A stretch of 64,000 nucleotides of DNA from Thioclava marina (GTDB lineage Bacteria; Pseudomonadota; Alphaproteobacteria; Rhodobacterales; Rhodobacteraceae), in contig NZ_MPZS01000001.1 of NCBI RefSeq assembly GCF_002020135.1, positions 682,001-746,000 on the forward strand, read 5' to 3'. A program made the position numbers and the translations under genes. Positions within the stretch are counted from its first letter, which is position 1. Every line of letters starts with the position of its first letter. The notes beneath the pieces are model-generated. The model made no database searches. It was not told where the DNA came from and was given only the letters and a program-made list of their open reading frames with translations. Of this stretch, positions 1 through 64,000 are shown in pieces.

Positions 1-725
1 ATTTGCGGCAGCACGCGATACCACAGCGCATAGCCGAGCCCCGAGGTCACGGCCCCCGAGAGGATCGCGGGCCACCAGCCCCAGCTTGCCCCCTGCCCCC
101 AATCGCCCACACCGAGCATCCAGATCAGCGCAAGGGGAGCTGCCAGAGCAAAATTGAGCGCGGTGGCCGTCAGCGGGATGCCCACACGCCTCCCGTTGAG
201 TGAATAGAGCCCCCAGCCGACACCGCCCAGCGCCATGAGCCCGAAGCCGCGCGGATCGATATCCGCGCCCCCGGACGCGGGCAGCAGCAGGACCGCAAGC
301 CCCGCAAATGCCAGCCCCGCCCCGATCCAGCGCCAGAGCGAGATCGGCTCGCGCATCCACAAAGCGCCTGCGAACATCGTGATTTGCACCATGCCGAACA
401 ATGTCAGCGCGCCAACGCCCGCATCGATGAGCCCGCTCGCGATGGAAAAGCCGAAGATATAGAGCGAGAGCGTCGCGACCCCGGTTCCGAGAATCGCGGG
501 TGGCATGCGCAGCCCCGCGGTCCCCTTCGCCCGGATCGCCAGCGCCAGCAGCACCAGCGCACCGGAGCTCAGCCGCACGAAGCCTGTCTCCGCAGGCCCC
601 CAGCCTGCATCATGCACCGCCATCCGGTTCAGAACCGAATTGGAGGCGAAAGCGATCATCACGAGGGCGGTCAGGGCAAAGAGGCGCATGGCGCCGAGAA
701 TGGCGCGAATTGGCGCAATGTCCAT
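1..725 (-). CDS. EamA/DMT family transporter, C-terminus off the window
   Basis: Inner-membrane protein of the drug/metabolite transporter superfamily; the substrate cannot be told. Reading leftward from ATG 725 (protein begins MDIAPIRAILGAMRLFALTA) the frame is open to base 1, about 241 residues, so the stop codon lies outside the window. Hydrophobic segments alternate with short loops. The segment around MFAGALWMREPISLWRWIG matches the end of the first EamA repeat, where these proteins carry a conserved Glu-Pro, and a second repeat begins near GLMALGGVGWGLYSLNG. A second in-frame ATG at 689 is equally plausible; neither has a clear Shine-Dalgarno. It has the same orientation as prs, but a structured region with a probable terminator separates them, so it is probably transcribed on its own. 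Confidence 0.82.
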   Translation of the reverse strand, partial: MDIAPIRAILGAMRLFALTALVMIAFASNSVLNRMAVHDAGWGPAETGFVRLSSGALVLLALAIRAKGTAGLRMPPAILGTGVATLSLYIFGFSIASGLIDAGVGALTLFGMVQITMFAGALWMREPISLWRWIGAGLAFAGLAVLLLPASGGADIDPRGFGLMALGGVGWGLYSLNGRRVGIPLTATALNFALAAPLALIWMLGVGDWGQGASWGWWPAILSGAVTSGLGYALWYRVLPQ

Positions 726-791
726 CCGACTTTCAGGTCGGGCGCCGGGGAACGAACGCTGTTTTCGGCTTTGAGCCGGATGATTTAATTC

Positions 792-889
792 AAAAACGCG
801 AAGGTCTCATGAACCTGCGAGCCTTCGCCAATGCGCCCTGCCGAGAAATCGGCATGCGCGGCCCGGGCGAGCCGCCCGGGCAATTTTTC
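792..889. ncRNA. Three stacked hairpins with U-runs on both strands; candidate sRNA or structured prs 3' UTR
   Basis: Three stable hairpins fill the gap between the two leftward genes. Hairpin 1 pairs GCGAAGG (798-804) with CCTTCGC (822-828). Hairpin 2 is TGCCGA-GAAA-TCGGCA (839-854) with an outer GCGC pair and a GNRA loop on the + strand. Hairpin 3 pairs GCCCGGGC (861-868) with GCCCGGGC (874-881). On the - strand hairpin 1 is followed by GTTTTT, which makes it the likely prs terminator. On the + strand hairpin 3 is followed by AATTTTT (882-888), which would end a rightward transcript; TTTAAT at 784-789 could be its -10. Either a rightward sRNA of about 95 nt or a leftward RNA cut from the prs 3' UTR fits. 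Confidence 0.45.
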
Positions 890-913
890 TCACTGAATTG
901 CCGATCGCGCCGA

Positions 914-1933
914 TCAGTCGCGCGAATACAGACCCTCGTAGATCGGGGTCAGCGTCTCGGTCTCGAAGAGCGACGAGACCGAGGTGCCCGACCAGGTGTT
1001 CAGGATCGCCTGGGCGAACATCGGCGCGGTCGGCACGATGCGGATATTCGGGCAGGCCTTCACGGCCTCGGTCGGCTCGATCGAGTCGGTGATGACCAGC
1101 GATTTCAGCGCCGAATTGGTCACGCGCTCGACGGCCGGACCAGAGAGAACGCCATGGGAGATATAGGCGTGAACCTCGGTCGCGCCGTGTTCCATCAGCA
1201 GGTCAGCGGCCTTGCACAGCGTGCCGGCGGTGTCGACCATGTCATCGACGATGATGCATTTCTGGCCCTTCACGTCGCCGATCACGGTCATGCCTGCGAC
1301 CTCGCCCGCTTTTTCGCGGCGCTTGTCGACGATCGAGAGCGGCGCCTCGATCCGCTTGGCCAGCTCGCGGGCGCGTGCCACGCCGCCCACGTCGGGCGAA
1401 ACGACCATGATATCGTCGGTCTGACCCTTGAAGTTGTGCAGGATGTCGAGCGCGAAGACCGGGGAGGCATAGAGGTTGTCCACCGGGATATCGAAGAAGC
1501 CCTGGATCTGCGCCGCGTGCAGGTCGAGCGTCAGGATGCGGTCCACGCCCGCCTCAGTGAGCAGGTTCGCCACCAGCTTGGCCGAAATCGGCGTGCGCGC
1601 CTTGGTGCGGCGGTCCTGACGGGCGTACCCGAAATAGGGGATCACGGCGGTGATGCGATCGGCCGAGGAGCGTTTGAGCGCATCGGTGATGATCAGTAGC
1701 TCCATCAGGTTGTCATTGGCCGGGTTCGAAGTCGGCTGGATGATGAACATGTCCTCGCCGCGCACGTTCTCGTAGACCTCGACGAAGATCTCCTGATCGT
1801 TGAACCGCTCCACCCGGGCATCCACCAGACCGACCGACATACCGCGATGCATCGACATGCGCCGCGCGATGGACTGGGCAAGCGTGCGGTTCGCATTGCC
1901 GGAGATGAGCTTGGGTTCGGTGACGACGGACAT
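914..1933 (-). CDS. prs: Ribose-phosphate pyrophosphokinase
   Basis: Makes PRPP from ribose 5-phosphate and ATP, feeding purine, pyrimidine, histidine, tryptophan and NAD synthesis in the cytoplasm. The 339-residue product has the family landmarks: the segment [13 protein letters not shown] near residues 97-109, the divalent-cation signature [18 protein letters not shown] at 137-154, and the PRPP-binding loop [11 protein letters not shown] at 229-239. Length is slightly above the usual 310-320 because of an N-terminal extension of some 15 residues. ATG 1933 follows AAGGA at good spacing; an upstream in-frame start at 2008 is rejected because it has no homologous sequence. The gene is divergent from the isomerase gene at 2054 across a gap of about 120 bases. 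Its product PRPP is the substrate of PurF, encoded at 5581. Confidence 0.97.
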
Positions 1934-2053
1934 GGGGCAGCATTCCTTCGAAAGTGTCTTGCCGGGGGATGACCGGCGGGATTCGCTTGATTGCGCCTGC
2001 CTTAGCACCGGGGTAGCGTGGCGGCAATTTGCACCGTCAAGAAAGTGTTATGA

Positions 2054-2653
2054 ATGGCACGGATCGACTACTTTTTCGGCGTCTTCAGCCCCTGGACCTA
2101 TCTCGCCGGGCTGCGCCTGGAGGAGATTGCCGCCCGGCATGGCGCCGAAATCACCTATAAACCGCTCGACCTTCTGGGGCTTTTCGACCGCACCGGGGGC
2201 GTGCGTCCCGCCCAGCGTCACCAAAGCCGGATGGAATACCGGATGCAGGAGCTCAAGCGCTGGTCGGCCAAGCTCGGCATGAAGATGAACTTCACCCCGC
2301 CCGGCTATCCGCCGAACCCCGCCCCGGCCTCTTACGCGATCATCGCAGCGCAAAAGGCAGGCGGCGGCGATATCGGCGGGCTGGTTCACGCGATCGCGCG
2401 CGCCTGCTGGGCCGAGGACAAGGACATCGCCTCCGACGAGGTGATCCGCGCGGCGCTCGAGGCCAACGGTTTTGACGGCAATCTGGTCACCACCGGGCTT
2501 TTCGACGGGGCCATCGCCTATGAGCGCAACCTCGAGGAGGCGGTGGAGCGTGGCGCCTTCGGCTCGCCTTTCTATATCGTGGCCGAAACCGACGAGCGCT
2601 TCTGGGGCCAGGACCGGTTGCACTTTCTCGACGACCATCTGGGGACGCTCTGA
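2054..2653 (+). CDS. 2-hydroxychromene-2-carboxylate isomerase family protein (DsbA fold)
   Basis: A 199-residue DsbA-like protein of the HCCA isomerase/kappa-class glutathione transferase group. It opens with IDYFFGVFSPWTYLAG, where the SPWTYL segment is the place of the glutathione-contacting serine in this family. The C-terminal FGSPFYIV with its cis-proline, followed by FWGQDRLHFLDDHL, is also typical. Characterised members isomerise hydroxychromene carboxylates during naphthalene breakdown, but members in bacteria without that pathway have unknown substrates, and nothing nearby suggests naphthalene catabolism. The stop codon is followed directly by the ATG of the hydrolase gene, so the two are translationally linked. 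Confidence 0.85.
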   Translation: MARIDYFFGVFSPWTYLAGLRLEEIAARHGAEITYKPLDLLGLFDRTGGVRPAQRHQSRMEYRMQELKRWSAKLGMKMNFTPPGYPPNPAPASYAIIAAQKAGGGDIGGLVHAIARACWAEDKDIASDEVIRAALEANGFDGNLVTTGLFDGAIAYERNLEEAVERGAFGSPFYIVAETDERFWGQDRLHFLDDHLGTL

Positions 2654-3469
2654 ATGCCGCGTGATCTGAGACAAGGGGCCGAAGTTTTCTGGCAAAGCTT
2701 CGGTCACGGTGAACGGCCGGCCATCGCGATCCATTGCACGCTGGGCTCCTCCAATCTCTGGGCCGGGGCACTCGGGCCGCTCGCGGGCGAGATCAGCGCC
2801 GTCGCCTTCGACCAGCCCGGTCACGGGCAATCCGCGCCCTGGCGGGGGGACGCCGCCGAGCCGGGCGCGTTCCAGACGCAGGTGACGCGGATCGCGGCGA
2901 GCTTCATCGAACGCCCCGTCGACCTGATCGGTCACAGCTTCGGCGCCTCGGTCGCGCTGCGCATCGCGGTCGGCGCGCCCGAAGCGGTTCGCTCGCTGAC
3001 GCTGATCGAGCCCGTGCTCTTTGCGGCCCTGCCGGAAACCGATCCCGACTGGCAGGACCTGCGCGCAAAACAGGACCACTTCCAGCAGCTGATGGAAGCG
3101 GGAGATTACGAACCCGCGGCGCGCGGCTTCATGCGCGACTGGGGGACCGGCCAGCCCTGGGACAGCTATTCCGAGGCCCATCGCGAGCGCTTCATCGCCT
3201 CGATGCCGATGGTCGAGAACATCTCGCGCGCGAATTTCGAGGATCCCGCCCGGATCGCGCGCCCCGACGGGATCGAGCAGATCGACGCGCCGGCGATGAT
3301 CATTCACGGCGACCGCTCGCCGCCGACCATGCCGAAAGTGGCCGAAGCGATCGCCGCGCGGCTGCCGGATGTGGGCGTCGCCTGCGTCGAGGGCGCGGGT
3401 CATATGCTGCCCGCGACCCATCCCGAGCACTGCGCGCGCCTGATCGCCGCCAATCTGGAACGTAGCTGA
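2654..3469 (+). CDS. Alpha/beta hydrolase
   Basis: Cytoplasmic alpha/beta-fold hydrolase of 271 residues with unknown substrate. The nucleophile elbow GHSFGAS places the catalytic serine at residue 95. The oxyanion-hole region is near HCTLGSS (27-33), FDQPGHGQS (52-60) is the strand-turn usual in this family, and the late GAGHMLPATHP supplies the catalytic histidine; the acid is probably in IHGDRSPP. A helical cap lies between about residues 110 and 190. The ATG directly abuts the upstream stop, and only four bases separate its stop from radA, so it belongs to one rightward unit. No signal peptide. Confidence 0.86.
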   Translation: MPRDLRQGAEVFWQSFGHGERPAIAIHCTLGSSNLWAGALGPLAGEISAVAFDQPGHGQSAPWRGDAAEPGAFQTQVTRIAASFIERPVDLIGHSFGASVALRIAVGAPEAVRSLTLIEPVLFAALPETDPDWQDLRAKQDHFQQLMEAGDYEPAARGFMRDWGTGQPWDSYSEAHRERFIASMPMVENISRANFEDPARIARPDGIEQIDAPAMIIHGDRSPPTMPKVAEAIAARLPDVGVACVEGAGHMLPATHPEHCARLIAANLERS

Positions 3470-3473
3470 CCCG

Positions 3474-4838
3474 ATGGCCAAGGCATCCGCACTCTTTCGC
3501 TGCGCCGAATGCGGCGCGAGCCATGCCAAGTGGTCGGGGCGTTGCGACGCCTGCGGCGCGTGGAACTCGATCCACGAGGAAGCGCCGCTTTCGGCCACGC
3601 CCGGCTCGGGGCTGAAAGGCGCGAAGGGCAAGGTGATCCCGCTCACCGCGCTCGACACGAAGGAAACGCCACCTGCACGCGCGCAATCGGGCATGGTCGA
3701 GCTCGACCGGGTTCTGGGTGGCGGGCTCGTCCCGGCCTCGGCAATCCTTGTGGGCGGCGATCCGGGGATCGGGAAATCGACGCTGCTCTTGCAAGCTACT
3801 GCAGCTTTCGCCCGCAAGGGGCTGAAGGCGCTCTATATCTCGGGCGAGGAAGCGGCGAGCCAGGTGCGGATGCGGGCGCAACGCCTTGGCCTCGCGGATG
3901 CGCCGGTGGGATTGGGCGCGGAAACGAGCCTGCGCGATATCCTGACCACGCTCGAGGCCGAGCGCCCCGACCTCGTGATCATCGATTCGATCCAGACCAT
4001 GTGGTCGGACAGCGTCGACAGCGCCCCCGGATCGGTCAGCCAGCTGCGCGCGGCCGCTCACGAATTGGTGAGCTTCGCCAAGCGGCGCGGCACGGCGGTG
4101 ATCCTCGTCGGGCACGTCACCAAGGAAGGCCAGATCGCGGGTCCGCGCGTGATCGAACACATGGTCGACACCGTGCTTTACTTCGAGGGCGAACGCGGCC
4201 ACCAGTTCCGCATCCTGCGTGCGGTGAAGAACCGCTTCGGCCCGGCATCCGAGATCGGCGTCTTCGAGATGACGGGATCGGGGCTGGCCGAGGTCGCCAA
4301 TCCCTCGGCGCTGTTTCTCTCCGAGCGCGGCCAACCGGCCCCGGGATCGGCAGTTTTCGCAGGGATCGAAGGCACCCGACCCGTGCTGACCGAAATTCAG
4401 GCGCTGGTCGCCCCGTCTTCTCTCGCCTCCCCCCGGCGCACGGTGGTGGGGCTCGACTCGGGGCGCATTTCCACCATCCTCGCGGTGCTGGAATCGCGTT
4501 GCGGCATTCCCTTCGCGGGGCTCGACGTGTTTCTCAATGTCGCGGGCGGCATGAAGGTGGTGGAACCCGCTGCCGACCTTGCCGCCGCCGCCGCCCTCCT
4601 GAGCGCACGCGAAGACGCGGCCCTTCCGGCGGACATGGTCATTTTCGGCGAAATCAGCCTCTCGGGGGCATTGCGCCCCGTGGGTCAGGCCGAAAACAGG
4701 TTGAAAGAAGCGGCAAAACTTGGTTTTTCACAGGCGATCGCGCCTTCGGGAACGAAAGCCGAGGGTTCAAGCGGGATGGCATTGCGCAAGCTGGGCGATC
4801 TCGTGACCTTTACTGGTGAGATGTTCGGCGCCGGATAG
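3474..4838 (+). CDS. radA: DNA repair protein RadA
   Basis: RecA-like ATPase that drives branch migration of recombination intermediates in double-strand break repair. The 454-residue product has the standard three-part layout. An N-terminal zinc finger uses C10, C13, C24 and C27. The ATPase core carries the Walker A GGDPGIGKST at 94-103 and the RadA-specific KNRFG at 252-256. The C-terminal third is a Lon-protease-like fold without proteolytic function, seen in segments such as DVFLNVAGGMKVVEPAADL. The start gives an immediate match to the zinc finger. It lies between the hydrolase gene and cvpA on the same strand with short gaps, probably as a shared transcript. Confidence 0.97.
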   Translation: MAKASALFRCAECGASHAKWSGRCDACGAWNSIHEEAPLSATPGSGLKGAKGKVIPLTALDTKETPPARAQSGMVELDRVLGGGLVPASAILVGGDPGIGKSTLLLQATAAFARKGLKALYISGEEAASQVRMRAQRLGLADAPVGLGAETSLRDILTTLEAERPDLVIIDSIQTMWSDSVDSAPGSVSQLRAAAHELVSFAKRRGTAVILVGHVTKEGQIAGPRVIEHMVDTVLYFEGERGHQFRILRAVKNRFGPASEIGVFEMTGSGLAEVANPSALFLSERGQPAPGSAVFAGIEGTRPVLTEIQALVAPSSLASPRRTVVGLDSGRISTILAVLESRCGIPFAGLDVFLNVAGGMKVVEPAADLAAAAALLSAREDAALPADMVIFGEISLSGALRPVGQAENRLKEAAKLGFSQAIAPSGTKAEGSSGMALRKLGDLVTFTGEMFGAG

Positions 4839-4860
4839 GGCCGACAACACAGGAGCGCAA

Positions 4861-5475
4861 ATGGACGGGTTCACCATCGTCGATGCCATCGTGGCGGTCG
4901 TCATCATTCTCTCGGCGATCCTCGCCTATTCGCGGGGCTTCGTGCGCGAGGGTCTGGCCATCGTCGGCTGGATCGCCGCCGCCGTGGTCGCCTACATGTT
5001 CGCCAACGAAGCGCGCCCGCTCGTGCAGCAGATCCCCGGCCTCGACAAGTTCATCGGCCAAAGCTGCGAACTGGGCATGATCGGCGGTTTCGCTGTGGTC
5101 TTCGCCATCGCGCTCGTCGTGTTCTCGATCCTGACGCCGCTTTTCGCCTCTGCCGTGCAGCGCTCGGCGCTCGGTGGGCTCGATCAGGGTCTTGGTTTCC
5201 TGTTCGGCGTTCTGCGCGGGGTCGTCCTCGTTGCGGTGGCCTTCGTGGTTTATGACCGCGTGATGAACAATGACCGGGTCGCGGTGGTGGACGACTCGCG
5301 CTCGGCCAAGGTGTTCTCGCGCATGTCGGGCCAGCTCGACGAATCGATGCCCGCCGACGCGCCGGGCTGGATCGTGAGCCGCTATGAGCAGCTCGTTTCG
5401 GCCTGCCCCGCCCCCGCAGGTGCTGCGGATGCGCCCGCGCGCACCGACGAATTGCCCCCCGCCGCGGGCAATTGA
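4861..5475 (+). CDS. cvpA: CvpA family inner-membrane protein
   Basis: Four-helix inner-membrane protein of the CvpA (colicin V production) family, 204 residues. Hydrophobic segments begin near residues 6, 36, 75 and 115; the opening FTIVDAIVAVVIILSAILAY and the YSRGFVREGLAIVGWIAA segment are characteristic. The C-terminal 35 residues are Ala/Pro-rich and probably cytoplasmic or disordered. ATG 4861 is preceded by AGGAG at 4851-4855; an in-frame extension back to 4816 would overlap radA and lacks a ribosome site. CvpA is tied to envelope stress and to colicin V export in enterobacteria. The cvpA-purF order, as in Escherichia coli, is kept here. Confidence 0.92.
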   Translation: MDGFTIVDAIVAVVIILSAILAYSRGFVREGLAIVGWIAAAVVAYMFANEARPLVQQIPGLDKFIGQSCELGMIGGFAVVFAIALVVFSILTPLFASAVQRSALGGLDQGLGFLFGVLRGVVLVAVAFVVYDRVMNNDRVAVVDDSRSAKVFSRMSGQLDESMPADAPGWIVSRYEQLVSACPAPAGAADAPARTDELPPAAGN

Positions 5476-5501
5476 TGACAAATGGATGACGGATTTGCGG
5501 G

Positions 5502-5528
5502 CGCGAGGGGTTAACACCTCTCGCGTTT
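5502..5528 (+). promoter_or_regulatory. Hairpin with short T-run in the purF leader
   Basis: CGCGAGGGG (5502-5510) pairs with CCTCTCGCG (5517-5525) around a TTAACA loop, one G-T pair included, followed by TTTCG. It sits between cvpA and purF, about 55 bases before the purF start. It could be a terminator of the upstream operon, letting purF have its own promoter, or part of an attenuator. The T-run is short, so termination may be partial. Confidence 0.5.
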
Positions 5529-5580
5529 CGCATTAAATGGGCGCGAGTGCCCGCCCCCCGCACATCTCGGAGCCGCCGCC

Positions 5581-7059
5581 ATGTCTTGCCCCGCCGCCCA
5601 GAAAACCCATTACGCCCATCCGTTCGATGACGACAAACTCAAGGAAGAGTGCGGCGTCTTCGGCGTCGTCGGCGTCACCGATGCCGCGAATTTCGTCGCC
5701 CTCGGCCTGCATGCGCTTCAGCATCGCGGCCAGGAAGCCGGCGGGATCGTCGCCCATGATGCCAAGAAAGGGTTCAACTCGGCCCATCGCTTCGGCTATG
5801 TGCGCGACAACTTCACCAAGTCGAGCCTGATGGAGACGCTGCCCGGCGATATCGCCATCGGCCATGTGCGCTACTCCACCGCCGGCTCCAAGGGCGCGGT
5901 GATCCGCGACATCCAGCCCTTCTTCGGCGAATTCTCGATGGGCGGCGCGGCTGTCGCCCATAACGGCAACCTGACCAATGCCGATGCGCTGCGCCGCGAA
6001 CTGATCGAACGGGGCGCGATCTTCCAATCGTCCTCGGACAGCGAATGCATCATCCACCTGATGGCGCGTTCGATCCAGCGCAAGCATGCCGACCGGATCG
6101 CCGATGCGCTGCGCCGCGTCGAGGGTGCCTTTTCGATCGTCGCGATGACCCGCACCAAACTGATCGGCGTGCGTGACCCGCTCGGCGTGCGCCCGCTGGT
6201 GATGGGCCGGATCGGCGACAACGGCTATGTGCTGAGCTCGGAGACCTGCGCGCTCGACATCATCGGCGCGGAATTCGTGCGCGAGATCGATCCCGGCGAG
6301 ATGGTCGTCATTCAGGACGGCCATATCGAAAGCTCGCGCCCCTTCGGCCCCTCCACCGGCCGGTTCTGCATCTTCGAGCATGTCTATTTCTCGCGCCCCG
6401 ACAGCATCATCGGCGGCCGCTCGGTCTATGAGACCCGCCGCGCAATCGGCGTGGAACTGGCCCGCGAAGCCCCTGTCGACGCCGATCTCGTCTGCCCCGT
6501 GCCCGATAGCGGCACCCCCGCAGCGATTGGCTATAGCCAGGAAAGCGGCATCCCCTTCGCGCTCGGCATCACGCGCAACCAGTATATGGGCCGCACCTTC
6601 ATCGAGCCGACCGAGCAGATCCGCAACATGGGCGTGCGCCTCAAGCTCAACGTCAACAAGTCGCTGATCCGTGGCAAGCGGGTGATCCTGGTGGACGACT
6701 CGGTCGTGCGCGGCACGACCTCGCGCAAGATCAAGGACATGATCCTGGACGCGGGCGCCAAGGAGGTGCATTTCCGCATCGCCTCCCCGCCCACCGCCTG
6801 GCCGTGCTTCTACGGTGTGGACACGCCCAACCGCGACAAGCTGCTGGCCGCACGCATGACCGAAGAGGAAATGCGCGAGTGGATCTCGGTCGACAGCCTC
6901 AAGTTCATCTCGCTGGGCGGTCTCTATCGCGCCGTGGGCGAGGCCGAGGGGCGCAACGATGCCTGCCCGCAATATTGCGATGCCTGCTTCTCGGGCGAAT
7001 ACCCGATCACGCCTTCGGACCAGATCGAGAAGGGTTTCGAGATGAAGGCTGCCGAGTAA
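5581..7059 (+). CDS. purF: Amidophosphoribosyltransferase
   Basis: First committed enzyme of purine synthesis: transfers ammonia from glutamine to PRPP to give phosphoribosylamine. The 492-residue protein begins with a 23-residue propeptide that would be removed to expose C24 (CGVFGVVG), the N-terminal nucleophile of class II glutaminases. HALQHRGQEAGG follows at 44-55. The phosphoribosyltransferase half has the PRPP loop ILVDDSVVRGTT at 369-380. C263 in CIFEHVYFSRPDS and the late CPQYCDACFSGEYP cysteines indicate the iron-sulphur-cluster type, as in Bacillus subtilis. It follows cvpA with a leader hairpin between them and is followed by a strong hairpin terminator. Confidence 0.97.
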   Translation: MSCPAAQKTHYAHPFDDDKLKEECGVFGVVGVTDAANFVALGLHALQHRGQEAGGIVAHDAKKGFNSAHRFGYVRDNFTKSSLMETLPGDIAIGHVRYSTAGSKGAVIRDIQPFFGEFSMGGAAVAHNGNLTNADALRRELIERGAIFQSSSDSECIIHLMARSIQRKHADRIADALRRVEGAFSIVAMTRTKLIGVRDPLGVRPLVMGRIGDNGYVLSSETCALDIIGAEFVREIDPGEMVVIQDGHIESSRPFGPSTGRFCIFEHVYFSRPDSIIGGRSVYETRRAIGVELAREAPVDADLVCPVPDSGTPAAIGYSQESGIPFALGITRNQYMGRTFIEPTEQIRNMGVRLKLNVNKSLIRGKRVILVDDSVVRGTTSRKIKDMILDAGAKEVHFRIASPPTAWPCFYGVDTPNRDKLLAARMTEEEMREWISVDSLKFISLGGLYRAVGEAEGRNDACPQYCDACFSGEYPITPSDQIEKGFEMKAAE

Positions 7060-7129
7060 GGCTTGACCTCCACGAGATTGCGGGGAAGATCTCCGCCCCT
7101 CCCTTCCGCTCGGGCGACCAGCCCGGGCA

Positions 7130-7161
7130 GCGCCCGACCCTCCCCCCGGGAGGGCGCTTTT
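7130..7161 (+). terminator. Rho-independent terminator after purF
   Basis: GCGCCC at 7130-7135 with CCTCCC beyond it folds back on GGGAGGGCGC (7148-7157), followed by TTTTG. It lies 70 bases downstream of the purF stop. Confidence 0.65.
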
Positions 7162-7295
7162 GCGACGTTTCACACCCGCAGCAGGTCATTCGGATTTGGA
7201 AAGATAAAATGCAGACCTTGGAGCGGACGACCGCCCACCCAAGGGTCGGGCGCAGCCCTTGGCGCAACGGTTCAAGCCCGCCCGACACCGCCGCT

Positions 7296-7661
7296 TCAGC
7301 GATAGGTCTCACCCTCGTCACCGATCACCTCGGCCCCGAGTTCGCCTGCCAGAACCCGCAGTAAACGGCGCATCGCGCTGTCTGGATCGTCGAAATCGCG
7401 CGGCGCCCGTAGCACAATCGTGCCACTGAACCAACGCAAGGCGTGCTGCCAACGCCCGTCCCGCAGGCGTATTTCCGCAAGTCCTGGCCCGGCGCGCAGG
7501 CCGATCACCTCCCCGGTCTTCGGATTGGTCACGCTCTGGTGCTCATCCGTGGACAGGCGAACCCCGTCAACCTTGCCGACCGCGTACTCCCATTCGTCGA
7601 AGCCAATCGGCGGGCCAGCCGGGCGCTCAATGTAGATCGTATAGCCCCCACCCCTGCTCAC
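7296..7661 (-). CDS. Small conserved-looking protein of unknown function
   Basis: I do not recognise this family. With GTG 7661 as start the product has 121 residues, no signal peptide and no membrane segment. It is mixed in charge, with a central TGEVIGLRAGPGLAEIRL followed by a segment rich in Arg, Asp and Trp (WQHALRWFSGTIVL) and an acidic C-terminus. The GTG overlaps the mliC-like stop (GTGA), and AGGAGG lies just before it, though closer than ideal. This makes it the last gene of the chain running from the coiled-coil gene through zapA and mliC. An upstream GTG at 7715 inside the mliC-like gene is a weaker alternative. Function cannot be inferred from the neighbours. Confidence 0.6.
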   Translation of the reverse strand: MSRGGGYTIYIERPAGPPIGFDEWEYAVGKVDGVRLSTDEHQSVTNPKTGEVIGLRAGPGLAEIRLRDGRWQHALRWFSGTIVLRAPRDFDDPDSAMRRLLRVLAGELGAEVIGDEGETYR

Positions 7662-8050
7662 TCCTCCTGGCAGCCGCTCAGAAGGGTCTGGCTCTCGCCA
7701 TCCTCGGGGATCCACTCGAGCATCGCGCCCGAACCTTTCGTCCACCAGACATAACCCGCTTCGCCCTCGCCATCCTCGGCATATTTCGCGCCGTCAGCAG
7801 AGGCAACATGGCTCATCACCACCATCCGCCCTTCCAGCATCAGGACGACGCGCTGCGGCGTGCTGTCGTTGATATAAGCGGCGGGCACGCGCGCGCCGCG
7901 TTCGCACAGATAGGTGCGGGTGATGACCGGGTTGATCTCGCTCGTGGCGCTGGTCAACGGGGCGAGCCTTTCCGGCGCGGCGCTGTCCTGCGCGGTCGCA
8001 GGCATGGTGAAAGCCGCGAGAAGGATCGCCGCGACGCTCAGGTATGTCAC
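7658..8050 (-). CDS. MliC-like periplasmic lysozyme-inhibitor domain protein
   Basis: Exported protein of 130 residues. A signal peptide (MTYLSVAAILLAAFTMPATAQ, cleavage after TAQ) precedes a domain resembling the C-type lysozyme inhibitors MliC/PliC: an early YLCERG, a central VVLMLEGRMVVMSHVAS, then GAKYAEDG, YVWWTKGSGAMLEW and a closing LLSGC. The two cysteines at either end fit the disulfide of this fold. There is no lipobox cysteine, so it is periplasmic rather than a lipoprotein. The start is a GTG overlapping the zapA stop (GTGA). MliC proteins protect peptidoglycan from host lysozyme; whether this one inhibits lysozyme or a self enzyme is not known. Confidence 0.75.
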   Translation of the reverse strand: MTYLSVAAILLAAFTMPATAQDSAAPERLAPLTSATSEINPVITRTYLCERGARVPAAYINDSTPQRVVLMLEGRMVVMSHVASADGAKYAEDGEGEAGYVWWTKGSGAMLEWIPEDGESQTLLSGCQEE

Positions 8051-8424
8051 GCTTCGTCCTCGACCCGGTCCGCCAGCGCCTCGGCGCGCGCCGCGATCTC
8101 GGCGAGCGTATCGGTGACTTCGGCGGGCACGACCGGCACTTCGATTTGCGGCGGATTGGCCTGCAATTCGTCGATCTTCGCCTGCAACTCGCCCAGACGG
8201 TTCTTCGCCTCGCGCAGCTGATCCTCGATCCCGGCGGCCTTGTCGGCCAGCATCAGCCCCGACATCAGCAGCATACGCGGTTCGGGGATCCGGCCGATCT
8301 GGCCCAGAAGCACCCGCGCCTCGGCATCGAGCATGGCAGCGGCCGAGCGCAGGAAATGCTCCTCTCCCTCCTGACAGGCCACGTCGAAATCGCGCCCGCC
8401 GATGGTGATCTTCAGCTCAGGCAT
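8047..8424 (-). CDS. zapA: Cell division protein ZapA
   Basis: Cytoplasmic FtsZ-binding protein that cross-links Z-ring filaments. The 125-residue product has the ZapA head ([20 protein letters not shown]), the LRSAAAMLDAEARVL segment, the RMLLMSGLMLADKAA helix and a C-terminal coiled coil (LREAKNRLGELQAKIDEL). ATG 8424 overlaps the upstream coiled-coil gene by eight bases; a GTG seven codons upstream is less likely because the family begins at the chosen Met. It sits second in a leftward chain of four overlapping genes. The tail beyond residue 95 is Ala/Glu/Pro-rich and not part of the usual domain. Confidence 0.93.
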   Translation of the reverse strand: MPELKITIGGRDFDVACQEGEEHFLRSAAAMLDAEARVLLGQIGRIPEPRMLLMSGLMLADKAAGIEDQLREAKNRLGELQAKIDELQANPPQIEVPVVPAEVTDTLAEIAARAEALADRVEDEA

Positions 8425-8983
8425 CCTCGGCCTCCCCGGTAGCACCCTCGATGATCGGGTCGAGCCCCGCGATGATCTGCTCCAGCTCGGAGCTTTCGCT
8501 CTCGCGCGCAGCTCGCAGGGCCTGCAACTCTGCCATCAAAGCCTCATCCGAGAAGGCCACGCCCTCATCCATCAGTTTGCGATTGGCTGCGATCAGCGCC
8601 GCATTCGCCTGCTTGAGCGCCGCGACCTCCTTGAAAGCCGCCTCCTGTGCACGCACGGCCGCACCATATTTGCGCTCCATCGCGTTCAGCGTCGTGTCCT
8701 GCTTCTCGCGGATCGCGCGCACGCGCTCGGAGAGCTGGGCATTGGCCTCTTTCTCGGCTTCGAGCGAGGCTTTCAGCTCGGCGATCTCGGCCGGGTCGGC
8801 GGCAGTGGCGGACGCAATCTCGGAAACGGGCTCGGGCACATGCTCGAAAACCGGCTCGGGCATCGCCTCGGGGGCCGGTTCGGGCTCAGCGGTCACCGCC
8901 CTTTGCTTGATCGCCTCGACCCCACGCCCGATCCGCTCGAGCGCGAAAGCGATGCGGCGTTCGTATTCGGCAATATCGCTCAT
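8417..8983 (-). CDS. Coiled-coil protein encoded with zapA
   Basis: A 188-residue cytoplasmic protein with no assigned function that I can name. It begins [20 protein letters not shown], has a Pro/Glu-rich linker (about residues 30-55), and then a long coiled coil from about residue 65 to 165 with regular Leu/Ala/Glu spacing ([17 protein letters not shown]). ATG 8983 is preceded by AGGAGG at six bases. It overlaps zapA by eight bases, so the two are translationally coupled, and a comparable gene precedes zapA in other Rhodobacterales as far as I recall. A role beside ZapA in division is an inference from context. It is divergent from tkt. Confidence 0.82.
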
Positions 8984-9180
8984 ACGCGCCTCCTCGTCCT
9001 CACATGTCCCGCTTCCCGCGCCGAATCGCGTTCCGGCGGCGGGTTTGCGCCAGTTTAACCCTGATCGCAAAGCCAAGCCCACCCTTTTACCCCAAGCACT
9101 TGCGGGCCATGCTTGATCTTGAGCCGTTCCCTGCTATCAGGGTCACAAACCCTGACTGCTGCCCCCCGAAAGGACGTTTC

Positions 9181-11199
9181 ATGGAAATCGAAGAGCTGCG
9201 CGCCGCCCATCCCGAGCACTGGAAACTGGCTTCCGCGATCCGGGCGCTGGCGATGGATGCGGTTCAGGCCGCCAATTCCGGCCACCCCGGCATGCCGATG
9301 GGCATGGCCGATGTCGCGACCGTTCTGTTCCAGAACCACCTGAAATTCGACGCGAAAGCCCCGAAATGGGCCGATCGCGACCGCTTCGTACTCTCGGCCG
9401 GTCACGGCTCGATGCTGCTTTACGCGCTGCTCTACCTGTGCGGCGACGAGCAGGTGACGCTCGATCAGATCAAGAACTTCCGCCAGATGGGCGCGAAGAC
9501 CGCCGGCCACCCGGAGAACTTCCTGCTCGACGCGGTGGAGACCACCACCGGCCCGCTCGGCCAAGGCATCTCGACCGCCGTGGGCATGGCGATCGCCGAA
9601 GAGGCGCTGCGCGCTCAATGGGGCAAGAAGATCGTCGATCACCGCACTTGGGTGATCGCGGGCGACGGTTGCCTGATGGAAGGTATCTCGCAGGAGGCCA
9701 TCGGCCTTGCCGGCATGCAGGAACTCTCGAACCTGATCGTGCTGTGGGACAATAACGACATCACCATCGACGGTCGCGTGTCGATCTCGGACAAGACCGA
9801 TCAGCACAAGCGCTTCGAGGCTTCGGGCTGGACGGTCTTCGCCTGTGACGGGCATGATCCGGTCTCCATCGACGAAGCGCTGACCAAGGCGAAGAACGCC
9901 AAGGGTCCGGTTCTGGTGGACTGCAAGACGATCATCGGTTTCGGCTCGCCCAACAAGGCGGACAGCTATTCGGCGCACGGCTCGCCGCTCGGTGACGAGG
10001 AAATCGCGCGCACGAAGGCGATCTATGGTTGGGACTACGGCCCGTTCGAGATCCCCGCGGATGTGAAATCGACCTGGGAAGCGATCGGCTCGCGCGGCGC
10101 CTCCGAGCGCGGCGAATGGGAAGAGCGTTTCGCCAAGCTCTCGGCGGGCAAACAGGCCGAGTTCACCCGCATCATGGAAGGTGGCGTTTCGAAGAAACTC
10201 ACCAACGCGATCCGCAAATTCAAGAAGGAACAGGCCGAATCCGCACCGAAGGTCGCGACCCGCAAGGCCTCCGAAATGGTGCTGGGCGTGGTCAATGGCG
10301 CCTGCCCCGAGACGCTGGGCGGCTCGGCCGACCTCACCGGCTCGAACCTGACGAAATCGGCGGGGATGGAAGTCTTCAACCCGGCGAACCGCAAGGGCCG
10401 CTACATCCATTTCGGCATCCGTGAGCACGGTATGGCTGCGGCGATGAACGGGATGATCCTGCATGGCGGCGTGCGCGCCTATGGCGGCACCTTCTTCTGC
10501 TTCACCGATTACGCGCGCGGCGCGATGCGTCTGTCGGCGCTGATGAAGGTTCCGGCCGTCTATGTGATGACCCATGACTCGATCGGTCTGGGCGAGGACG
10601 GCCCGACCCACCAGCCGGTCGAGCATCTCGCAATCTGCCGCGCAACGCCCAACACGCTGACCTTCCGCCCCGCCGACGTGATCGAGACCGCCGAGGCCTG
10701 GGAAATCGCGATGGAGCAGCAAGGCACGCCCTCGGTGCTCGCGCTCAGCCGCCAGAACCTGCCGACGCTGCGCACCGAGTACAAGCCGCAGAACCTCACC
10801 GCGCGCGGCGCCTACGTTCTGGCCGAGGCCGATGGCAAGCGTCAGGCGATCCTGATGGCGACCGGTTCGGAGGTCGAGATCGCGCTCAAGGCCCGCGAGA
10901 TCCTGCAATCGCAGGCGATCGGCACCCGCGTCGTCTCGATGCCCTGCATGGAGCTGTTCGCCCAGCAGGACGAGGGCTATCGCAAGCGCGTTCTGCCGCC
11001 GAACTCGGTCCGCGTGGCCGTCGAGGCTGCCGTGCGCCAGCCCTGGGATCGCTGGCTTCTGGGCGAGCGTGGCCGTGAAGCCAAGGCGGGCTTCGTGGGC
11101 ATGGACCGCTTCGGCGCCTCGGCCCCCGCAGGTGAGCTCTACGAGAAGTTCGGCATCACCGCCGAGGCCGTGGCCGAGAAGGTCAAGAGCCTCCTCTGA
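9181..11199 (+). CDS. tkt: Transketolase
   Basis: Thiamine-diphosphate enzyme moving two-carbon units between sugar phosphates in the pentose phosphate or Calvin cycle. The 672-residue product has the N-terminal [20 protein letters not shown], the ThDP/Mg motif beginning [13 protein letters not shown] and ending in DNN (about residues 162-192), the middle-domain [14 protein letters not shown] carrying the catalytic Glu, and a complete C-terminal domain. ATG 9181 follows AAAGGA; upstream in-frame codons run back to 9004 but have no homologous content and cross the divergent promoter region. The stop overlaps the next ATG by one base. Gene context does not say whether it serves carbon fixation; no other Calvin-cycle genes are here. 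Confidence 0.97.
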
Positions 11200-12128
11200 T
11201 GGCGTTGCCCGGCATCAAGGCAACAGCGAGGGGGCCCGCCGTGGCCCCCTCTGCACATCCCGCCGCCGATCATCCGGGGCTGGGGGTGGCTTTCATGCTG
11301 AGCGCTTTCTCGATGCTGACGCTGATGGACGCCTTCGCGAAGCTTCTGGGCGAAGGCTACCATCCGCTGCTGATCGTCTGGGCGCGCTTTGCCGTGAATG
11401 CGGTCGTGCTGGCGGCGATCTATCGTGGCAGCTTGCCCGTGCGGATGCGCAGCCCGCAACCCGGCCTGCAACTGGGCCGGGCACTGTTCCAGATGGGAGC
11501 GATCGCAGCCTTCTTCTTCTCGCTGCGCCATGTGCCGCTGGCCACCGCCACCGCGCTTGGCGACCTCAACCCGGTCATCGTGACCCTCGGGGCGGCCCTC
11601 TTTCTGGGCGAGCGGCTGGGAGTGCACCGGATCTTCGGCATCGTGGCCGCGTTCGTGGGCGCGATGATCATCTTGCGCCCGGGCTTTGGCGGGCTGCATC
11701 CGGCGGCGCTTCTGGCGCTTCTCGCAGCCTTCAGCTTCGCGGGCGCGGTGCTGCTGACCCGCCACCTGCGCGGCGATGGAGCGGCCACCTCGCAGCTCTG
11801 GTCCTCGCTGACGGGCTTCGCGCTCTCCTCACTCGCCCTGCCCTTCGTCTGGCAGCCCATCGCGCTTGGCGATCTCTGGATCTTTCTGGCGCTCGGCCTT
11901 GCCGGGAGCCTGTCGCAATTCCTGCTGATCCGCGCCTTTTCGCTGGCCGAGGCCTCTACGCTGGCGCCTTTCGGCTATTCGGGGCTTCTTTTCGCCTCCT
12001 TCTGGGGCTGGCTGATGTTCGACCAGCTGCCCGACGGCTTCACCATTGCCGGGGCGCTTGTGATCGTAGGGGCAGGCCTCTATGTCTGGTCGCGCGAGCG
12101 CCGTGCCGCACGTCTGAGCCAGTCCTGA
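11199..12128 (+). CDS. EamA/DMT family transporter
   Basis: Inner-membrane transporter of 309 residues with two EamA repeats and about ten transmembrane helices. The first repeat includes FSMLTLMDAFAKLL and ends in FLGERLGVHRIFGIVAAFVG; the second begins around AALLALLAAFSFAGAVLLTR and ends in FDQLPDGFTIAGALVIVGAG. A 28-residue Ala/Pro-rich cytoplasmic N-terminus precedes the first helix. The start overlaps the tkt stop (TGATG), so translation is coupled to tkt, a linkage without an obvious metabolic reason. Substrate unknown; members export amino acids, purines or other metabolites. Confidence 0.88.
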   Translation: MALPGIKATARGPAVAPSAHPAADHPGLGVAFMLSAFSMLTLMDAFAKLLGEGYHPLLIVWARFAVNAVVLAAIYRGSLPVRMRSPQPGLQLGRALFQMGAIAAFFFSLRHVPLATATALGDLNPVIVTLGAALFLGERLGVHRIFGIVAAFVGAMIILRPGFGGLHPAALLALLAAFSFAGAVLLTRHLRGDGAATSQLWSSLTGFALSSLALPFVWQPIALGDLWIFLALGLAGSLSQFLLIRAFSLAEASTLAPFGYSGLLFASFWGWLMFDQLPDGFTIAGALVIVGAGLYVWSRERRAARLSQS

Positions 12129-12140
12129 CCGTTCCGAGTG

Positions 12141-13025
12141 ATGAAGAACCGCAGCGCAACCCTGTCCGACCGTGTCTCGAACGCCCTCTTCGTGGCGGTG
12201 ATGCGGATCGTCCAGCGTATGCCCTACGAGAAGCGCATCCCCGCGGCGGGCAAGCTCGTCGCGCGTCTGGCGCCCTTTCTCGGCTTCACCCGAAAGATCC
12301 GCGACAACCTCGCAATCGCCTGCCCGCATCTGAGTTTCGAGGAAGTCCGCCAGCTGCAACGTGCGGTTCCCGACAGTCTGGGCCGGATGCTGGCCGAGAT
12401 CTATTCGGGCGAGGAATTCGTGGCCCGCGTGCGCGATCTGCCGATCGAGGGGCCGGGCGCCGAGGCTCTGGAACGCGCGCATGTCGAACACCGCCCCGTC
12501 GTGCTCGCCGCGGGCCATTTCGGCAATTACGACGCCTGGCGCGCGGCACTGGTCGGGCATGGCTACCGGGTCGGCGCCATCTACCGCCCGATGAACAACC
12601 CGATCTTCAACGAGCAATATGTCTCGACCATCTCGGCCATCGCGCAACCGCTCTTCGCACGCTCGCGCCGCGGTTTGGGCGACATGATGAAATTCCTGCG
12701 CGATGGCGGGATGGTGGCCTTCGGTTTCGATCAGCATTTCAACAAGGGGGCCGAACTGAGCTTTTTCGGCCTGCCCGCCTTCACCCCGCTATCCGCCGCC
12801 GAAATGGCGCTGAAGATGAAGGCCGATCTGGTGCCGATCTACGCAATCCGCCAGCCCGACGGGCTGAGCTTCAGGATCTATGCGGACAAACCCGTACCCC
12901 ATAGCGACGCCGAGACGATGACACAGGAGCTCAATGACGGGCTCGAGGAGATGATCCTCAAGCATATGGAGCAGTGGCTCTGGATTCACCGACGCTGGAA
13001 AGTGAAGAAATCCGCCATGAAATAG
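12141..13025 (+). CDS. Lysophospholipid/lipid A acyltransferase, LpxL (HtrB) family
   Basis: Membrane-associated acyltransferase of 294 residues. The HX4D catalytic motif is GHFGNYD with H126 and D131; YRPMNNPIFNEQY and GGMVAFGFDQHFNKG are further LpxL-type blocks. It would add a secondary acyl chain to lipid A or acylate a related lipid. It differs from classical LpxL in lacking a strong N-terminal membrane helix, although residues 12-28 are moderately hydrophobic. ATG 12141 is preferred to GTG 12138 one codon earlier. It follows the DMT gene by 12 bases and is followed by a terminator, so it closes the tkt operon. Confidence 0.88.
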   Translation: MKNRSATLSDRVSNALFVAVMRIVQRMPYEKRIPAAGKLVARLAPFLGFTRKIRDNLAIACPHLSFEEVRQLQRAVPDSLGRMLAEIYSGEEFVARVRDLPIEGPGAEALERAHVEHRPVVLAAGHFGNYDAWRAALVGHGYRVGAIYRPMNNPIFNEQYVSTISAIAQPLFARSRRGLGDMMKFLRDGGMVAFGFDQHFNKGAELSFFGLPAFTPLSAAEMALKMKADLVPIYAIRQPDGLSFRIYADKPVPHSDAETMTQELNDGLEEMILKHMEQWLWIHRRWKVKKSAMK

Positions 13026-13028
13026 AAT

Positions 13029-13063
13029 GCGCGAGGCCCGCAAGCCCCGCGCGTTTCGTTTTT
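13029..13063 (+). terminator. Rho-independent terminator of the tkt operon
   Basis: GCGCGAGGC (13029-13037) pairs with GCCCCGCGC (13044-13052), one mismatch, loop CCGCAA, followed by GTTTCGTTTTT. It starts four bases after the acyltransferase stop. Confidence 0.8.
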
Positions 13064-13072
13064 CCTTTCGCC

Positions 13073-14674
13073 TCAGTTGCCGTGCTGGATGCGCTCCATC
13101 AGGGCACCGGTTTCCTCGGCGGGAAGGGCTGCGTTCAATGCGAACCAGATCACCACGAGCGACCAGATCGCGACCGCGGCCATACCGTCCCAGAAGCCCA
13201 GCATGCCCAGCGCATGTTTGCTCGTGCCGAGCGCGGTGATCACCCAGAGCCCACCGAACCACAGCGCCAGCCAGCCGATATTGTTCCAGCCGAACGCGGA
13301 GGCGGGTTTCTTCTGCACGAGGTGGAAGACCAGAGCGTAGATCGCGAACCCTCCCAGCAGCATCCCGAACAGGATCGAGTCGGTGTAGAAACCCGTCCAG
13401 TAGATCACGAGGTTCGAGGCGATGAAGGCCAGAGGCGCGAGGATCTCTGCGCCAGCGAGCTTGAAGGCACGGGGCGCATCGGGTTGTGAGCGGCGCAGAA
13501 CCATCAGCACGATCGGGCCAAGCCCATAGGTCAGGACCGTGACCGAGCTGATATAGCCCACCAGCAATTGCCAGGCCGGAAACGGAAGCAGGAAGAACAC
13601 GCCCACCGCCCACATCACGGCGACCGCCAGCCACGGAACGCCGGATTTCGTCGTGTGGGTCAGCGATTGCGGACCGCTGTCGGTGTCACCCACCGCATAG
13701 AGGATCCGCGAGCCGCCAGTGACGTAGATCAGGCCGGTGCCGCCGGGCGAGATATAGGCGTCGACGTAGAGCAGAAGCGCCAGCCACCCCATACCGAGCG
13801 TCGCCGCGAGACCCGCGAAGGGACCGGCAGATCCCGCGAAGCTCAGCGCCGTCCAGCCGTTCTTCAGGTTCTCGGGCGACAGCGCCATGATGAAAGCCAC
13901 CTGCAGCAGGATATAGACGAAGGCCGCCAGAACGACCGAGCCGATCACCGCCATCGGGATGTTGCGACCCGGATTGGCGCTCTCGCCACCAAGGTCGATC
14001 GCCGTGCGGAATCCGAGGAAGGAGAAAACGATCCCCGCCGCCGGGATGGCGGTGAACATGCCTTGCGAGCTGTAAGTGCCCGGAGCGGCATGCCAGACTC
14101 CCCAATGGGTCGAGGCCGCGATCAGACCGACCACGGTCACCAGTGGCACCGCGATCTTCCACCACGTCACCGTGTTGTTGACCTTCAGAAGCGCCTTGAT
14201 CGCCAGCAGGTTCAACACTGCAAGCACACTCAATAGCACCGCCGAGGCGATGAACCCCATCAGCGTCAGAGTGCCCGAGCCATCGCCCTTGATGAAATAG
14301 GGCAGGTAATTGTTGGCATAGGTCACGATCCCCTCGGCCTCGACAGCCGGAACGGGCGCGTAGCTGAGAAACAGCATCCAGCCCCAGAGTCGGCCCAGCG
14401 TTTCGCCGTGGCTCGCGTGGCTCATGTGGACGAGCGCGCCGGATTTGGAGAACATCGTGGACAGCTCGGCAAAACACAAAGCGATCAGCATGATGATCAC
14501 AGCGCCGATCACCCAGGACCAGACCGAGAGCGGGCCCGCGATCTTCGAGGCGTGATAGGCACCGAACAACCAGCCCGAGCCGATCATCGAAGTCGTCGAG
14601 GCAAAGAGCAACCCGACCACCCCGGCATCGCGCCGGAGCTTGCCGGGGGGTGCGGCGGTATCGATTGCAGCCAT
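13073..14674 (-). CDS. APC family amino acid permease
   Basis: Integral membrane permease of 533 residues in the amino acid-polyamine-organocation superfamily. The first helix carries the APC signature region LLFASTTSMIGSGWLFG (about 22-38), where the broken helix binds the amino group of the substrate; about 14 hydrophobic segments follow. The N-terminus is cytoplasmic, with KLRRDAG before helix 1. The substrate cannot be told from sequence. It is followed, convergently, by the terminator of the tkt operon and preceded by 120 bases without genes, so it appears monocistronic. There is no binding-protein or ATPase partner, as expected for a secondary transporter. Confidence 0.9.
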   Translation of the reverse strand: MAAIDTAAPPGKLRRDAGVVGLLFASTTSMIGSGWLFGAYHASKIAGPLSVWSWVIGAVIIMLIALCFAELSTMFSKSGALVHMSHASHGETLGRLWGWMLFLSYAPVPAVEAEGIVTYANNYLPYFIKGDGSGTLTLMGFIASAVLLSVLAVLNLLAIKALLKVNNTVTWWKIAVPLVTVVGLIAASTHWGVWHAAPGTYSSQGMFTAIPAAGIVFSFLGFRTAIDLGGESANPGRNIPMAVIGSVVLAAFVYILLQVAFIMALSPENLKNGWTALSFAGSAGPFAGLAATLGMGWLALLLYVDAYISPGGTGLIYVTGGSRILYAVGDTDSGPQSLTHTTKSGVPWLAVAVMWAVGVFFLLPFPAWQLLVGYISSVTVLTYGLGPIVLMVLRRSQPDAPRAFKLAGAEILAPLAFIASNLVIYWTGFYTDSILFGMLLGGFAIYALVFHLVQKKPASAFGWNNIGWLALWFGGLWVITALGTSKHALGMLGFWDGMAAVAIWSLVVIWFALNAALPAEETGALMERIQHGN

Positions 14675-14795
14675 TTTGAAATCCCCTGTTGTGAAATCGT
14701 TGATGGGGATCAGTTAGGGCAGGAACAAATGAAGCGGAGCGATCACACGGGCTTGTGGCACCATGCGATTGGGCGTGACGACGCCGTGAGCGGGC

Positions 14796-16211
14796 TCAGC
14801 GCAGGAATTTCTGCGCGAGTTTCGCGATCCGCGCGCCACGGTAGGGCGGCATCAGCATGCCAAGCGGCGCGAAGCGGTTCTCGAGAACGGCTCTCTCATG
14901 GCTGAAGGCGAGAAAACCGTAATGTCCGTGCGCGGCGCCCAGCCCCGAATTGCCGATCCCCCCAAAGGGCAGGTTCGGGTGCAGGTAATGGGCCAGCGCG
15001 ATATTGATTCCCACCGCACCCGAGGTGCTGGCGCGGCGCAGCCGCTCGATCAGGGAGCGGTCGCGCTCGAAGATGTAAAGCGCCAGCGGTTTCGGCCCGG
15101 CCTCGATGCGGGCAAGCACCTCGTCGGGGTCGGTGAAGGGGATCACCGGCAGGACAGGGCCGAAGATCTCTTCCTGTTCAAGCTTCATCGACGGGTCGGT
15201 GCCCATCATCACGGTGGGCGCGATATAGCGGCTCTCAGGCTTCGATGCCCCGCCCGTCAGCGGCCGCGCGCCCTCCGCCTCGGCCTCGGCAATCATCTCC
15301 GTCAGCCGTGCGAAATGATCGGGATTGATGATCCGGGCCAGATCGCGCGAGGCATGCTGCGCCTCTTCGGTCTTGCCATACATCTTCGCGATGGCGGCCT
15401 TCAACTCGGCCAGGAACGGCGCCTCGATCTGTTTCGCGACAAAGACGTGATCGGGCGCGATGCAGGTTTGACCCGCATTGGCGAACTTGCCCCAGGCGAT
15501 CATCTTCGCGGCCTTTTTCAGATCCGCGCCGGGGCCGACGATGACGGGCGACTTGCCACCCAGCTCCAGCGTGACCGAGGCGAGATGCTTCGCCGCCGCC
15601 GCCATCACGATCTTGCCCACGCGCGGCGAGCCGGTGAAGAAGATATGATCGAAGGGCTGCTCGAGTAGCTGCGTGCTGACCTCGACCCCGCCCTGCACGA
15701 CGCGCACGAGATCTTCGGGCAGTGCCTCCCCGACGATATCCGCGATCACGGCGGCGCTCGCGGGCGCCAGCTCGGAGGGCTTGAGCACCACCGCGCATCC
15801 CGCAGCGAGTGCCGAAACGAGCGGGCCGAGCGACAGCCCCACAGGGTAGTTCCACGGCGCGATGATGAGTGCCGTGCCCTTCGACTCGGGAATGATGCGG
15901 GCCTTCGTGCCAAGCATCGCACGTGTCGGGAAGACCCGACGCACCCGCATCCAGCGCTTGAGATGGCGCAGGGTGTGGCTGATTTCCGATTGCACGGGCA
16001 GGATCTCGGTCAGGCGGATCTCGGCCTCGGGCTTGGCGAAATCGGCGCTCAGAGCCTCGATGATCTCGGCCTCTCGGGCCGTGATCGTCTCGGACAGCGC
16101 GCGCAGGGCGGCGCGGCGCTCGGCAAAGCCGAAACTCACCCGGCGCCGCTGATTGCCCGCCGCGAGATGAGCGAATGCCTGTTCGGCGTTGGCCTGCGTG
16201 CTTTGATCCAT
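14796..16211 (-). CDS. Aldehyde dehydrogenase (class 3 / coniferyl aldehyde dehydrogenase type)
   Basis: NAD(P)-dependent oxidation of an aldehyde to the acid in the cytoplasm or at the membrane face. The 471-residue protein, short for an ALDH as in the class 3 and coniferyl types, has the cofactor segment PWNYPVGLSLGP (119-130), TGSPRVGK (193-200), the general base E216 in LELGGKSP and the nucleophile C250 in NAGQTCIAPD. The C-terminal YRGARIAKLAQKFLR is basic and amphipathic, as in the membrane-associated group. ATG 16211 follows GGAGGA at six bases. Actual substrate (aryl or fatty aldehyde) is not determined. It lies 61 bases downstream of znuB; whether it shares that transcript is unclear. 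Confidence 0.9.
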   Translation of the reverse strand: MDQSTQANAEQAFAHLAAGNQRRRVSFGFAERRAALRALSETITAREAEIIEALSADFAKPEAEIRLTEILPVQSEISHTLRHLKRWMRVRRVFPTRAMLGTKARIIPESKGTALIIAPWNYPVGLSLGPLVSALAAGCAVVLKPSELAPASAAVIADIVGEALPEDLVRVVQGGVEVSTQLLEQPFDHIFFTGSPRVGKIVMAAAAKHLASVTLELGGKSPVIVGPGADLKKAAKMIAWGKFANAGQTCIAPDHVFVAKQIEAPFLAELKAAIAKMYGKTEEAQHASRDLARIINPDHFARLTEMIAEAEAEGARPLTGGASKPESRYIAPTVMMGTDPSMKLEQEEIFGPVLPVIPFTDPDEVLARIEAGPKPLALYIFERDRSLIERLRRASTSGAVGINIALAHYLHPNLPFGGIGNSGLGAAHGHYGFLAFSHERAVLENRFAPLGMLMPPYRGARIAKLAQKFLR

Positions 16212-16272
16212 GTCGGTCCTCCGGCCGGCATTCCAGCCGCTCGCACGCCGAAAGGCAATGGGGCGTCGCACC

Positions 16273-17058
16273 TTAGCCGCGACGACGCAGCGGCAGGCTC
16301 AGCACGAAGAGGAAGGTGGCGGCCGCCACGATCGAAGGTCCGGCGGGCGTGTCGAATTGCAACGAACCCCAGAGCCCGAGCAGCACCGAGACGACCCCCA
16401 CCCCCGTCGCGCCCGCGGCCATCGCCTCGGGGCTGCGCACGGGTTGGCGCGCGGCGGCGGCCGGGATGATCAACAGCGCCGCGATCAACAGCGCCCCCAC
16501 GATCTTGATTGCCACCGCCACAGTCAGCGCCAGCGCGATCGTCAGCACCATCTGCTCGCGCCGGGGATCAAGGCCCGAGGCCATCGCCAGTTCGTCATTG
16601 ATCGTGGCGGTCAAGAGCGCCTGCCAGCGCCAGGCCAGCATCGCCAGCACCACCGCCGAACCAGCCCAGACTACCGCGAGATCGGCTTTCGACACGGCAA
16701 GGATATCGCCAAAGAGCCAGGCCGTCAGGTCCACGCGCAAACCGCTCTGGAAGGAGGCGGCGACAAGGCCGAAGGCCAGCGCCGAATGGGCCAGAACCCC
16801 CAGCACGGTATCCATCGCATGCCCGCGCCCCGAAAGCCGTGCCACGGTGACCGCCATCGCCAGCGCAACGCCCAGCGTGCCGAGATAGACCGAAGCGCCG
16901 AAGGCGAAGCTCAGCGCCACGCCCAGGATCGCGGCATGGGCCGTGGCATCGCCGAAATAGGCCATGCGCCGCCAGACCACGAAGGAGCCGAGCGGCCCGG
17001 TCGCAAAGGTCAGCCCGATTCCGGCCAGCGCCGCGCGTGTGAGAAAATCGTCAAACAT
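16273..17058 (-). CDS. znuB: Zinc ABC transporter permease ZnuB
   Basis: Inner-membrane channel of the high-affinity zinc importer, partner of ZnuC and ZnuA. The 261-residue protein has seven to nine hydrophobic segments and the metal-permease signature FVVWRRMAYFGDATAHAAILG (first residues of the family's substrate path) and IKIVGALLIAALLIIPAAAA near residue 190. ATG 17058 overlaps the end of znuC by eight bases, so translation is coupled; an extension upstream would be basic, Pro-rich sequence inside znuC. Last gene of the leftward zur-znuC-znuB unit, and under the same presumed Zur control. Confidence 0.95.
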   Translation of the reverse strand: MFDDFLTRAALAGIGLTFATGPLGSFVVWRRMAYFGDATAHAAILGVALSFAFGASVYLGTLGVALAMAVTVARLSGRGHAMDTVLGVLAHSALAFGLVAASFQSGLRVDLTAWLFGDILAVSKADLAVVWAGSAVVLAMLAWRWQALLTATINDELAMASGLDPRREQMVLTIALALTVAVAIKIVGALLIAALLIIPAAAARQPVRSPEAMAAGATGVGVVSVLLGLWGSLQFDTPAGPSIVAAATFLFVLSLPLRRRG

Positions 17059-17806
17059 GGGCGTGCTCGTGGGTGCAGGTGGCGTGATCGGTATGTTCGT
17101 CGCCATGGTCATGATCGTGTTGATAAAGCGCGAAGGCCCCTTGCGTGCCCATCCCGAACAGCGCGCGATATTCCGGCGCTTCCGCGACGACTTTCGGCGT
17201 GCCCTGACAGCAGACATGGCCGTTGAGGCAAATCACCCGGTCCGAGGCCGACATCACCACATGCAGATCGTGGCTGACCATCAGAACGGCCGCCCCGGTC
17301 TCGGCGCGCACCTCTTCGATCAGTTTGTAGAACCCGGCCGTTCCGGGCTGATCGAGCCCCTGCGTCGGCTCGTCGAGGATCAGGATATCGGGCTCGGTCA
17401 GCAGCGCACGCGCCAGCAACACGCGCTGGAACTGCCCGCCCGAAAGCCGCGCGATCTGGCGTGCGCCCAGATGCGGCACGCCGGTCCGCTCGAGCGCGGC
17501 CTCGGCGCCCGCGTCCGAGACGCGTTTGGGCAGCGACAGAAAGCGGCGCACCGTCATCGGCAGGCTCGCATCGATATGAAGCTTCTGAGGTACATAACCG
17601 ATCTTCAGCCCCGGCTTGCGCGTCACCTCCCCGCGCGCGGCAGGCTCCAGCCCGATCAGCGCACGTACCAGCGTCGACTTGCCCGATCCGTTCGGCCCGA
17701 CGACGGTCACGATCTCGCCCGGCGAAATGGTGAAGTCGATGCCGTGGAGAACCTCGGTATCGCCATGGCGCACGCTCAGCCCTTGCGCCGTGATCAGCTC
17801 GCTCAT
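17051..17806 (-). CDS. znuC: Zinc ABC transporter ATPase ZnuC
   Basis: ATPase that drives zinc import through ZnuB. The 251-residue protein has Walker A GPNGSGKS near residue 37, the ABC signature LSGGQFQR, Walker B ILILDEPTQGLD, and the switch histidine in MVSHDLH. The C-terminal 24 residues are a His/Asp/Glu tail (HDHDHGDEHTDH and HEHAHV), a metal-binding extension seen in many ZnuC proteins and fitting zinc sensing or buffering. ATG 17806 overlaps the zur stop (ATGA). Upstream in-frame codons run into Gly/Arg-rich antisense-like sequence and are rejected. Confidence 0.96.
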   Translation of the reverse strand: MSELITAQGLSVRHGDTEVLHGIDFTISPGEIVTVVGPNGSGKSTLVRALIGLEPAARGEVTRKPGLKIGYVPQKLHIDASLPMTVRRFLSLPKRVSDAGAEAALERTGVPHLGARQIARLSGGQFQRVLLARALLTEPDILILDEPTQGLDQPGTAGFYKLIEEVRAETGAAVLMVSHDLHVVMSASDRVICLNGHVCCQGTPKVVAEAPEYRALFGMGTQGAFALYQHDHDHGDEHTDHATCTHEHAHV

Positions 17807-18300
17807 TGCGCGGCCTCTTGATAGCATTTCGGACATAGGCCCAACGCCTCGACGGTCGCACGTTCGACATGGAAGCCCAACCGGTCCGCCGCCCCCAGAA
17901 GAGCCTGGCGCACCTCGTCGGCCCCGGCCTCGGCCACCTCGCCGCATTCGCGACAGATCAGGAAGACCGGCGCATGTTCCTCGCCCGGGCGCATGCAGGC
18001 GGCGAAAGCGTTGAGCCTGCGCACGCGATGGGCCAAGCCGTTATCCACAAGGAATTCCAGCGCGCGATAGGCCACGGGCGGCTGGTTGCCGAACCCGTCC
18101 GCCGCGAGCCGGTCAAGCACCTCATAGGCCCCCATCGCACGATGCTCCTCGAGCAGGATCTCGAGCGCGCGCTTGCGCACCGGGGTCAGACGCACGCCTT
18201 TCTCGGCCGCAACCGCCTCGGCCTTGTGAAGGGTCGTATCGGCACAATGGGCGTGATCGTGCTGGGTGAAGGCATTGGCAGGAGGGGTCGGGCTGGCCAC
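17803..18300 (-). CDS. zur: Fur family zinc uptake regulator Zur
   Basis: Dimeric zinc-dependent repressor of 165 residues. The winged-helix region (KGVRLTPVRKRALEILLEE, VAYRALEFLVDNGLAHRV) is followed by a dimerisation domain whose CRECG and CPKC pairs form the structural zinc site. An N-terminal QHDHAHC stretch is unusual and may bind metal. The start is GTG 18300, after AAGG; no nearby ATG exists. It is the first gene of zur-znuC-znuB and divergent from znuA, with a Zur-like box next to each start, so it should repress both arms and itself when zinc is sufficient. Confidence 0.92.
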   Translation of the reverse strand: MASPTPPANAFTQHDHAHCADTTLHKAEAVAAEKGVRLTPVRKRALEILLEEHRAMGAYEVLDRLAADGFGNQPPVAYRALEFLVDNGLAHRVRRLNAFAACMRPGEEHAPVFLICRECGEVAEAGADEVRQALLGAADRLGFHVERATVEALGLCPKCYQEAAQ

Positions 18301-18304
18301 GGAT

Positions 18305-18319
18305 ATGTTACCTTATCAC
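18305..18319 (-). promoter_or_regulatory. Zur-like box for the zur-znuCB unit
   Basis: On the - strand GTGATAAGGTAACAT, an imperfect palindrome matching 11 of 15 positions of the second box at 18335-18349. It lies only five bases before the zur GTG start, so a bound Zur dimer would block transcription start or the early transcript. Confidence 0.65.
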
Positions 18320-18334
18320 ATTTCTGCTTGACGT

Positions 18335-18349
18335 GTGATTTTATAACAT
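18335..18349 (+). promoter_or_regulatory. Zur-like box upstream of znuA
   Basis: GTGATTTTATAACAT on the + strand, 41 bases before the znuA ATG, close to the GTTATAATATAAC-type operators of alphaproteobacterial Zur as I recall them. It faces the box at 18305-18319 in mirror orientation. Confidence 0.7.
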
Positions 18350-18390
18350 ACATCTTCCGCAGCCGAGATCAAGTTTTCAGGAGACCCCAA

Positions 18391-19356
18391 ATGACTTCGC
18401 GCCTTCCGCTGTTTCTCGCCGCCCTGACTGCCGTTCCGGGGCTGGCGCAGGCCGCCGTGCCCGATGTGTTGACCGATATCCCCCCGGTACAGTCGCTCGT
18501 CGCCCAGGTGATGGGCGATCTGGGCCAGCCCGGTATCCTGTTGTCGCAGGGCTCGGACCCGCATGACTTCCAGCTCCGCCCCAGTCAGGCGCGCGATCTG
18601 CAAAACGCCAATCTGGTGTTCTGGATCGGGCCCGAACTCGAACCTTGGCTCGAGCGCGCGATCGAGGGGATCGAGGTGAAAGGCGAGACGGTGGAGTTGC
18701 TCGAGAGCCCCGGCACCTATCGTCGCCAGTTCGGGGAAAACGACCCGCACGATCATGCTCATGACGAACATGACGCGCACGAGGAGGCCGCAGACGCCCA
18801 TGAGGGCGAAGCCGACGCGGGTCACATGCATGACGGCACCGACCCGCATGCCTGGCTCGACCCGGCCAATGCCGAAGCCTGGCTCGACACGATCGCCACG
18901 CAACTCGGTTCCGCCGATCCCGAGAACGCGGCGACCTATCGCGCCAATGCCGATGCCGCGAAAGCGCGCATCGAGGCGATGGACGCCGAGATCCGCGCCG
19001 AGCTGACCCCTGTTGCCGAGAAGCCTTTCCTCGTCTTCCATGACGCCTATGGCTATTTCGCGGATCACTACGGCCTGACGGTCGCGGGCGCGCTGTCGCT
19101 GGGCGATGCGGCCACCCCGGGTGCCGCCCATCTCACCGAGCTGCGCAAGACCGCGACCGAGTCCGGCGCGCTGTGCATCTTCCCCGAGGCGCAGCACGAT
19201 CCGAAGATGGTCTCGCAGCTGGTGCAGGATACGCCGGTGAAGCTGGGCGAAGCGCTCGACCCCTCGGGCAGCTCCCTTGAGTACGGCCCCGAGCTTTACG
19301 AAACGCTGATGCGTTCGATGGCACAGAAACTGACCAGCTGCCTCTCGGGGAGTTGA
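18391..19356 (+). CDS. znuA: Zinc ABC transporter substrate-binding protein ZnuA
   Basis: Periplasmic zinc-binding component delivering metal to ZnuB. The 321-residue precursor has a signal peptide (cleaved near AQAA at 19-22). Metal ligands of the cluster 9 family are visible at H58 (DPHDF), H153 (DPHAW) and in the FHDAYGYF segment. Between the first two, residues 118-147 form a His/Asp/Glu-rich loop (HDHAHDEHDAHEE) that is a known ZnuA feature for capturing zinc. ATG 18391 follows CAGGAG; longer in-frame versions run through the zur gene on the other strand and are rejected. Divergent from zur with Zur-like boxes between them. Confidence 0.96.
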   Translation: MTSRLPLFLAALTAVPGLAQAAVPDVLTDIPPVQSLVAQVMGDLGQPGILLSQGSDPHDFQLRPSQARDLQNANLVFWIGPELEPWLERAIEGIEVKGETVELLESPGTYRRQFGENDPHDHAHDEHDAHEEAADAHEGEADAGHMHDGTDPHAWLDPANAEAWLDTIATQLGSADPENAATYRANADAAKARIEAMDAEIRAELTPVAEKPFLVFHDAYGYFADHYGLTVAGALSLGDAATPGAAHLTELRKTATESGALCIFPEAQHDPKMVSQLVQDTPVKLGEALDPSGSSLEYGPELYETLMRSMAQKLTSCLSGS

Positions 19357-19387
19357 TCCTCGCGCCTGCCCGTGCGATCTGATCCGC

Positions 19388-20155
19388 ATGGCGGATTGGA
19401 TCGCATTGACGGAAGAAAACGGGCGCTGGCGGGCGCTCGACGTGGCAACGGGCGGACAGGTCAAGGACCGCCGCTCGGGGCCCTCGCCCCGCCCGCTGCT
19501 GACCGAAGGGGTCGCGGCGACTCTGGCCGCCCCATCGGTGGGGCTGCCCCCCCGTCCCCTGCCCTGCACGCCGCTGCCTGAGGCCGCCTGGCCGCGCGCC
19601 GAGATCGGCGGCGCTTCCCTGCCCGCCCTGCCGGGGTTGATCCAGACCAATGACCAGACCGAAGTGCAGCCCGCCGAGGCTGCGCGGATCGCGGGCGTGC
19701 TCGCAGGAGTGCCGCAATTCGACGGGGTGATCTGGATCTGCGGGGCAAGCGCGCTCTGGGCACATGTCTCGGCCGGGGAGGTGGTAAGCGTGATGCGGGC
19801 GGCCTCGGCTGCGCTGCTCGCCGCGATGGGTGCGCCGCTCGAGGCAGGCGCTGACTTCGGCGCGGCCCTTGCCGACACGCTTTCGCGTCCGGAGCGGCTG
19901 GCACGCGAACTCGCACCCCTGAGTCTCGGAAAAACCTCGGAACGCGCCTGCGGCGCGGTGCTCGGCGCGGAACTGGCGGCCGCCCGACCGTGGTGGCTGG
20001 GCCAGAGCGTGCTGGCGCTCTCCTCGCCCACCGCACCCGGCTGGTCGGAAATTTGCGCCCGTGCCTTGCAAGCGCAGGGCGCGCAGGTCACTTTGGGCGA
20101 CGGCGAGGCCGCGTTGATCGCGGGGCTGGCCAAGGCGCGCGCCCCGGGCGCGTGA
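19388..20155 (+). CDS. DgoK-like protein (2-dehydro-3-deoxygalactonokinase family) with lost catalytic motifs
   Basis: A 255-residue protein that aligns by eye along most of its length with DgoK sugar kinases: an opening WIAL, a central LPALPGLIQ for the family's IIPGL block, DGVIWICGASALWAHV in the place of the PGTHCKWV block, LGAELAAAR for LIGAE, and a closing segment ending TLGDGEAALIAGLAKA. The catalytic motifs are changed: the phosphate-binding DWGT/S of strand 1 is TEEN (8-11), MRGEE is VQPAE and MTGE is MRAA. It is also shorter than the usual 290-300 residues. Kinase activity is therefore unlikely. It lies 31 bases after znuA and 22 before the GbsR-like gene. If not a DgoK relative, it would be an unassigned protein. 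Confidence 0.65.
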   Translation: MADWIALTEENGRWRALDVATGGQVKDRRSGPSPRPLLTEGVAATLAAPSVGLPPRPLPCTPLPEAAWPRAEIGGASLPALPGLIQTNDQTEVQPAEAARIAGVLAGVPQFDGVIWICGASALWAHVSAGEVVSVMRAASAALLAAMGAPLEAGADFGAALADTLSRPERLARELAPLSLGKTSERACGAVLGAELAAARPWWLGQSVLALSSPTAPGWSEICARALQAQGAQVTLGDGEAALIAGLAKARAPGA

Positions 20156-20177
20156 GAGAACGGCGAAGGATGCAAGA

Positions 20178-20699
20178 ATGATCGACACCGACCTGCCCGA
20201 AGCCTTCGCCGAGCTTGCCCCCCGCTTCGGGTTTTCCCGCCCCGCTGGCCGCTGTCTCGGTGCGATCTGGCGTGCGGCGCAGGTCCCCTCGGCCGACGAT
20301 CTGGTCGACCAACTCACGCTCTCGCGTTCCAATGTCTCGACCGCACTGAAGGAACTGCGCGAGGCGGGCCTCATTCAGGCCGCGCGCACCCCCGGATCGC
20401 GCAAGGATTACTTCGTCGCCCCCACCGATCCGTGGGAACTCGCGCGGCTGATGATCGCAGAGCGTGAACGCCGCGTGATGGGCCCGGCGCGCGATCAGCT
20501 CTCCGCGCTCGAAGCCCGCAGCGCCGATCCGCGCGCAGCGGCTCTGTGCGAAGTGCTCGATGCGATCTCGGGCTTCATGCAGGCGCTCACGCGGCTCGAT
20601 CCGAGCGAATTGGCAAGCCATGTCGATCCGGCGCGTGGCGGCGGCAAGCCTGAGAAACCTCGCCCCAAGAAAAAGAAGAAAAAGACCAATCCGGCGTGA
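20178..20699 (+). CDS. GbsR/MarR-type transcriptional regulator
   Basis: DNA-binding regulator of 173 residues. A winged helix spans about residues 20-80 (RCLGAIWRAAQVPSADDLVD, LTLSRSNVSTALKELREAG, then the wing ending in KDYFVAP), followed by a helical region for dimerisation. GbsR-type proteins regulate osmoprotectant or choline uptake in Bacillus; here the target is unknown. The last 14 residues, PRPKKKKKKTNPA-like, form a polylysine tail that is not part of the domain and could bind DNA or RNA nonspecifically. It follows the DgoK-like gene by 22 bases in the same direction. Confidence 0.85.
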   Translation: MIDTDLPEAFAELAPRFGFSRPAGRCLGAIWRAAQVPSADDLVDQLTLSRSNVSTALKELREAGLIQAARTPGSRKDYFVAPTDPWELARLMIAERERRVMGPARDQLSALEARSADPRAAALCEVLDAISGFMQALTRLDPSELASHVDPARGGGKPEKPRPKKKKKKTNPA

Positions 20700-20979
20700 C
20701 CCCGGACACGACGCTGCGGGTGCGTGATCTTTGAGGCGCGCCGGCGAGGCTGGTCAGAAAGACCCGCCGGAAGTGGTTCGCATCGGGGTGAGGTCGACAT
20801 TCGGGAGAGCGTTTTTCTCGGCCGGTCCCGCGTGCAGGTGAGCGTCGGCATCTCGATCCAGAGGATCTGGTTCGGCCCCTCATCATGCAACAGCGCGAAG
20901 AAGACAATGGGTGAGCATTGCGAAGCGGGGAGCGCACACTCGCAGCCCCCCGCTGTTTCCTTTCGCCGGCAAGGCGCGA
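20700..20979. other. Gap without a recognisable gene
   Basis: About 280 bases between the convergent GbsR-like and YeiH-like genes. I see no supported coding region. GCGGGG (20925-20930) can pair with CCCCGC (20948-20953), followed by TGTTTCC; this could be a weak terminator for the rightward gene. Confidence 0.4.
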
Positions 20980-22044
20980 TCAGCCCGCGAGCAGCGCCAC
21001 GAGCCCCAGCCCCAGCCCGACCAGAAGCACCAGCGAAAGCGTCACGGTCGCAATCACCCGCGGCCCGGCGGCGGCCACGGCACGCGCATCGACGCCCAGC
21101 CCCAGCGCGGCCATCGCGATCACCGTCAGGATCGAAGCGCCCTGCCCCATCGGTGCCAGCGCCAGATGCGGGATCACCCCGGCCGAACGCGCCGCGATCA
21201 TCGCGAGAAAGCCCAGGATGAAGAGTGGCGGCATCAGCCCCTTGCGTACCTTTCCCGAGACATTCGGATTGCGCCCCTCTTCGGGCAGGCGCGAGGCCAC
21301 GAGTGACAGCACCACCGTGATCGGTCCGAGCATCAAGACCCGCACCAGCTTCACCAGAGTGCCGATCTGGATCGCGCCATGCCCCATCGGCGCAGCGGCG
21401 GCCAGAACCTGCGGCACGGCATAGACGGTCAGACCCGACAGGATACCGTAATGCACCGAGCCCATCGTAAGCGCGTGTCCCAGAAGCGGCAGAAGCAGCA
21501 CGACCGCCACGCCCAGCACCGCGGTGAAGGCGATGGAGGCGCTTACATCGTCGCTATCGGCTTCGATCACGGGGGCGACCGCGGCGATCGCGGAATTGCC
21601 GCAGATCCCGTTGCCGCAGGCGATCAGCAATGCCATGCGCGCGGGCAGACCGAGCGCACGGCCCAGCAGATACGCACCCGGCACCACGAGCGCGACCACC
21701 GCGACGATGCCGATCAGAAGCGCCGGTCCGACAGACAGCAGCGTCTGCGCGCTCACCGAGGCCCCAAGCAACACGATAGCGATCTCGAGCACCGTCTTGG
21801 CCGAGAAGGAAATACCCGAGAGAAAAAACCATTGCGGCTTCCAGAACGTCCGCACCATCGCCCCGATCAGGATCGCCAGCACCAGCGGCTCGAGCCATTG
21901 CGCCCCAAAAGCCACCTGCTCGGCGCGCGCGGCGACCTCGGCAAGGGCGGCGACACCGATGCTCAGCACCAGACCCGGCGCGATTTCGCGAAGTCGCTGA
22001 TGGGGACGGCGCAGGGCTTGGGGAACGGAGATCTGAAGCGCCAT
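20980..22044 (-). CDS. YeiH family (UPF0324) putative sulfate/anion exporter
   Basis: Integral membrane protein of 354 residues with about ten helices, of the YeiH/PSE family. Landmarks are LAILIGAMVRTFWKPQWFFLSGI, KTVLEIAIVLLGASVS, and CGNGICGNSAIAAVAPVI, a conserved re-entrant-like segment. Members have been proposed to export sulfate or sulfite-related anions; the transported ion here is not shown. ATG 22044 follows AAAGGA at seven bases. It is divergent from a LysR-type gene, the same pairing as yeiH-yeiE in enterobacteria, which strongly suggests control by that regulator. Confidence 0.9.
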   Translation of the reverse strand: MALQISVPQALRRPHQRLREIAPGLVLSIGVAALAEVAARAEQVAFGAQWLEPLVLAILIGAMVRTFWKPQWFFLSGISFSAKTVLEIAIVLLGASVSAQTLLSVGPALLIGIVAVVALVVPGAYLLGRALGLPARMALLIACGNGICGNSAIAAVAPVIEADSDDVSASIAFTAVLGVAVVLLLPLLGHALTMGSVHYGILSGLTVYAVPQVLAAAAPMGHGAIQIGTLVKLVRVLMLGPITVVLSLVASRLPEEGRNPNVSGKVRKGLMPPLFILGFLAMIAARSAGVIPHLALAPMGQGASILTVIAMAALGLGVDARAVAAAGPRVIATVTLSLVLLVGLGLGLVALLAG

Positions 22045-22133
22045 GGCAGGATCCTTTCGCAATCGCAGCAATTTCTTGTCTCGAGTAATTGAGCCCGGAC
22101 ATTCATTCTTCAAACGAAATGTTTTTATGATTA

Positions 22134-22152
22134 TGATCGCTATATTCGATCA
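22134..22152. promoter_or_regulatory. Palindromic LysR-type operator candidate
   Basis: TGATCG-CTATATT-CGATCA is a perfect six-base inverted repeat with a seven-base spacer and fits the T-N11-A rule of LysR regulators. It ends 11 bases before the lysR start and 90 bases before the yeiH start, so binding could repress its own gene and activate the divergent one. Confidence 0.55.
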
Positions 22153-22163
22153 ATGAGGCCAAG

Positions 22164-23057
22164 ATGACTCCAGAACAGCTTCGCGTCTTTGTCACCGTGG
22201 CCGAGATGGAGCATGTGACCCATGCCGCCCATAAACTGAACATGACCCAGTCGACCGCCTCGGCCGCGATCGCGGCGCTCGAGGGGCGTCACGGGGTGAA
22301 GCTCTTCGACCGGATCGGACGCGGGATCGTCCTGACCGAAGAAGGGCGCGCTTTTCTGCCCGAGGCACGCGCGGTGCTGGCGCGGATCGCCGAGGCCGAG
22401 GCGATGCTGGCCGAGACGCGCGGGCTCGAGCGCGGCCATATTCGCATGGTCGCGAGCCAGACCATCGCAGGTTATTGGCTGCCGCCCCATATCGCGGCGT
22501 TCCGCAAGGCACGTCCCGGCATCGCGGTGACGCTGGAAATCGGCAACACTCAGGAGGCGGCGGCAAAGATCCGTGAGGGCGCGCTCGACCTGGCACTGGT
22601 GGAAGGCGAAATCGACGATCCGAAACTGGAACGGCGCAGGATCGGCGCGGATGAGCTGGTGCTGGTAAGCGCCTCGCCCACGCCTGCCCGACTCGACCCG
22701 GCCGACCTGTGCGCCGCCGATTGGGTCCTGCGCGAGGAAGGTTCAGGCACACGCTCCAGCGCAGAGGCCGCGCTCGCCCCGCACGGGCTGACGGTCGCGC
22801 AGATGCGCGCGCCGCTGGTCTTGCCATCGAACGAGGCGGTGCTGAGCGCTGTCGAGGCGGGCGCGGGGATGACGATCCTCTCGGCGCATGTGGTTGCACG
22901 CTCGCTGCGGATCGGGACGCTGCATCGCTGGCCCCTCGCCTTGCCGCCGCGCCCCTTCTACGTGCTGCGCCACCGAGAACACCATGTCAGCCATGCCGCG
23001 CGCGCTTTTCTTGATCGGCTCGCACAAGCGCATTCGGCGCGGGGTCAGCCGGACTGA
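22164..23057 (+). CDS. LysR family transcriptional regulator
   Basis: Cytoplasmic regulator of 297 residues: an N-terminal winged helix (residues 1-60, LRVFVTVAEMEHVTHAAHKL and MTQSTASAAIAALEGRHG) and a periplasmic-binding-like effector domain from about 90 (IRMVASQTIAGYWLPPHI). The HTH differs from most LysR proteins in the EMEHVTHAA segment, which resembles the CysB/YeiE branch. It is divergent from the YeiH-type exporter and should control it, with a palindrome between the two starts. Its 3' end overlaps that of the response regulator gene on the other strand by 13 bases. Confidence 0.93.
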   Translation: MTPEQLRVFVTVAEMEHVTHAAHKLNMTQSTASAAIAALEGRHGVKLFDRIGRGIVLTEEGRAFLPEARAVLARIAEAEAMLAETRGLERGHIRMVASQTIAGYWLPPHIAAFRKARPGIAVTLEIGNTQEAAAKIREGALDLALVEGEIDDPKLERRRIGADELVLVSASPTPARLDPADLCAADWVLREEGSGTRSSAEAALAPHGLTVAQMRAPLVLPSNEAVLSAVEAGAGMTILSAHVVARSLRIGTLHRWPLALPPRPFYVLRHREHHVSHAARAFLDRLAQAHSARGQPD

Positions 23058-23404
23058 GCAAGCAAATGCGAGACCTTCGCTTCGATCTCGGACGGCATCG
23101 CGGGCTTGGGACAGATCGCGGCTCCGGGATAGCGCGCAGTCAGATGGTGTGCGTCGGCATGGCCCGAATGAAACAGGATCGGCACTTTCGCATCGTGGAG
23201 CTTGTCCGCGAGTTCATAGACCTCGCCATCGGCCAGCATCACATCGAGGATCGCGATGTCGGGCAGTCGCTCGGCCACGAGTTCGAGCCCGGCCTGAACC
23301 GTCGCGCAAGGCCCACGCACCGTCGCGCCCATGTCCTCGAGCATGAATTGCAGATCAAGCGCGACGACGGCCTCATCCTCGGCCAGCAAAACCTCACCAC
23401 TCAT
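23045..23404 (-). CDS. Single-domain response regulator
   Basis: A 119-residue receiver domain without an output domain. The acidic pair E9/D10 (LLAEDE), the phosphoacceptor D54 (IAILDVML), a switch serine in LFHSGHAD and the lysine in CPKP are all present, so it should be phosphorylated. Such proteins in alphaproteobacteria work in phosphorelays, often with HWE-family kinases in the general stress response. ATG 23404 follows AGGA four bases after the stop of a small upstream frame; starts at 23434 or 23440 are possible but overlap that frame. No intact kinase is nearby. Confidence 0.85.
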   Translation of the reverse strand: MSGEVLLAEDEAVVALDLQFMLEDMGATVRGPCATVQAGLELVAERLPDIAILDVMLADGEVYELADKLHDAKVPILFHSGHADAHHLTARYPGAAICPKPAMPSEIEAKVSHLLAQSG

Positions 23405-23408
23405 CGTC

Positions 23409-23714
23409 TCATTCCTGCTTGGCTTCTGCGCCATGCGCAAAGCTGTTCCTGTCGTTGCGGCCCTGGGTCAAGACAAACACCTCGCGCCCCTCGCCGATAA
23501 AGGCCGCAGGCTCGCCAGAAGGCATGAGCGAGGCGCGCACCACATCTCGCGGAACATCCCTCGCGGCATGGCCCGGGATTTCTTGAAAGCCCTTGTTCAC
23601 ATGAGCAAACTTCGCATCTTTGCGTTCTCGCGAAACGCTCGATAGCGGAAGTCTCGAAGGATAGAAATAGCAGATCAGGCCCTCCGGCACGTCGTGATCT
23701 TGAAGGCCTGCCAT
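23409..23714 (-). CDS. Small ORF upstream of the response regulator, possible PAS-kinase remnant
   Basis: A 101-codon frame ending four bases before the response regulator start, preceded by GGGGAG five bases before its ATG. The middle, FAHVNKGFQEIPGHAARDV, resembles the turn of a PAS domain (N-x-x-F-x-x-xTG), but the rest does not match a complete PAS and there is no kinase domain. Codon use looks less regular than in neighbours. It may be a small partner protein, or what is left of a PAS-containing kinase once paired with the regulator. Low confidence either way. Confidence 0.35.
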   Translation of the reverse strand: MAGLQDHDVPEGLICYFYPSRLPLSSVSRERKDAKFAHVNKGFQEIPGHAARDVPRDVVRASLMPSGEPAAFIGEGREVFVLTQGRNDRNSFAHGAEAKQE

Positions 23715-24149
23715 TCCTCTCCCCGCGCGAATGTTCGATGCAAGATCGATCCGCGCAGAAAAATGTCCAGAGCGCTACAGCATTTCATCACAGAGAACGC
23801 ATTTGGCATCGCTTTTTCTGTATGACTGACCGCAGGAAATGCGGTGTGCCGTCTCTTCTGCCTGAACAGGGCGTCCGTGGATTCACAATCAACGGGACTT
23901 TGCTGCGGACAGAAAGATATCTCGACTGTGCAAGGCGTTACAAAATGCAGCCTTGCAGAGCGCCCCATCTCTTTCTGCCGCATCAGTCACCCCGGAATCC
24001 ATATTTCGACGGCCCCGTGGAAAAGACAAAGCGATGCGCGCTATGGCCGAAGCTGGCACGACAGCCATCAGAATAGCGAAGACCGCTCCGAGGCTCCCCG
24101 CGCGCGCAGGTCGTCGTGGGCAGGCAAAACCGCCTGCCCACATTCCGGG
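23715..24149. other. Gap of about 430 bases without a supported gene
   Basis: Less GC-rich than the flanks and crossed by short open frames on both strands (23675-23983 minus, 23738-24076 plus) without ribosome sites, familiar motifs or usual codon bias. It may hold decayed sequence of the former partner of the response regulator. Confidence 0.4.
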
Positions 24150-25469
24150 TCAGAGACCGTATTGCTCGCGCGCGATCGCGCCCAACCCGACGGCGTCGAG
24201 CTTTTCCAGCGGCGCGAGGAAAGTGACCTGGATCACCCCGGGCGCACGACCGATCTCGATCGCCCCATTGACCGTCGCGCGGTTGCGCACCTCGGCCACG
24301 CTCATCTGCAACAGCGCAGCCGCCCGTTCGAGCCCGTTATCGATCGCCGCGTTCATCGTCGCGGCCGTTCCGATGACCGAAATCGGGGCGGTGGCCTCGA
24401 TGTTCGTGACGCCAAAGGTCTTGGCCAGTTTGCGCGCCTTCTCGACCTCGGCGGCACTGAAGGGCTTGGCAAGCGGCGGCAGGTCCTCGACCAGCGGGAA
24501 CAGGACCGGTCCGTCGATCGGCCAGTCCTTCAGGACGGCGACCTGCAGCGTGACAGAACCGGCGACATCCATCGTGTGGCCCGCGATCTCGCCGTCGCCC
24601 TGCCCCGCATGCATGTCGCCCATATAGAGACCGCCGCCCGCCACCTTCACCGGGCAGACCAGAACAGCCCCGGCCCGGACAGCGTCGATATCCATGTGGC
24701 CATCGGTCTTGTTCTCGATAACCTGCTCATGCGTGAGCCCATAGGCATGCGGAGCGTTCTCGAGGAAGGCGCCGAAGTCGCCCGCGTTATGGCTGTCCGG
24801 CATCGCGATCGAAGGGCAGGTTCCGAGCTGCCCCATGAAGGGGCGCATCCGGATCATCACCCCGGGCATGTCCGAGGGCGCATAGGTCAGGATCGAGTGT
24901 TGGCGCGACTTGTCTGGCAGCGATGCGTAGCTGGGCGCATCATGCGCGATGGCCTCGGCGGCCTCCTTGGGCAGCGTCAGACCAACCGCGCCGGTCGGAT
25001 CGAAGGTCACTGTGTAACCATGCACGATTTCGAACGGAGTAACGGGGTTTCCACATTTGTCGCAGACCACCGCCTTCTGCCCGATCCCCTCGACATGGGT
25101 TTCCGGCCAGACCTCGTCACAGGTCGGGCAGCGCGCCGCAACGTAGGGATCCCCGAGGCAGAACCCCTCGGGCGAGCTGTCATGCCCCGAAGCGGTTGCC
25201 AGAGAGGTCACGGTGACATCGCGGATATGCACGATCAGCGCGTCGCCGGGCTGCGCACCGGAGACTGCGACCGGTCGGGTCACCTCGTGACCGCCGCGCA
25301 GCCGGGGCGTGATCATCGGCCCCCAGCATCCCGGCGCGGTATTGGCGATGATGGTGCCGCCATCGGCGAGCGGTCCCAGCATCGGCTCCGCCGGATCAAG
25401 GACTGAATTGGTGTACTCGTCGACAACGATGCTGCGAAGCGGCGTCGCGGGCTGATTTCCGTCTGGCAT
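24150..25469 (-). CDS. Acetamidase/formamidase family protein with two CxxC pairs
   Basis: Zinc-type amide hydrolase of the FmdA/AmdA family, 439 residues, cytoplasmic. Family blocks seen are GDALIVHIRDVT (75-86), the internal VKVAGGGLYMGDMHAGQGDGE region with its conserved Gly/His/Asp residues, and FGVTNIEATAPISV. Unlike its two neighbours it carries C114/C117 (CPTC) and C136/C139 (CDKC) in an inserted loop that looks like a rubredoxin-like zinc knuckle. This form may be structurally stabilised or regulated by metal. ATG 25469 follows AAGGAGG at six bases. It is the last gene of the leftward amide block, 60 bases after the RidA gene. Substrate (formamide, acetamide or larger amide) is not decided by sequence. 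Confidence 0.9.
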   Translation of the reverse strand: MPDGNQPATPLRSIVVDEYTNSVLDPAEPMLGPLADGGTIIANTAPGCWGPMITPRLRGGHEVTRPVAVSGAQPGDALIVHIRDVTVTSLATASGHDSSPEGFCLGDPYVAARCPTCDEVWPETHVEGIGQKAVVCDKCGNPVTPFEIVHGYTVTFDPTGAVGLTLPKEAAEAIAHDAPSYASLPDKSRQHSILTYAPSDMPGVMIRMRPFMGQLGTCPSIAMPDSHNAGDFGAFLENAPHAYGLTHEQVIENKTDGHMDIDAVRAGAVLVCPVKVAGGGLYMGDMHAGQGDGEIAGHTMDVAGSVTLQVAVLKDWPIDGPVLFPLVEDLPPLAKPFSAAEVEKARKLAKTFGVTNIEATAPISVIGTAATMNAAIDNGLERAAALLQMSVAEVRNRATVNGAIEIGRAPGVIQVTFLAPLEKLDAVGLGAIAREQYGL

Positions 25470-25529
25470 TTTGTCCTCCTTCAGGCTCCAGGCGCCGTCG
25501 AGGCGCCGACAATTCCGTTACAGATCCGC

Positions 25530-25931
25530 TCAGCGCGCTCCGCCGCTCCCGGGCCTGCGCGCGACGAGATCGATCTCGATCAAAGCATCATAGGCGAGTC
25601 CCGTCACCCCGACACAGGTCCGTGCCGGCCTGCGGTCGGCGGGGAAGTAGCTCGCATAAAGGTCGTTCATGGCAGCATAGTCGCGCTTGAACTCGGTCAG
25701 GTAGACGCGTGCCATCATCACGTCTCCCCAGCCAAGCCCGAGACCGGACAGGACTAGTTCGAGATTGGCCATCACATTGCGTGTCTGCGCCTCGATCCCC
25801 TCGGGCAGAACGCCCGGCGCCTCCGGGCTGTCGGGCATCTGGCCGGTTATATGGACGATCCCGTCATGCTCGACTGCGTGGCTGAACGGGGCGACGGGTT
25901 TGGGCCCGTTCGAAATCATGTGGAACTGCAT
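25530..25931 (-). CDS. RidA family enamine/imine deaminase
   Basis: A 133-residue trimeric RidA/YjgF/UK114 protein. It hydrolyses reactive enamines or imines, typically from PLP enzymes, or has a specialised role in a catabolic operon. The key arginine is R104 in RPARTCVGV, with the family's GQMP early and IEIDLVARRP at the end; the N-terminal part starts MQFHMISNGP. ATG 25931 follows AAGGAG, which lies on the stop of the preceding fused gene. Located inside the amide cluster, it probably clears or processes an intermediate released by the amidases. Confidence 0.88.
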   Translation of the reverse strand: MQFHMISNGPKPVAPFSHAVEHDGIVHITGQMPDSPEAPGVLPEGIEAQTRNVMANLELVLSGLGLGWGDVMMARVYLTEFKRDYAAMNDLYASYFPADRRPARTCVGVTGLAYDALIEIDLVARRPGSGGAR

Positions 25932-25937
25932 TCTTCG

Positions 25938-28268
25938 CTACTCCTTGCAACCGGGTACGAGCGATTTCGGAATGATGGCATGAACGCCGAGATTGCCATC
26001 CACGACCTGCGTTACACCGAAATCGACCGCCGCCGAGATATGTGCGATCGCCTGATCCTCGGTTAGACCGAAACGCGCCATCAGGAAACGGCGCGCCTTG
26101 CGGAAGGCATCCCGCATCGCGAGGTCGAGCGAGGATTTCGCATAAACCTCACTCTGCCCCTTGGAACCGAATTCGGCGAGATAATCCGGATGGGAAAAAC
26201 CGGTCAGGACCCAGGCATCCGCCGTCTCGATCAGCGGATAGGTGATGTCCGCGATCGGCGTGCCGCGCTTGTGCAGCCGGATTGTGACCCTCCCCGTCAT
26301 CGAACATTCGATCGCGGTGCCTGACAGTTCTCCGTCACCCTGCGCCGCATGGGGATCGCCAATCGACAGCAACGCGCCGCGCACCGAGACAGGAAGGTAG
26401 ACCGAGGTTCCCTTGCCCAGACGCCAGTTGTCGATATTGCCGCCGAAATAGGCCGGGGGCACGGAGTCGATCAGATTGGCCTCGCGCGGGGCAACCGCGA
26501 TCACCCCGAAATGCGGTCTCAGCGGGACACGCAGAGGCGGATCCGGCGGGGGCTCGAACTCGACCGAGCCGGACTTCACCGGGATGCCGGGATAGTCGTA
26601 AGTCGCATGCGTCACGCCGAACGGGTCGGTTTGCGGCTTCCAGCGATAGGAATAAAGCATTTCAGCGTGACCCGACCCGTCATCGTCCTGATGAACTTCG
26701 TAGATCGTGACGGTCTCGCGCGGGTTCGGGGCCGTCAGCAGGTCCGAATAATGGTATCCCCACCAGGCCGAGACGGTGCTTCCGAATACCCGCCCCTCAT
26801 ATCCCGGCGCGCGGCTGGGGCGTGGGGTCATGTCATCGATATGGACCTCGACCACGTCGCCGGGCTCCGCGCCTTCGACATGGATCGGGCCGGTACAGAT
26901 ATGAACGCCAAAGCCTTCCCCGGCCCCTCGCCCGAAGACCGAGGCGTCCTGCGGCCCTGCCCCACGCCGATCGACGCCCTTGCGCTCACCATCCCAGAAG
27001 AACACCTCTTCAGCGGCCGGGTCGCCCTTGATCATCAACTCGCGCGCGTCGGTTGCGTGCTGGGTCAGGGTCTCGACGATCACATGATCCCCGGGCCGAA
27101 CCGACAGAACAGGGGCGAGCGAGCGGCTGAAATATCCCCAATGAACCGTGTCCGGGCCAACGTTCAGATGATGGGTCTGACCAGGCTGCGCGGTGCTGTT
27201 GGACGGCTTGGCAGGCAGCAACCGGCGGGCAGGACGCGCCAGCGTCGCCCGCGGCTGGAACCGCCCGAGCGCCGAGATCGGCCAGCCGCGATTTTCCACC
27301 CCGCCCGCGCTTTCGCGCCGGGCTTCGGTAATGCTCGCGCGAAAGGCGCCCGGAGGCTGGCCGAAGCGCTGCTTGAACAAGCGGTTGAAATTGGCCGCAT
27401 CGCCGAAACCGCAATCATAGGCGACATTGGCGACCGAGAAATCGGGCTCGCCAGGGCTGGAAAGCAGCGCGCGTGCGCGCTGCAGACGACGCTCACGCAG
27501 ATACTGAGAGAAAGTCTCGCCGTTCCGCTTGAACAGACGCTGCATGTAACGCTCTGAGATCCCCTCCATCTGGGCGACCGTCTTCGCGTTCAGATCATTG
27601 TCGCCCAGATGGGATTCGATCGTCTGCGCGACACGTCCCAGCAGCCCTGAAAAGGCCAGACGCTGTGCGACATCAGATCCCGCCTTTCTGGGAAGGCAGA
27701 AGAACAGATCAGTCAGTTGCTGCGCGACGGCCGCCCAATCGGCGCCATGTAGCCGTTCCATTTCGGCTGCGGTCGCCTCGATCGCCGCGGCGAAGATGCT
27801 CACGATACTCTCATTGGGAAATACCCGCGGTGCCGCCAGACCGGTATTGGTGGAGCGCCGCCCGAGCAACAGCGCCTCGGGCAGCGTCAGGCAGACGGTG
27901 CGGCTGTTGCGTCCGAACCGGATGTGCCAGCCGGGATCGGTGGGCACCAGTCCCAGCTCTCGGCCACGCACGACGATACCTTCGTCACCACGCACGATCT
28001 CGATCGCCTCGTCGAGAGGCAGCACGATCAGCGGCGCGACACCTCGCCGGGCGATCGGCGACAATTCACGCCCCGTTGCAGAGAGCCGCGCCAGCATCAG
28101 ATCCGGCATCTTTCCATGCGCCAGCCCGGAGCGGTAATTTCCAAGGCTCGCCGGAAGGATCTCGGGGCTCCAGACCTCGAGCAGCCCGATCGCATCGAGA
28201 AATTCCCGCCAGGCCAAGTCGCGCTGATCATTGGAATAGGACTCGCTCTGGAAACGGCTCACCGGCAT
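25938..28268 (-). CDS. AraC-type regulator fused to full-length acetamidase/formamidase
   Basis: A 776-residue single frame. Residues 1-200 look like an AraC_binding_2-type sensor. Residues 215-312 are an AraC/XylS double helix-turn-helix (AQMEGISERYMQRLFKRNGE; DCGFGDAANFNRLFKQRFG). After a linker rich in Arg, Ala and Pro (313-365), residues 366-776 are an acetamidase/formamidase with the same 411-residue length as the stand-alone neighbour, sharing blocks such as VHWGYFS, GAGEGFGVH and IGDPHAAQGDGELSGTAIE. There is no stop or frameshift between them and no ATG at the junction; a weak GTG occurs in the linker. ATG 28268 is the likely start (AAGGGAAG upstream); 28337 is an alternative. It presumably regulates the amide block, with the enzyme domain as sensor, feedback element or co-produced activity. 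Confidence 0.88.
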   Translation of the reverse strand: MPVSRFQSESYSNDQRDLAWREFLDAIGLLEVWSPEILPASLGNYRSGLAHGKMPDLMLARLSATGRELSPIARRGVAPLIVLPLDEAIEIVRGDEGIVVRGRELGLVPTDPGWHIRFGRNSRTVCLTLPEALLLGRRSTNTGLAAPRVFPNESIVSIFAAAIEATAAEMERLHGADWAAVAQQLTDLFFCLPRKAGSDVAQRLAFSGLLGRVAQTIESHLGDNDLNAKTVAQMEGISERYMQRLFKRNGETFSQYLRERRLQRARALLSSPGEPDFSVANVAYDCGFGDAANFNRLFKQRFGQPPGAFRASITEARRESAGGVENRGWPISALGRFQPRATLARPARRLLPAKPSNSTAQPGQTHHLNVGPDTVHWGYFSRSLAPVLSVRPGDHVIVETLTQHATDARELMIKGDPAAEEVFFWDGERKGVDRRGAGPQDASVFGRGAGEGFGVHICTGPIHVEGAEPGDVVEVHIDDMTPRPSRAPGYEGRVFGSTVSAWWGYHYSDLLTAPNPRETVTIYEVHQDDDGSGHAEMLYSYRWKPQTDPFGVTHATYDYPGIPVKSGSVEFEPPPDPPLRVPLRPHFGVIAVAPREANLIDSVPPAYFGGNIDNWRLGKGTSVYLPVSVRGALLSIGDPHAAQGDGELSGTAIECSMTGRVTIRLHKRGTPIADITYPLIETADAWVLTGFSHPDYLAEFGSKGQSEVYAKSSLDLAMRDAFRKARRFLMARFGLTEDQAIAHISAAVDFGVTQVVDGNLGVHAIIPKSLVPGCKE

Positions 28269-28361
28269 GTTTTCAACACTTCCCTTCCGCGCATTGGGGT
28301 GCGGACTACCGGTGCCGGATGCTAGTGAACCGCCCATGACGTGACCAGTTTCGCCCCTTGC

Positions 28362-29597
28362 TCAGGAAAAGAGATCCTTGCGGATCGTTCCGTGAACGCC
28401 CCAATTTGCATCAACGACCTGCGTGACGCCGAAATCTGCGGCAACTGACATAAGCGAGACCGCTTCGTCCTCGCTGAAATGGCGGGTCGTCATCAGGAAG
28501 CGGCGCAGCTTGCGGAACGCATCGCGCATCGCGAGATCGAGACTCGAATGCTGCGCAACCGTCGACTGCCCCTCCAGCCCGAGCGTCTGGAGATAGTTCG
28601 GGAAGGTGAAGCCATAGACGGCCCACTGGTTGTCGTTTTCCATCAGCGGGTGGTCGAGACCTTCGAGGATCGTGCCTTCCAGATCGTCCTTCTTGTGAAG
28701 GATGAATTCGAAATCACCCGTCAGGGAGGTCTCGATCGCGGTCCCGCTCAGCTCGCTGTCGCCCTGCGCGGCATGGGGATCGCCGACCGAGAAGAAAGCG
28801 CCTTCCACGGCGACCGGGTAATACATCCGGACCCCCTTGCCGATGCGCCAGTCGTCAATGTTCCCGCCGGTATAGTTCGGCGGGATGGTGCTGACGAATT
28901 CCGCCTCGGACGGCGCAAGCCCCATCGTGCCGAAATGCAACCGGGCGGGGATCCGCACGCCGGGCATGATGTTCTCGCGATGCTGCACGAGGTTGTGGTC
29001 CACGCGCACGCCCGGATAGTCGATCGTGGGATGGGTGATCCCGTCCGGATCGGTCTGGGGCGTCCAGACATAGTTGTAGACCGGCTTCGCGATGGGCTCG
29101 CCGCTGGTGTCGAGTTCGTAGATCGTGATCACCTCGCGCGGTTTGGGCTCCTCGATCAGGTCGTGATAGTGAAAGCCCCAGTTCGCCGACGCGTTCGACC
29201 CGAAACAGCGCCCGGCATAACAGGCCGAGCAGCTTGGCCGCGGCCGGATGTCGAGCACGCGCACTTCCAGGATGTCACCGGGCTCCGCCCCCTCGATGGC
29301 GACCGGACCGGTCATCAGGTGAACCCCCAGACCCTCGCCCGCGCCGAAGGTGAACGGCGGCTCGATCGAGCCCGCGCCGCGACGCGAGATCGTCTTTTCT
29401 TCCTTGGTCCAGCGGAACACGGCCTCGGCGCCGGGATCATCCTTGACCATGCGCTCATAGTCGTCATTGGCGTGATGGGTGAGCGTCTCGATCGTGGCGC
29501 GGTCCCCTGATTTGAGGGTCAGAGCCGGAGTGACGCTCTTGCTGAAATACCCCCAGTGAACGGTTTTCGGGGACACCGGTAACGTGAAGTGGCGCAT
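28362..29597 (-). CDS. Acetamidase/formamidase family protein
   Basis: Amide hydrolase of the FmdA/AmdA family, 411 residues, without the CxxC insertion of the 24150 gene. Family motifs include TVHWGYFSKS (12-21), GAGEGLGVHLMTGPV, SVGDPHAAQGDSELSGTAIE and FGVTQVVDANWGVHGTI near the C-terminus. By eye it is about half identical to the enzyme part of the downstream fusion, so they are duplicates that diverged. It lies about 90 bases upstream of the fusion start and follows the fused ABC transporter gene. Expected reaction: amide plus water to acid plus ammonia; actual substrate not known. Confidence 0.92.
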   Translation of the reverse strand: MRHFTLPVSPKTVHWGYFSKSVTPALTLKSGDRATIETLTHHANDDYERMVKDDPGAEAVFRWTKEEKTISRRGAGSIEPPFTFGAGEGLGVHLMTGPVAIEGAEPGDILEVRVLDIRPRPSCSACYAGRCFGSNASANWGFHYHDLIEEPKPREVITIYELDTSGEPIAKPVYNYVWTPQTDPDGITHPTIDYPGVRVDHNLVQHRENIMPGVRIPARLHFGTMGLAPSEAEFVSTIPPNYTGGNIDDWRIGKGVRMYYPVAVEGAFFSVGDPHAAQGDSELSGTAIETSLTGDFEFILHKKDDLEGTILEGLDHPLMENDNQWAVYGFTFPNYLQTLGLEGQSTVAQHSSLDLAMRDAFRKLRRFLMTTRHFSEDEAVSLMSVAADFGVTQVVDANWGVHGTIRKDLFS

Positions 29598-29639
29598 GGG
29601 ATGATCTTCTCCTGGTCAAGCAATCGGTGGGTGGCCGCG

Positions 29640-31235
29640 TCAGGCCGATAACGGCGTATCGTCGGACAGAATCTGCAAGAAGCGGGCGGTTCTGGGGTTT
29701 TCCGGGTGGGTCAACATGCGATCGGCGCGGCCATCCTCGATGATGCTACCCTGATCGAGGAAGATCGCGCGGTCCGCGACATCACGCGCAAATCCGATCT
29801 GGTGGGTCGAGATGAGCATGGTCAGCCCATCCTCTTCGGCAAGGCGCCGGATCACCTGCAGCACGCCCGCCACCAGCTCCGGGTCGAGCGCCGAGGTCGG
29901 CTCGTCAAGCAGCAGCATCTTCGGGTTCGGCGCCAGCGCCCGGGCGATCGCGACACGCTGTTGCTGCCCCCCGGAGAGATGGCGCGGCAGAGCATCGGCG
30001 CGATGCGTAAGCCCGACCCTTTCAAGCAGTTCCATCGCGCGCCGATCGGCCTCGGCGGCAGACATGCCCTGCACCCAGCGCAAGGGTCCGGCGATATTCT
30101 CACGCGCGCTCAGATGGCCGAAGAGGTTGAAGTTCTGAAACACCATGCCGATCCCGACCTCGGCGCGCGCATCGGCGATTTCGCGCGGGCTCAGCGCAAA
30201 TCCGTTGCCATCCACCCCGATATGGCGCCCGAGCACCTTGATCGTTCCGCTGTCCCAGCCTTCGAGCCGGTTGATGCAGCGCAACAGCGTCGATTTTCCC
30301 GATCCGCTCGGCCCGAGCAGCGCCACGACCTGACCCTGGCGCACTTCGAGATCGACCCCGTCGAGCACCTTGCGCGTGTCGTAGGACTTCACCAGCCCCT
30401 CGATCTTCAACACGGTCTTGGCTTTTGCCAGGGTCCGCGCCCGCGCCGCGCGATCAAGCGGCGGCAGTCGCGCCGGCATGCATTCCTCTAGCCCCTCTTC
30501 GGCAGCGGCAGCCGATGCGGTTTGCGCGACCGGCATCTCGCGGCGGATCCAGGGCATCAGCGAAAGCAGCCTGTCCTGCGGTTTGGGCCGATCGAGATCG
30601 AGCGCAATCTCGATGATGATCTGGAGCACCGCGATCAACCCGGCCAACACGAGATACATCAGCCCCGAAGCGAAGAAGATCGAAAAGAAATCGAAGGTCG
30701 AAGAGGCGAGCTGGGTGCTGCGCAATGTGAGTTCCTGCATCGAGATCACCGATGCGAGGGACGAATTCTTCAGCGCGCTCACCGCCTCGTTGCCAAGCGC
30801 GGGAACCATCATCCGGAATGCCTGTGGCGAGACGATGCGGCGCATGATCGTTCCCGGCCGCATCCCGAGCGCCTGTCCCGCGCTGGTCTGTCCGCGATCG
30901 ACGCCAAGGATGTTGGCGCGAATGATCTCGGCGATGAAGGGGGCTTCATTGAAGCTCAACGCCAGAACGGCGGCCTCGAGCGCACTCAGCTTGATCCCGA
31001 TCAGCGGCAGCGCGTTATAGGCGAACACCATCTGCAGGATCAGCGGAGTGCCACGGAAGATAATCGCGTAGATCCGTGCGAAGACCGCAAGCACCCGATA
31101 TCGGCTGAGCTGCATCCACGCCAGAACCATCCCCATCAGAGCGCCGCCAAACAGTCCCCCGACCGTGATCATCACGGTGTAGAGGATCCCGGTCAGCAGA
31201 TAGGGTTGCGTGAGATACTTTAAGAACAGTTCCAT
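29640..31235 (-). CDS. Amino-acid-type ABC transporter, permease fused to ATPase
   Basis: A 531-residue fusion. Residues 1-220 are a HisM/GlnP-type permease with the EAA loop EAPFIAEIIRANILGVDRGQ (97-116) and about five membrane segments. After a linker (about 230-270), residues 275-520 are an ABC ATPase with Walker A GPSGSGKST (308-316), signature LSGGQQQRVAIAR, Walker B MLLLDEPTSALD and a switch histidine in ISTHQIG. With one permease gene it must work as a homodimer, giving a complete transporter from two chains plus the binding protein. ATG 31235 is preferred to GTG 31283. It is encoded between the binding protein and the first amidase gene, suggesting uptake of an amide-bearing or amino-acid-like substrate. 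Confidence 0.92.
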   Translation of the reverse strand: MELFLKYLTQPYLLTGILYTVMITVGGLFGGALMGMVLAWMQLSRYRVLAVFARIYAIIFRGTPLILQMVFAYNALPLIGIKLSALEAAVLALSFNEAPFIAEIIRANILGVDRGQTSAGQALGMRPGTIMRRIVSPQAFRMMVPALGNEAVSALKNSSLASVISMQELTLRSTQLASSTFDFFSIFFASGLMYLVLAGLIAVLQIIIEIALDLDRPKPQDRLLSLMPWIRREMPVAQTASAAAAEEGLEECMPARLPPLDRAARARTLAKAKTVLKIEGLVKSYDTRKVLDGVDLEVRQGQVVALLGPSGSGKSTLLRCINRLEGWDSGTIKVLGRHIGVDGNGFALSPREIADARAEVGIGMVFQNFNLFGHLSARENIAGPLRWVQGMSAAEADRRAMELLERVGLTHRADALPRHLSGGQQQRVAIARALAPNPKMLLLDEPTSALDPELVAGVLQVIRRLAEEDGLTMLISTHQIGFARDVADRAIFLDQGSIIEDGRADRMLTHPENPRTARFLQILSDDTPLSA

Positions 31236-31327
31236 GATTGCCGTCTGACGCTTCTGATAGGGAGGGAAGGCGGTGCCGGACACCCAGGGGGACCGGCACC
31301 GTCATTCGTATGTCGCGAGGTGTCGCC

Positions 31328-32245
31328 TCAGTCGGCCAGAACCAGTTTCGGCTCTTCCATCTGATCGGCGGGCAGGTTCCACTTCGTCATCAGCGTTTCC
31401 TGCAGACCCGATTTCTGGATCTCGGTCAGCGCGGCCATGATCGCGGCGCGGAAGTCGTGATTGTCGCGCGGCACGGCGATACCCACCGAATAGGGCAGTG
31501 TCACAGCGGTCGCTTTCGACAGCTTGTCCGGGTAAGCCTTGACCGCACCATCGACGGTGTTCACGTCATTGATGTAGGTGTCGGCACGCCCCGACAGGAT
31601 CGCCTGAATGCAGTTGGCGTTGTTGTCGTAAAGCTGGATTTCGGGCGCGGGCTTGCCTTCGGCCTTGCACTGTTCGGCCAGCGCCTGGATCAGCGGCACC
31701 TCGACATAGCCGGTGTTTTCCGCAGCCGTCGTTCCACACAGCGAGGTATTGATCCCGGTGATGTTCTTCGGGTTGTCCTTCGCCACGAGCACGCCGTCAT
31801 AGACCTTCAGATAGGTAATGAAATCGGCCGCTTTCGCGCGATCTTTCGTGGCGTAGATATCCGAGATCACGATATCGGCCTGCCCGGCTTCCAGCGTGGT
31901 CAGCAGTGCGGCGAAAGTCACTGGCTTGTAGGTCATCGAGAAGCCGAGGCAATCGCCGATCGCTTCCCCCAGATCGATATCGAAACCGACATATTTCGAC
32001 GGATCGTTCGGATCGAGCGCCTCGTAGCCCGGGGTGTGCGGGTTGATCGCGTTGACCAGCGTCTTCCCTTTCAGTTCGGGGTACTTCTCTTGCAGGGCGG
32101 CACAGGCTGCCGGCGTTTCGGCATGTGCAGCGCTACCGAAGGCGATGAGAAGTGAGCCGGTCGTCATCACGGCACCACACAACATGCCTGCGCAGGTCAG
32201 GCTTCGAAACAGGAGAGATCCCGCAAGTTTCTGAGACAGTTTCAT
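31328..32245 (-). CDS. ABC transporter substrate-binding protein, family 3
   Basis: Periplasmic binding protein of 305 residues, class of amino acid/opine receptors. The signal peptide is long (about 42 residues, ending near AAHA). The mature part shows the SBP_bac_3 signatures GFDIDLGEAIGDCLG and GQADIVISDIYATKDRAKA. Cysteines in the mature protein (CAAL, CLG, LCGTT, QC, NC) could form disulfides. ATG 32245 follows AAGGGAG at six bases. It is the first gene of the leftward amide block, so the transcript would begin in the 390-base gap upstream. The ligand is probably small and polar; nothing more can be said. Confidence 0.92.
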   Translation of the reverse strand: MKLSQKLAGSLLFRSLTCAGMLCGAVMTTGSLLIAFGSAAHAETPAACAALQEKYPELKGKTLVNAINPHTPGYEALDPNDPSKYVGFDIDLGEAIGDCLGFSMTYKPVTFAALLTTLEAGQADIVISDIYATKDRAKAADFITYLKVYDGVLVAKDNPKNITGINTSLCGTTAAENTGYVEVPLIQALAEQCKAEGKPAPEIQLYDNNANCIQAILSGRADTYINDVNTVDGAVKAYPDKLSKATAVTLPYSVGIAVPRDNHDFRAAIMAALTEIQKSGLQETLMTKWNLPADQMEEPKLVLAD

Positions 32246-32635
32246 TATACGCTCCCTTGGCCAGGTTTATGTTTGACTTGGACCAATCGGATCGTAGGAG
32301 CGCGAAACAGGCGTGGCGTTGTATCCAGCCGCACTATCGATTGTAATTTTACTGCCCCTCAGACGGTTATCGGCCAGAATTTAGGCAAACGCCTCCAACG
32401 GGCGCATTCCCCTCGGGCACGCAAGAAATTCAGGGAGATCCAGTCGAAGTGCACCCTTACGAAGAACCGGGATCTTGTAGCTCTGCACCGGCGACGTCGC
32501 GACGACGGTCGCTCCGTTCGGCTTGCGGATGCGACTCAGATCGGTCCGCTTGGCTGAACAGAGATTGCCAGCGTCGGGAAACCCGATCGGATCTTCCGAT
32601 CCTGAACAGGCCACATTCAATCATTTCTGGGGGGA
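32246..32635. other. Gap between the amide block and tRNA-His
   Basis: About 390 bases with no supported gene. It must hold the promoter of the amide block and the end of the tRNA-His transcript. GGATC-GGAA-GATCC (leftward) is a small hairpin near 32590. No clear sigma-70 pair was found that I would defend. Confidence 0.4.
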
Positions 32636-32712
32636 TGGTACCGCCTCCCCGGCTTGAACGGGGGACCTCTGGATCCACAATCCAGCGCTCTAACCAACTG
32701 AGCTAAGGCGGC
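32636..32712 (-). tRNA. tRNA-His (GTG)
   Basis: A 77-nt cloverleaf on the - strand including an encoded CCA. Acceptor GCCGCCT pairs with AGGCGGT; the D arm is GCTC/GAGC; the anticodon stem is CTGGA/TCCAG with loop TTGTGGA, anticodon GTG; the T arm is CCCCG-TTCAAGC-CGGGG. Position 1 is G opposite U72, the discriminator is A73, and the base before G1 is U, so there is no encoded G-1. This matches the unusual alphaproteobacterial tRNA-His class, whose HisRS does not need G-1. Confidence 0.97.
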
Positions 32713-32842
32713 ACTGGCGCGGGAAATAGACCGAGGCGCGCGGGATTGCAAGGGCTCGATGACGAGAAATTCGCACCAAGTCTTGCCTGCGGGCGCTGCG
32801 GGCGTTAGGTGCATTTTCCAGCCAACCTCTCAGGAGTTTCCG

Positions 32843-33052
32843 ATGAGCATCGACAAGGAAAGCGATATCGCCGCCAATCTCCAGATCGGCCCGACCTCGT
32901 TGGGGATGGTGCGCATCTATATCGAAGGGGACGGCGTGGAACTGCCGCTCGATTTCGATCCCGAAGAAGCCGAAGAGATCGCAGAAGAGCTTCAGGCCGC
33001 CGCCGAAGCCGCGCGCGAGATGATGAAGGGCTCGAAGGGCAAGAAGCGCTGA
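32843..33052 (+). CDS. Small acidic protein, DUF6324-like
   Basis: A 69-residue cytoplasmic protein, MSIDKESDIAANLQIGPTS at the start, followed by a beta-like segment (GMVRIYIEGDGVELPLDFD), an acidic helix (EEAEEIAEELQAAAEAAREM) and a lysine-rich end (KGSKGKKR). I believe it belongs to the small Rhodobacterales family named DUF6324, but recall this only approximately. ATG 32843 is preceded by CAGGAG at six bases; longer in-frame versions overlap the tRNA leader and are rejected. Function unknown. Confidence 0.8.
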   Translation: MSIDKESDIAANLQIGPTSLGMVRIYIEGDGVELPLDFDPEEAEEIAEELQAAAEAAREMMKGSKGKKR

Positions 33053-33056
33053 TCCG

Positions 33057-33515
33057 CTAGAGCCCGATCTGCCGCGCCCCCGGGTCGCACAGCCGGTGCA
33101 GCCTGCGCGCTGCGGCACGGGCGAAATCGAGCGTGAGCGCCTTGCGCCGTGCGGGGGCAAGTTTCGACAGCGGCGCTTCGCGGATCATCTCGGCCCCGTA
33201 GCCATCGGCGATGAAAAGCCCCGTGCCCTCGGGCAGAAGGTCGGTCGGGAAATCCTGGTCGACCGCCCAGAAATAGCGGTCACACCAATCAAGATAGCCA
33301 TCCCATTTCCGGTCCGAGGTGAAATCGGCGCGGCTCGACTTGCACTCGACGATCCAGATCTCACCCTTGCGGTCGATCGCCATCAGATCGGCGCGCAGGC
33401 GCGGACGCAGCGGCATCTCGGCGATGCAATCGAGCCCGAGCGCGCTGAGTGCGCGCGCGGTGCCTCGGGCAAGCACCTGACCGGGCTGGAGATCGGAAAG
33501 TGGAACCTGGACCAT
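33057..33515 (-). CDS. MmcB family DNA repair protein
   Basis: A 152-residue protein of the MmcB family (formerly a DUF), a PD-(D/E)XK-like nuclease fold. The core is LRADLMAIDRKGEIWIVECKSS, with D and the E-x-K (ECK) of a nuclease active site, followed by FTSDRKWDGYLDWCDRYFWAV. In Caulobacter MmcB is induced by DNA damage and acts with the ImuB/DnaE2-related repair set. ATG 33515 begins VQVPLSDL; longer frames toward 33989 cross the membrane-protein gene and are rejected. Convergent with the small acidic gene, four bases apart. Confidence 0.85.
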   Translation of the reverse strand: MVQVPLSDLQPGQVLARGTARALSALGLDCIAEMPLRPRLRADLMAIDRKGEIWIVECKSSRADFTSDRKWDGYLDWCDRYFWAVDQDFPTDLLPEGTGLFIADGYGAEMIREAPLSKLAPARRKALTLDFARAAARRLHRLCDPGARQIGL

Positions 33516-33568
33516 GTGCCAAACATGAACGAAGTGTGAACAAAAGTCCAGATAGCGCGGCACCCCAC

Positions 33569-33919
33569 TCAGAAGACCAGAACCGAGATCACCAGAACGG
33601 TCAGCGCCGCGCGCAGGATGGCGACGCCCAGATCGGCCCCGCGCAACAGGGTCGCGGCCTCGGCCAGGCCCTCGGGCGCGACATGGCGCAACAGCCCCGC
33701 GCCCATTACCCGGAAACTTTCCCCTGCAAAGAGCGCAAGCGCCAGCAGCACATAGACCAGGTAGTCCTCCAGCCGCGCATGGCCCGCCACCAGCACCGGC
33801 AGCAAGAGCGCGCCCGCAAGCACCTCGTAGCGCAGCACCTCGACGCGCCAGAGCCGCTCGAGCACCGCGCCCAGACCGGGCCGCGCGCCGCGCGGTTCGG
33901 CAGGTTTGAAATCGCTCAT
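33569..33919 (-). CDS. Small membrane protein resembling diacylglycerol kinase DgkA
   Basis: A 116-residue inner-membrane protein with three hydrophobic segments and an amphipathic N-terminus (MSDFKPAEPRGARPGLGAVL). Its length and layout match DgkA. The LRYEVLAGALLLPVLVAG segment fits the FRQE helix, LALALFAGESFRVMGAGLLR fits the VEILNSAIEAV helix, and LRGADLGVAILRAAL fits AKDMGSAAV. Several catalytic positions differ: the Asn and second Glu of helix 2 are Arg and Ala, and the Lys of the KD pair is absent, so the kinase reaction may be lost. ATG 33919 follows GGGAG at six bases. Assignment tentative; it could be an unrelated three-helix protein. Confidence 0.55.
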   Translation of the reverse strand: MSDFKPAEPRGARPGLGAVLERLWRVEVLRYEVLAGALLLPVLVAGHARLEDYLVYVLLALALFAGESFRVMGAGLLRHVAPEGLAEAATLLRGADLGVAILRAALTVLVISVLVF

Positions 33920-34023
33920 GAAAATCTCCCTGTTCGCGGCAAATTCCGGCTTCCACGGTAAAGGGATGCCCCCGTGCGCCAAGCGCCAAGGTGTCGCAGT
34001 GGCGAGCCTTTGCCGTCCCCCCC

Positions 34024-34051
34024 TTGTCGGCGCGCGATCGCGCGCCTATCT
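34024..34051 (+). promoter_or_regulatory. Sigma-70 promoter of 6S RNA
   Basis: TTGTCG (34024-34029) and CTATCT (34046-34051) with a 16-base spacer place the start near 34058-34060, just where the RNA's closing stem begins. Confidence 0.6.
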
Positions 34052-34059
34052 GTGGGCTC

Positions 34060-34229
34060 GACGGTTACTGCTCTTTCCGTGAAAGACCCTTTTCCAGTGG
34101 CCTATACCATTCCTGAGGGAGCTGGCTCTGCCGGGGTCCTGGCCTCGGTATCTGGCGCCCACCTGATTTATTCAGGTCTCCGGGAATTCTCGTCTACACG
34201 TCTGCTGCGGTTTCCGTCACCTTACCGTC
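34060..34229 (+). ncRNA. ssrS: 6S RNA
   Basis: A structured RNA of about 170 nt. The closing stem pairs GACGGT (34060-34065) with ACCGTC (34224-34229). A long irregular terminal arm is built on TATACC with GGTATC. A hairpin ACCTGA-TTTAT-TCAGGT sits on the 3' side of the large internal loop, a feature of alphaproteobacterial 6S RNA. It is followed at once by a strong terminator and a convergent sspA-like gene, the same layout reported for R. sphaeroides ssrS. 6S RNA binds the sigma-70 holoenzyme as a mimic of an open promoter and tunes transcription in stationary phase; in R. sphaeroides its loss gives a salt-stress defect. Confidence 0.82.
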
Positions 34230-34232
34230 AAT

Positions 34233-34264
34233 AAAAAGCCCCGCCGGATCCGGCGGGGCTTTTG
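34233..34264. terminator. Bidirectional terminator between ssrS and sspA
   Basis: GCCCCGCCGG-ATCC-type perfect palindrome (34238-34259) flanked by AAAAA on the left and TTTT on the right, so it works for the rightward 6S RNA and for the leftward sspA transcript. Confidence 0.92.
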
Positions 34265-34283
34265 CGTGAAAGGCGATGAAAGA

Positions 34284-34628
34284 TCAGCGTTTGAGCTGGA
34301 TCTGCTTGCGGCTGGTCGGCTGATCGACCGGAACCGGGATCGCCAGACGCTCGGCCGCCAGATCGGTCGGGATGCCGTCGCGCTTGCCGCCGCCGGAGCC
34401 GTCCTCATCCTCGGCCATGCGCATGATCGCGATCGCGAATTGCACGCCGGAGAAAACGATGGTGTTGAACACGATCAACAGCGCCATCGCGATATAACCG
34501 ATATCCGAGGTCAGGATCAGATGGCGCAGATTGCCGACATTGGCCCAGAGAAGCAGCCCGACAAAGGCGAGCGCAATGAAGAAGCCGATGATGACGTTCT
34601 TGATGTAGAGCCGGATCAGTTCAGGCAT
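34284..34628 (-). CDS. Salt-stress-type small membrane protein SspA-like
   Basis: A 114-residue inner-membrane protein with two or three hydrophobic segments: VIIGFFIALAFVGLLLWANV, IGYIAMALLIVFNTIVFSG and the end FAIAIMRMAE. A charged, Gly-rich cytoplasmic tail follows (EDEDGSGGGKRDGIPTDL). In R. sphaeroides the gene opposite ssrS encodes a putative salt-stress-induced membrane protein called SspA whose mRNA rises when 6S RNA is deleted; the same convergent position here is the main evidence, as I cannot align the two. ATG 34628 follows AGGAGGA at seven bases. Not related to the stringent starvation protein SspA. Confidence 0.75.
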   Translation of the reverse strand: MPELIRLYIKNVIIGFFIALAFVGLLLWANVGNLRHLILTSDIGYIAMALLIVFNTIVFSGVQFAIAIMRMAEDEDGSGGGKRDGIPTDLAAERLAIPVPVDQPTSRKQIQLKR

Positions 34629-34758
34629 GAATAGTCCTCCTGCTTGATCACAATCTAGCGCAGATTCGCCTGTTTCAAACAGGGTTTCTTGCCGCAACTG
34701 CGCAATCGGCGGGATTCGACCCGTGGCACAATGTCGCGAAGCGGCCGCCCTGCTGCGA

Positions 34759-35253
34759 TCAGAACGCTTCGGGGCGCAGCGCGCGGGCCATGTGATCGAG
34801 CACCGCGTTGACGAATTTCGGCTCTTTGCCTTCGGGGAAGAAGGCGCGCGCGACATCGACGAACTCGGTGATGACCACCTTGGGCGGGGTCGCGGGTGTG
34901 ACCAGCTCGGCGCCTGCCGCGCGGAAGAGCGCGCGCAGCACCGGGTCGATCCGGTCGATCGGCCATTTCGCCACCAACGCCTTGTCGGTCGCCTGGTCGA
35001 TCTTGGCCTGCCAGGTTACCGCATCGTCGATCAGACGGCGGAACAGGTTGGGATCGCCCTCGGCCATCTCCGTGCCGTCCTCATCGACCGCGCCGAAGCG
35101 GTGCGCCTCGAACTCCCGGCGCACCTTGTCGGCCCCCTGCCCGGCCGCTTCCATCTGAAACAGCGCCTGCACGGCATAGAGCCGCGAGGCAGATTTCATC
35201 TGCCGCTTTTCCTCGGTGGTCAGCTTGCGCGGTTTGGGGGCGTCTTCGGTCAT
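34759..35253 (-). CDS. nusB: Transcription antitermination factor NusB
   Basis: RNA-binding protein for rRNA antitermination with NusE. The 164-residue product has the all-helical NusB fold: SASRLYAVQALFQMEAAGQ (22-40), the central WPIDRIDPVLRALFRAAGAEL, and the closing FVDVARAFFPEGKEPKFVNAVLDHMAR. The N-terminal 20 residues are Lys/Glu-rich and longer than in E. coli. ATG 35253 overlaps the ribH stop (ATGA). The ribH-nusB order is common in Proteobacteria. The gene ends the leftward unit beginning at ribE. Confidence 0.95.
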   Translation of the reverse strand: MTEDAPKPRKLTTEEKRQMKSASRLYAVQALFQMEAAGQGADKVRREFEAHRFGAVDEDGTEMAEGDPNLFRRLIDDAVTWQAKIDQATDKALVAKWPIDRIDPVLRALFRAAGAELVTPATPPKVVITEFVDVARAFFPEGKEPKFVNAVLDHMARALRPEAF

Positions 35254-35795
35254 GCGTTCTTCGATCCGTCAGTTTCGCCGGCGATACGGAAGGATTCGGA
35301 AGGTTTGAATCCGATACCCTTCGTCCGGCGCGCCCATTTGCGCGACAATGAGATGAGATGCAAGGCCGCAGCCGCAGCCCCGCCGCCTTTGTTCTGCCCT
35401 TTCGGGTCCGCACGCACTTCGGCTTGCATATGGTTCTCGACCGTCAGGATGCCGTTGCCGATGCAGATCCCGTCGAGCCCCATCAGCGTCAGCGCCCGCG
35501 AGCTGTCATTGCAGACCGTATCGTAATGGGTGGTCTCGCCGCGGATCACGCAGCCAAGCGCAACGAACCCGTCATAATCGGCCATGCGCGCCGCCATCGC
35601 GATCGCAGTGGGCACTTCGAGCGCGCCCGGCACCTCGACGATATCGACCTTCGCCCCCGCATCCTCGGCGACGGCCTTCGCCCCGCTGACGAGATTGTCG
35701 GCGATCATCTTGTAATAGGGCGCAACCACGATCAGCAGGCGCGGCGCACTGTCGAATTTCGGCAGGTCGAGAATGTAATGCGAAGCTCCGGCCAT
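35250..35795 (-). CDS. ribH: 6,7-dimethyl-8-ribityllumazine synthase
   Basis: Condenses the dihydroxybutanone phosphate made by RibB with the pyrimidinedione from RibD to give lumazine. The 181-residue protein has IVVAPYYKMIADNLVSGAK, the substrate loop VPGALEVPTAI, the GCVIRGETTHYDTVCNDSSR block with its catalytic His, and a helical end. It is slightly longer than the usual 155 because of a C-terminal extension (RRTKGIGFKPSESFRIAGET). It lies three bases after the ribB stop and overlaps nusB by four bases. Confidence 0.95.
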   Translation of the reverse strand: MAGASHYILDLPKFDSAPRLLIVVAPYYKMIADNLVSGAKAVAEDAGAKVDIVEVPGALEVPTAIAMAARMADYDGFVALGCVIRGETTHYDTVCNDSSRALTLMGLDGICIGNGILTVENHMQAEVRADPKGQNKGGGAAAAALHLISLSRKWARRTKGIGFKPSESFRIAGETDGSKNA

Positions 35796-35798
35796 GTC

Positions 35799-36956
35799 TT
35801 ACTCCGTAATGGGGCGGGTGCCGACGATGCGCAGCCCGTAAGCGTCAAGGCCCACATATTTCGTCTGGGGCTTGTCGGTCAGAAGGATCAGGTCGTGCAG
35901 CCCCATCGAGGACAGGATCTGCGAGCCGAGCCCGATCTGCTTGATCGTGCGCGGGCCCTTCTCGTCCTCGCGCAGAAGCCGGTTCGACGGGTCACGGAAC
36001 AGGCAGACCAGCCCGCGCCCCTCGGAAGCGACGATCTCCATCGCGTGACGCACCTCATCGGGCGAACCCGGCCCGATCCCCAGCACGTCGTCGAGCACGT
36101 TGAGCGAATGGGTGCGCACCAGAACCGGCTCTGGCGTGGTGACGTCGCCCTTCACCAGCACGATGTGATCCACACCCTCGGCCTGATCGGTGAAAACGCG
36201 CATTTCCCACTCGCCGCCATGGGTCGAGGTGACCATCTGGCGCATGGTCTCGCGCACGAGATTGTCGTGGCGGCGACGATAGGCGATCAGGTCCGATATC
36301 GTCCCGATCTTCAGCCCGTGCTTTTTCCCGAATTCGATCAGCCCCGGCAGACGCAGCATGTGCCCGTCATCGCCCATGATCTCGCAGATCACGCCAGCCG
36401 GGGTCAGCCCCGCCAGACGCGCGACATCGACCGCAGCCTCGGTATGGCCGGCGCGCACCAGCACCCCCCCCTCGCGGGCACGCAGCGGGAAGATGTGACC
36501 GGGCGAGGCGATATCCTGCGGCCCCGTCGAAGGGTCAATCGCCACCTTGACCGTCTGCGCCCGGTCATGCGCGGAAATGCCGGTGGTGATGTTCTCGCGC
36601 GCCTCGATCGAGACGGTGAAGGCGGTCTCGTGGCGCATCGCGTTGGCGCGCACCATCGGCGCAAGGCCGAGCTGGTCGACGCGGTCTGCCGTCAGCGGCA
36701 GACAGATCAGCCCACGCCCATAGGTCGCCATGAAATTCACCGCCTCGGGCGTGCATTTCTCGGCCGGGATATAGAGGTCACCCTCGTTCTCCCGATCTTC
36801 GTGATCGACGAGGATCACCATGCGGCCCGCGCGAGCCTCTTCGATGATCTCCTCGGTCGAGGCGATCGCGCCGCGAAAGCTTTCCTCCACCGCGCCGGGC
36901 ACGTCGTGGGTGCCGGATTTATCGACCGGGGTCGGCGTCTTCGTTTCGGTCGTCAT
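35799..36956 (-). CDS. ribB: 3,4-dihydroxy-2-butanone-4-phosphate synthase with degenerate GTP cyclohydrolase II domain (RibBX type)
   Basis: Makes the four-carbon unit of riboflavin from ribulose 5-phosphate. Residues 25-230 of 385 are a complete RibB: VILVDHEDRENEGDLYIPAE, the RHETAFTVSIEA loop and AGHTEAAVDVARLAGL. The C-terminal 150 residues have a RibA fold (THSLNVLDDVLGIGPGS; LLTDKPQTKYVGLDAYGL), but the three zinc-binding cysteines of GTP cyclohydrolase II are missing (HSLNVLDDVLG instead of the Cys-containing block), so it should not make the pyrimidine precursor. A true ribA must be elsewhere. ATG 36956 overlaps the ribE stop (ATGA). Confidence 0.93.
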   Translation of the reverse strand: MTTETKTPTPVDKSGTHDVPGAVEESFRGAIASTEEIIEEARAGRMVILVDHEDRENEGDLYIPAEKCTPEAVNFMATYGRGLICLPLTADRVDQLGLAPMVRANAMRHETAFTVSIEARENITTGISAHDRAQTVKVAIDPSTGPQDIASPGHIFPLRAREGGVLVRAGHTEAAVDVARLAGLTPAGVICEIMGDDGHMLRLPGLIEFGKKHGLKIGTISDLIAYRRRHDNLVRETMRQMVTSTHGGEWEMRVFTDQAEGVDHIVLVKGDVTTPEPVLVRTHSLNVLDDVLGIGPGSPDEVRHAMEIVASEGRGLVCLFRDPSNRLLREDEKGPRTIKQIGLGSQILSSMGLHDLILLTDKPQTKYVGLDAYGLRIVGTRPITE

Positions 36957-37588
36957 GCATTCCACTCCTGCAAGCGCGCGACATAGCGCGCGAGCGTGTC
37001 GATCTCGAGATTGATCCGGTCGCCCACTTTCGCCTGCCCCCAGTTGGTGACCTGCTTGGTATGCGGGATGATGTTCACACCGAACGAGGCCCCGTCGACC
37101 TCGTTCACGGTCAGCGACGTCCCGTTGAGCGCGACCGACCCCTTCGGCGCGATATATTTCGCCAGCGCCTCGGGCGCGCGGAAGGTAAAGCGCGTGCTGT
37201 CGCCCTCATCCACCATCGCCACGATCTCGGCCACGCCGTCGACATGGCCCGAGACGATATGTCCGCCCAGCTCGTCGCCGACTTTCAGCGCGCGTTCGAG
37301 GTTGATCTTCTTGCCCACCTGCCAGCCGCCGGAATTGTCGTTGCCCCGCCCGCCGATATTCGTCTTGGCCACGCTCTCGGCCGAGATCTCCACGTCGAAC
37401 CAGTTCCTGGGCCCGGTCCGGGTCTCGGTGCCGGTGGCGATCACGGTAAGGCAGCAGCCGTCGCAGGCGATCGAAGCGCCCAGATCGATCCCCGCCACAT
37501 CATAGTCGGTGCCGATGCGTGCGCGCAGATCGCCGCGCTGCTCCAGCTCCAGCACCTCTCCTATATCGGTCACGATCCCGGTGAACAT
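36953..37588 (-). CDS. ribE: Riboflavin synthase, alpha chain
   Basis: Dismutates two lumazines to riboflavin. The 211-residue product has two lumazine-binding repeats: MFTGIVTDIGEVLELEQRG, GASIACDGCCLTVIATG with the conserved Cys-rich turn, then GHIVSGHVDGVAEIV and GSVALNGTSLTVNEVDG in the second half. ATG 37588 (MFTG) is the family start; a GTG just upstream at 37591 is rejected. It is the first gene of ribE-ribB-ribH-nusB. No FMN riboswitch consensus is visible in the 200-base leader. Confidence 0.95.
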   Translation of the reverse strand: MFTGIVTDIGEVLELEQRGDLRARIGTDYDVAGIDLGASIACDGCCLTVIATGTETRTGPRNWFDVEISAESVAKTNIGGRGNDNSGGWQVGKKINLERALKVGDELGGHIVSGHVDGVAEIVAMVDEGDSTRFTFRAPEALAKYIAPKGSVALNGTSLTVNEVDGASFGVNIIPHTKQVTNWGQAKVGDRINLEIDTLARYVARLQEWNA

Positions 37589-37795
37589 CACATATCCTCA
37601 CAGATTTCGGACCCTAGCTAGCCCGCGTGACGCCCCTTCGCAAGAGACGAGCCCCGCACAATCCCTGCGCCCCTTGACCGCATTCGCGCGCCTGCGCCGC
37701 AAATTCGCCGCATCCAAAAGGGAAAATGGCACAAATTCCGTGACTTCGCGCCCCGCTTGCGCGATCACGGACGAAAGGCAAGGACCGCAACCGCG
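37589..37795. other. Divergent gap between ribE and kpsS
   Basis: About 207 bases carrying promoters for the leftward rib unit and the rightward capsule unit. I see no FMN riboswitch core motifs on either strand and no convincing sigma-70 pair. Confidence 0.4.
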
Positions 37796-39082
37796 ATGAG
37801 ACGTTTCGAGACACGCCATTTCCTGATGCTGCAAGGGCCGCACGGGCCCTTCTTCCATCAGCTCGGCGCGATGTTGCGCTCTGCCGGGGCGAGCGTCTGG
37901 CGCGTGGGCTTCAATCGCGGCGACGAAGCCTTCTGGTTCCATCGCCCCTCCTTCCTGCGCTTCGACGAGGCGCCCGAGGCCTGGCCCCACCGGCTGCGCG
38001 CGCTCATCGCCGAGAAGGAGATCACCGATCTCGTGCTCTATGGCGACACCCGCCCGATCCATGCTCAGGCGATCGAAATCGGGCGCGAGCTGGGCCTGTG
38101 CATCCACGTCTTCGAGGAAGGTTACCTGCGCCCCTATTGGGTCACCTATGAGCGCGGCGGATCGAACGGCCATTCGCGCCTGATGGAGACGAGCGTGGCG
38201 CAGATGCGCGCGGCGCTGGCACAATCCGAGATCGAGTTCCCCGATGCGCCGCCGCGCTGGGGCGACATGCGCCACCACGTCTTCTATGGCGCCCTCTACC
38301 ATTTCCTCGTGATGGCCCGGCCCGGCCCCTATCGTCATTTCCGGCCGCATCGCGACATCACCGTGTTTCAGGAGTTCCGCCTCTGGCTGCGCCGGTTGCT
38401 GCTGATGCCGCTGCACATGTTCGAACGCAAGGTTGCGACCCGGCGTATCCGGCGAGGCGGTTTTCCCTATCATCTCGTGCTGTTGCAGCTCGAACATGAT
38501 GCAAGCTTCCGGATGCACTCCCCCTTTGCCAGCCAGACGGAGTTCATCGATCTCGTGATGGAGGGCTTCGCGCACGGCGCTCCGCGCCATCACCACCTCG
38601 TCTTCAAGGCTCACCCACTCGAAGATGGCCGCGCGCCGATCCGCGAGACGATCCGGCTTGCGGCCGACCGGCACGGGCTCGCAAACCGGGTGCATTTCGT
38701 TCGCGGCGGCAAGCTCGCGGGGCTTTTGTCGCAGGCGCGCTCGGCGGTGACGGTCAATTCCACCGCCGCCCAGCAGGCGCTCTGGCGGGGATTGCCTCTC
38801 AAGGCGCTGGGGCGGGCGATCTTCGACAAGCCCGAGTTCACTTCTTCCCAGGGGCTCGAGGAGTTCTTCGCCAGTCCCGCGCGCCCGGACAGCCGCGCCT
38901 ATCGCGATTATCGTCATTACCTGCTCGAGACGAGCCAGGTTCCGGGCGGTTTCTACGCAGCGCGCGGGCGGCGTGCGCTCCTGCGGCAAGTGGTCGACAT
39001 GATGCTCGCTCCCGAAGATCCCTACGATGCCCTGACCGCAGGCAACGCGGCCCCGCGGCAACAGTTGCGGGTAGTTCGATAA
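37796..39082 (+). CDS. kpsS: Capsule polysaccharide Kdo transferase/export protein, KpsS-like
   Basis: KpsS-type glycosyltransferase that, with KpsC, builds the poly-Kdo linker on lysophosphatidylglycerol for export of group 2 capsules. The 428-residue protein begins FLMLQGPHGPFFHQLGAML, has FEEGYLRPYWVTYERGG (about 112-128), HLVFKAHPLEDGR and a late TVNSTAAQQALWRGLPLKALG, the nucleotide-sugar-binding block of this family. It is peripheral to the inner membrane. ATG 37796 lacks a close ribosome site; a TTG further upstream is possible. First of three rightward genes with an export lipoprotein and KpsC. Confidence 0.88.
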   Translation: MRRFETRHFLMLQGPHGPFFHQLGAMLRSAGASVWRVGFNRGDEAFWFHRPSFLRFDEAPEAWPHRLRALIAEKEITDLVLYGDTRPIHAQAIEIGRELGLCIHVFEEGYLRPYWVTYERGGSNGHSRLMETSVAQMRAALAQSEIEFPDAPPRWGDMRHHVFYGALYHFLVMARPGPYRHFRPHRDITVFQEFRLWLRRLLLMPLHMFERKVATRRIRRGGFPYHLVLLQLEHDASFRMHSPFASQTEFIDLVMEGFAHGAPRHHHLVFKAHPLEDGRAPIRETIRLAADRHGLANRVHFVRGGKLAGLLSQARSAVTVNSTAAQQALWRGLPLKALGRAIFDKPEFTSSQGLEEFFASPARPDSRAYRDYRHYLLETSQVPGGFYAARGRRALLRQVVDMMLAPEDPYDALTAGNAAPRQQLRVVR

Positions 39083-39162
39083 TTTTGCTCGTTTTTTTTC
39101 CGGCATTTCGGTAGCTTGGTCGCAAAACAACAAGGCAGCATCCCGAACGAGGAGCTCGAGCA

Positions 39163-40293
39163 GTGAAAATCGTTACGACCCGCAGGGCCCTCTTAACGGG
39201 CCTTTCCGCGACTCTGTTGACTGCATCTTGTGGTCTGCCTCGTCCCGGCCCCAACAAACGCGAGATCTTTGCCGGCTCCGTGATGCGTCAGGGCGATGCT
39301 TTCGTCGTCAAGGTCAATGACTTCGTAACCCGTGAAACCGCCGTGCAACCCGCGCTCGGCTTCTCCTCGAAATTCCTCAATGCGGGCCAGCTCGGCTCCG
39401 ACACGATCCGTCCGGGCGACACGCTCTCGCTGACGATCTGGGAAAACGTCGATGACGGGCTTCTGGCCAACAAGGGCGCGAACGCCACCCAGCTACAGCA
39501 GGTGCAGGTCGATGGCGCGGGCTATATTTTCGTGCCCTATGCAGGCCGCATCAAAGCCGCGGGCAACACGCCTGACGGGCTGCGCCGGGTCATCACCTCG
39601 AAGCTCGACGCCCAGACCCCGGACCCGCAGGTTCTGGTCAACCGCGTCGCGGGCGATGGCGCGACGGTCTCGATCATGGGCGCGATCAACGGCCAGGGCG
39701 TCTACCCGATCGAGCGCCCCACCCGCACCCTCTCGGCGATGATCGCCAAGGCGGGCGGTGTGTCGATCCCCGCCGAAGTCGCGAGGATCATCGTCAAGCG
39801 TGGCACGCAGTCGGAATCGGTCTGGCTCAAGGATCTCTACGACAATCCGAAGATGGATATCGCCCTGCGCAACAACGACGTGATCCTCGTCGAGAAGGAT
39901 CAGCGCGCCTTCACCTCGCTCGGCGCCACCGGCGCGCAGGCGCGCGTACCCTTCGAGACGCAAACGCTCTCGGCGCTCGAAGCGATCGCCACCGTGGGCG
40001 GCCTACAATCGAACCTCGCCGACCCGACCGGCGTCTTCGTCTTCCGCAACGAGCCTGCGGAGATCGCGATGAAGGTGCTTGGCCGGACCGATCTCGTCGG
40101 CGATCAACGCATGATCTACGTGCTCGACCTGACCGAGCCCAACGGCATGTTCCTCGCCCGCGATTTCGCGATCCGCGACGGCGACACGGTCTATGTCACC
40201 GAGGCGCCCTTCGTTCAGTGGCAAAAGACGCTCTCGGCCCTGACCGCGCCGCTCGGTACCGCGAACACGCTCAACAATCTCGCCGGGAACTGA
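39163..40293 (+). CDS. Polysaccharide export outer-membrane lipoprotein, Wza/KpsD-like
   Basis: Lipoprotein of the outer-membrane polyscaccharide export family, 376 residues. The signal ends in the lipobox LTASC with C23, placing it in the outer membrane. A Poly_export domain (IRPGDTLSLTIWENVDDGLL; GAGYIFVPYAGRIKAAGNTP) is followed by SLBB-type repeats (VSIMGAINGQGVYPIERPTRTL, SALEAIATVGGLQSNLADPT). The start is GTG 39163 with GAGGAG eight bases upstream. It forms the pore or periplasmic channel for capsule. Its stop overlaps the KpsC start, so translation is coupled. Confidence 0.9.
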   Translation: MKIVTTRRALLTGLSATLLTASCGLPRPGPNKREIFAGSVMRQGDAFVVKVNDFVTRETAVQPALGFSSKFLNAGQLGSDTIRPGDTLSLTIWENVDDGLLANKGANATQLQQVQVDGAGYIFVPYAGRIKAAGNTPDGLRRVITSKLDAQTPDPQVLVNRVAGDGATVSIMGAINGQGVYPIERPTRTLSAMIAKAGGVSIPAEVARIIVKRGTQSESVWLKDLYDNPKMDIALRNNDVILVEKDQRAFTSLGATGAQARVPFETQTLSALEAIATVGGLQSNLADPTGVFVFRNEPAEIAMKVLGRTDLVGDQRMIYVLDLTEPNGMFLARDFAIRDGDTVYVTEAPFVQWQKTLSALTAPLGTANTLNNLAGN

Positions 40294-42311
40294 TGGCGAC
40301 ACCGCAGGATCTGAAAGCCGCCGGGGCCATCCCCCGGCGGCTTTTTTTCTACAACGGCGGCGTGTTGCGCCAGCGGCGCCTGCGCGCGATCCTGAACGCG
40401 GCAGGCCACGAGCCGCGCCTTGGCTGGCCCGGGCCGGAAGATGGCGTGATGGTCTGGGGCCGTTCACCCTATGCCGCGCGCGGCGAAAGGGTGGCAGCAA
40501 GGCACGGTCTTCCGCTGATCCGTCTTGAGGATGCCTTTCTGCGCTCGGTCCATCCGGGCCGCACGGGAGATCCGCCGCTAGGCCTGCTGATTGACCCGTT
40601 GGGGGTGCATTTCGACAGCGCCCAGCCCTCGATGATCGAGCGGATGCTCGCCACCGAGCGCCTGGACGATCACGCGGTACTTGCGCGCGCCCGCGACGGG
40701 ATCGCCCGCCTCCGCGCAGCCCACTTGTCGAAATACAACGATTTCGACCCGACCCTGCCAGTACCCGAACCCGGCTATGTGCTGGTGATCGACCAGATAC
40801 GGGGAGATGCCTCGATCACCCATGGCGGCGCGAATGAGGCCATATTCCGCGAGATGCTCGCCTATGCCCGCATCGAGAATCCCGGCGCGCGGATCGTGAT
40901 CAAGACCCATCCCGAGACACACGCGGGCCACCGTCCCGGCCATTACGGTCGCGGCGATTGCGACGCCAATACCGAGATTCTCGACGCCCCGGTTTCCCCT
41001 TGGGCGCTGCTCGAAGGCGCGATCGCGGTCTATACCGTCTCGTCCTTGATGGGCTACGAGGCGATCCTCGCAGGCCACAAGCCGCGCGTCTTCGGCCAGC
41101 CCTTCTATACCAGCTGGGGGCTGACGCAGGACGAAAACCCCGTGCCGCGCCGCGAACGCAAGCTGACCCGCGCGCAGATCTTCGCCGTCTCCCATATCCT
41201 CGCGCCCACCTGGTTCGATCCCTGTCGCGGTCGGCTGTGCAGTTTCGAGGAGGCCGTCGATCAGCTTGAGGCCGAGACCCGCACGTTCCGCGAGGATCGG
41301 CTGGGCTATGTCGCGGGCGGCATGTCACTATGGAAACGCCCGCATCTGCGCCGTATTTTCGGACGTCACGGCCCGCTGCGGTTTTCCGAAACGCCGGATC
41401 CTGCGCGCCCGTTCCTCTATTGGGCTTCTCGGATCACGCCCGAAGTCGAAAAAAACAATCCGATCCGTGTCGAAGACGGTTTCCTGCGCTCGCGCGGATT
41501 GGGGGCCGAACTTGTCCCGCCGCTTTCGCTCGTCACAGATCGTCAGGGGATCTATTACGACCCAAGGCGTCCCTCCGATCTCGAGGCGCTGATTTCGCAA
41601 GAAATGCCCCCCGGCGGGCGGTTGCGGGCCGAACGGCTGATCGCGCAGCTCACCGAGGCGCGGCTGACGAAATACAATCTCGGCGGCGCGCCGCCGGGCT
41701 TGCCGGAAGGCCACCGCATCCTGGTCCCCGGACAGGTCGAAGACGATGCCTCGATCCGATGGGGTGCCGGTGAGACTTGCACAAACGCAATGCTTCTGGC
41801 GCGTGTACGGGAGGATAACCCCGATGCAATTATCATCTTCAAACCTCACCCCGATGTGGAGGCCGGTCTGCGCCCCGGTGCAATTTCGGATGAGGACGCG
41901 CTGCGCTTTGCTGATCTGATCCTGCGCGACGCGGATACGGCCTCCCTGATCGCAGCGGTCGACGAGGTCTGGACGATAACCTCGGGCCTGGGTTTCGAGG
42001 CGCTGTTGCGCGGCAAGAAGGTCACCACGCTCGGCGCACCTTTCTACGCGGGTTGGGGGCTGACGCGCGATCTCGGCCCGGCACCGCAGAGACGCACCAC
42101 GCGCCCCGACCTTTTGCAACTCGCGCATGCCGCGCTGATCGCCTATCCGCGCTATTTCGATCCGGCCAGCGGGTTGCCCTGCCCTCCCGAGGTCGCGCTC
42201 GACAGACTCGCCAACGGCCCGGCGCCGAACCGCGGGCCGCTCAACCGTGCCGGGTCAAAGCTCCAAGGCGTTTTCGCGTCTTACGCGTGGCTATGGCGAC
42301 GCCAGCGGTGA
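40293..42311 (+). CDS. kpsC: Capsule polysaccharide Kdo transferase, KpsC-like (duplicated domains)
   Basis: Dual-domain beta-Kdo transferase of 672 residues. Two repeats are visible: one around residues 15-330 (ASITHGGANEAIF; YTVSSLMGYEAILAGHKPRV; FGQPFYTSWGLT) and one around 345-650 (ASIRWGAGETCTNAML; ITSGLGFEALLRGKKVTT; LGAPFYAGWGLT). Each ends in the family's F-Y-x-x-W-G-L-T block. KpsC adds alternating Kdo residues to a phosphatidylglycerol primer together with KpsS. ATG 40293 overlaps the lipoprotein stop (TGATG). The last 31 bases overlap the 3' end of ribD on the other strand. No kpsE/M/T exporter genes are in the window. Confidence 0.92.
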   Translation: MATPQDLKAAGAIPRRLFFYNGGVLRQRRLRAILNAAGHEPRLGWPGPEDGVMVWGRSPYAARGERVAARHGLPLIRLEDAFLRSVHPGRTGDPPLGLLIDPLGVHFDSAQPSMIERMLATERLDDHAVLARARDGIARLRAAHLSKYNDFDPTLPVPEPGYVLVIDQIRGDASITHGGANEAIFREMLAYARIENPGARIVIKTHPETHAGHRPGHYGRGDCDANTEILDAPVSPWALLEGAIAVYTVSSLMGYEAILAGHKPRVFGQPFYTSWGLTQDENPVPRRERKLTRAQIFAVSHILAPTWFDPCRGRLCSFEEAVDQLEAETRTFREDRLGYVAGGMSLWKRPHLRRIFGRHGPLRFSETPDPARPFLYWASRITPEVEKNNPIRVEDGFLRSRGLGAELVPPLSLVTDRQGIYYDPRRPSDLEALISQEMPPGGRLRAERLIAQLTEARLTKYNLGGAPPGLPEGHRILVPGQVEDDASIRWGAGETCTNAMLLARVREDNPDAIIIFKPHPDVEAGLRPGAISDEDALRFADLILRDADTASLIAAVDEVWTITSGLGFEALLRGKKVTTLGAPFYAGWGLTRDLGPAPQRRTTRPDLLQLAHAALIAYPRYFDPASGLPCPPEVALDRLANGPAPNRGPLNRAGSKLQGVFASYAWLWRRQR

Positions 42312-43384
42312 AGCACATCGCCTCCGATCGGGGTCACGTCCACAAGCTCGAAACGAGGGGCATCGGCCAGCTTTTCCAGACCTATCGCGCCGATCCCGGG
42401 GCGCCCGTCCGCGCCGATCAGCATCCCGGCGGTGAAGCCGATCAACTCATCGACCAGCCCCGACTTGGCAAGCGTCGCCGCGAACTGCCCACCGCCCTCG
42501 CAGAAAATGCGGGTCAGTCCCAGACCGCCCAAAGCCTCCATCAAGGCAAACGGGTCGAGCCCACCTTCCGCAAGGCTCGGCAATTCGATCAGTTCCGCGC
42601 CCAGATCGCGCCAATAGCCCACAGCCTCTGGCGGAGCGCCGACCCCATGCATCAGCCAGAGCGGCGCGGTCTCGAGCGAGCCTGCGAGCCGATCACGCGG
42701 CAGATCGAGGCGCTCCGAGACCACCACGCGCACCGGCTGGCGTAGAGGCGTGAAATTCCGAACGGTCAGCAAAGGATCATCGGCCCGCGCCGTACCACCG
42801 CCGACCATCACAGCATCGAACTCCGCCCGCATCGCATGCACCCGCGCGCGCGCCTGCGGCCCGGTGATCCACTGGCTCTCGCCGCTCGCGAGCGCAATGC
42901 GCCCGTCGAAGCTGCTCGCCAGTTTCAGCGCGAGCCATGGACGATTGCGCGTGATCCGGCTCAGGAACCCGGCTTGCAAGTCGCGGGCTTCCGCCTCCAT
43001 CACGCCAGTCTCGACAGCAATCCCGGCCTCGCGCAGCATCGCATGGCCGCTGCCAGAGACGCGCGGATCGGGATCTTCCATTGCCGAAACGACCCGCGAA
43101 ACCCCCGCCTCGATCAGCGCCAGAGAACAGGGGGGCGTCTTGCCGTAATGGGCGCAGGGCTCCAGCGTGACATAAGCGGTGGCTCCGCGCGCGGCCTCAC
43201 CTGCCTGCGCCAGCGCGCGCACCTCGGCATGGGGCCGTCCGCCCGGCTGGGTCCAGCCACGCCCGACGATCCGACCCGCATTGACGATCACGCAGCCAAC
43301 GGCAGGGTTGGGCCAGACATTGCCAAGGCCCCGGCGCGCGAGCGTCAGGGCCAGGGACATGTAGCGCCGGTCTGTCAGGGTCAC
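42281..43384 (-). CDS. ribD: Riboflavin biosynthesis deaminase/reductase RibD
   Basis: Bifunctional enzyme converting the first pyrimidine of riboflavin synthesis to the ribitylamino-pyrimidinedione. The 367-residue protein has the deaminase zinc site HAEV (about 52-55) and [11 protein letters not shown] (76-86), and from about 145 a reductase domain ([49 protein letters not shown]). GTG 43384 overlaps the nrdR stop (GTGA); an in-frame ATG eight codons later is the alternative. The gene is separated from ribE by the capsule block on the opposite strand. Confidence 0.94.
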
Positions 43385-43851
43385 TCGGCCTCGCCCGCTC
43401 CCGGCGGCCGCAGCTCGGAAACGAATTTGTCGAAGTCGTCCGCTTCCTGGAAGTTCTTGTAAACACTGGCGAAGCGCACATAGCCGACAGTGTCGATCCG
43501 GGCCAGCGTCTCCATCACGATCTCGCCGATCACCTTCGAGGAGATATCGGTCTCGCCCATGCTTTCCAGACGCCGCACGATGCCCGAGATCATCTGGTCG
43601 ATGCGCTCGGGCTCGACCGGGCGTTTCTGCATCGCGATCCGGATCGAGCGCTCGAGCTTGTCACGATCGAAATCCTCGCGCTTGCCCGAGGTCTTGATGA
43701 CCACGAGATCGCGCAGCTGCACCCGTTCATAAGTGGTGAAGCGCCCGCCACAGGCCGGGCAGAACCGCCGCCGCCGGATCGCGACGTGATCTTCCGCCGG
43801 GCGGCTATCTTTCACCTGGGTATCGACATTTCCGCAAAATGGGCAGCGCAT
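43381..43851 (-). CDS. nrdR: Transcriptional repressor NrdR
   Basis: Represses ribonucleotide reductase genes in response to dATP. The 156-residue protein has an N-terminal zinc ribbon (C3, C6, C31, C34; MRCPFCG and CPACGGRF) and an ATP-cone from about 49 to 139 ([19 protein letters not shown]). ATG 43851 is the family start; upstream extension to 43881 is rejected. It overlaps ribD by four bases, a frequent pairing in Proteobacteria. A DnaA-box-like TTATCCACA lies upstream at 43903-43911. Confidence 0.95.
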
Positions 43852-43902
43852 GACTTTCCCCCGTTCCTTGTCCCGCCTCATGATGGGGTCTTGTTGCCCC
43901 AG

Positions 43903-43911
43903 TTATCCACA
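43903..43911 (+). promoter_or_regulatory. DnaA-box consensus upstream of nrdR
   Basis: TTATCCACA, a perfect nine-base DnaA box, 52 bases before the nrdR start. A single box can occur by chance; the same nonamer lies inside zur near 18042, presumably without function. Confidence 0.3.
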
Positions 43912-43992
43912 AGACCTTAGCCCAGCCCCGAGAGTTTGGGTAGAAAAAATGAGAGCCCCCCAGATATGGCGGCGGGATGTGGCGGGACGGAC

Positions 43993-44409
43993 TCAGCGCA
44001 GCAGCGCCGCGACCTCACGACGGTGCGCAGCACGGCGATGTTCGAAAAGGTAAATTCCTTGCCAAGTTCCGAGTGCGAGACGCCCTGAAATGACAGGAAT
44101 CTGCAAGCTGACCGGCAGGATCGCGGCCTTGATATGGGCGGGCATATCGTCCGGCCCCTCATAGGTATGGGTCAGGTAGCCCATACTCGGGTCGGTGGTC
44201 GGCGGCACGAGACGGTGGAAGAACTCGGTCAGGTCGGTGCGCACTTCCGGATCGGCATTTTCCTGAATGAGAAGGCTCGCCGAGGTGTGGCGGATGAACA
44301 GCGTCAGCAGCGCGTCGTCCACATTCGCCAGACCGACCCATTTCGAGATCTCGCGGGTAAACTCGTAGAGCCCGGGGCCGTTGGTGGCGATCTCGAAGAG
44401 CCGGTTCAT
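43993..44409 (-). CDS. YjbQ/UPF0047 family protein
   Basis: A 138-residue cytoplasmic protein of the YjbQ family (some are annotated secondary thiamine-phosphate synthase). It shows FEIATNGPGLYEFTREI, the conserved LFIRHTSASLLIQENADPEV with metal-binding His, and the closing RLALGTWQGIYLFEHRRA. Members bind a metal and show weak thiamine-phosphate synthase activity in E. coli mutants; real role not settled. ATG 44409 overlaps the lipoprotein stop by one base (TGATG). Confidence 0.9.
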   Translation of the reverse strand: MNRLFEIATNGPGLYEFTREISKWVGLANVDDALLTLFIRHTSASLLIQENADPEVRTDLTEFFHRLVPPTTDPSMGYLTHTYEGPDDMPAHIKAAILPVSLQIPVISGRLALGTWQGIYLFEHRRAAHRREVAALLR

Positions 44410-44723
44410 CAGGATTTGGCGGGGCGCGCCTGCGTGCGGTCCGTCGCGAGAATACGCAGGCATTCGGGATTGATATCCATGATCTTGCGCTCCTTGGTCC
44501 AGAGCGCATCCGCCTGCGCGCCGCTCAGCCCGCGCTTGATCATCGCCTTGGGCACGGGCGACCCATCGCCCACACCCGACACGACGGTATATTTGCCCGC
44601 ACCCTCGTCCTCGACATAGAGAAAGCAGGTGCCTTGCTGATCCATGCGCGGCGCACCGGCGGGCGCGCCCTCCATCTGGCAGGCGGCAAGGGCGAGAGGG
44701 GCGAGAAGGAAAAGGCGGGTCAT
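44409..44723 (-). CDS. Small lipoprotein of unknown function
   Basis: A 104-residue lipoprotein: a short signal ending in LAAC with C15, then about 90 mature residues including GTCFLYVEDEGAGKYTVVSG, GDGSPVPKAMIKRGLSG and a CLRILATD segment near the end. I do not recognise the family. Two mature cysteines could form a disulfide. It starts with ATG 44723 and overlaps yjbQ by one base, so the two are coupled. Directed to the membrane face of the periplasm, whereas YjbQ is cytoplasmic, so the link need not be functional. Confidence 0.7.
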   Translation of the reverse strand: MTRLFLLAPLALAACQMEGAPAGAPRMDQQGTCFLYVEDEGAGKYTVVSGVGDGSPVPKAMIKRGLSGAQADALWTKERKIMDINPECLRILATDRTQARPAKS

Positions 44724-44796
44724 TCAGGGCTCCGTCAGAGATTTCCCGAAACTTAGCAGTGCGCCGTGTCCCGCGAAAGTCCGGATCACCTGCCCG

Positions 44797-45168
44797 TCAG
44801 GGCATATGGACAAGCCCGTCCATCCGGCAGCCCAGCGGCGCCAGGTCTTCCGCAACGGCCGATTTATGCGCCGCGAACCGCTTGTTATGGGCGTCGATCG
44901 CCTCCTGGCTTGGCGCTTTTCCGGTCTCGCGCTGTACACGCGTTTCCGTCTCGAGCTCGGCCGCCAGCTTCTGGTGATTTTGCGCGAAAACCGCTTGGGC
45001 CTTCGCCCAGTTCTCATTGACCTCTTCGACCGTCTCCCCCTTGCAGGTAAAGAGATAGACGAGCTTCGCGGGCTTGTCGGGAATGTAGAACTGCGCGCGT
45101 CCTTCGGCTTGGGCCGAGGCCGCACCGATCGCCAGAATCGCGAACGCGAGCTTGAGGGATTTCACCAT
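44797..45168 (-). CDS. Small exported protein of unknown function
   Basis: A 123-residue secreted or periplasmic protein with a signal peptide ending ASAQA (about 1-21). The mature part has LVYLFTCKGETVEEVNENW, a helical charged region (KLAAELETETRVQRETG) and LGCRMDGLVHMP at the end; the two cysteines suit a disulfide. ATG 45168 follows AGGAGG. It lies downstream of rpoD behind a terminator, so it probably has its own promoter. Family not recognised. Confidence 0.7.
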   Translation of the reverse strand: MVKSLKLAFAILAIGAASAQAEGRAQFYIPDKPAKLVYLFTCKGETVEEVNENWAKAQAVFAQNHQKLAAELETETRVQRETGKAPSQEAIDAHNKRFAAHKSAVAEDLAPLGCRMDGLVHMP

Positions 45169-45188
45169 GTCCTGCCTCCTCTCGACAT

Positions 45189-45211
45189 GAAAACGCCCCC
45201 TTCCGGGGGCG
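45189..45211 (-). terminator. Rho-independent terminator of rpoD
   Basis: Leftward stem CGCCCCC-GGAA-GGGGGCG (45194-45211) followed by TTTT. It starts nine bases after the rpoD stop. Confidence 0.85.
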
Positions 45212-45219
45212 CCTTTCTA

Positions 45220-47214
45220 TTACTGATCGAGGAAGGAGCGCAACTTGCGCGACCGGCTCGGGTGTTTGAGCTTGCGCAGGGCTTTGGCTTCGATCTGGCG
45301 GATCCGTTCGCGGGTGACCGAGAATTGCTGACCCACCTCTTCGAGCGTGTGATCGGTGTTCATGCCGATGCCGAAACGCATCCGCAAAACGCGCTCTTCG
45401 CGCGGGGTGAGCGAGGCCAGAACCCGCGTCGTCGTTTCCTTGAGGTTCTCCTGAATGGCGGAGTCGAGCGGCAGAACCGCGTTCTTGTCCTCGATGAAAT
45501 CGCCGAGCTGGCTGTCTTCCTCGTCGCCGATCGGGGTTTCGAGCGAGATCGGCTCCTTGGCGATCTTCATCACCTTGCGGACCTTCTCGAGCGGCATCTG
45601 CAGCTTGTCGGCCAGTTCCTCGGGTGTCGGCTCGCGGCCGATCTCGTGGAGCATCTGGCGACCGGTACGCACCAGTTTGTTGATCGTCTCGATCATGTGG
45701 ACCGGGATACGGATCGTGCGGGCCTGATCCGCGATGGACCGGGTGATCGCCTGACGGATCCACCACGTCGCATAGGTCGAGAACTTGTAGCCGCGGCGGT
45801 ATTCGAACTTATCGACCGCCTTCATCAGGCCGATATTGCCTTCCTGAATGAGATCAAGGAACTGCAGCCCGCGGTTGGTGTATTTCTTGGCAATCGAGAT
45901 CACGAGACGCAGGTTGGCCTCGACCATTTCCTTCTTCGCCTGGCGCGCTTCTTTTTCGCCCTTCTGCACCTGGTTCACGATGCGGCGGAATTCGGAGATG
46001 TCGACGCCGACATATTGCCCGACCTGAGCCATCTCGGCGCGCAGATCCTCGACCTTCGCTTCCGATTTCTCGAACAGCGCCTGCCAGCCACGGCCCGATT
46101 TCGCGGCCATGCGCTCCATCCAGGTCGGGTCGAGTTCGTACCCGCGATATTCCTCGATGAACTCGCGACGGTTGATGCGCGCCTGATCGGCGAGCTTCAC
46201 CATGCCGCTGTCGATCGACATGATCTTGCGGTTGATGCCGTAAAGCTGGTCGATCAGCGCCTCGATCCGGTTGTTGTGCAGGTGAAGCGAATTCACCAGC
46301 TGGACGATCTCGGAGCGCAGCTTCTGATAGGCCGCCTCTTCAGCGACCGAGAAGGACCCATCCTCGTTGAGCGTCGCCGACATCCGCAGATCCTGCATTT
46401 CGGCAAGATTCGCATAGTCGCGCGCGATCAGTTCGAGCGTCTCCAGCACGCGCGGCTTGAGCGCGGCCTCCATCGCGGCGAGCGAGAGGTTCGCGCCCTC
46501 GTCGTCGTCGTCATCCTCGGTCTGGATCGGATTGCCATCGGCATCGAGCTCGGGCTCGTCGGATTTCTGCGTCTCGGACGAAGCCGCCCCATCGACGACG
46601 GGCTCGGCCAGGTCTTCCTCGTCCTCATCGCCCTCGAGCGAATTGCCGAAGGTGGTCTCGAGATCGATCACGTCGCGCAGGAGGATCTCTTCGTTGAGAA
46701 GTTCGTCGCGCCAAATCGTGATGGCCTGGAAAGTCAGCGGGCTTTCGCACAGGCCCGCGATCATCGTGTTGCGGCCAGCCTCGATGCGCTTGGCGATGGC
46801 GATCTCGCCCTCGCGCGACAGCAGCTCCACCGAGCCCATCTCGCGCAGGTACATCCGTACCGGGTCGTCGGTACGATCGAGCGTCTCGGAAGTCGACGTG
46901 GCGACCGCCACCTCGCGCGAGCCGGACCCGGTCGCGACAACCTCGCCACCCTGCCCGCTCGAGTCGTCATCATCGGCCTCTTCGGCCTCGATCACGTTGA
47001 TGCCCATTTCGGAGAGCATCGACATCACATCTTCGATCTGGTCGCCGGACACCTGTTCGGGCGGCATCACCTTGTTGAGCTGGTCGTACGTGATGTAGCC
47101 GCGTTCCTTCGCCTCGGCGATCATCCGCTTCACAGCGGCCTGGCTCATGTCGAAGGAAGTGGCGTCGTCGCTCGGGGTGTCGGACTTGTTGTCGTCGATG
47201 TCTTTGGCGGCCAT
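45220..47214 (-). CDS. rpoD: Primary sigma factor RpoD (sigma-70)
   Basis: Housekeeping sigma factor, 664 residues. Region 1.1 is near residues 24-75, followed by an acidic linker ([14 protein letters not shown]). Region 1.2 is at [21 protein letters not shown], the large non-conserved region includes an acidic stretch ([16 protein letters not shown]), region 2 has [19 protein letters not shown], region 3 follows, and region 4.2 is [20 protein letters not shown]. All these match group 1 sigma factors. ATG 47214 is the family start. It follows dnaG in the same direction with a 183-base gap holding five GANTC sites, the macromolecular synthesis pairing without rpsU here. Confidence 0.97.
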
Positions 47215-47397
47215 GTGGGCTCCTCGGTCAGGGCTCGGGTGGGCTCGAGCTATGACGAAAGCGAATCATATCTCGTCTGTGTATCGAATCGCGGCGGCGA
47301 ATCACAGAGGCGCGAGGCAGATGGACGCAAAGTTGATCGCCATTGTGTCCACAGTGATTCGCTTTCTCTTGATTCGAATGGCCCGCCGCCACCCATC
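47215..47397. promoter_or_regulatory. dnaG-rpoD gap with five GANTC sites and repeated GCGAATCA
   Basis: GAATC/GATTC sites at 47263, 47286, 47299, 47356 and 47371 within 113 bases. GAAAGCGAATCA (47257-47268) and TGATTCGCTTTC (47355-47366) form a perfect 12-base inverted repeat; GCGAATCA occurs again at 47297-47304. Upstream of rpoD. GANTC is the CcrM methylation site of alphaproteobacteria. Confidence 0.6.
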
Positions 47398-49350
47398 TCA
47401 TTGTTTCTTGCGCCAGATTTCCCCATCGATCATGGCCTGAAGCGTCGCGGAAAGGGCCGCGCGATCCTCGCCCATGTCGGAGTTGTCCTCCAGCTTCGAT
47501 CTCTCGGCACGGTGGCGCAGCGAGGCGGCTTGCGCCAGTCGCCATGTCACGCCCTCGTCGGCCAGCCCCGCCAGATCCTCCATCGCATCGGCAACCTCCA
47601 CGCGCACGGCACGCGCGGCGTCGAGCTTGGCGAGTTCTTCGGCCAGGCACATCCGCGCCAGATCGGTGTTGTCGGCATTGCGAACCGGGGGGGCTGATCG
47701 CAGATGGGGCAGTCCGAGAAGCTTTTCAAGGTCGGCACCCACTTCATCTTGCAGGATTTTCGCGATCTCGGGCACCGGCCGGGGCGCAAGACTCAACATC
47801 AGATGGCGCAGCCGGTCGTGGGTGGGATCGCGCAGCGGCACGTCTTCCAGCTCGGCCTCAAACTCGGCGATCAGCGCGGGATGGGTTGCGCAGATCCCAA
47901 GGATCATCGCCTCGCGCAGATGCTCGGCCACATCATCAGGCGCGGTGGCCAGCAGAGAGGCGCGGGTCTCGGGCAACGCCGGGGCGGCCGGCACGCCAAA
48001 GCGCCCACGCCCCCGGGCCCCGGGCGTGAAACTGCCGCGCGGCGGGGTCTTGCCCCCACGCGGCCCCGTTCCGAAAAGCTCCCAGCGCAGGCGCTTGATC
48101 TCTTCGCGGTAATGGCCGTGGATCGAGGGATCCTTGATGTTCGCGATCGTCGCATGCAGCTTCTTGTCGAGCGTCGCGCGCCGTTCCGGGCTGTCGAAGA
48201 CCTTGCCTTCGGTTTCTCGCTGCCAGAGAAGCGTGACCATCGGCTTTGCCTCGGCGAGGATCTTCTCCATCGCACTGCGGCCCTGCTTCTTGATCACGTC
48301 ATCGGGGTCCAGACCCGGCGGCATGATCGCAAAGCGCACACCCTTCCCGGCCTCCAGAAGCGGCATCGCCAGATCGATCACCCGCATCGCCGCACGCAGC
48401 CCCGCCGCATCGCCGTCGAGCGCGATGATCGGCTCGTCATGGATGCGCCACATCAGGCGCAGCTGATCCTCGGTGATCGCGGTCCCGAGCGGGGCCACGG
48501 CACCGCCGAACCCCGCCTCGACCATCGCGATCACATCCATATAGCCTTCGCAAACCACAAGCGGCGCGCCCTTGCCGCAGGCCTCGCGCGCCGGTCCGTG
48601 ATTGTAGAGCGAGCGCCCCTTGTCGAAGAGCTCGGTCTCGGGCGAGTTGAGATATTTCGCCGGATCGCTCGGATCCATCGCGCGCCCACCAAAGGCGATG
48701 CAGCGCCCGCGCGCGTCGCGGATCGGGAAGATGATGCGGTTACGGAAGACGTCGAAAGGCTCGCGACCCTTCTGGCTTTCCTTCGCAAGCCCCGCGCCGA
48801 TGATCAGATCGTCCGGGATGCCCTTGGCTTTCAGCGCGTCGCGCAGCCCCTGCCAGCCGGGCGGGGCGAAGCCGATCTCGAACCGGTCGATCGCCGCCTT
48901 GTCGAGCTTGCGCCCGGCGAGATAGTCGCGCGCCTCGGCCCCGGCCTGGGTGTTGAGATGCAGGCGGAAATATTTCACCGCCTCGTCCATCACCCGGGCA
49001 AGCTCGGTCCGGCGGTCGGATTTCTCCTGCGCCTTGGGGTCGCGTGCCGGCATCTGCATTCCGGCCTCGCGGGCGAGGATCTCCACCGCCTCCATGAAGC
49101 CGACATTCTCGGTCTCGCGCACGAAGCTCAGCGCGTCGCCCTTCGCATGACAGCCGAAGCAATAGTAATAGCCCTTGCGGTCATCGACGTGGAACGAGGC
49201 TGATTTTTCCTGATGGAACGGGCAAGGCGCCCACATGTCGCCCTTGGCCTGGTTCGACTTGCGCATGTCCCAGATGACTTTGCGCCCCACGACCTGAGCG
49301 ATCGAGGTGCGGTTGCGCAGTTCATCGAGAAATCCAGGCGGCAGGCTCAT
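47398..49350 (-). CDS. dnaG: DNA primase DnaG
   Basis: Makes RNA primers at the replication fork. The 650-residue protein has the CHC2 zinc finger (C43, H46, C64, C67), the RNA-polymerase core with the TOPRIM motif VCEGYMDVIAM and the acidic LDGDAAG, and a C-terminal helicase-binding region (about 480-650) that includes a variable Pro/Gly/Arg linker (PRGGKTPPRGSF). ATG 49350 starts the family N-terminus MSLPPGFLDELR; longer frames upstream have no homologous content. It precedes rpoD on the same strand. The leader on the upstream side also carries clustered GANTC sites. Confidence 0.97.
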   Translation of the reverse strand: MSLPPGFLDELRNRTSIAQVVGRKVIWDMRKSNQAKGDMWAPCPFHQEKSASFHVDDRKGYYYCFGCHAKGDALSFVRETENVGFMEAVEILAREAGMQMPARDPKAQEKSDRRTELARVMDEAVKYFRLHLNTQAGAEARDYLAGRKLDKAAIDRFEIGFAPPGWQGLRDALKAKGIPDDLIIGAGLAKESQKGREPFDVFRNRIIFPIRDARGRCIAFGGRAMDPSDPAKYLNSPETELFDKGRSLYNHGPAREACGKGAPLVVCEGYMDVIAMVEAGFGGAVAPLGTAITEDQLRLMWRIHDEPIIALDGDAAGLRAAMRVIDLAMPLLEAGKGVRFAIMPPGLDPDDVIKKQGRSAMEKILAEAKPMVTLLWQRETEGKVFDSPERRATLDKKLHATIANIKDPSIHGHYREEIKRLRWELFGTGPRGGKTPPRGSFTPGARGRGRFGVPAAPALPETRASLLATAPDDVAEHLREAMILGICATHPALIAEFEAELEDVPLRDPTHDRLRHLMLSLAPRPVPEIAKILQDEVGADLEKLLGLPHLRSAPPVRNADNTDLARMCLAEELAKLDAARAVRVEVADAMEDLAGLADEGVTWRLAQAASLRHRAERSKLEDNSDMGEDRAALSATLQAMIDGEIWRKKQ

Positions 49351-49704
49351 GGTCTTTATATTGGCCCGCCGCGCGCCAGAGTCGAGAGGTGGCGCACCCA
49401 CCTTAGCGATTGCTGCCTGAGTCGAAAGCCCGGCGGCAAGACCGCCCAATCCGTTAACGCTAAACCCCTCGATTGCGGACGAATCGGAATCAAACGCGCA
49501 CAAAAGGCGGCACGACAATTGCCGCCACGGAAACGATTCCCCGCATCATAGCGAGACCGTTGCAGCTTGCCTTAACAATGCCGCCTAACTTGGCTGGATT
49601 AGGACATAATTTGGCCTCATGGCTTGGGCACGATTACTCGACGAAGGATTCTCACTTTCGTGTGAGGCGTAGATATGCGCAGTCACGCGAGAAAGGAGAG
49701 AGGG
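49351..49704. promoter_or_regulatory. Divergent gap upstream of dnaG and tadG with six GANTC sites
   Basis: About 354 bases with no supported gene. GANTC sites are at 49379 (GAGTC), 49419 (GAGTC), 49481, 49487 (GAATC), 49535 and 49647 (GATTC). It must contain promoters for dnaG (left) and the Tad genes (right). GTTAAC occurs near 49452 and 49574 (half), but I do not see a full CtrA site. Confidence 0.5.
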
Positions 49705-51465
49705 ATGGCGGTTGTTCGCTTGAAGACGGTTTCGCAAGCCAAGACCCGACCGGGGATCACCCGGATCGGCAAGTTTGCGCGCGAAGAGGATGGGGCGATC
49801 TTCATCTTCAGCCTTCAGATCTTCTTGATTCTGATGATCGTTGGCGGTCTCGCGATCGACTTCATCCGCCAGGAAGAGCGCCGCACCCTGATCCAGGGCA
49901 CGATCGACCGCGCCGCCCTCGCCGCGGCCAGCCTCAGCCAGAGGGTCGATCCGAAATATGTAGTGAACGATTATCTCAACAAAGCCGGGCTCGATTATCT
50001 CGACGTCGATCCGATCATCGAAACGAACGAGAAGAACAGCCCTAGTGACGAGGAGAAATATCGCCGCGTCACCATCGTGACGCGCGACGACATGCCGACG
50101 ATCTTCGGAGACCTGCTCGGCGTCCATTCACTTGCGACGAATGTCGGTGCGCGCGCCGAAGAATCGATCGGCAATGTCGAGATCTCGATGGTGCTCGATA
50201 TTTCCGGCTCGATGAACGATCGCGATCAGAATTCCACCTCCGGCGAGTCGAAGATCGCCTCGCTGCGGACCGCCGCAACGAATTTCGTCAACACGATGTT
50301 CGACGACGTCCAACCCCCGGGGGCGCCTGCCGGGCTGCTCTCGATCTCGATCGTGCCCTACAACCAGCAGGTCTCGATGGGTACGACGCTGGCGAGCATC
50401 TACAACCTGAGCACGGATCACACCAAGAACACCTGCGCGGATGTGCAGACGCTCGGTTTCGACAATCTCGCGATCTCGCCCACGGCGCCGTTGCAGCGCA
50501 CCATGTATGGCTGGAGCTATGACATGGTGAATCAGGGCTACTCGATCTTCAAGACACTCAGCGAAAGCGCCGAGAACTGCTACGAATTCAGCTATTCGCC
50601 GATCATGGCGATAGAGGACAACCAGCAGGATCTGCTCAACAAGATCTCCTCGCTGCGCGCCGGCGGCGACACCGCCATCGACATCGGCGCGCGCTGGGGC
50701 TTTGCGCTGCTCGATCCCTCTTCGGAACCGGTCGCGCAGGCGCTGGCCAGCAGAGGTATGATCAGTTCCTCGGTCCAGAACCGGCCCATGCCCTATTCCG
50801 ACACCGCCACCTCGGTCGACGAGAGATCGATGAAGGTGATGATCCTGATGACGGACGGGATGAACACGCGCTCCTTCTCGACCAAGATGGAATACCGTAC
50901 CGGTCCGTCGGGCTTCTTCTCGACCGACTCCGCAACCGCCTTCTATGATTACGACCAGAGCCAGCTCTACTGGTATTCGGCGCAGCGCGACGCGGCGGGG
51001 CTCAAACCGATCTACCGCTTCAGGGACGGCACCTGGCGCGACCGCGTCGACGCGGGCGACAAGGTCATGGTGTCGATCTCGGGCAATCTCCGGACACTCC
51101 ATTCGATTTCCTGGGAAACGATCTGGGGCAAGGGCTGGACGGTGCAATACGTGATCGACAAGTTCCTGCTGCGTCCGCGTCAGGCCGATGATCCGAGGCA
51201 ATCCGTGAAGTCGATCTATGCCGAGATGGCGATCTCCTCGATGTTCGAGCAGAAGGACGCCAATCTCGAGGAAGTCTGCAACGTGGCCCGTTCCCGCGGG
51301 ATCGATGTCTACACCATCGCGGTTTCTGCCCCCCCCGAGGGCAAGGCGGCGCTGGAGAAATGCGCCACGGGACCGAGCTATGCCCACGAGATCAAGGGCG
51401 ATGACCTGAACGACGCCTTCGCCTCGATCGCCGCTCAGATCATCTCGCTGCGCCTGACCAACTGA
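49705..51465 (+). CDS. TadG-like protein with vWA domain
   Basis: Pilus-assembly-type protein of 586 residues. The N-terminal FAREEDGAIFIFSLQIFLILMIVGGLAIDF is a TadE/TadG-like prepilin-style segment (membrane helix about 33-53), followed by RTLIQGTIDRAALAAAS. A von Willebrand A domain starts near 157 with the metal-ion site VLDISGSMND (D165, S167, S169), RAGGDTAIDIG and MTDGMN. The C-terminus has CNVARSRGIDVYTIAVSA. TadG proteins anchor or adhere in Flp/Tad pili. ATG 49705 follows AAGGAGAGAGG. It heads a three-gene unit with two TadE-like genes but no tadABC here. Confidence 0.9.
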   Translation: MAVVRLKTVSQAKTRPGITRIGKFAREEDGAIFIFSLQIFLILMIVGGLAIDFIRQEERRTLIQGTIDRAALAAASLSQRVDPKYVVNDYLNKAGLDYLDVDPIIETNEKNSPSDEEKYRRVTIVTRDDMPTIFGDLLGVHSLATNVGARAEESIGNVEISMVLDISGSMNDRDQNSTSGESKIASLRTAATNFVNTMFDDVQPPGAPAGLLSISIVPYNQQVSMGTTLASIYNLSTDHTKNTCADVQTLGFDNLAISPTAPLQRTMYGWSYDMVNQGYSIFKTLSESAENCYEFSYSPIMAIEDNQQDLLNKISSLRAGGDTAIDIGARWGFALLDPSSEPVAQALASRGMISSSVQNRPMPYSDTATSVDERSMKVMILMTDGMNTRSFSTKMEYRTGPSGFFSTDSATAFYDYDQSQLYWYSAQRDAAGLKPIYRFRDGTWRDRVDAGDKVMVSISGNLRTLHSISWETIWGKGWTVQYVIDKFLLRPRQADDPRQSVKSIYAEMAISSMFEQKDANLEEVCNVARSRGIDVYTIAVSAPPEGKAALEKCATGPSYAHEIKGDDLNDAFASIAAQIISLRLTN

Positions 51466-51488
51466 CGCGCCACGGACAGGACAAACCA

Positions 51489-52106
51489 ATGCTCCCCTGC
51501 CTCGCCAGTCTCGCCCCCCTCGCCCGCAAGCCCGGCCGGTTTGCGCGCGACGAAGAGGGTGCAGTCACGATCGCAGCGCTGATCTGGGTGGTGTTCTTCA
51601 TCTTCATGATGGCCTCTGCAATCGAGATGGGCGTGACCCTGACCAAGCAGGTTCTGCTTGACCGGGCAACCGACCTGACCGCCCGGGTGATCCGCCTCGG
51701 GATGGAGGGGATGCCCAGCGAGGCGACCCTGCGCGAGCGGGTCTGTCAGAAGGCGGGCTTCCTAGGCGGCGAGAATTGCTTTGACAACGTCTCGGTCGAG
51801 ACGTTCGTCGTCAATCGCAACGACTGGAGCTCGTCGATCGACGCCCATCCGCTGCGCTGCGAGAATTTCTCCGACGATTCCGCCCCGCCGCCCTCGGCGA
51901 CGCTGGAAGGGGGCCTGTCGAACCAGATCATGCTGATGCGTGTCTGCCTGCGGGTGAAACCGATGATGATCGACAATCCCCTCGCCCAGGCGCTGATCCG
52001 CACCGCCCCGATCGACGACCCCGATCACTTCGCCCTGATCTCCACCACAGCCTTCGTGACCGAGCCGCGCGCGACCTCGATCTTCCCGTCGGCGTCCGGA
52101 AGCTGA
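51489..52106 (+). CDS. TadE-like pseudopilin
   Basis: Membrane-anchored protein of 205 residues with FARDEEGAVTIAALIWVVFF, a TadE-type prepilin segment ending in a helix around residues 30-50, then VTLTKQVLLDRATDLTARVIRLG. The rest is a Cys-bearing extracytoplasmic region (VCQKAGFLGGENCFDN; LRCENF; RVCLRVKP). It starts 23 bases after tadG. The prepilin-like G-A/S-x-E position is at EEGA. Subunit-type partner of TadG. Confidence 0.85.
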   Translation: MLPCLASLAPLARKPGRFARDEEGAVTIAALIWVVFFIFMMASAIEMGVTLTKQVLLDRATDLTARVIRLGMEGMPSEATLRERVCQKAGFLGGENCFDNVSVETFVVNRNDWSSSIDAHPLRCENFSDDSAPPPSATLEGGLSNQIMLMRVCLRVKPMMIDNPLAQALIRTAPIDDPDHFALISTTAFVTEPRATSIFPSASGS

Positions 52107-52120
52107 AGGGAGAGGTAATC

Positions 52121-52762
52121 ATGGCACTGTCCCGCTTTCGCTTCAGACGCTTCGGCAAGGAAGAACACGGCTCGATCCCGATCGAAGGGGTCATGGGGTT
52201 TTTGCTGCTCGCAGGTTGGCTTGTGCTGGCCTTCGAGATCTACGACGCGTTCCGCATGCGCGCCAAGGTGACCCGGGCCACCTCGACCGTAGCCGATATC
52301 ATCTCGCGTGAGCGCGACCCGTTCGGCCCCGCCTATGTGATGGGAATGAAGAAGATCTTCGACTACCTTGCGAAGAAATCGGATGATGAGCAGACATGGA
52401 TGCGGGTGACGATCGTCCGGTGCTGGGCCGATCCCTTCGCGCCCGACGCGCCTTGCAACGGGGCCGATCCAAACCGCAAGGTCACGCTGGTTGCCTCGGA
52501 TGCGACCAATATCGCTGACGTTTTCACGCAGGCCGCACTCGATGCCGAGGCCGACCGCATTCCCGTGCTCGCGCCCGGCGACACGGCGGCAATCGTCGAG
52601 ACATCCTACAGCTATCACCCGCTTTTCGGCATCGGCGACAAGTGGGTGTACCACGAGGGCGACCATCTCGGTCAGATTGGCCTGAGCAAGGGGCTTCGCT
52701 TCTCCAGTTTCATCGTGACGCGTCCGCGCGGGAACCGCTTCGTCTGGGATCCCACGAAGTAA
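52121..52762 (+). CDS. TadE-like pseudopilin
   Basis: A 213-residue membrane-anchored protein starting with a basic segment (SRFRFRRFGKEEHGSIPIEGV), then a helix around 25-45 (MGFLLLAGWLVLAFEIYDAF). The extracytoplasmic part has CWADPFAPDAPCNG and ends with IVTRPRGNRFVWDP. ATG 52121 follows GGGAGAGG. It completes the orphan Tad unit, 14 bases after the previous gene. TadE-family by N-terminal pattern. Confidence 0.83.
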   Translation: MALSRFRFRRFGKEEHGSIPIEGVMGFLLLAGWLVLAFEIYDAFRMRAKVTRATSTVADIISRERDPFGPAYVMGMKKIFDYLAKKSDDEQTWMRVTIVRCWADPFAPDAPCNGADPNRKVTLVASDATNIADVFTQAALDAEADRIPVLAPGDTAAIVETSYSYHPLFGIGDKWVYHEGDHLGQIGLSKGLRFSSFIVTRPRGNRFVWDPTK

Positions 52763-52877
52763 ATCCAACCCCGCCTCTGTGCATTCGCTGAGTGTTTTCG
52801 TGCGCATCTGTGCAATTGCGCAAAGCCGTGGCTTCCCTATCTGCTGACGTGAGACCGCATCAGCCGGAGGAAGCACA

Positions 52878-53789
52878 ATGTCGATCCGTCCCGTTCTCGA
52901 GACCCGCCGCGCCCAGCCCTTCATGGAAGGCGCGGGCGTCCACCTGCATCGCGCCTTCGGGTTTCAGGACCCGACCGAGGCCGACCCGTTCCTGCTCTTC
53001 GACGATTTCCGCAATGACCGCCCCGAGGATTACCTCCCCGGGTTCCCGTGGCACCCCCATCGCGGCATAGAGACGATCACCTATGTTCTGGCGGGCACCG
53101 TCGAGCATGGCGACAGCCTCGGCAATCGTGGCGAGCTCGGTGCGGGCTCGGTGCAATGGATGACGGCCGGGTCGGGCATCCTCCATCAGGAAATGCCCAA
53201 AGGCGACGCGCAGGGTCGGATGCATGGCTTCCAGCTCTGGGCGAACCTTCCTGCGGATCAGAAGATGACCGCGCCGCGATATCAAGACATCCAAGGCTCG
53301 GACATCCCCGAGGTGATCGACGATGACGGCACGGTGGCACGCATCGTCACCGGCGAGTTCTGGGGCAAGCGCGGCCCGGTCGACGGCATCGCCGCCGATC
53401 CGCAATATCTCGACATCTCGATCCCGCCGGGTGTGAAGAAGCGCCTCAAGGTCGACACCTACCGCCGCAGCTTCGCCTATGTCTTCGAAGGCGAGGCCGT
53501 CTTTGCCGACGCCTCCACCCCTTCGGGCGTGCTGCTCGAAAAGGAAGTGATGGGCCAAGAGGTCAACATCCGCGACCTGTCAGGCGACCGCACGCTGGTG
53601 CGTTTCGGCACGGGCGACGAGATCGTCGTTCAGGCGGGCGAGCGTGGCGTGCGCTTCCTGCTGATCTCGGGCGCGCCCATTCAGGAGCCCGTCGCCTGGC
53701 ACGGGCCGATCGTGATGAACACCCGCGAAGAGCTGATGACCGCGATGGCCGAGCTGCGCAACGGGACCTTCATCAAGCCCGCGCATTGA
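52878..53789 (+). CDS. Pirin family protein
   Basis: Bicupin pirin of 303 residues. The metal-binding half has PWHPHRGIETITYVL (57-71, two His) and a later HQEMPKG with His and Glu, the four-ligand iron site of pirins. A second cupin fills the C-terminal half (RSFAYVFEGEAVF; GERGVRFLLISG). Reported roles are quercetin 2,3-dioxygenase activity or redox-linked regulation; which applies is unknown. ATG 52878 follows GGAGG. Convergent with nadE, six bases apart. Confidence 0.92.
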   Translation: MSIRPVLETRRAQPFMEGAGVHLHRAFGFQDPTEADPFLLFDDFRNDRPEDYLPGFPWHPHRGIETITYVLAGTVEHGDSLGNRGELGAGSVQWMTAGSGILHQEMPKGDAQGRMHGFQLWANLPADQKMTAPRYQDIQGSDIPEVIDDDGTVARIVTGEFWGKRGPVDGIAADPQYLDISIPPGVKKRLKVDTYRRSFAYVFEGEAVFADASTPSGVLLEKEVMGQEVNIRDLSGDRTLVRFGTGDEIVVQAGERGVRFLLISGAPIQEPVAWHGPIVMNTREELMTAMAELRNGTFIKPAH

Positions 53790-53795
53790 GCGCGA

Positions 53796-55490
53796 TCAGG
53801 AGCGGAAGGGATCGGTCACGGGCTCGGTTTCGTGGCCCTGATCGCGCCAGCGATTGACGATCGGATAGCGGCGATCAAGCCAGAAAGCCCGGCGCGACAG
53901 GCGCGTGCCGGGCGCCGACTGGAAACGCTTCCACTCGGAAATATAGAGCAGATGCTCGACCTTCTTGATCGTCTCGCGTTCGAAACCCTGCGCCATCAGG
54001 TCAGAGACCGAGGCATCGTTCTCCACCAGCCCTTCGAGGATCGCATCGAGCACCGGATAGGGCGGCAGGCTGTCCTCGTCCTTCTGGTCGGGACGCAGTT
54101 CCGCCGAGGGCGGCTTATCGATGATCTCGACCGGGATCACCTCGCCCTCGGGGCCCTTCATCCACGGCCGGTGATTGGCATTGCGCCAGCGGCAGGTCTC
54201 GAAGACGCGGGTCTTGTAGAGATCCTTGATCGGGTTGTAGCCGCCCGACATGTCGCCATAGATCGTGGCGTATCCCACGGCCATCTCGGATTTGTTGCCG
54301 GTGGTCAGGAGCATCTCGCCGAACTTGTTCGACAGCGCCATCAGCATCACGCCACGCAGGCGCGACTGGATGTTTTCCTCGGTTACGTCGGGCTGCGTGC
54401 CCGCCATGAGATGCGAAAGCGCCTCCGAGACCGCATCGCGCGCACCATCAATGCGCACCGTATCGAGCCGCAGCCCCTGCCGCTTCGCCAGCTCCGCCGC
54501 ATCGTCCAGCGAGCCCTGCGAGGTATATTCCGAGGGCAGCATCACGCAATGGACAGCCTGAGGCCCCAAGGCATCCGCCGCGATCGTCGCGACCAGCGCG
54601 GAATCGATCCCGCCCGACAGGCCAAGGACGACCTTGGAAAATCCCGACTTGCGCAGGTAATCGCCCAAGCCTTCGACCATGGCGCGGTAATCCTGCTCCC
54701 ATTCCGAAGGCTGCGGATCGTCGCGGCCCTCGACACAGGCCCAGCCATCGTCCTCGCGGATGAAATCGACATGGTCGATGATCTCGTCGAAAGGCGCGAA
54801 TTGCGCAGCCAGCGCCCCGTGTCGGTTCAGCACGAAGCTCGCCCCGTCGAAGACCTGATCGTCCTGCCCGCCGACCGCATTGAGGTAGACGAGCGGCAGC
54901 CCGGTCTCGACCACGCGCGTCACCATATGGGTCATGCGGACGTCGAGCTTGCCGCGGTAATAGGGCGAGCCATTGGGCACGATCAGGATCTCGGCCCCGG
55001 TCTCGGCCAGCGTCTCGGCCACATCCGGGTGCCAGGCATCCTCGCAGATCGGGGTGCCGATGCGCACCCCGTTGATCGCGTAAGGTCCCGAGATCGGGCC
55101 GGAATCGTAGATACGGTATTCGTCGAAAATGCCGTGATGCGGCAGGTCGTGCTTGAGCATCCGCGCAACGAGCTTGCCATCCTTCCAGACCCAATAGGCG
55201 TTGAAATGACCCTCGTCGTCCCACCACGGCCCGCCGATCCCCAGCGCCGGCCCATCGGTGATGCGCGCGCCCAGAGCCTCCATCGCGGCGGTCGCATCGG
55301 CCACGAAAGCGGGCTTCGCGATCAGGTCCTGCGTCTGGTAGCCGGTGAGGAACATCTCGGGCAGCGCGACCATGTCGGCGCCCGCGCGCTTGCCCTCTTG
55401 CCAGGCGGCATAGGCCTTCTCGGCATTGGCCTCGAGCGCCCCGACGGTCGGGTTGAGCTGGGCCATGGTCAGGCGGAAACGATCGGCCAT
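53796..55490 (-). CDS. nadE: Glutamine-dependent NAD+ synthetase
   Basis: Last step of NAD synthesis, amidating deamido-NAD with glutamine as donor. The 564-residue protein has an N-terminal nitrilase-like amidase (MFLTGYQTQDL; KHDLPHHGIFDEYR; GTPICEDAWHPD with its catalytic Cys) and, from about 280, a synthetase domain with the P-loop LGLSGGIDSALVATI and TGNKSEMAVGYAT. ATG 55490 begins MADRFRLTMAQLNP; upstream codons are rejected. Divergence from phaZ is small; its leader is short. Confidence 0.96.
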   Translation of the reverse strand: MADRFRLTMAQLNPTVGALEANAEKAYAAWQEGKRAGADMVALPEMFLTGYQTQDLIAKPAFVADATAAMEALGARITDGPALGIGGPWWDDEGHFNAYWVWKDGKLVARMLKHDLPHHGIFDEYRIYDSGPISGPYAINGVRIGTPICEDAWHPDVAETLAETGAEILIVPNGSPYYRGKLDVRMTHMVTRVVETGLPLVYLNAVGGQDDQVFDGASFVLNRHGALAAQFAPFDEIIDHVDFIREDDGWACVEGRDDPQPSEWEQDYRAMVEGLGDYLRKSGFSKVVLGLSGGIDSALVATIAADALGPQAVHCVMLPSEYTSQGSLDDAAELAKRQGLRLDTVRIDGARDAVSEALSHLMAGTQPDVTEENIQSRLRGVMLMALSNKFGEMLLTTGNKSEMAVGYATIYGDMSGGYNPIKDLYKTRVFETCRWRNANHRPWMKGPEGEVIPVEIIDKPPSAELRPDQKDEDSLPPYPVLDAILEGLVENDASVSDLMAQGFERETIKKVEHLLYISEWKRFQSAPGTRLSRRAFWLDRRYPIVNRWRDQGHETEPVTDPFRS

Positions 55491-55606
55491 GAGGGTCCTC
55501 GCGCAGTGGTTCGGTTTCCATTTAGCAGAATGTGACCGGCAGAAAAGACCGGGCGGGAAAATGCCGCCATGCACGCCCCTGCCCTAGGCCCTTTCGCCGC
55601 AATGGC

Positions 55607-55632
55607 AAAGCGCCGCCCCAGGGGACGGCGCT
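55607..55632 (-). terminator. Rho-independent terminator of phaZ
   Basis: Leftward hairpin AGCGCCGTCCCC-T-GGGGCGGCGCT with one mismatch bulge, followed by TTT, 28 bases after the phaZ stop. Confidence 0.6.
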
Positions 55633-55659
55633 CGCGAAACTGATGAGGACGCGCCGCGC

Positions 55660-56970
55660 TCAGGTGGCTTCGGTCGCCTTCGCCGCCTTGTTGCGGATCG
55701 GGGTGACGGTCGCGGGTTTGCCCTTGCCCGGAACCGGGTTGGCCGCGTTCTCGTCGATGAACTCCAGCACCAGAGGACGGATATTGTTGCGCCAGTGCGA
55801 GCCCGCGAAGATGCCGTAATGGCCGGCATCCGGCTCGAGGTGCTGCTGCTTCATCGAATCCGGCACCCCTGTGCACAGATCGAGGGCCGCCACGCATTGG
55901 CCCGGGGCGGAGATGTCGTCCTTCTCACCCTCGACCGTCTTCACCGCGACCGTGGTGATCTTCGAGATATCGACCGGCTTGCCCGCAACCGTGAAACGGT
56001 TCTGCGCGATTTCGAGCCCCTTGAAGATACGCTCGACCGTCGAAAGGTAGAACTCGGCCGTCATGTCCATCACCGCGAGATATTCGTCATAGAAGCGGTA
56101 ATGCTTGTCGTGCTCGGAGCCTTCGCCATTCGCCTCGCTCCAGATCTTTTCCTGGAAGGCCTGGGCATGCTTGTCCATGTTCATCGAGATGAAAGACGCA
56201 AGCTGCATCAGCCCCGGATAGACCAGACGGCCCGCGCCCTTGTATTTGAAGCCCACGCGCTGGATCACCATCTGCTCGAGCTGGCCCATCGTCACACGGC
56301 GGCCGAAATCGGTCACTTCGGTCGCTGCGGCATCGGGGTCGATCGGCCCGCCGATCAGCGTCAGCGTACGCGGCTGCGCGGTCGGGTCTTCCTCGGCCAG
56401 ATAGGCAGTCGCCGCCAGCGCGAGAGGCGCGGGCTGGCAAACTGCGATAACGTTACAGTCCGGCCCCATCTTCTTCATGAAGTCGACGAGGTAGAGCGTG
56501 TAATCCTCGACGTCGAACTTGCCCTCGCTGACGGGGATGTCGCGCGCATTGTGCCAGTCGGTGACCCAGACATCGGCATCGGGCAGCAGCGAGGCCACGG
56601 TCGAGCGCAAGAGCGTCGCGTAGTGACCCGACATCGGCGCGACCAGAAGGATGCGGCGCTCCATCGGGGCACGCCCCTGCACATTGAAGTGAACGAGGCT
56701 GCCGAAGGGTTTGTCGACGACGGTCTCGACCTCGACGAGGTGATCGCGCCCGTCCTCGGCGGCGATCGAGTGAATGCCCCAGTCCGGCTTGATGACCATC
56801 CGTGCGAAGGAACGTTCAGTCACGCGGCCCCAGGCCGACATGATCTTGAACATCGGATGCGGCGCAAGCCCCCAGACCGGATAGGAAGCCATGGCGCGGG
56901 CAGAGGCCCCCATCCATTCGTTCGTGTTCCTGACGGTTTCCATCAGGTCATAGGACATGATTGATTTCAT
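55660..56970 (-). CDS. phaZ: Intracellular polyhydroxybutyrate depolymerase
   Basis: Breaks down stored PHB granules to hydroxybutyrate. The 436-residue protein belongs to the PhaZ group with a cysteine nucleophile, here C178 in AVCQPAPLAL, aligned with C183 of Ralstonia PhaZ1. Other family segments are DVWVTDWHNARDIP (133-146), GGPIDPDAA and LDLCTGVPDSMKQQHLEPDAGHYG with the His. No signal peptide, so it is cytoplasmic. ATG 56970 follows GAGGAG at seven bases. It is divergent from phaC across 113 bases, so synthesis and breakdown genes share a control region. Confidence 0.94.
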   Translation of the reverse strand: MKSIMSYDLMETVRNTNEWMGASARAMASYPVWGLAPHPMFKIMSAWGRVTERSFARMVIKPDWGIHSIAAEDGRDHLVEVETVVDKPFGSLVHFNVQGRAPMERRILLVAPMSGHYATLLRSTVASLLPDADVWVTDWHNARDIPVSEGKFDVEDYTLYLVDFMKKMGPDCNVIAVCQPAPLALAATAYLAEEDPTAQPRTLTLIGGPIDPDAAATEVTDFGRRVTMGQLEQMVIQRVGFKYKGAGRLVYPGLMQLASFISMNMDKHAQAFQEKIWSEANGEGSEHDKHYRFYDEYLAVMDMTAEFYLSTVERIFKGLEIAQNRFTVAGKPVDISKITTVAVKTVEGEKDDISAPGQCVAALDLCTGVPDSMKQQHLEPDAGHYGIFAGSHWRNNIRPLVLEFIDENAANPVPGKGKPATVTPIRNKAAKATEAT

Positions 56971-57083
56971 TTGCGACTCCTCGGGGAGGTCGGCAAACAC
57001 CGCCTCTGGACCAGTAAACGCCGCTTTACCCCAGGACTGCGGCAAGATTATGCTGTGTGAGAGGATAGGGAGGAAACATCATT

Positions 57084-58877
57084 ATGACAACCGAGGACGA
57101 GAACAAAATTGCTGCATCGCAGAAAATGCAGGAGAATCTCGCCCGGATCGAACAGCTCACCGAGCGCATGGTCGATGCAATCGCCCATAAGCGCCCGATG
57201 AACCCCGCGCTCGAAGGGCCCGGAGCCGATCTTTACCTGTCCTCGAGCGCCGCGCTGATGAAGGAGTGGCTGGAAAAGCCCTCGAAGATACTCGAGGCCC
57301 AGGTGAGCTACTGGGGACAGGCGATGAAGCATTACATGGAGGCACAGGAGGCGCTTTCCGCCGGCAAGATCGCACCGCCCGAAAATCCCGGCCCCGCCGA
57401 TCCGCGCTTCAAGAACCCGCTCTGGGACAGCCACCCCTATTTCAACTTCATCAAGCAGCAATATCAGATCGCCGCGAAGGGCGTTCAGGATGCCGTGGAT
57501 GCGATCGACGATCTCGACCCCGTCGACCGGCAGCGGCTCGAATACTTCTCGCGCCAGATCATCGACCTGATGTCGCCGACCAATTTCCTCGCCACCAATC
57601 CCGACGCGCTTGAAAAGGCGATCGAGACCGAGGGCGAGAGCCTGGTGAAGGGACTTGAGAACCTCGTACGCGACATCGAGGCGAACCGCGGCGATCTGCT
57701 GGTGACGCTGGCCGACAAGGACGCCTTCTCGGTTGGCGAGAACATCGGCACCGCCGAAGGCTCGGTCGTCTATCGCAACCGCCTGTTCGAACTGATCCAG
57801 TACAAGCCCACCACCGAGAAGGTCCACAAGACGCCGCTGATCATCTTCCCGCCCTGGATCAACCGCTTCTACATCATGGACCTCAAGCCGCAGAACTCAC
57901 TGATCCGCTGGATCGTCGATCAGGGCTTCACGCTCTTCGTGGTGAGTTGGAAGAACCCCGATTTCTCTTATGCGGATGTCGGCCTGGATGACTATGTCGA
58001 AGAAGGCTACCTGACCGCGATCGAGCAGGTGAAGCAGATCACCGGCGAGAAGAAGGTCAACGCGGTCGGCTATTGTATCGCGGGCACGACGCTGTCGCTG
58101 ACCCTTGCACTGCTCAACAAGCGCAAGGACAAGTCGATCAACTCGGCCACCTTCTTCACCACGCTGACCGACTTCTCCGATCAAGGGGAGTTCGCCGTCT
58201 TCCTGCAAGACGATTTCGTCGACGGGATCGAACGCCAGTGCAAGGCCGACGGGGTGCTTTCGAGCTACTTCATGTCGCGCACCTTCTCCTTCCTGCGTTC
58301 GCGCGACCTGATCTACCAGCCCGCGATCCGTAGCTACATGATGGGCGAGGCCCCGCCCGCTTTCGACCTGCTGTTCTGGAACGGCGACTCCACCAACCTT
58401 CCCGGCAAGATGGCGATCGATTATCTGCGCGGGCTCTGTCAGAAGAACCGTTTCGCGGGCGACGGCTTCGAGGTCCTGGGCGAGACGGTTCAGGTCTCGG
58501 AGGTGAAAGTGCCGCTGATGGCGATCGCCTGCGAGACGGATCACATCGCACCCTGGGTCGCCTCCTTCAACGGGATCGCGAAAATGGGATCGAAGGAGAA
58601 GACCTTCATCCTCTCGGAATCGGGTCACATCGCCGGGATCGTGAACCCGCCCAGCAAGAAGAAATACGGTCATTACACCTCCACCGCACCGATCGCGAAT
58701 CCCGCGCAGTGGAAGGCCGAGGCGACGTTTCACGAGGGCAGCTGGTGGCCACGCTGGAGCGAATGGCTGGCGAAAAAGTCGGGCGCGATGGTGCCCGCGC
58801 GAGCACCCGGAGACGCCGAGCATCCGGTTCTTGCAGACGCGCCAGGCACTTACGTGAAAGAGATCGTGCAGATCTGA
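57084..58877 (+). CDS. phaC: Class I polyhydroxyalkanoate synthase
   Basis: Polymerises hydroxyacyl-CoA into PHB at the granule surface. The 597-residue, class I-length protein has the lipase-like box GYCIAGT with nucleophile C331, the acid D486 (ETDHIAPW) and the base H515 (SGHIAGIVNPP). Ala replaces the second Gly of the usual GxCxGG, common in this group as I recall. The N-terminal 240 residues are the helical region of PhaC. Followed by phaP and phaR on the same strand, divergent from phaZ. Confidence 0.96.
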   Translation: MTTEDENKIAASQKMQENLARIEQLTERMVDAIAHKRPMNPALEGPGADLYLSSSAALMKEWLEKPSKILEAQVSYWGQAMKHYMEAQEALSAGKIAPPENPGPADPRFKNPLWDSHPYFNFIKQQYQIAAKGVQDAVDAIDDLDPVDRQRLEYFSRQIIDLMSPTNFLATNPDALEKAIETEGESLVKGLENLVRDIEANRGDLLVTLADKDAFSVGENIGTAEGSVVYRNRLFELIQYKPTTEKVHKTPLIIFPPWINRFYIMDLKPQNSLIRWIVDQGFTLFVVSWKNPDFSYADVGLDDYVEEGYLTAIEQVKQITGEKKVNAVGYCIAGTTLSLTLALLNKRKDKSINSATFFTTLTDFSDQGEFAVFLQDDFVDGIERQCKADGVLSSYFMSRTFSFLRSRDLIYQPAIRSYMMGEAPPAFDLLFWNGDSTNLPGKMAIDYLRGLCQKNRFAGDGFEVLGETVQVSEVKVPLMAIACETDHIAPWVASFNGIAKMGSKEKTFILSESGHIAGIVNPPSKKKYGHYTSTAPIANPAQWKAEATFHEGSWWPRWSEWLAKKSGAMVPARAPGDAEHPVLADAPGTYVKEIVQI

Positions 58878-58902
58878 TTTTCGCTCTCCAATTGTAAAAT
58901 TT

Positions 58903-58913
58903 CTGCGTCGCAG
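58903..58913 (+). promoter_or_regulatory. PhaR operator 1 upstream of phaP
   Basis: CTGC-GTC-GCAG, an exact match to the CTGC-N3-GCAG site described for Paracoccus PhaR. It lies 26 bases after the phaC stop and 118 bases before phaP. Confidence 0.8.
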
Positions 58914-58924
58914 CATCTCCGGGC

Positions 58925-58953
58925 TTGAAATGCTGCGCCGCAGCATGTATGTA
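58925..58953 (+). promoter_or_regulatory. phaP promoter overlapped by PhaR operator 2
   Basis: TTGAAA (58925-58930) and TATGTA (58948-58953) are 17 bases apart. Operator CTGC-GCC-GCAG (58933-58943) lies between them, so a bound PhaR would block RNA polymerase. The -10 is weak. Confidence 0.6.
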
Positions 58954-59020
58954 CGTTACGTAAGCAAACGGGCCCTGCCGACGTTCCAACCTACGGGCCC
59001 CAACCCAATGGAGCATTACA

Positions 59021-59470
59021 ATGGCCAAGACCCAAGACTACACCAAGATCATGCAGGACATGATGGCGAGCTTCCCCGTCGACACCGCGAAATTCCAGGA
59101 AGCCTTCAAGTCGCAAGCCGCACTGGGCGAGAAGATGTCGAAAGTGGCTCTCGATGCCGCCGAGAAGACGGCCGAAATCTCGACCAAGTGGACCAAGGGC
59201 ACGCTCTCCAAGGTTGGTGAACTGACCAAGACCAAGGAAGAGCCGGCCGACTACGCCAAGGCTGTGAGCGACTTCGCGTCGGCTTCGGCTGAAATGGCTG
59301 CCGAGAACATGGCTGCCTTCGCCGAGATCGCGAAGAAGGTCCAGATGGATACCGTCGAGCTCATGATGGCTGCTGGCAAGGACATGTCGGCCGAAGCGAC
59401 CGCGACCGTGAAGAAGGCGACCGCCGACATGACCGCGGCCACCAAGAAAGCCGCCGCGGCTGCGAAGTAA
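59021..59470 (+). CDS. phaP: Phasin, granule-associated protein
   Basis: A 149-residue phasin coating PHB granules and controlling their size. It is highly helical, beginning KTQDYTKIMQDMMASFPVDT and ending with an Ala/Lys-rich segment (TKKAAAAAK). Amphipathic helices without a signal peptide fit binding to the hydrophobic granule surface. It is expected to be abundant; its promoter carries two PhaR operators and it is followed by a strong terminator. Repressed by PhaR when no PHB is present, derepressed as granules titrate PhaR. Confidence 0.93.
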   Translation: MAKTQDYTKIMQDMMASFPVDTAKFQEAFKSQAALGEKMSKVALDAAEKTAEISTKWTKGTLSKVGELTKTKEEPADYAKAVSDFASASAEMAAENMAAFAEIAKKVQMDTVELMMAAGKDMSAEATATVKKATADMTAATKKAAAAAK

Positions 59471-59522
59471 GTTCCTCCCGTAGCTCCCGGCCTCCTCCTC
59501 CCTGCCGGGACAGCGGAACCTC

Positions 59523-59555
59523 GGGCGCGCCTTTCCGGCGCGCCCTTTTTCTTTT
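59523..59555 (+). terminator. Rho-independent terminator of phaP
   Basis: GGGCGCGCC (59523-59531) and GGCGCGCCC (59537-59545) form a perfect nine-base stem with loop TTTCC, followed by TTTTTCTTTT. Confidence 0.93.
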
Positions 59556-59562
59556 GTTGCTT

Positions 59563-59574
59563 TTGCGCGCGCAG
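59563..59574 (+). promoter_or_regulatory. Imperfect PhaR operator upstream of phaR
   Basis: TTGC-GCGC-GCAG differs from CTGC-N4-GCAG at one position. A second imperfect site, CTGC-AAC-GCAA, is at 59588-59598. Both precede phaR (start 59622), fitting autoregulation. Confidence 0.5.
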
Positions 59575-59621
59575 CGTCTCACAATCGCTGCAACGCAAAA
59601 ATCCGGGGAGGATCGCACCAC

Positions 59622-60173
59622 ATGGCCGAAGACGAAAAGCCCTTGCTGATCAAGCGCTACGCGAGCCGCCGTCTCTACAATACCGAGACCAGCGATTACG
59701 TGACGCTCGAAGATATCGCGAAGTTCATCCGCGACGGTCGCGAGGTGCAGATCGTCGATCTCAAATCCGGCGACGACCTGACGCGGCAATACCTGCTGCA
59801 AATCGTCGCCGAGCACGAGAGCCGCGGCGAGAACGTTCTGCCGGTCGATGTGCTGACCGATCTCGTGCGCTCCTATACCGGGGCCGCGCAATCGGTGGTG
59901 CCGCAATTCCTCGCCGCCAGCTTCGAGATGCTGCGCGAGGGCCATTCGCAGATGCTCGAGAACATGAACAAGATGCCCAACCCGATGGCCACCATGCCCG
60001 GCTTCGAGGCGCTTCAGGCCCAGCAGCAGGCCTTCCTCAAGAACATGATGGCTGGCTGGGGTACTGCCGGTTCCTCAGGCCCCGCGCCCGAGGGTGGCGG
60101 CGACGAGCGCGGAGAGCTCGACGCGATCAAGAAACAGCTCGCAGACCTGCAAAGCAAGCTCAACAAGATGTAA
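59622..60173 (+). CDS. phaR: PHB synthesis repressor PhaR
   Basis: DNA- and PHB-binding repressor of phaP and itself, 183 residues. The N-terminal domain has LIKRYASRRLYNTETSDYVTLEDIAKFIRDGREVQ-type sequence (read here as LIKRYASRRLYNTE and YVTLEDIAKFIRDG), the PHB/PHA accumulation regulator DNA-binding region. A second domain (QYLLQIVAEHESRGE) and a Met/Gln-rich helical part follow; the C-terminus is a coiled coil (IKKQLADLQSKLNKM). It starts after an SD GGGGAGG and ends just before a terminator. Confidence 0.95.
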   Translation: MAEDEKPLLIKRYASRRLYNTETSDYVTLEDIAKFIRDGREVQIVDLKSGDDLTRQYLLQIVAEHESRGENVLPVDVLTDLVRSYTGAAQSVVPQFLAASFEMLREGHSQMLENMNKMPNPMATMPGFEALQAQQQAFLKNMMAGWGTAGSSGPAPEGGGDERGELDAIKKQLADLQSKLNKM

Positions 60174-60180
60174 GCGACAA

Positions 60181-60201
60181 GGCGCCCCGTGGCGCCTTTT
60201 T
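60181..60201 (+). terminator. Rho-independent terminator of phaR
   Basis: GGCGCC-CCGT-GGCGCC followed by TTTTT, eight bases after the phaR stop. Confidence 0.85.
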
Positions 60202-60311
60202 GCCGCGCGGGATCAGCGTCCCGCACAGGCAAGCATCGCCGTCCCCTCCACGTGTCTTACGCAGGCGGTGATCATGGTGGCACTGGTGACGAGGGCTCGA
60301 CCGGCGCATGA

Positions 60312-60372
60312 GGGGCGCTGCCCCTCGGCGCTTCGCGCCTCACCCCGGGATATTTGAACCAATCCGAAAACA
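60312..60372 (+). repeat. GC-rich double hairpin plus conserved tail, extragenic-repeat-like
   Basis: GGGGC-GCT-GCCCC (60312-60324) and GGCGC-TTC-GCGCC (60327-60339) are followed by CACCCCGGGATATTTGAACC and an A-rich end. Many Rhodobacterales genomes carry extragenic elements of this kind (hairpins then a CCGG-ATATTT-like tail) as I recall; a possible relative is CGGATTTGGAAAGATAAAA at 7191-7209 downstream of purF. Confidence 0.4.
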
Positions 60373-60390
60373 AGCGCAGGTCGCGAGGCC

Positions 60391-62856
60391 TCAGAACGGC
60401 ACGTCATCGGCATCAGCGGCAGGCACCACGAAGCTCGCCAACAGACGCTTTTCGCCCGCCTTGTCGAACTCGACCACGAGCTTGTCGCCCTCCGAGCCCA
60501 TCACCTCGCCATAGCCGAACTTCTTGTGGAAGACGCGGTCACCGATTTCGTAATCGCTCTCGCCGCTCGCATCGATGGTCATGTGACGCGCCTCGCGCGG
60601 TGAGCTGATGCCGCGCGATTGCGCGTTTTGCAGCCGCCGCCAGCCGGGAGAATTATAGACATCGGCGCGCGAGACGCGGTCCTCCATCGCGGTCGAACCG
60701 CCAAAGCCGCCCGCAGAGACCCCGCCCCCGTTCATGCCGCCACCGTAGAGCCCCGGCGGGGTCAGCACCTCGACATGTTTCACCGGCAACTCGTCGATGA
60801 AACGCGACGGCATCTGGCTTTGCCACTGACCATAGACACGGCGGTTGCCCGCAAAGGAGATCGTGCACAGCTCTTCCGCCCGGGTGATGCCCACATAGGC
60901 CAGACGACGCTCTTCCTCGAGGCCCTTCAGCCCGCTTTCATCCATCGAGCGCTGCGACGGAAACAGCCCGTCCTCCCATCCCGGCAGGAAGACCACCGGA
61001 AACTCCAGCCCTTTTGCGGCGTGCAGCGTCATGATCGAGACCTTCTCCTCGGTCTCGGATTTATCGTTATCCATGATCAGCGCGACGTGCTCGAGGAAGC
61101 CCTGGAGATTGTCGAACTGCTCGAGCGCTTTCACCAGTTCCTTGAGGTTCTCCAGCCGCCCCGGCGCCTCGGGCGTCTTGTCGTTCTGCCACATCTCGAC
61201 ATAGCCGGATTCCTCGAGGATCCGTTCAGCCAGCCGCACATGGCTGAGGTCATTCGCGGGCGCCACACCATCCTCGGCGGGCTCGATCAGCAGATCGTCA
61301 TCCTCGGCTCGCGTCACCGCCGTCGCGGGCGAGGCCTGCGCAATTTCATCGTGCCAGCGAGTGATATTCTCGACGAACAACCGCAGCTGCCCCCCTGCCT
61401 TGCCCGTCAGCGCCCCTTCGGCCACCAGCAGCTTCGCGCCGTCGAGCAGGCTCAGACCGTTCTCGCGGGCGGCGATCTGAATGCGCTGCTGTGCCTTGTC
61501 GCCAAGGCCGCGTTTCGGAGTGTTGATGATCCGCTCGAAGGCCAGATCGTCCTCGGGCGAGGTCACGAGGCGGAAATAGGCCATCGCGTCGCGGATTTCC
61601 AAACGTTCGTAGAAGCGCGGGCCACCGATCACGCGATAGGGCAGACCGATGGTCAGGAAACGGTCCTCGAAGGCGCGCATCTGGTGCGAGGCGCGCACGA
61701 GGATGGCCTGATCGTTCAGGCTGACGGGCGGATTGCCACGGGTGCCGCGCTGGATCGCCTCGATTTCCTCGCCGATCCAGCGGGCCTCTTCCTCGCCGTC
61801 CCAATGGCCGATCAGGCGGACTTTCTCGCCGCCCTCGGCCTCGGTCCAGAGCTCCTTGCCCAAACGCCCCTCATTCGCGGCGATCAGGCCCGAGGCGGCG
61901 GCAAGGATATGTTCGGTCGAGCGGTAATTCTGCTCCAGCCGGATCACCGCCGCGCCGGGAAAATCCTTCTCGAATTTCAGGATGTTACTGACCTCGGCCC
62001 CGCGCCAGCCATAGATCGACTGATCGTCATCGCCCACGCAGCAGATATTCTTGTGCCCCTGCGCCAGCAGCCGCAGCCAGAGATATTGCGCGACGTTGGT
62101 ATCCTGATACTCGTCGACGAGGATGTAGCGGAACCAGCGCTGATATTGCGCGAGCACATCCGCATGGGTCTGAAAGATCGTCACCATATGCAGCAGCAGA
62201 TCACCGAAATCGACCGCATTGAGCGTCTTCAGCCGGTCCTGATAGGCGGCGTAGAGCTCGGACCCGCGATTGTCGAAGGCGGCGGTCTCGCGCCCCGAAA
62301 CCTTCTCGGGCGTCAGCGCCTTGTTCTTCCAGCCGTCGATCAGCCCGGCAAGCTGACGCGCGGGCCAGCGTTTCTCGTCCATATTGGCGGCAACGATCAG
62401 CTGTTTCATCAGCCGGATCTGGTCGTCCGTGTCGAGGATGGTGAAATTGGATTTCAGCCCCACGAGCTCGGCATGGCGGCGCAAAAGCTTCACGCAGACC
62501 GAGTGGAAGGTGCCAAGCCAGGGCATCCCCTCGATCGCACCGCCCAGGTGTCGCCCCACGCGCTCTTTCATCTCGCGCGCGGCCTTGTTGGTGAAGGTCA
62601 CGGCGAGGATCTCGTTCGGGCGCGCCCGGCCCGTATGGATCAGATGCGCAATCCGCGCGGTCAGCGCCGAGGTCTTGCCGGTGCCCGCCCCCGCCAGCAT
62701 CAGCACCGGACCGTCGAGGGTCTCGACCGCCTGACGTTGCTCGGGGTTCAGCTTGTCGAGATAGGCTACCGCGCGCGCCTGCGTGGCGCCCATCATCGCG
62801 CGTTGCGACAGGCTCACGGCGCCCTCGTAGGGATCGTCATCTTCCATCCAGCTCAT
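60391..62856 (-). CDS. uvrD: ATP-dependent DNA helicase UvrD/PcrA
   Basis: Superfamily 1A 3'-5' helicase in nucleotide-excision and mismatch repair, 821 residues. The conserved motifs are visible in order: Q motif (LNPEQRQAV), Walker A AGAGTGKT (55-62), Ia, DEYQDTN (Walker B), GDDDQSIYGWRGAE, QNYRST, then TLHAAKGLEFPVVFLPG and YVGITRAEE. A C-terminal region after about 690 has a Gly-rich stretch and the final FHKKFGYGEVMGSEGDKLVVE, the PcrA/UvrD Tudor domain that contacts RNA polymerase. ATG 62856 or the Met three codons on. PcrA and UvrD cannot be separated by sequence alone. Confidence 0.95.
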   Translation of the reverse strand: MSWMEDDDPYEGAVSLSQRAMMGATQARAVAYLDKLNPEQRQAVETLDGPVLMLAGAGTGKTSALTARIAHLIHTGRARPNEILAVTFTNKAAREMKERVGRHLGGAIEGMPWLGTFHSVCVKLLRRHAELVGLKSNFTILDTDDQIRLMKQLIVAANMDEKRWPARQLAGLIDGWKNKALTPEKVSGRETAAFDNRGSELYAAYQDRLKTLNAVDFGDLLLHMVTIFQTHADVLAQYQRWFRYILVDEYQDTNVAQYLWLRLLAQGHKNICCVGDDDQSIYGWRGAEVSNILKFEKDFPGAAVIRLEQNYRSTEHILAAASGLIAANEGRLGKELWTEAEGGEKVRLIGHWDGEEEARWIGEEIEAIQRGTRGNPPVSLNDQAILVRASHQMRAFEDRFLTIGLPYRVIGGPRFYERLEIRDAMAYFRLVTSPEDDLAFERIINTPKRGLGDKAQQRIQIAARENGLSLLDGAKLLVAEGALTGKAGGQLRLFVENITRWHDEIAQASPATAVTRAEDDDLLIEPAEDGVAPANDLSHVRLAERILEESGYVEMWQNDKTPEAPGRLENLKELVKALEQFDNLQGFLEHVALIMDNDKSETEEKVSIMTLHAAKGLEFPVVFLPGWEDGLFPSQRSMDESGLKGLEEERRLAYVGITRAEELCTISFAGNRRVYGQWQSQMPSRFIDELPVKHVEVLTPPGLYGGGMNGGGVSAGGFGGSTAMEDRVSRADVYNSPGWRRLQNAQSRGISSPREARHMTIDASGESDYEIGDRVFHKKFGYGEVMGSEGDKLVVEFDKAGEKRLLASFVVPAADADDVPF

Positions 62857-62934
62857 GGCGGCAATCTACCCGCTTCGCCCCTTGAGGAAAAGAGCCATGT
62901 TCGACTTCTGTTCACATCCGCGACGGAACGCGGA

Positions 62935-63753
62935 TCACGTCGCGAGATGTTCCAGCGCGGCGGCGTGGATCTCGGGGTTGGCTGCGGCGATCACCCGACC
63001 GCCGCGATGGGCCGGGCGGCCCTGCCAGTCGGTGACGATCCCGCCCGCCGCCTCGATCACCGCGATCGGGGCCGCGACGTCATAGGGCTGGAGCCCCGCC
63101 TCCACCACGAGGTCGATCTGCCCCGCCGCGACCAGCGCATAGGCGTAGCAATCCATCCCGTACCGCGTAAGCCGGACCTGCCGCGACAGCCGCGCGAAGG
63201 CCGCGCCTTCGGCCTCGGTGCCAACTTCGGGGAAAGTGGTAAAGAGCACGGCCTCGTCGAGCGCGCGCGGAGAACGGGTGACAAGCGGGCGATGGCCGAG
63301 CGGGCCCGAGACCTCCGCCGCGCCGAAGCCGCCCGAGAAACGCTCACCGATATAAGGCTGGTCAATCACCCCGAGAAGCGGCGCACCGGGGCCATCCTCT
63401 TCCTGCGCGCACAGCGCGATCAGAACGCCCCAGGTCGGCGTGCCCGACATGAAGCCGCGCGTGCCGTCGATCGGGTCAAGAACCCAGGTGAGCCCGCTCG
63501 TGCCGTGCTTGACACCGTATTCCTCGCCAAAAATCCCGTCCTGCGGGCGGCGTTCTTCAAGATGTGCACGCATCACGGCCTCGGCGGCGCGATCGGCCTC
63601 GGTCACCGGATCGAAGCCCGAGGCGAGCTTGTTCTGCGCGCCGATCCCGCCTTCGGGACGAAACTGCGCCAGCGTCTCCGACCGCGCCAGATCGCCAAGC
63701 TCCCCGGCCAGCGCCAGAAGTTCGTCGCGTTCGGAAGGGCTCAGGGACAGCAT
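62935..63753 (-). CDS. hisN: Inositol monophosphatase family protein, histidinol-phosphatase HisN type
   Basis: Mg-dependent phosphatase of 272 residues. The signature DPVTEADRAAE and the metal loop WVLDPIDGTRGFMSGTPTWG are present, with GEEYG before them and YDVAAPIAVIEAAGG near the end. The GTPTWGVLIAL segment following the DGT motif is the pattern of HisN-type histidinol phosphatases in alphaproteobacteria and actinobacteria, against inositol phosphatases. It probably removes the phosphate in the penultimate step of histidine synthesis. ATG 63753 follows CGGAG at seven bases. Cytoplasmic. Confidence 0.82.
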   Translation of the reverse strand: MLSLSPSERDELLALAGELGDLARSETLAQFRPEGGIGAQNKLASGFDPVTEADRAAEAVMRAHLEERRPQDGIFGEEYGVKHGTSGLTWVLDPIDGTRGFMSGTPTWGVLIALCAQEEDGPGAPLLGVIDQPYIGERFSGGFGAAEVSGPLGHRPLVTRSPRALDEAVLFTTFPEVGTEAEGAAFARLSRQVRLTRYGMDCYAYALVAAGQIDLVVEAGLQPYDVAAPIAVIEAAGGIVTDWQGRPAHRGGRVIAAANPEIHAAALEHLAT

Positions 63754-63886
63754 GGATGGCTCCGGACGTTGGGGGTGCGACCCGCGCCGGGCCTGCAAAG
63801 GACAAGGGGAGCGGTAAACGCCCCCCTTATCCGGGTCAAGCCACCCGATCCGTCCCCACCCGGGCGAACGGCTCCCCCTAACGGCT

Positions 63887-64000
63887 TCAGGCCGCGTCCG
63901 AGAGCACCTTGGCCAGCTCGAAGAGCCGACGGCGCTGTGCCTCGGGAATCGAGTAGTAGGAGCGCACCAGAGCGAGCGCTTCCTTGTCCGACAGGATGTC
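63887..64000 (-). CDS. C-terminal end of a probable XRE-type regulator (partial)
   Basis: Open leftward from base 64000 to TGA at 63887, 37 residues: DILSDKEALALVRSYYSIPE followed by AQRRRLFELAKVLSDAA. The pattern LVRSYYSI-x-R-R-x-x-LFELAK-L matches the C-terminal helix of small XRE-family (MucR/Cro-like) helix-turn-helix proteins of Rhodobacterales. The DNA-binding part lies beyond the window, so the assignment rests only on the tail. Confidence 0.5.
   Translation of the reverse strand, partial: DILSDKEALALVRSYYSIPEAQRRRLFELAKVLSDAA

Follow-up and report, generated by a model that had tools for sequence, protein, structure and literature searches.

An AraC-type regulator fused to a full-length FmdA/AmdA amidase recurs in Alpha- and Betaproteobacteria beside a free partner amidase

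In the Thioclava marina window (the whole stretch of DNA analysed here, 64 kb in length), a single open reading frame joins an AraC-type transcriptional regulator to a full-length FmdA/AmdA amidase. The same fusion occurs in other Alpha- and Betaproteobacteria, where its parts are conserved and co-inherited, the enzyme retains its conserved polar residues, a free partner amidase is encoded close by, and a candidate operator is found upstream of the partner operon. We lean towards reading this protein as an AraC-type activator that switches on an operon for amide uptake and hydrolysis, with an amidase built into the regulator itself. Considering the conserved helix-turn-helix (HTH), the conserved candidate operator and the constant partner gene, a working regulator would be the simplest account, and we think it very probable, judging from sequence, that the fusion is a true regulator of its partner operon.

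The fused reading frame

The frame runs from 28268 to 25938 on the minus strand, its sole stop being the terminal one. It was laid out as follows, with domain limits approximate where so marked:

25938..28268, minus: AraC-type regulator and FmdA/AmdA amidase fusion (P0001), 776 aa; translated ORF, Pfam and PDB match
27654..28268, minus: AraC_binding_2-like N-terminal domain, about residues 1-205; sub-threshold Pfam match, beta-rich and then helical in the model
27318..27653, minus: AraC-type double HTH, about residues 206-317; HTH_18
27189..27305, minus: linker, residues 322-360, predicted disordered, containing RGWP; pLDDT below 50
25941..27186, minus: FmdA/AmdA amidase domain, full-length, about residues 362-776; Pfam, 3b9t and Foldseek

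An earlier note on this DNA had claimed an AraC regulator and a full-length amidase within a single 776-residue frame, which translation and Pfam confirm, the N-terminal domain remaining sub-threshold. An alternative ATG at 28337 would yield 799 residues; most homologues have an ATG at, or a few codons from, the position that aligns with the 776-residue start. Pfam searches with the 799-residue form gave 86.7 bits for HTH_18 (cut-off 33.6) and 111.2 bits, in two stretches and likewise above cut-off, for FmdA_AmdA; AraC_binding_2 reached 24.4 bits against a cut-off of 27, and this weak score leaves the N-terminal domain poorly defined. The closest PDB relative is 3b9t, matched over residues 384-796 of the 799-residue form (E 1.8e-155, 522 bits).

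A structure model built from 29 fused sequences has a mean pLDDT of 79, falling below 50 over residues 322-360, and the halves are predicted to be joined by a flexible linker. In Foldseek comparisons, the C-terminal part superposes on 3b9t with a TM score of 0.90 by target, and the N-terminal part aligned to the AraC-like activator CuxR (5nla), at lower rank and with poor superposition.

The window sequence also bears out the statements that the junction contains neither a stop nor an in-frame ATG, and that the stand-alone neighbour is 411 residues long (28362..29597). Of the common start codons, the junction has in frame a GTG, at Val324, and a TTG, 26 codons ahead of the HWG motif. GC content by codon position is coding-like on either side of the linker; across linker codons 313-366 it is 0.70/0.67/0.80 at positions 1/2/3, and a second position that nearly equals the first fits the Arg/Ala/Pro content of this region.

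Recurrence, neighbouring genes and conservation

A homologue scan, restricted to one genome per species, returned 179 relatives, of which 80 were kept. The AraC part and the amidase share one open frame in 28 of these 80 loci, in 51 the amidase is free, with no AraC part fused next to it, and in the only interrupted one, from Bradyrhizobium pachyrhizi (L099), an assembly gap, seen as a stretch of N, breaks the linker of the fusion. Counts of 29 below are the window plus the 28 loci. The hosts include Ancylobacter, Labrenzia, Rhodopseudomonas, Bradyrhizobium, Novosphingobium and roseobacters, as well as Pandoraea, Paraburkholderia, Oxalicibacterium and an Azoarcus MAG. On plasmids, a single place matches at least 80% of the query in 16 records, and seven of these copies were examined (L119-L124, L130): four are translated CDS without an internal stop, one is an unannotated frame open for 783 aa, one is a single CDS by annotation alone, and one, from a Rhizobium johnstonii plasmid (L122, 7580-8101), has a break within the sensor half and is annotated as a pair of genes.

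Within its class the fusion is rare, being present in 2 of 289 sampled genomes with the window's own counted, and it was not found in 60 relatives, 15 of them congeners, where the strongest match (102 bits) covers only amidase residues 577-770. It is this distribution that would suggest a horizontal gain. A genomic island at tRNA-His was considered and rejected, as the window contains no further copy of any 14-mer of the tRNA, and its GC content here is unremarkable.

The fusion probably has a single ancestry. In a quick 88-row amidase tree without bootstrap, comprising 30 fused rows (the 29 and the interrupted L099) and 58 free ones, with five distant and 23 near-copy free rows left out, the fused amidases lie on one side of a branch from the 58 free ones (SH-aLRT 95). 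A larger tree of 116 rows, with L099 labelled apart, requires three changes of the fused label and is poorly resolved at its base, so that a single origin is likely but not proven. Pairwise distances in the sensor and HTH correlate with those in the amidase (r 0.94 and 0.93, respectively), and by this measure the three parts have diverged together; none of the 28 fused homologues has separated again. In one Bradyrhizobium locus (L114, 1600-4935), a separate AraC-type gene, 41% identical over the HTH, lies about 0.8 kb from a free amidase, possibly representing an unfused arrangement.

A free amidase is found in the same locus as the fusion in all 29 cases. In 15 it lies upstream and is read in the same direction as the fusion; in the other 14 it is on the opposite strand, upstream in 13 and downstream in one. 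Far from being confined to a single operon, the fusion belongs to a recurrent family with this constant partner. A Tat-like leader of the RRxF type, identified by pattern and by eye, precedes 13 of the 14 opposite-strand partners (for instance in L088 and L058) and none of the 15 on the same strand, which suggests that gene layout and the compartment of the partner are linked. In the window, the partner is upstream of the fusion on the same strand, behind an ABC importer, and the surrounding genes are:

31328..32245, minus: family 3 solute-binding protein, first gene of the operon; SBP_bac_3, 92.1 bits
29640..31283, minus: ABC permease and ATPase in one protein, amino-acid type; ABC_tran 126.6 bits, BPD_transp_1 44.7 bits
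28362..29597, minus: free partner amidase, 411 aa, no leader seen; FmdA_AmdA, 118.7 bits
25530..25931, minus: RidA/L-PSP family protein directly downstream of the fusion; Ribonuc_L-PSP, 100.8 bits
24150..25469, minus: third FmdA/AmdA amidase, 439 aa, behind RidA; 177.8 bits

Further away (20980-23057), a YeiH-type exporter gene is divergent from a LysR regulator and is apparently unrelated. Relatives of the solute-binding protein occur in 10 of the 28 other fused loci, at 72-88% identity, and relatives of RidA in two; annotated plasmids show the same succession, from binding protein through ABC, amidase and fusion to RidA. In Caballeronia the fusion is divergent from the binding protein-ABC-amidase operon, an arrangement often seen between a regulator and the genes it controls. 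On a Caballeronia zhejiangensis plasmid (L123, 278-2022), nitrile hydratase genes are situated near this operon, and hint that the substrate could be an amide derivable from a nitrile. A ring-hydroxylase gene separates fusion and partner in L051, and in the Azoarcus MAG (L053, 3494-5235) an extra, very typical FmdA (607 bits) lies just upstream of the fusion.

Conservation is distributed very unevenly along the protein. Mean identity over 14 lineages is 0.63 for the amidase, 0.46 for the HTH, 0.22 for the N-terminal domain and 0.17 for the linker; by sequence identity, the amidase is the most constrained part of the fusion and the N-terminal domain is hardly above the linker. Compared with free amidases, the fused domain appears less constrained, because 43 of the 144 positions common to at least 95% of 81 free sequences are relaxed in it, the other 101 being equally conserved. 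At 41 of these positions the residue is also identical in five of five distant amidases, and 31 of the 41 are invariant in all 29 fused sequences. Among the 31 are polar residues shared with distant family members and kept in 29 of 29 (H456, D471, N611, D613, D638, H640, Q643, E647 and E654), the polar exceptions among the 41 being T374 (18/29) and T753 (28/29). At position 403, Gln is found in 27 of the 29 fused sequences and His in 81 of 81 free ones, and position 625 is Leu in every fused sequence, Tyr in 79 of 81 free ones and again Leu in the five distant amidases. A fused-specific active-site loop at residues 433-454 was also considered, and dropped since free relatives such as L060 and L062 have the same loop.

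Outside the amidase, W20, R212, S238, R240, R261, F288, P306 and R310 are invariant, as is a linker motif, RGxP (R327 G328 x P330), present in 29 of 29 and reading RGWP in the window (27276-27287). The variable residue is W, H, R, L or N; as R occupies it in only part of the family, RGxP cannot be an AT-hook in general. The motif is absent after the HTH of 11 free and five plasmid AraC-like ORFs, which says little because most of them end at that place. An ATG falls between RGxP and HWG in 7 of 29 fused sequences, at scattered places (the window GTG at Val324 precedes RGxP and is outside this count). As for the suggestion of internal starts, the linker GTG is indeed present in the window, but we do not favour an internal start yielding free amidase as something common to the family.

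A candidate operator upstream of the partner operon

Two elements were located upstream of the solute-binding protein gene:

32316..32345, minus: candidate operator, boxes TACAAT and TACAAC 22 bp apart; motif search and leave-one-out scan
32291..32296, minus: -10-like hexamer TACGAT, 49 bp from the operator start; gapless promoter alignment

Motif discovery used 12 of 15 collected operon promoters and gave a 30-bp motif scoring 188.3, against 85.1-95.9 in six shuffles of the 12, with a strong site in 10. The candidate operator consists of two nACAA or nCCAA boxes 22 bp apart, with TGCG between them. When 13 promoters were aligned gaplessly, the C-A-A of the proximal box was invariant, and a hexamer beginning with TA started at position 49 in eight, 48 in three and 47 in one, i.e. 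in 12 of the 13, with none in L045. This spacing would place the proximal box at about the -35 position, where sites for AraC-type activation are generally found.

How specific is this site? Leave-one-out scans covered eight of the ten matrix members (L045 and L059 were not included), and in the window the site at 32316-32345 scored 24.6, with a runner-up of 11.6 in the 64 kb. A consensus searched genome-wide has its single perfect match at the window site, by construction, the pattern having been written with that site in view, so that only the uniqueness is informative; one more match has one mismatch, and at two mismatches or fewer there are 30 matches versus 44 for a reversed control. Fifteen congeners without the fusion contain no perfect consensus match.

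With upstream regions set by hand from predicted starts, the best site of the locus lay upstream of the partner operon in 10 of 21 fused loci outside the matrix, compared with 3 of 33 control loci that have a free amidase and no fusion, these controls by themselves giving a Fisher p of 0.045. Collapsed by lineage, the ten lineages outside the discovery set gave, when combined, a median p of 1.6e-5 and a worst-member p of 1.4e-4 (L047 and L123, which are in the discovery set and not in the matrix, were left out of these p-values), against a median p of 0.24, a best-member p of 0.005 and a worst-member p of 0.95 for the controls. In held-out lineages, the candidate operator tends to be found again ahead of the partner amidase. 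It was not found in the three Pandoraea loci (p 0.49-0.57), and fell below rank 4 in L055, L057, L070, L100 and L047.

Proposed function, rival accounts and related regulators

A recurrent family with both a partner amidase and a candidate operator makes a working transcription factor the likeliest reading. We infer that it would bind DNA and activate rather than repress: the double HTH would bind the two nACAA boxes and recruit RNA polymerase to an operon comprising the solute-binding protein, the ABC importer, the free amidase, the fusion itself and RidA. After uptake, the amide would be bound by the fused amidase domain, which keeps its conserved polar residues, and probably be hydrolysed slowly there; the occupancy of the enzyme domain would set or extinguish the activating state, coupling the two halves, and the free paralogue would carry out the bulk of hydrolysis. 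From the retained residues, catalytic competence of the fused domain seems probable. Two features hint that the amidase half participates in sensing, namely that no other part is as strongly constrained and that the linker motif is invariant; whether it actually controls the state of the regulator strikes us as evenly balanced. More tentatively still, we posit an active amidase domain as the sensor, which reads and also destroys the amide so that the switch resets itself, with the N-terminal domain serving mainly as a dimer arm and the RGxP linker relaying the signal; beside a partner with a Tat-like leader, the fused copy could then be a cytoplasmic gauge of amide escaping the exported enzyme.

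The most serious rival, which we nevertheless consider unlikely, is an ordinary AraC regulator that senses its inducer through the N-terminal domain, the amidase half being a functional enzyme that is simply expressed and inherited along with it and has no effect on DNA binding. A domain of the AraC type is indeed present at the N-terminus, which in other AraC proteins binds the ligand, the residues for catalysis seem kept, and a linker that is long, variable and predicted to be disordered may let the halves move freely. However, that same linker has a motif invariant in 29 of 29, the supposed sensing domain is barely conserved (0.22, as against 0.63 for the amidase), no fused homologue out of 28 has come apart, and a free amidase is present anyway.

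Perhaps, instead, the amidase half is a degenerate sensor that only binds amides, without catalysis. We regard this as improbable, since the polar residues common to distant members are invariant in all 29 and the Leu625 typical of fused sequences is found in the five distant amidases too, even if Gln replaces His403 in 27 of 29, 43 of 144 free-conserved positions are relaxed, and BzdR offers a precedent for an enzyme fold becoming a sensor (PMC3602430). A protein that is mainly an enzyme, with an AraC half left as a relic after loss of regulation, might be expected from several RefSeq names that read acetamidase/formamidase only, but is very improbable given an HTH better conserved across lineages than the N-terminal domain, the eight invariant residues from W20 to R310, and a candidate operator that tracks the fusion. 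Finally, a sequencing or assembly artefact, or two genes misread as one (the latter already discounted in the earlier note), has practically no chance: interrupted copies exist, but the break in L099 is a run of N and that in L122 is in the sensor, away from the junction, and 28 independent one-frame records rule out both this and the idea that homologues always split there.

Returning to the favoured reading of an activator with a built-in amidase, few proteins unite a catabolic enzyme with a DNA-binding regulator, and those that do are prime cases of metabolism being read directly by promoters. The fusion makes two ideas testable, that an enzyme can act as ligand sensor for an AraC-type activator and that its catalysis terminates the signal, and a fused and a free amidase at each locus, in many genomes and with a defined candidate operator, provide a ready-made comparison. 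Even if only the regulator part were true, this would yield amide-responsive promoters and a function for genes named as plain amidases.

The fusion is a further kind within an already known class of enzyme-regulator fusions. Ada likewise joins an AraC-type HTH to an enzyme, a methyltransferase; its reaction is methyl transfer in DNA repair, whereas the fusion contains a catabolic amidase. Trifunctional PutA unites catabolic enzyme and DNA-binding domain in a single polypeptide (PMC5293562), and the fusion resembles this trigger enzyme in having the same combination near the operon concerned, with both halves apparently intact by sequence. PutA is a repressor with a ribbon-helix-helix; the fusion uses an AraC-type HTH instead, has an additional N-terminal domain and is accompanied by a free paralogue of its enzyme. 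BzdR, an HTH with a shikimate-kinase-like domain, is presented as a regulator evolved from an enzyme-like domain (PMC3602430); the fusion too includes an enzyme-derived domain, but compared with BzdR as described there it keeps the conserved polar residues of the enzyme.

Separate AraC-type regulators beside related genes are described for nitrile/aldoxime clusters, where NitR accompanies nitrile or amide hydrolysis genes (PMC8955678), and upstream of amiD, whose product is an amidase-signature enzyme and not an FmdA/AmdA protein (PMC11573777). On these descriptions, the fusion is similar in that its AraC-type HTH adjoins nitrile or amide hydrolysis genes, and differs in that a whole amidase forms part of the regulator. 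With the structures of the FmdA/AmdA family (3b9t, 2f4l, 3tkk, 2wkn) it shares a full-length domain, and it differs from the family in its N-terminal AraC part, in Gln403 and in having no leader peptide. We found no functional description of the AraC-amidase architecture in searches of one open-access library, and to that extent the same claim in the earlier note is borne out. Fusion proteins of this kind are already in databases, where they are named after either half.
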